This document shows, one piece after another, positions 1 to 13,596 of a DNA stretch of 13,596 nt. Origin of the DNA: Lachnospiraceae bacterium (GTDB lineage Bacteria > Bacillota > Clostridia > Lachnospirales > Lachnospiraceae); contig JAAWLS010000031.1 of assembly GCA_022798035.1 (NCBI GenBank), positions 1 through 13,596 on the forward strand, in the 5' to 3' direction. The position numbers and the translations under genes were made by a program. The stretch's first letter is position 1. The number at the start of each line of letters is the position of its first letter. Below the pieces are notes generated by a model. The model saw only the letters and a list, made by a program, of their open reading frames with translations, ran no database searches and was not told the DNA's origin.

Positions 1-119
1 AGCTAGACGTAGGCACCACTACGCCGTCGCTTTGCAGACGCACAGATGACGCAGACATCAGGCACTTAATTCACCGTTATTTCCGCAAGTCAGTACTAGA
101 GAGGACGAGACGGTATTTG
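1..119. other. Left edge, no gene seen
   Basis: This stretch lies downstream of the aldo/keto reductase stop codon. I see no convincing coding frame and no rho-independent terminator with a T-run. A short weak inverted repeat (CGTAG, 6-nt loop, CTACG) sits near the edge. It is more GC-rich than the rest of the window, but I assign it no function. Confidence 0.4.
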
Positions 120-1253
120 TTACATAGCAGTCTTGGCGGTAAAATCGGCCATGGCCTCGGAGATTTTAATCTGTTGCGGACATACGGCTTCGCAGCTTCT
201 GCAGCCGATGCATGCCGATGGTTTTTTCTCATCAGGCAGGGCAGCCAGCGCCATGGGGGCGATAAAACCGCCTTCTGTAAAGCAGTGCTCATTGTAAAGA
301 GCCAGAAGGGACGGAATGTCCAGCTGTTTCGGGCAATGGCTGGTGCAGTAGCGGCAGGCAGTGCAGGGCAGTGTCTTTTTACCCAGCATGGCATCCGCAA
401 TTTCCAGAATTGTTTTCATCTCCTTATGGTCTAAAGGCTTGTGGGACTCAAAGGTGTGGATATTGTCTTTTAACTGTTCATAGCTGGACATACCGGAGAG
501 AATCATGGTGACGCTGTCCAGAGATTGAAGGAAACGGAATGCCCATGCAGGAATGTCTTCATCCGGACGAAGCTCTTTTAATGCGGCAGTATGTTCTTCT
601 GAAAGGGAAGCCAGCCGGCCGCCTCGCAGAGGTTCCATAACCCATACGGGAAGATGATATTCCTCAAGCAGCTTAACTTTTTCTTTGGCATCCTGGAAGG
701 TCCAGTCAAGATAGTTCAGCTGAATCTGGCAGAATTCCATCTTATCGCCGTAAGCCTCTAAGAAGCGTCTCATAACCTGGCAGCTGCCGTGGGCAGAGAA
801 GCCTAAGTGGCGGATTCGGCCGTTTTCTTTCTGCTTTACCAGATAATCATAGATTCCAAAGCTTCTGTCTAAATAGGCGTCAATATTCATCTCGCAGACA
901 TTGTGGAACAGATAAAAATCAAAATAATCCACACGGCATTTCTTCAGCTGTTCTTCGAAAATCTCTTCCACCTTGCCCATGTTGGATAAATCGTAGCCAG
1001 GGAATTTGGTAGCCAGATAGAAGCTGCCACGGGGATATTTGCTTAAAAGCTTTCCCATGACCAGCTCGGACTGGCCGCCGTGATAGCCCCAGGCGGTATC
1101 ATAGTAGTTGATTCCGTGTTCCATGGCATAAGCCACCATTTTTTCGGATGCTTCTTCGTCAATACGGCTGTCATCTCCGTCTATGACAGGTAAACGCATG
1201 GCGCCCATTCCAAGGGCGGATAACTGTTTGTCCTGAAACTGTCTGTATACCAT
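120..1253 (-). CDS. Aldo/keto reductase with C-terminal 4Fe-4S ferredoxin domain
   Basis: Predicted cytoplasmic NAD(P)H-dependent oxidoreductase of 377 aa with a TIM-barrel AKR domain at about residues 1-280. The AKR catalytic tetrad is recognisable as D52 (YYDTAWGY), Y57, K83 (ATKFPGY) and H117 (YLFHN). The C-terminus carries two CxxCxxCxxxCP motifs (C297/300/303/307 and C348/351/354/358) that should each bind a 4Fe-4S cluster. This fusion is common in anaerobic Clostridia and suggests electron exchange with ferredoxin; the substrate cannot be told from sequence. The start is well supported by GGAGGTG about 8 nt upstream of ATG. It stands alone, has its own promoter, and shows no damage. It is chromosomal flank rather than cargo of the mobile element. 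Confidence 0.93.
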   Translation of the reverse strand: MVYRQFQDKQLSALGMGAMRLPVIDGDDSRIDEEASEKMVAYAMEHGINYYDTAWGYHGGQSELVMGKLLSKYPRGSFYLATKFPGYDLSNMGKVEEIFEEQLKKCRVDYFDFYLFHNVCEMNIDAYLDRSFGIYDYLVKQKENGRIRHLGFSAHGSCQVMRRFLEAYGDKMEFCQIQLNYLDWTFQDAKEKVKLLEEYHLPVWVMEPLRGGRLASLSEEHTAALKELRPDEDIPAWAFRFLQSLDSVTMILSGMSSYEQLKDNIHTFESHKPLDHKEMKTILEIADAMLGKKTLPCTACRYCTSHCPKQLDIPSLLALYNEHCFTEGGFIAPMALAALPDEKKPSACIGCRSCEAVCPQQIKISEAMADFTAKTAM

Positions 1254-1286
1254 AGTAAAAGCACCTCCAGTTGAAATTTTAAGATG

Positions 1287-1317
1287 ATTATAGCATCTGG
1301 AGTGGACTTTAAGTCAA
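1287..1317 (-). promoter_or_regulatory. Promoter with 19-bp spacer, MerR-family type, for the aldo/keto reductase
   Basis: Read on the minus strand, TTGACT (1312-1317) and a perfect TATAAT (1287-1292) are separated by 19 bp, two more than optimal. The spacer starts TAAAGTCCACTCCAGA, an imperfect dyad beginning in the -35 box. Overlong spacers with a dyad between the boxes are the hallmark of promoters activated by MerR-family regulators. From memory, the pattern resembles AdhR/NmlR sites (CTTGACTTARAGT-type), which respond to aldehydes or thiol stress. No merR-type gene lies in the window, so the regulator would act from elsewhere. Confidence 0.65.
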
Positions 1318-1417
1318 TGGGTTTTGTGAACTAACATTGTGGAATAAAAGATTTAGGAAGCTTTATAAAAAATTTATGGTAAGTTAATCTGTCACATGAT
1401 ATAGTTTCCTTATCTTA

Positions 1418-1447
1418 AAAATCTAGATTTTCGGTGGGTTCTCACCA
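1418..1447 (+). repeat. Palindrome and small hairpin upstream of the truncated gene
   Basis: AAAATCTAGATTTT (1418-1431) is a perfect 14-bp palindrome. It is followed at once by a small GGTG/CACC hairpin (1434-1447). Both lie 45-75 nt before the start codon of the truncated plus-strand gene. They could be an operator or a leader structure limiting read-through into a transposase gene. The rest of the 1318-1459 gap shows no other clear signal. Confidence 0.4.
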
Positions 1448-1492
1448 TATATCCCGGATTTGATGAAATTTTATTTATGGAGGATACAGCCT

Positions 1493-1669
1493 ATGGCACA
1501 GAGAAAACAAAAGCCAGATACAAAAAGGAAGCAGGAATTCATATCAACAAATGAGGTGATTGAATTTTTAAAGCACTCACCAATTCTTTACAGCCGTTAT
1601 CAGGTACTTGATGAGGAGTGGAGAAAGCGATTTCTGGATTTTTGCGAGGGTAAGAAAACCCTCCCTCTT
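1493..1669 (+). pseudogene. N-terminal fragment, probable PD-(D/E)XK nuclease family transposase
   Basis: About 59 codons from ATG 1493, preceded by GGAGG at 1479-1483 with 9-nt spacing, which decides this start over the upstream TTG/ATG at 1460-1465. The lysine-rich start leads into a helical stretch (STNEVIEFLKHSPILYSRY) and then EEWRKRFLDFCEGKKTLPL. From memory this looks like the N-terminus of the Rpn-like PD-(D/E)XK nuclease family transposases common in Lachnospiraceae, which continue with a YDPFFK-type segment. Here the family-like sequence stops at LPL and runs straight into the hairpin of the mobile-element end. The frame continues to 1786, but the residues after LPL look unrelated. 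The rest of the gene is not in the window. The family assignment is moderate; the truncation is more certain. Confidence 0.5.
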
Positions 1670-1697
1670 GGGGCACCCTCCGTAAGGAAGGTGCCCC
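1670..1697. repeat. Element-end hairpin
   Basis: GGGGCACCCTCC and GGAAGGTGCCCC pair around a 4-nt loop (gtaa) with one mismatch. This is a very stable stem at the boundary between the truncated plus-strand gene and the recombinase. Neither strand shows a T-run right after the stem, so a classical rho-independent terminator is not clear. It may limit read-through across the element end or be part of the recombination site. Confidence 0.6.
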
Positions 1698-1753
1698 AAA
1701 AGCCTTGTATCTCAATATATATTTCGTGTTTTCTGAAACGGTGTAGCCTGCGG

Positions 1754-3391
<1,638 letters not shown>

Positions 3392-3444
3392 TAAAACTTC
3401 AACGCTTTAAAGTCTTGATTTCTTCTCTGGCACTGTTTTTTCTG

Positions 3445-3684
3445 TCAAAGTTTCAGGAGAATACGCTCGGCCTTTTCCCGTATGCTCTCGGAAGCGGCGG
3501 CGTTAAAATGGGCGTTGACCGTATAAACGGTTCCGTCTATCTCCTTCTGGAAATTGACGGGATGGGGATACTGCGACCTGCGAAACCACGCTAACCGTTC
3601 TTCTCTTGTCATAGCGGAAAGATTATCTGTGATGTCATCAATCATCTGGTGGATGGCAATGTCTTCATAGATTTCGTCTGTCAT
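3445..3684 (-). CDS. TnpW-like transposon-encoded protein
   Basis: 79-aa soluble protein resembling the small TnpW family of Tn4451-type elements. Its C-terminal half carries the family-like pattern IDGTVYTVNAHFNAAASESI followed by KAERILLK. Its role in the family is unclear; it travels with relaxase and recombinase genes. The ATG overlaps the relaxase stop by 4 nt (ATGA at 3681-3684), so it was probably translationally coupled to the relaxase. With several nonsense and frameshift mutations upstream, coupling is likely impaired. This is the only mobility-module gene whose frame looks intact, and I see no missing segment. Confidence 0.7.
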   Translation of the reverse strand: MTDEIYEDIAIHQMIDDITDNLSAMTREERLAWFRRSQYPHPVNFQKEIDGTVYTVNAHFNAAASESIREKAERILLKL

Positions 3685-5215
3685 ATCCGCAATTCCTTCT
3701 TTCTGCGGTCTGCTATGCCTGTTCTGGCGTTTGGATTTGTCCTCTGATTTTCAAGTGTATCGTGGATTTGGTCTAAGCAATTGTCAATATGGGCGGAGCG
3801 TTTCTCAATGGCGGCGGCATATTTCAGCCGCCTGCGAAGCTCCGTTATCTGCTCCGTCACGCCCTGCTTTTCCTCCCGAAGTTTCTCTTTTTCAGCGGGT
3901 AAGGCTCTGCGTATTTTATTCTGCAAATGCCGCCGATAGTCGATGAGCCTGTCCATTTCCGTCTGGTTGTTATCCCTGTCGGCGTGTAAATCGGAGAGTG
4001 TGGAAATATGATGCTTGGTCATATACCGTACCTGTGCGGTGATTTCGTCTAATTTCCGCAATTTTTCTTTCATCAACGGACTGGTCGGCTTGTAGTCCGT
4101 ACCCTTTGGCAATATCCCCAACTGATAGCACCAGTAATAATACAATGCTAAAATGCCTGTGGTTTTCTGATGTGGTCGCCACGCTTTCTTATATTCCTCC
4201 GGCATATGTGGGGAGTAGGAAATCCTCGCTTTGTAGTTCCCATACCTCGCCCTTGTACCTTAAGTGACTGCGGATAAATTCAGGCGTTAATCGCTCGTCA
4301 AGGGTATCGAGCCTTGTGAAATGGGCGTACTGCGGCAGCTTCATTTTCTAATGCTCTCCCGTAAGATCCACCTCATAACCTTTGTCAGTCAGATATTTTA
4401 TCATGTGCGGGATATCCCTGCTGCCGCTGATTGCCTCCGTCAAATCTTCCAGATAGACATGGTAGCGTGTGGATTTGCCGCTTTTCTCGTCCAGATACAG
4501 AGGTCTTGACGGAGCCTTTTTCGGATGTTCGATGACCGACAATCCGTATTCCCGACGCAAACGGTCTGATACATCTCTTAGTCTTTTCTGCTCCGATTTG
4601 GGATAATTGTATATCCCTTTTCATAGAAATGTGTAGGTGGTTGAAGCGTGTATAAATAAGCGTCTAAAATGTGAGATTTATACATCTATTTTATAATTTG
4701 ATAGGAATAAATATATAAATATCATCTTAAAAATTGGAATTGAACAGTGACTACACTTTTCACGAAAAGGGAGAATTGTATTTCTGCCCGTCCACAAACG
4801 AAACGGAATTGAAGCAGAAGTGATTGTGCAAATGCTCTTTGTCAAGGTGGGTAGTGACGATTATCTGGTACTTATCGCCCCACATCTCCCTCGCCAGTTT
4901 CAAGCCGATTTCGTGGCACTCATCGGGCGTTACCTCGTCTGGTTTGAAGCTCTGATACCTATGCCAAGCGATATATCCATCTGCTTTCTGGTACTGCTTT
5001 TTCGTCAAAATAATCTGCTGCAAGGCGGTTTCTTTCAGACAGTTGATAGCGGAAACATAGTCGCCGTTATCCGTTTTCTCAGGATTTCGCACATAGGAAA
5101 ACACATCGAGGAAGTCCTGCATAGCTTTATCAGGTACGGTCTTTTCAGGATTTTCCACATAGTCAATCAGGTTTTTTAAGTTTCCTTTGATATGCTATAG
5201 GATCGTTGCCGCCAT
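3681..5215 (-). pseudogene. MobP-type relaxase (Tn4451 TnpZ-like), multiply disrupted
   Basis: Relaxase that would nick oriT and lead strand transfer during mobilization. The true start is ATG 5213-5215 (MAATIL), 10 nt beyond the mobC-like stop, with GAGGTGG upstream. The N-terminal relaxase domain shows the three-histidine metal motif HLDKEHLHNHF (about residues 123-133) followed by FNSVSFVDG. The middle and C-terminal parts have the usual coiled-coil, charged tail. Four lesions are visible. Codon 7 is TAG. A 161-bp MITE interrupts the frame after KYN. TAG at 4348-4350 interrupts H-stop-KMKLPQYAHF, where W would be natural. A frameshift lies near 4235-4250 between KGEV and YGNYKARISYS. Restoring these gives one continuous protein of about 450 residues. 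The family is secure and it is certainly nonfunctional as written. Confidence 0.9.
4613..4773. mobile_element. 161-bp MITE inside the relaxase gene
   Basis: The insertion is AT-rich and noncoding. Its terminal inverted repeats are left TCCCTTTTCATAGAAATG and right, reverse-complemented, TCCCTTTTCGTGAAAAGT, imperfect over about 22 nt. Identical 8-bp direct repeats AATTGTAT flank it at 4605-4612 and 4774-4781. Removing the insert plus one repeat restores the relaxase frame across KYNYPKSEQ, which fixes the borders. An 8-bp duplication fits IS families such as ISL3, IS66 or IS256, but I cannot assign the parent transposase. No second copy was noticed in the window. Confidence 0.85.
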
Positions 5216-5225
5216 TCACACCACC

Positions 5226-5577
5226 TCATTCCGCATCAAAACGCTGCGGGGAAGTGGCTGTCTGCTGTAATTCCAAGATAAATTTCTCAATCTTTTGACA
5301 GGTTTTGGCGGCGTTAGGATAATAGGGAATGCACTTTTTAAAGGCGGCGTGTACCTCATAGAGCGTATCCATCAACTGCCAGAACTCTGCCTTCGGCTGT
5401 GGGGCGTTGCCCTTGCATAACTGCCGCATAAACTCTGCTGCGGACAGACCGCAAGCAGCGTGAATAGGGATTGTGGCTGACACAATCCGATGCTCGCTAT
5501 CTCTGTGGACACCTATCTCTGTGGACTGTGGACACCTCCACAGAGAAACTTTCTGTGTAGTCGCCGTTCTTCCATAC
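5226..5577 (-). pseudogene. MobC-like mobilization accessory protein, frameshifted
   Basis: The downstream part (5226-5483) encodes an 85-aa tail with CGLSAAEFMRQLCKG followed by a helical region (FWQLMDTLYEVHAAF). This is laid out like the C-terminal half of relaxosome proteins of the MobC type, which bind oriT and help the relaxase. Upstream, VWKNGDYTESFSVEVST VHRD is coding in another frame. Removing one copy of a 16-bp tandem duplication fuses it to SEHRIVSATIPIH. No ATG, GTG or TTG is seen before VWKNGD within that open frame, so the start is also lost or misread. It lies directly before the relaxase, whose ribosome-binding site overlaps its stop region. The MobC assignment rests on position and layout; the frameshift is well supported. 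Confidence 0.6.
5497..5526. repeat. 16-bp tandem duplication in mobC-like gene
   Basis: CTATCTCTGTGGAC occurs at 5497-5510 and again at 5513-5526, a period of 16 bp. As 16 is not a multiple of three it shifts the mobC-like reading frame, and deleting one unit restores it. It looks like a replication-slippage or recombination scar. Part of the second copy can also pair with TCCACAGAG at 5537-5545. Confidence 0.8.
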
Positions 5578-5663
5578 CTGATTTACCCGCCGAAGAAGAA
5601 AATCCTATATCTGCCACCTCCGTTCTGGATACGATTTCTTCTTTCCGATTTCGGACATACAAA

Positions 5664-5736
5664 AAAGCCGCTACACCACATCACGAAAAACAAGAGGATT
5701 TTCCTCTCTGATTTCGCAATGCTATGTAACGGCTTT
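5664..5736. repeat. Nested hairpin upstream of mobC, candidate oriT structure
   Basis: The outer arms AAAGCCGCTACA (5664-5675) and TGTAACGGCTTT (5725-5736) pair at 11 of 12 positions. Inside them CGAAA (5684-5688) pairs with TTTCG (5712-5716), and at the centre AGAGGA (5693-5698), 3-nt loop, pairs with TCCTCT (5702-5707). The structure occupies a noncoding stretch just upstream of mobC and the relaxase, where oriT commonly lies in MobC/relaxase systems. The alternative is a transcript attenuator. Its role is inferred; the pairing is seen directly. Confidence 0.5.
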
Positions 5737-5741
5737 GAAAT

Positions 5742-5857
5742 TCAAAACCTGTGCCGCATACTGCCCGCCGAAAAGAGCAGCTTGATTTCGGCGGCAGTCA
5801 GCCCTTTGCCATCGGCTGATTTTTAAGCAGATTGCTTATGTGATTTTCAACTTTCAA
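5742..5857 (-). pseudogene. Small leader ORF of the mobilization operon, frameshifted
   Basis: From TTG 5855-5857 (AAAGGG about 6 nt upstream) the frame reads KVENHISNLLKNQPMAKG and then stops. One base later the next frame continues LTAAEIKLLFSAGSMRHRF to a stop at 5742. Adding one base would give a single 38-residue protein. Both halves look like helical coding sequence, and the ORF lies just after a strong promoter. I do not recognise the family. It could be a small DNA-binding or regulatory protein of the element, or chance. Confidence 0.35.
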
Positions 5858-5879
5858 GTAATTCCCTTTCGGGTATTTT

Positions 5880-5909
5880 AGAATATCATAGCGGTGATAT
5901 GACTGTCAA
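5880..5909 (-). promoter_or_regulatory. Strong leftward promoter with internal dyad
   Basis: On the minus strand, a perfect -35 TTGACA (5904-5909) and TATTCT (5880-5885) are 18 bp apart. Inside the spacer ATATCA (5883-5888) and TGATAT (5895-5900) form a dyad with a 6-bp centre, a plausible repressor operator. It points toward the small ORF, mobC-like gene, relaxase and tnpW, so it is probably the mobilization-operon promoter. Confidence 0.7.
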
Positions 5910-6033
5910 GATTTGGTACAAACTTTTTAGTATGCCCTGTGGACGAAAATTTTATTCAAGCCGCAAGATATTTTTTCATCTGTGCTTTTATTTTTTCTCT
6001 TGCAATTACAACAGAACTTCTCGCCACCAATCA
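5910..6033. other. Junction between defence operon and mobility module
   Basis: About 120 nt between the last operon stop codon and the mobilization promoter. No clear terminator is seen, so operon transcripts might read into the mobility module. A minus-strand open stretch (5956 to about 6027) reads ARSSVVIAREKIKAQMKKYLAA. It is lysine-rich and may be the tail of a lost gene, but it has no start and I cannot name it. Confidence 0.3.
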
Positions 6034-6573
6034 TTATTTTCTATTTGCCCAAAAGGTGAGATACATTTGAGCAACTGATTCAAGTAGTACAAACAATATA
6101 TGTAAAATAGTAAAAATACAAACTGCCGTAATGTATTTTAATGATACAATCGGTAAAACATTTTGTATAAGAGAAACTGCTATGAGTACTACTAAATATA
6201 TAATCTCAACAATAACATTATAAGCTATATTAGAAAGCAAAATTTGGAACAAAGATAACTGCTTACCATTAACAGGCTTATATTGCTTTTTGTTTGATTC
6301 GGTTTCTTTTAAACATTGTATATTCTTGTTGTCCGCAGAAACCAAAATAGTAATGATAGCTACAGAAAAAGAAATTAAAATTGCTACAATATTTATCTGT
6401 GTATCTACAAATTCGGAAAAAACCAATGTAACCTTTTCTGAATTACCGATATTGAAAAATAAGGAGAACAATAACGCTATCAGGGAAATAAGCATTGGAA
6501 TGAGGAATTTTACAAAGACTCGTTTCCTTGAAATAAAATAATCCTTGATAGGAACCCAAATTATACTTTTCAT
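6034..6573 (-). CDS. Four-helix membrane protein, last gene of defence operon
   Basis: 179-aa integral membrane protein of unrecognised family. Four hydrophobic segments are evident at about residues 21-42, 58-80, 107-136 and 146-175. A charged loop of about 27 residues (DNKNIQCLKE onward) joins segments 2 and 3, and the basic N-terminus should face the cytoplasm. There is no signal peptide or enzymatic motif. Its ATG overlaps the stop of the preceding gene by 4 nt (ATGA at 6570-6573), implying translational coupling and joint function. A small four-helix membrane effector coupled to a cytoplasmic partner recalls RexB of lambda, a membrane-depolarising effector of 144 aa. I see no sequence identity that proves this. 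It could instead be a membrane anchor or immunity-type partner. Confidence 0.6.
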   Translation of the reverse strand: MKSIIWVPIKDYFISRKRVFVKFLIPMLISLIALLFSLFFNIGNSEKVTLVFSEFVDTQINIVAILISFSVAIITILVSADNKNIQCLKETESNKKQYKPVNGKQLSLFQILLSNIAYNVIVEIIYLVVLIAVSLIQNVLPIVSLKYITAVCIFTILHILFVLLESVAQMYLTFWANRK

Positions 6574-7499
6574 GTCCTATTCCTCGTTTCTTCTATAAAT
6601 TCTTGCGCTTTCACGAAGAAATCTGTGCTGTTCACTTCGTTGGTTATAGCTTCGGCGGCGACTGATAAATAATGTTTCATTTTCATCAATTCAGTGTCAA
6701 CTTCAAATTGACCAGATGCATTCGTTCCCTTGATAGTAACTTTTTTGATTTTTCCACTTGTCTTATTTTGAGAGTTATCAAAATAAGCCTGAATCAAGTT
6801 TTCAGGAAATCTTTTTGCACCTTTTGGTCGCCTAAGACATATTTCAACTTCATCAGCAATGTCGTTTCTTCCAGCAAACATCATAAAATCATCCTTTATA
6901 TCTTCCTTGCTTACTACTAATTTTAATAAGGACATAGTTTTTGCTTTTTTGATTGATGAAAGAAAATCTTCTCCCGGCATAATTTCATACGATATTGAAT
7001 AATGATATTCGTCATTATTATCTTCGTTATAACTAATGAATTGAGTGTTTAAATAGTCGACAATACAGTTCAATGTAATGCCATAATGGTTACTTTCATG
7101 AACTGTGAGGAAACGATATTCACCAGCGTTATAACGAATACACAAATGCGTTTTTTCTTCATCGCCATCCTGCTGACGCTTGCGAGTACCAAGTTCCGTC
7201 ATCGTTTCAGTATCAATTTCGTTTCGCACGTGATTGTATTTGGCAGATTTAAAAATTATATTGTAGTTTCCATTTTTCAAATCCTCAAATGAATCAAGCC
7301 ATACAACCTTTTCAGAACTTGTAATATCTTTCTTCCTGTCAGTTAGCTCTTTTCTCATAGTGTATGATAATAGTTTTGAAAACGAATCTATGATTTGTTG
7401 CATATCATAAGTGGAAGAATCGTTACTATCTTTTTGCTTTGAAATTGTAAGATAATAAAAGTAAATCGGAACACTTTTCGTTGGCTCTTGACTACTCAT
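6570..7499 (-). CDS. Hypothetical 309-aa soluble protein, possible RexA-like sensor
   Basis: No family recognised with confidence. The start is ATG 7497-7499 (MSSQEPTK), chosen because GGAGGAG lies about 6 nt upstream; the upstream in-frame start would overlap the Res gene and lacks such a site. The protein is cytoplasmic and of mixed alpha/beta pattern. It has an N-terminal strand (VPIYFYYLTI), a charged middle region, a segment ISYEIMPGEDFLSSIKKA, a basic strand-rich segment (EVEICLRRPKGAKRF) and a helical C-terminus. No helicase, nuclease or NTPase motif is visible. Its size, layout and coupling to a four-helix membrane protein resemble RexA of lambda (279 aa), which senses phage complexes and triggers RexB. 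This is an analogy, not a homology claim. It begins 14 nt after Res, so it is probably co-expressed with restriction. Confidence 0.55.
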   Translation of the reverse strand: MSSQEPTKSVPIYFYYLTISKQKDSNDSSTYDMQQIIDSFSKLLSYTMRKELTDRKKDITSSEKVVWLDSFEDLKNGNYNIIFKSAKYNHVRNEIDTETMTELGTRKRQQDGDEEKTHLCIRYNAGEYRFLTVHESNHYGITLNCIVDYLNTQFISYNEDNNDEYHYSISYEIMPGEDFLSSIKKAKTMSLLKLVVSKEDIKDDFMMFAGRNDIADEVEICLRRPKGAKRFPENLIQAYFDNSQNKTSGKIKKVTIKGTNASGQFEVDTELMKMKHYLSVAAEAITNEVNSTDFFVKAQEFIEETRNRT

Positions 7500-7513
7500 G
7501 GTTTGTCTCCTCC

Positions 7514-9709
7514 TTACAGTACATCTGATAGCAGCTTCCAATTATTACTCTTGATATTGTCAGAGTAAGTTTCTGTACAAATGCAAAGTTCGCCACTTTG
7601 CTTATCCTGACGAACGACCCCGCCGAGCAAATTGTATTTATCCGTGTAAGACTTTAACACATTAAATTTCTTGACAGTAAATTTATCAATATCTTCACTG
7701 TCTCCCGACTTTGTAAATCCGCCTTTTGTTTCAATTATCCACACCTTTCCGTCAGTTGTTCCAATGACATAATCGGGATAAAAGGATTTTTGCTTTTCAA
7801 AATTATCTGTGTAAACGATAGAAAAATACTCAATCCCTTTGTCTCCATTCTTGTAAAACCACTGAACATTTTTGCTGTTCTCACAATAGCGTTCAAAAAG
7901 TTTTTCTGGCAAGGAACGTTTCTCAGCAGAAGAAAGATATCCTTTATATACATTCTTTGAAAACTCTGTTTGTGACTTTGCAGTTCCATCGTATGTAAAA
8001 ATCATCTCCAACGGGAATCCGATTGGTTTCTCCGTCTTTTTTGGAATTGCCAAAGTTAATTGTAGAGATTCGTCTGCCATAGCGTTGCGAACATCTTCAA
8101 CCAGTAAATGCTTATTATTGATTATAAAAGCATATAATTCTCTTGTTTCAATTTTAAGAATTTTGAACTCACAACGTAATCCCTTGAGAAAGAGCTTACG
8201 CACTATGGTGTTTGTGCTGTTGTAGTCCAGATTTACCTTATATCCTATTTCCGCAACACAGTGATGATATTCTTTGCCATGTTTATGTGTATTTAATGCC
8301 TCATGTATCGAAATATCGTTCAGTTCAGCTATATTTTCTTTTGACAAAGTGCTTACGAAACCTGACTTCGTATAGTCAATAATATCCTCTGAAAATGAAT
8401 AGCCATATGCTTCCAGTAATGCCTTGTTTTTTGAGATATCGCTTTTAACATGATATTTCTTTTCAAAATATTTATAAATCACTTTAAGTGAGAGCTTTGC
8501 ATCGCGAGGATAAGGAACATCAGTTTTATATTCGCTGATAAGTGAAAAGAAACGATGTTCTGGCTTTAAAAATACTTTGTATGCGTCAAGCGCACCTTTG
8601 CCTAAGCTCAGTTTTACACTCTCTGTGAATTTTTCGTCTAAAGTATATAGATAGCAACTATCAAGCAAATCGCTCTCAAAGTGTTTGGCTTCAGGCATAC
8701 GACGAATCCGCCCGATAGTCTGAATTTCAAACGTTTCGCTCATATTATCACGAAGCTTTACCAAAATTTGCGCTCTTGGACAATCCCAACCGGTAGCCAC
8801 AGCCTGCTTAATGATAACAGCAATAGGTTCTGCGTTTGGTTTTTCGATATCTTCAAGATTTTGCTTTTTGTCAGAAAGCCAAACGGCAAGGGCGTTATTC
8901 TCATAAGTAATTCCCTTGCTTTCAAAATATTCTTCCACTCTGTCAAGCAAAGCATCTGATTTATTTGGAATCTGCACGATAATAAGGGGATTAATTTCCT
9001 CTTTTCGATTCAAAAATTCCGAATGAAGCTCACGCTGCTTTGCAATAGCCCTATCAAGCAGATATGTAATTTGGTCGTCTACACTAATATGCTGTTCAAA
9101 ATTTTCATTGATAATAAGCAGTTTTTTAATTAAACCTTCTGCAATGACATCTTCCTCTGGAATGTCTATCAAAACAGCGTCTTTATAATTTTTCGGCGTA
9201 GCCGAGCAACGGATTATCTTGTCCGACTGAAACAAATCGATAATATCATCCGCTTTAATCGTATCGTTTTGATGAGATTCATCAACAACGATTTTAAAAC
9301 TCAAATCATTATCCCGTGCATTGCGTATATGTTCAATGAAATTTGTGCGTTCGCTGTCTTTAAGCGCAGTATTGCCTTTCTTTGTCAGCTTCTCCCAGTT
9401 AATAAAACAAGCGTCATTTTCCTCAAAACCAGCCGTCATAATATCAGAGAGCAATTTAGTTTGACTTCCGTGGATGTACCGATCCATCTTTTCTTTGCTC
9501 TGTTCTTCTAAATTACCTTTACCGGGAGTAAGCCACACAAATACTGTTTTATGGTTACCTTTGAGATATTCGTCCATAAAATGAGTGAGTATAATGGTTT
9601 TTCCACTTCCCGTACAACTTCTGAGGATAATATCCCTATTCGGCTGTTCCATTGCGGCAGTTAAATCAGCGATAGCTTTTATCTGAAAATTTGCAAGGGT
9701 AATATCCAT
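7514..9709 (-). CDS. res: Type III restriction enzyme Res subunit (helicase-nuclease)
   Basis: 731-aa cytoplasmic ATP-dependent restriction subunit that works in complex with the adjacent Mod protein. It has a superfamily-2 helicase core: motif I SCTGSGKT (residues 31-38), motif II DESH (143-146), motif III SAT (169-171), TGWDCP (306-311) and motif VI QTIGRIRR (330-337). The GWDCP and GRIRRMPE wording is typical of Res. Near the C-terminus PD (645-646) and ETK (660-662) form a PD-X13-ExK nuclease site with all catalytic residues present. It is shorter than classical EcoP1/EcoP15 Res (near 970 aa), but domain order is intact. The ATG lies 3 nt after the Mod stop, with its GGAGG inside the end of mod, so expression is coupled. 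No frameshift or premature stop was seen. Confidence 0.93.
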   Translation of the reverse strand: MDITLANFQIKAIADLTAAMEQPNRDIILRSCTGSGKTIILTHFMDEYLKGNHKTVFVWLTPGKGNLEEQSKEKMDRYIHGSQTKLLSDIMTAGFEENDACFINWEKLTKKGNTALKDSERTNFIEHIRNARDNDLSFKIVVDESHQNDTIKADDIIDLFQSDKIIRCSATPKNYKDAVLIDIPEEDVIAEGLIKKLLIINENFEQHISVDDQITYLLDRAIAKQRELHSEFLNRKEEINPLIIVQIPNKSDALLDRVEEYFESKGITYENNALAVWLSDKKQNLEDIEKPNAEPIAVIIKQAVATGWDCPRAQILVKLRDNMSETFEIQTIGRIRRMPEAKHFESDLLDSCYLYTLDEKFTESVKLSLGKGALDAYKVFLKPEHRFFSLISEYKTDVPYPRDAKLSLKVIYKYFEKKYHVKSDISKNKALLEAYGYSFSEDIIDYTKSGFVSTLSKENIAELNDISIHEALNTHKHGKEYHHCVAEIGYKVNLDYNSTNTIVRKLFLKGLRCEFKILKIETRELYAFIINNKHLLVEDVRNAMADESLQLTLAIPKKTEKPIGFPLEMIFTYDGTAKSQTEFSKNVYKGYLSSAEKRSLPEKLFERYCENSKNVQWFYKNGDKGIEYFSIVYTDNFEKQKSFYPDYVIGTTDGKVWIIETKGGFTKSGDSEDIDKFTVKKFNVLKSYTDKYNLLGGVVRQDKQSGELCICTETYSDNIKSNNWKLLSDVL

Positions 9710-9712
9710 TTT

Positions 9713-11395
9713 TTAGCCCTCCAGTTCTTTGTAGTAATAGTCAGGAATAATATTTATTGTTATTTTCCTGCCCTTCAAAATCTGTGCTTGCTGTGCATCC
9801 ATTAAAATGTCGTGGCCCAAATACAATTTCTTATATCTGGTGTTACTCTCAAGTTGTTGTATAAAATCGTCAAGTTCTTCATCAGTCAATACAATTCCGA
9901 TTTCCATATTGCCTGTAAAGTTGATACCGTTTTCCAATTCCACCAACTCACGGATATATTTCAGCAATTCATCGGCATACTCATAGTACAATCGGTCTGA
10001 AATTGGAACATAATCCACCTTATAATATTTCAGGCTTGCGGCATAGTTCTCTTTTTCAATAACACGTTTGATACGCTCATAGGTAACATCATGGCAAATT
10101 TTATTTTCGTTATTTGTGCAAAGAATAAATCTGCGGTTGCTGTTTTTGTTTTGTGCGTTTATCCGTAGCAGTGCTTGTGCAGTGGTTCCACTACCAGCAA
10201 AAAAGTCCAAAACCAGTGCACTTTCTTTATTTACCGTACCGATTTGTATTAAATACTTGATTAGCTCTACTGGCTTCGGGTATGGGAAAACCTTTCCTGA
10301 GAATAATTCTCCTAAATCCGCAGTACCTTCTTTTGTCATACCCACTTCGCATGGGAGTTGAGTGGTTGTTGCAGATACTCCTGCCACATTACCTGTTTTT
10401 TTGATTGCCTTTGCTTCGTCTTCGTCCCTAAAATAACGCATTTGTGGCTTTGAAATTTTGAGAAAATCATAATCTCCTGGAAAGATAATCCTATCTTCTT
10501 TAAGGTATTGAGGAAGCGTGTCTTTTGTCACAGCCCAAACACGATTTGGGTTTACAGGATACTCTTTACCATTTTTAGGATTAATCAATGTAAAAGCACT
10601 ATTTGGTCGCTCTGCCGCCGTTCTTTGTGTAGTCAAGTCATGTGTACGCCATTCTCGCCCCGGAATATCTTCAGTAGAAAAATATTTCCTCTGATTTTCT
10701 CGTTTTGTAAAAGCGTTAAACTGGTTGCTTTTTGCATATATTAGTATCCACTCATAATCTTGAGAAATTCCGAAAGGAACATCTGTCTTTGCTGTTCTCT
10801 TTCGCCAGGGAATCATTCCTGCAAAGTTGTTTTCGCTAAATATCAAATCACAGAGCAGTTTTAAATTCGCTTGTTCATTATCATCAATGCTAATAAAGAT
10901 AGCACCCGTATCAGCCAGAAGCCTTCTTGCAATCACAAGTCGTTCTTTGATGAAGGAAAGCCATTTAGAATGAATATAGCCGTCTGTTTTAACGATGAAA
11001 TCATCGTCATACTTAAAGTCATTTATGCCACGATTATATGGTGGATCTATGTAAATGAGGTCAATTTTCCCCTTATGGGTTTTCTCCAAGAGTTTCAATG
11101 AGGCGAGATTATCACCCTCAATGAGAAAGTTTATCTGACCGCCGTTATTGATAAACAAATCTTTTTCTTCAGTCAGCACGGGAGTATGAGTATCCAGTAT
11201 CTCATCTATTTCCTCTCTGTGTTCCTCAAATACAAGACCGTATTTTTTACCATTCATATCTTTTTCAAGCTCTGCAAGGTAAGAGAGAAGATTGCCCGTG
11301 TTCTCGTTCTGTGATGCAGCAGAAATAAAGTTACGAATCTCTTTAATTTTCGCCAGTAAATCTTCACGTTTTTGTTTTGATATATTCGTACTCAT
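9713..11395 (-). CDS. mod: Type III DNA methyltransferase Mod (N6-adenine, beta class)
   Basis: 560-aa S-adenosylmethionine-dependent DNA methyltransferase that recognises the target sequence for both methylation and restriction. The catalytic motif DPPYN (117-121) precedes the SAM-binding motif FFAGSGTT (398-405), the beta-class order used by type III Mod and N6-adenine enzymes. The region between them (about 190-390) should hold the target-recognition domain; specificity cannot be read from it. The N-terminal helical segment (1-75) may mediate subunit contacts. Start ATG 11395 has GGAGG about 8 nt upstream and overlaps the previous gene by 32 nt. It is somewhat shorter than EcoP15I Mod (near 640 aa). 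No simple-sequence tract suggesting phase variation was seen. Confidence 0.93.
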   Translation of the reverse strand: MSTNISKQKREDLLAKIKEIRNFISAASQNENTGNLLSYLAELEKDMNGKKYGLVFEEHREEIDEILDTHTPVLTEEKDLFINNGGQINFLIEGDNLASLKLLEKTHKGKIDLIYIDPPYNRGINDFKYDDDFIVKTDGYIHSKWLSFIKERLVIARRLLADTGAIFISIDDNEQANLKLLCDLIFSENNFAGMIPWRKRTAKTDVPFGISQDYEWILIYAKSNQFNAFTKRENQRKYFSTEDIPGREWRTHDLTTQRTAAERPNSAFTLINPKNGKEYPVNPNRVWAVTKDTLPQYLKEDRIIFPGDYDFLKISKPQMRYFRDEDEAKAIKKTGNVAGVSATTTQLPCEVGMTKEGTADLGELFSGKVFPYPKPVELIKYLIQIGTVNKESALVLDFFAGSGTTAQALLRINAQNKNSNRRFILCTNNENKICHDVTYERIKRVIEKENYAASLKYYKVDYVPISDRLYYEYADELLKYIRELVELENGINFTGNMEIGIVLTDEELDDFIQQLESNTRYKKLYLGHDILMDAQQAQILKGRKITINIIPDYYYKELEG

Positions 11396-11693
11396 TTCTG
11401 CGCCTCCATCTGTTTTTGGTTAGCTTTGCCTGTAAAATATCCCTTTGCATAATTAACTCCCCAACGATCTGAGCATTGGTTGCTTGATTGAACGATATAG
11501 AGGATATAGCAAGCTTTACAGAAGTAGCTACCGCTATATCTTCGTCGCTTATTCTTAATTCTTGTATTTTTTTAATTGCATGGTCTCTATCAAGTAAACC
11601 AGATTTTTTATAATTACAAATAATATTTTCTCTTTCTGCTATATCCTTCATAATTGATTCTTGGTCAAATATATCTTTAACAGGATTGCTCAT
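11364..11693 (-). CDS. Unrecognised 109-aa protein between AbiEii and Mod
   Basis: Start ATG 11691-11693 (MSNPVKDIF), preceded by AGGGAAG about 6 nt upstream, is preferred over an ATG at 11735 lying inside AbiEii. The protein is soluble, largely helical and charged, with a likely coiled or helical-bundle core (ISDEDIAVATSVKLAISSIS, then NAQIVGELIMQRDILQAKL) and a basic arginine/lysine C-terminus. It has no catalytic motif or membrane segment. Its 3' end overlaps mod by 32 nt in another frame, so it is probably translated with mod and may be a small partner, regulator or antitoxin of the methyltransferase complex. I cannot place it in a family. Position and strong coupling argue that it is real. 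Confidence 0.7.
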   Translation of the reverse strand: MSNPVKDIFDQESIMKDIAERENIICNYKKSGLLDRDHAIKKIQELRISDEDIAVATSVKLAISSISFNQATNAQIVGELIMQRDILQAKLTKNRWRRRNEYEYIKTKT

Positions 11694-11709
11694 TATAACT
11701 TCCCTCACA

Positions 11710-12606
11710 TTACATCCACTCGTTATTGGCAGCATACCATTGTTCTGTAAACTCTTTTCTTCCCACCGCTGCTGTAAACGGTTTTGCTAGGAAAACTTTT
11801 ATTGTTTTTAGCACGGTACTGTAATCATCCGTTTTTGAATCGATTTTACGGATAAAAGCTTTCCATTTCTTCTGCATTGCTTCGTCATCATCAAAAGCTG
11901 TAATTTGCCAAAACTGTTCAAGGGTGAAGCTATGTCTACGATTTTCAAAAGTCTTTCTTAATGCTTCAGTTAGCGTTACTCCATCGAAATCAAACTTATT
12001 TGCAAGATAATATATATCATAATAGTCTTTCATTCTACTGGAGAACTCCATAAGGCTAAGGATAGCGTCAATCTTTTCGGCTATCGTTGTTTCAAGAGAA
12101 TAGGTATTTACTGTCGGTGCGATAAAATTATCAAGCTGTGTCGGAATTTTTCGCTTTTCTTGTTTTGGTACAATGACATCGCCAACGCCGAGATCAATAC
12201 TGAACGGAGTTCTTGTATTCTTAATGCGGGCAACCATCGATGCGCCAATACCCGCATATTTTTTTGTAACAGCAATAGGTGCAATATCCTTAATTTCAAA
12301 AATAATAAAATCATTTCCTGTAGGAGTAGCTATAATTTCTTCCAATACAGATTTTAACTGTTCGGGAGTGTTGGGTACTTTACGAAGAAGAAAGTCAACA
12401 TCTACCGTTACACGACTGTCAAAATCGGTAACAGAATATATGAATAATCCGCCTTTAAGCACAAGATTTTCGGAGTATTTGGATTTTTCCAAACGACGCA
12501 GAAACTCCTCCTGACAGAAAAGCTGCAGGCAAAGCTGATAGCTTCTTCCACTTTCTTTTGCCTTGTTTTTCAATCTTGCAAGCACAGATGCAGCAATATC
12601 AGCCAT
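11710..12606 (-). CDS. abiEii: AbiEii/AbiGii family nucleotidyltransferase toxin
   Basis: 298-aa toxin of the AbiE type IV toxin-antitoxin family, a nucleotidyltransferase-fold enzyme. Characterised relatives (MenT) transfer nucleotides to tRNA; AbiEii itself binds GTP. Recognisable motifs are VLKGG (49-53), R65 and the D69-x-D71 pair (RVTVDVDFLL), a third acidic site SIDLGVGD (about 136-143), and the C-terminal signature TIAEKIDAIL followed by RMKDYYDIYYL (174-201). All expected catalytic residues are present, so it should be active. The ATG overlaps the AbiEi stop by 8 nt, with GGAGGTG about 7 nt upstream. In the family, expression causes growth arrest that limits phage spread and is countered mainly by repression by AbiEi. 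Here it precedes restriction-modification genes in one transcript. Confidence 0.9.
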   Translation of the reverse strand: MADIAASVLARLKNKAKESGRSYQLCLQLFCQEEFLRRLEKSKYSENLVLKGGLFIYSVTDFDSRVTVDVDFLLRKVPNTPEQLKSVLEEIIATPTGNDFIIFEIKDIAPIAVTKKYAGIGASMVARIKNTRTPFSIDLGVGDVIVPKQEKRKIPTQLDNFIAPTVNTYSLETTIAEKIDAILSLMEFSSRMKDYYDIYYLANKFDFDGVTLTEALRKTFENRRHSFTLEQFWQITAFDDDEAMQKKWKAFIRKIDSKTDDYSTVLKTIKVFLAKPFTAAVGRKEFTEQWYAANNEWM

Positions 12607-13204
12607 TGAGTAACACCTCCATTATATTCATAACTTTTGTATAAAGTTTCATTTCTTTTGCATACTTCGAGAGGTTCGCAAGATTTTTATTTTTATCGGT
12701 TGCGTATGCGTTGACAGCCTTATTAAAAGTTTCGTTGTCAAGTTTTGTTCGATACTTAAAACAATCACATATTGTGCGTTCCTGGTCATATACAGCAAGC
12801 GCTATGCCATTAAAATTATCTGTGATTTTTCCCATTTGGAAAAATTGTTTTTGAATATAGTAAGCTTTTATCGGGAATTCCTCTATTTTTTTAATGGAAC
12901 GAGACGCTGTTCTTGGTACGGCAACAGACCATTCACGAGGAGCAAAATCACTATACCCATAATGAAACAAGGCGGATTCCACACAAACAATCCCTTGTGG
13001 AAGAAGCTCTCGTATCAACTGTTCCTCTGTAATTTGATTGCTTTGTGGAAACTGATAAACACCTCGTCGGATTCTTTCGATAAAACCTTCTTTACAAAGT
13101 GCAGCCACATCATAATTCTTTATACCTTCTGCTGTAAAGTCAGCAGTTTTTGCAATGCCACCTTTATTTTCAAGTACAGTTTTTACAATTTCTTTTTTAT
13201 TCAA
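12599..13204 (-). CDS. abiEi: AbiEi family antitoxin / transcriptional repressor
   Basis: About 201-aa antitoxin of the AbiE system. An N-terminal winged-helix domain (about the first 60 residues; GGIAKTADFTAEGI, LCKEGFIERIRRGVYQFP) is typical of the family, followed by the AbiEi C-terminal domain. In characterised systems AbiEi represses its own operon. Start choice: the longest frame begins at ATG 13249, but that codon lies only 2-5 nt beyond the -10 box, near or before the expected transcription start, and has no ribosome-binding site. The next usable start is TTG 13202-13204, with a weak GGTG upstream and a natural N-terminus NKKEIVKTVLENKGG. It is the first gene of the operon and overlaps abiEii by 8 nt. 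Confidence 0.85.
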   Translation of the reverse strand: MNKKEIVKTVLENKGGIAKTADFTAEGIKNYDVAALCKEGFIERIRRGVYQFPQSNQITEEQLIRELLPQGIVCVESALFHYGYSDFAPREWSVAVPRTASRSIKKIEEFPIKAYYIQKQFFQMGKITDNFNGIALAVYDQERTICDCFKYRTKLDNETFNKAVNAYATDKNKNLANLSKYAKEMKLYTKVMNIMEVLLNG

Positions 13205-13222
13205 GTAAACACCAACTTTCTG

Positions 13223-13314
13223 CACGCAATTACAAAATATCGTATGCATTTATTGTAACATGAATCAAAAGCAATATCAATAGCTATTGGCGGACAATTT
13301 TTAAATATTGCGTG
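13223..13314. promoter_or_regulatory. Candidate AbiEi operator region
   Basis: Two features surround the promoter. CAATAGCTATTG (13278-13289) is a perfect 12-bp palindrome overlapping the -35 box. CACGCAAT (13223-13230) and ATTGCGTG (13307-13314) are perfect 8-bp inverted arms on either side of the promoter, with looser similarity beyond them. AbiEi proteins are known to repress their own promoters by binding paired inverted repeats, so either could be its site. The repeats are seen; the binding is inferred. Confidence 0.5.
13252..13280 (-). promoter_or_regulatory. Promoter of the seven-gene defence operon
   Basis: On the minus strand TTGATA (13275-13280) and TACAAT (13252-13257) are separated by exactly 17 bp, close to the sigma-A consensus. 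The expected start of transcription is near 13245. It is the only strong promoter noticed ahead of the operon, and the spacing of the downstream genes leaves no room for clear internal ones, so it probably serves all seven genes. Confidence 0.75.
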
Positions 13315-13392
13315 TAATTCATTTATTTATATGATGCCACTTATATTTGCCTTTCACTATTTTTCTAATGAAATTTCGCAGAATAATCACCT

Positions 13393-13425
13393 AAAAAGGC
13401 AGCAGAGTCATTTGCCTCTGCCGCC
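13393..13425 (-). terminator. Rho-independent terminator on the minus strand
   Basis: On the minus strand GGCGGCAGAG (13416-13425) pairs with CTCTGCTGCC (13398-13407), a 10-bp stem with one G-U pair and an 8-nt loop, followed by TTTTT (13393-13397). It ends leftward transcription entering from the right and so insulates the defence promoter, about 110 nt further on. Confidence 0.8.
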
Positions 13426-13596
13426 GATTTCCTATACAAAAATGATTTCTTTCTCTACCATCTCTCTCGCACACGCCCGTATATTATTCATATATCCCAA
13501 AATCCAAACTTATATAAAATCCAAACTTTTCTAAAAATTGCTTGATAACAGAGGATTCTTGTAGGAAAAAGTTTGGATTTCATTTCACAAAGTGCA
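13426..13596. repeat. Right edge with direct and inverted AAATCCAAACTT repeats
   Basis: AAATCCAAACTT occurs in direct orientation at 13500-13511 and 13517-13528. The second copy, extended to 14 nt (13517-13530), has a perfect inverted partner AAAAGTTTGGATTT at 13567-13580 across a 36-nt loop. No convincing gene is seen. A minus-strand frame of about 31 codons crosses the repeats but has no supporting evidence. The structure could be a leader, an operator region or the edge of a small mobile element lying mostly outside the window. Confidence 0.5.

What the first reader, a model, noticed from the sequence alone, without database searches (positions are those of the whole stretch)
6034..13204. 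Seven-gene composite defence operon: AbiE + type III R-M + unknown sensor/membrane pair
AbiEi, AbiEii, a 109-aa protein, Mod, Res, a 309-aa protein and a four-helix membrane protein are all on one strand. Spacings are -8, 16, -32, 3, 14 and -4 nt, behind one promoter, and all seven frames are intact. AbiE and type III R-M are each known defence systems. Their fusion into one transcript with two unknown tail genes suggests layered immunity in which failure of restriction triggers abortive arms.
Basis: partly seen in the sequence, partly recalled or inferred. Interest (0 to 1): 0.72.

Follow-up and report, generated by a model that had tools for sequence, protein, structure and literature searches.

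The report
Restriction operon with a Rex-like tail
A gut bacterium carries a DNA-cutting antiviral system whose operon ends in a gene pair resembling RexA and RexB, the classic phage-exclusion pair of phage lambda, so the two unknown genes can be given a likely identity and their link to restriction can be tested.

Summary

Of 26 loci picked by RexA, 23 have RexB directly behind and 22 Res directly before it. RexAB-bearing Res form one clade (100/98). Of 17 loci picked by Res, both at 67% identity or more carry RexAB; none of 15 at 60% or less does (one at a contig edge). Six of those carry another known or candidate defence gene in that place (Thoeris, bSEFIR, Hachiman-type helicase and others). 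AbiE is a later addition in one subclade.

Layered immunity is plausible but unproven; nothing here tests whether RexAB responds to restriction. The papers searched did not describe this linkage.

The parts
13252..13280 (-). sigma-A-type promoter TTGATA-17-TACAAT with TG before the -10
   Evidence: -35 TTG and five of six -10 positions the same in 9 of 9 aligned rows, window included
12599..13204 (-). AbiEi antitoxin/repressor, 201 aa, TTG start
11710..12606 (-). AbiEii nucleotidyltransferase toxin, 298 aa
   Evidence: Pfam AbiEii 5.7e-49, PADLOC 1.5e-92
11364..11693 (-). 109-aa protein of unknown family, in the slot that holds a DUF6680-type protein in 8 of 9 AbiE-bearing relatives
   Evidence: no family; 73 database relatives, the few named ones from Lachnospiraceae, Roseburia, Choladousia and Anaerovoracaceae; slot comparison
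9713..11395 (-). Mod, type III N6-adenine methyltransferase, 560 aa; DPPYN at residues 117-121 before FAGSGTT at 399-405; hypervariable middle about residues 200-370 (target recognition domain)
7514..9709 (-). Res, type III helicase-endonuclease, 731 aa; TGSGKT 33-38, DESH 143-146, PD 645-646, ETK 660-662
   Evidence: these motifs kept in 18 of 18 aligned rows
6570..7499 (-). RexA-like protein, 309 aa, RexA/RdgC fold
6034..6573 (-). RexB-like membrane protein, 179 aa, four hydrophobic helices, overlaps the RexA-like gene by 4 nt
   Evidence: model pLDDT 89.2; four hydropathy peaks, basic N-terminus, TM2-3 loop and C-terminus; viral model hits weak, the second from Mycobacterium phage Sbash, E 0.41; directly behind RexA in 23 of 26 loci

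Best explanation
The core is a type III restriction-modification system, Mod-Res, that carries a RexAB-like abortive pair as a co-transcribed second layer; an AbiE type IV toxin-antitoxin module and a small unknown gene were added in front in one subclade. Shown by sequence and structure prediction: the identities, the fold of the RexA-like protein, the four-gene order, its clade and purifying selection. Inferred: Mod methylates the host's sites; Mod-Res cuts unmodified incoming DNA; if phage DNA survives and replicates, the RexA-like DNA-binding protein recognises a phage protein-DNA complex or DNA end and activates the RexB-like membrane protein, which stops the cell before phage are made. 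The 4-nt overlap would keep the RexA:RexB ratio steady, which known Rex systems need. AbiEi, first in the operon, is the likely repressor of the shared promoter. Whether RexA also takes its signal from Res (broken ends, a stalled or inhibited enzyme) is the open question.
Against: No sequence-profile match to lambda: neither protein hits Pfam RexA (PF15969) or RexB (PF15968), which lambda's do; PHROGs puts them in other, unnamed families (4672, 4613) than lambda's (12654, 14878); hhalign against the lambda proteins gives probabilities under 1%. The whole-chain superposition on 8TWQ has a large rmsd (14.1 A over 222 residues), as rotated domains would give, but that is not proof. The RexB case rests on topology, position and weak structural hits. 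L006 has a 90% identical RexAB pair with no Res frame in the 266 nt before it, so the pair can stand alone. Most rows of the RexAB clade were picked by RexA, and all may go back to one joining event, so they are not independent proof of functional coupling. No expression or phage data.
Confidence: 0.62

Rival explanations
1. Coupled or guarded system: RexAB is held off by, or fired by, the type III enzyme itself. Res acting on unmodified DNA, or phage inhibition of Mod-Res, is the trigger for RexA, as PrrC is released when the type IC enzyme EcoPrrI is inhibited.
For: RexAB-bearing Res form one clade and no RexAB-less Res of the sample falls inside it; Res and RexA co-diverge at r 0.93 while specificity is swapped; the place behind Res holds another known or candidate defence gene in 6 of 17 Res-picked loci; PrrC and PARIS are published guards of R-M (PMC12707154, passages).
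Against: Rex-like pairs without R-M are found in phages, a plasmid and genomes and work without it in published systems; L006 keeps RexAB without Res directly before it; 6 of 17 Res-picked loci have no tail gene; most rows of the clade were picked by RexA, only L062, L084 and the phage-listed scaffold L031 were also or only found with Res; no contact between Res and RexA was tested.
Confidence: 0.27
2. Defence-island hitch-hiking: several independent systems share one promoter and one mobile element for co-transfer; no functional interaction.
For: The genes in front change freely (AbiE, DUF6680, Schlafen-type, AAA ATPase, HTH); the window's left half holds a broken serine recombinase, a relaxase domain and TnpW; AbiE joined mainly one subclade; type III systems are reported to cluster with BREX and type IV systems (PMC9122601, passages).
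Against: Does not by itself explain why the tail stays RexAB with spacings of 11-27 and -4 to +3 nt while the front and the Mod middle turn over.
Confidence: 0.4
3. The RexAB-like pair serves the element rather than excluding phage: RexA is a DNA-binding regulator of the operon or of the mobile element, RexB a toxic or regulatory membrane partner.
For: Lambda RexA binds DNA non-specifically and biases the lysogeny switch independently of RexB (PMC11077077 abstract); the pair also lies on a Monoglobus plasmid and in phages.
Against: Found with its membrane partner in every locus where the contig allows the look; published relatives act in exclusion.
Confidence: 0.12

Closest known systems
Lambda RexA-RexB
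   Same: RexA fold (8TWQ), gene order RexA then RexB, membrane partner
   Different: No sequence-family match; behind a type III Res, not in a prophage immunity region; 309/179 aa with a 4-nt overlap against 279/144 aa with a 15-nt gap
Sbash gp30/gp31, CarolAnn gp44/gp43, Pseudomonas putida PP_5643-5644
   Same: DNA-binding-fold protein plus four-TM partner, far from lambda in sequence; a Sbash protein is a weak structural hit of the 179-aa model; the central loop, needed in Sbash gp31, is among the most conserved parts here
   Different: Those are prophage genes; none of the passages that I read ties them to R-M
PrrC with EcoPrrI (type IC R-M); PARIS
   Same: Abortive effector encoded with, or guarding, an R-M system (PMC12707154, passages)
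   Different: Different R-M type and effector; guarding is described there, only possible here
EcoP15I-type type III R-M
   Same: Mod matches EcoP15I Mod (8.7e-34) and another Mod of known structure (6k0w, 1.3e-52); helicase plus PD-ExK Res
   Different: Res of 731 aa has no PDB sequence match at E 0.001; has the extra tail
AbiE type IV toxin-antitoxin
   Same: AbiEi and AbiEii families, overlapping genes, promoter in front
   Different: Followed at 16 nt and less by a restriction operon on the same strand

Membership tests
Type III restriction-modification | Mod with N6_N4 methylase, DPPY motif before FxGxG, variable target domain between | tested here: met
   DPPYN in 16 of 16 and FAGSG in 16 of 16 aligned rows (loci with broken Mod left out)
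Type III restriction-modification | Res with SF2 helicase motifs and C-terminal PD-(D/E)XK nuclease, encoded behind Mod | tested here: met
   motifs kept in 18 of 18 aligned rows
Type III restriction-modification | Methylation and ATP-dependent cleavage at two inverted sites | not testable with these tools
   biochemistry
RexAB-type exclusion system | RexA/RdgC fold in the first protein | tested here: met
RexAB-type exclusion system | Four-TM membrane partner directly downstream | tested here: met
   partner in 23 of 26 loci; the other three are cut, deleted or a 32-residue match
RexAB-type exclusion system | DNA binding and dimerisation of RexA; phage exclusion through RexB | not testable with these tools
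   needs protein and phage assays
RexAB-type exclusion system | RexB fold match to a known RexB | tested here: inconclusive
   no RexB structure among the PDB chains compared; best viral models weak, E 0.08 and 0.41
Lambda RexA/RexB sequence families (PF15969, PF15968, phrog_12654, phrog_14878) | profile match | tested here: not met
   lambda proteins match, these do not; hence RexAB-like, not filed in these families
AbiE type IV toxin-antitoxin | AbiEi antitoxin plus AbiEii nucleotidyltransferase in one operon | tested here: met
AbiE type IV toxin-antitoxin | Negative autoregulation through inverted repeats by AbiEi | tested here: inconclusive
   by eye, imperfect inverted repeats before the -35 in L004 and L013, decayed in the window

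The most novel reading that the evidence does not exclude
This family of type III R-M systems is a platform with an interchangeable effector slot directly behind Res: RexAB in one clade, Thoeris, bSEFIR, a Hachiman-type helicase, an OLD-like ATPase or a Schlafen-type protein in others. Mod supplies non-self recognition (and swaps its target domain freely), and the effector behind Res is fired by restriction activity or by its inhibition, so that RexAB here is a restriction-gated membrane suicide module rather than a stand-alone exclusion system.
Probability: 0.25. Interest if true: 0.85.

Novelty: new variant of a known kind. Interest (0 to 1): 0.62.

Why it matters
How RexA is triggered has stayed unclear for some 70 years after the T4rII observation (PMC12894663, passage). 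A RexAB-like pair attached to one clade of restriction endonucleases in several bacterial families gives a natural, genetically separable candidate for the trigger: DNA ends or the R-M enzyme itself. If the coupling is real, type III R-M would join PrrC-type systems in which cutting DNA and stopping the cell are linked, with a modular choice of effector.

Tried and rejected
Rejected: (1) the 179-aa protein as a Lamassu LmuB relative (PADLOC 3e-4, residues 33-115 against a part of a 556-position ATPase model): taken as transmembrane composition. (2) AbiE as a fixed part: not found in 9 of the 18 loci that reach past Mod. (3) Sequence homology to lambda RexA/RexB as an argument: hhalign gave nothing, so the case rests on fold, order and topology. 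(4) RexAB with Mod-Res as ordinary viral cargo: the window's 309-aa protein had no IMG/VR match; the wider alignment A3 gave four contigs, none with Mod or Res in the stretch held. Against this, one short unverified scaffold listed as 'Bacteriophage sp.' (MT838221, L031) does carry Mod-Res-RexA; MT837414, with a 17% match, was not opened.

Limits of counts: RexA-picked loci cannot show how often Res has RexAB; the Res-picked set (17 loci from draws of 291, 392 and 398 genomes that overlap in part, only the best candidates of each genome scored) was made for that and holds only two loci at high identity. The L058 SEFIR gene was judged by its near identity to L057's, not scanned. In L086 an 82-aa frame overlaps the end of Res; I take it as spurious and count no tail. 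Gene calls there are mechanical (frames of 60 aa or more). L003's AbiEii row covers only 20 codons because of an in-frame stop and should be ignored. L004, L012 and L020 have broken Mod frames, L012 also a broken RexA; L025 and L026 hold truncated RexA; L027 is a 32-residue match. Correlations use 16 rows with unbroken genes. The tree flags long branches for L054, L075, L062 and L056. Prevalence: RexA family in 3 of 392 (order) and 4 of 391 genomes (class), own genome included; one of the four (G596, E 9e-4) was not borne out by tblastn.
Full report
What is there. The window is a whole contig (C5 of G000, 63.6% complete, 325 contigs). AbiEi, AbiEii, Mod and Res are confirmed by family searches. 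The 109-, 309- and 179-aa proteins match no Pfam or NCBIfam family and no convincing PADLOC family.

The 179-aa partner has four hydrophobic segments, a basic N-terminus, a basic TM2-TM3 loop and a basic C-terminus, which suggests both ends inside, as described for Sbash gp31 and the P. putida partner (passages). Its model (pLDDT 89.2) matches viral models only weakly (best E 0.08), but that best match, from Siphoviridae sp. ctylc9, comes from the same phage as the best match of the RexA-like model, and the second (E 0.41) is a protein of Sbash, whose gp30/gp31 are a tested Rex-like defence pair. Sequence profiles do not join either protein to the lambda families. I therefore call the pair RexAB-like.

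How fixed is the arrangement. The genome collection gave 26 loci for the 309-aa family. RexB lies directly behind RexA in 23, Res directly before it in 22. The exceptions: L006 has RexAB with no Res frame in the 266 nt that the contig holds; L025 ends inside RexA and has a Mod fragment before it; L026 holds a deleted RexA; L027 is a 32-residue match. Spacings: Mod-Res 1-3 nt in 15 of 16 scored, Res-RexA 11-27 in 18 of 18, RexA-RexB -4 to +3 in 21 of 21. AbiE genes are found in 9 of the 18 loci that reach past the Mod start (L016 has AbiEi only, L011 is cut inside AbiEii). The slot before Mod holds the 109-aa gene only in the window and L005; in the other 8 AbiE-bearing loci and in L017 it holds a DUF6680-type protein (L008 and L017 tested by Pfam, 1.4e-46 and 1.1e-45; the others judged by shared sequence). 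In AbiE-less loci other genes stand before Mod: Schlafen AlbA_2, AAA ATPase, AAA-ATPase with PD-DExK, HTH, Mob_Pre, or genes without a family.

Direction of linkage. Because those loci were picked by RexA, I searched 291, 392 and 398 genomes (class, order and phylum draws that overlap in part) with Res at E 1e-60 and read the neighbourhoods of all 17 Res loci found other than the window's. The two with Res at 67% and 73% carry RexAB (L062, L084). None of the 15 at 60% or less does; one of them (L075) ends at a contig edge. Of those 15, six have another known or candidate defence gene within 30 nt behind Res: Thoeris ThsA-ThsB (L061), bSEFIR (L057; L058 by near identity), a HamB-type helicase (L073), an OLD-like ATPase (L055), an AlbA_2/PDC-S50 protein (L077). 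Two have genes without a clear family (L059, L060). Six have no such gene (L054, L056, L074, L076, L085, L086); L054 and L085 have genes between Mod and Res instead. Of seven plasmid records with Res relatives at 36-40%, three were opened and list no tail gene (that gene table is incomplete). A Res tree of 36 rows puts all 21 RexAB-bearing rows on one side of one branch (100/98; all 200 bootstrap trees), and 8 AbiE-bearing rows as a set inside it (100/98). Most of the 21 rows were picked by RexA; what the tree adds is that no RexAB-less Res of the sample falls among them. So RexAB most likely joined once and mostly stayed; AbiE came later.

What moves and what stays. Across 16 loci, pairwise identity of Res correlates with RexA (0.93) and RexB (0.96); the Mod ends follow (0.76-0.79), the Mod middle does not (0.02-0.04). 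L021 and L023 share the window's Mod middle at 65-85% per 40-residue bin although their Res is at 70%, so specificity is exchanged between diverged systems. Res helicase and nuclease motifs are kept in 18 of 18 rows. dN/dS of 0.03-0.14 against near relatives shows purifying selection on the six genes compared, with saturated dS in many pairs.

Mechanism. Shown: identities, order, clade, conservation. From the literature: RexA is thought to be a DNA-binding sensor that activates membrane RexB; RexA excess fires RexB, and stoichiometry matters (PMC12894663, passages); Sbash gp31 is proposed as an ion channel opened through gp30, and substitutions in its central loop abolish defence (PMC6426596, passages). 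In P. putida membrane damage was seen without depolarisation, so I speak of a membrane effector rather than of a proven ion channel. Inferred: here restriction is the first layer and RexAB the second. The tight, clade-specific attachment to Res fits coupling, but one joining event kept by co-transfer would give the same picture. Guards of R-M exist (PrrC, PARIS; PMC12707154, passages), so coupling has precedent.

Novelty. In the searches I saw no title, abstract start or passage that reports RexAB-like genes as a tail of type III R-M. The parts are known kinds; the combination and the variable slot behind Res are, as far as these searches reach, not described. I rate it a new variant of a known kind.

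Noticed in passing
L055, L057, L058, L061, L073, L077 (behind Res): Other defence genes (OLD-like, bSEFIR, Thoeris, Hachiman-type helicase, AlbA_2/PDC-S50) sit within 30 nt behind Res relatives of 33-60% identity, as if the position were an exchangeable effector slot.
   Followed up: partly
window 9713-11395, residues about 200-370 of Mod: The Mod target domain is swapped freely between systems; L021 and L023 share the window's version although the rest of those systems is much more diverged.
   Followed up: partly
L006 1-1729: RexAB pair 90/86% identical to the window's, without a Res frame in the 266 nt before it.
   Followed up: partly
L074 6931-9123: Res relative (58%) with no Mod beside it.
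   Followed up: no
window 1754-5483 and 120-1253: Remains of a mobile element: serine recombinase split over two frames (1754-3100, 3111-3326), TnpW (3445-3684), relaxase nuclease domain (4760-5158); beside them an aldo/keto reductase with 4Fe-4S sites (120-1253).
   Followed up: partly
window about 13278-13289 and upstream of AbiEi in L004, L013: Inverted repeats before the -35 (clear by eye in L004 and L013; in the window a 12-bp palindrome CAATAGCTATTG overlaps the -35) that could be AbiEi operators.
   Followed up: partly
L085 5006-5506 (in the orientation with Res on +): A DUF6680-like gene before Mod also in a locus without RexAB and without AbiE directly before it, so it may be an older partner of this Mod (assigned by its N-terminal sequence, not searched).
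   Followed up: no
L031 968-5530: A 5.5-kb unverified 'Bacteriophage sp.' scaffold from human faeces carries Mod-Res-RexA, with Res 80% identical to the window's.
   Followed up: partly
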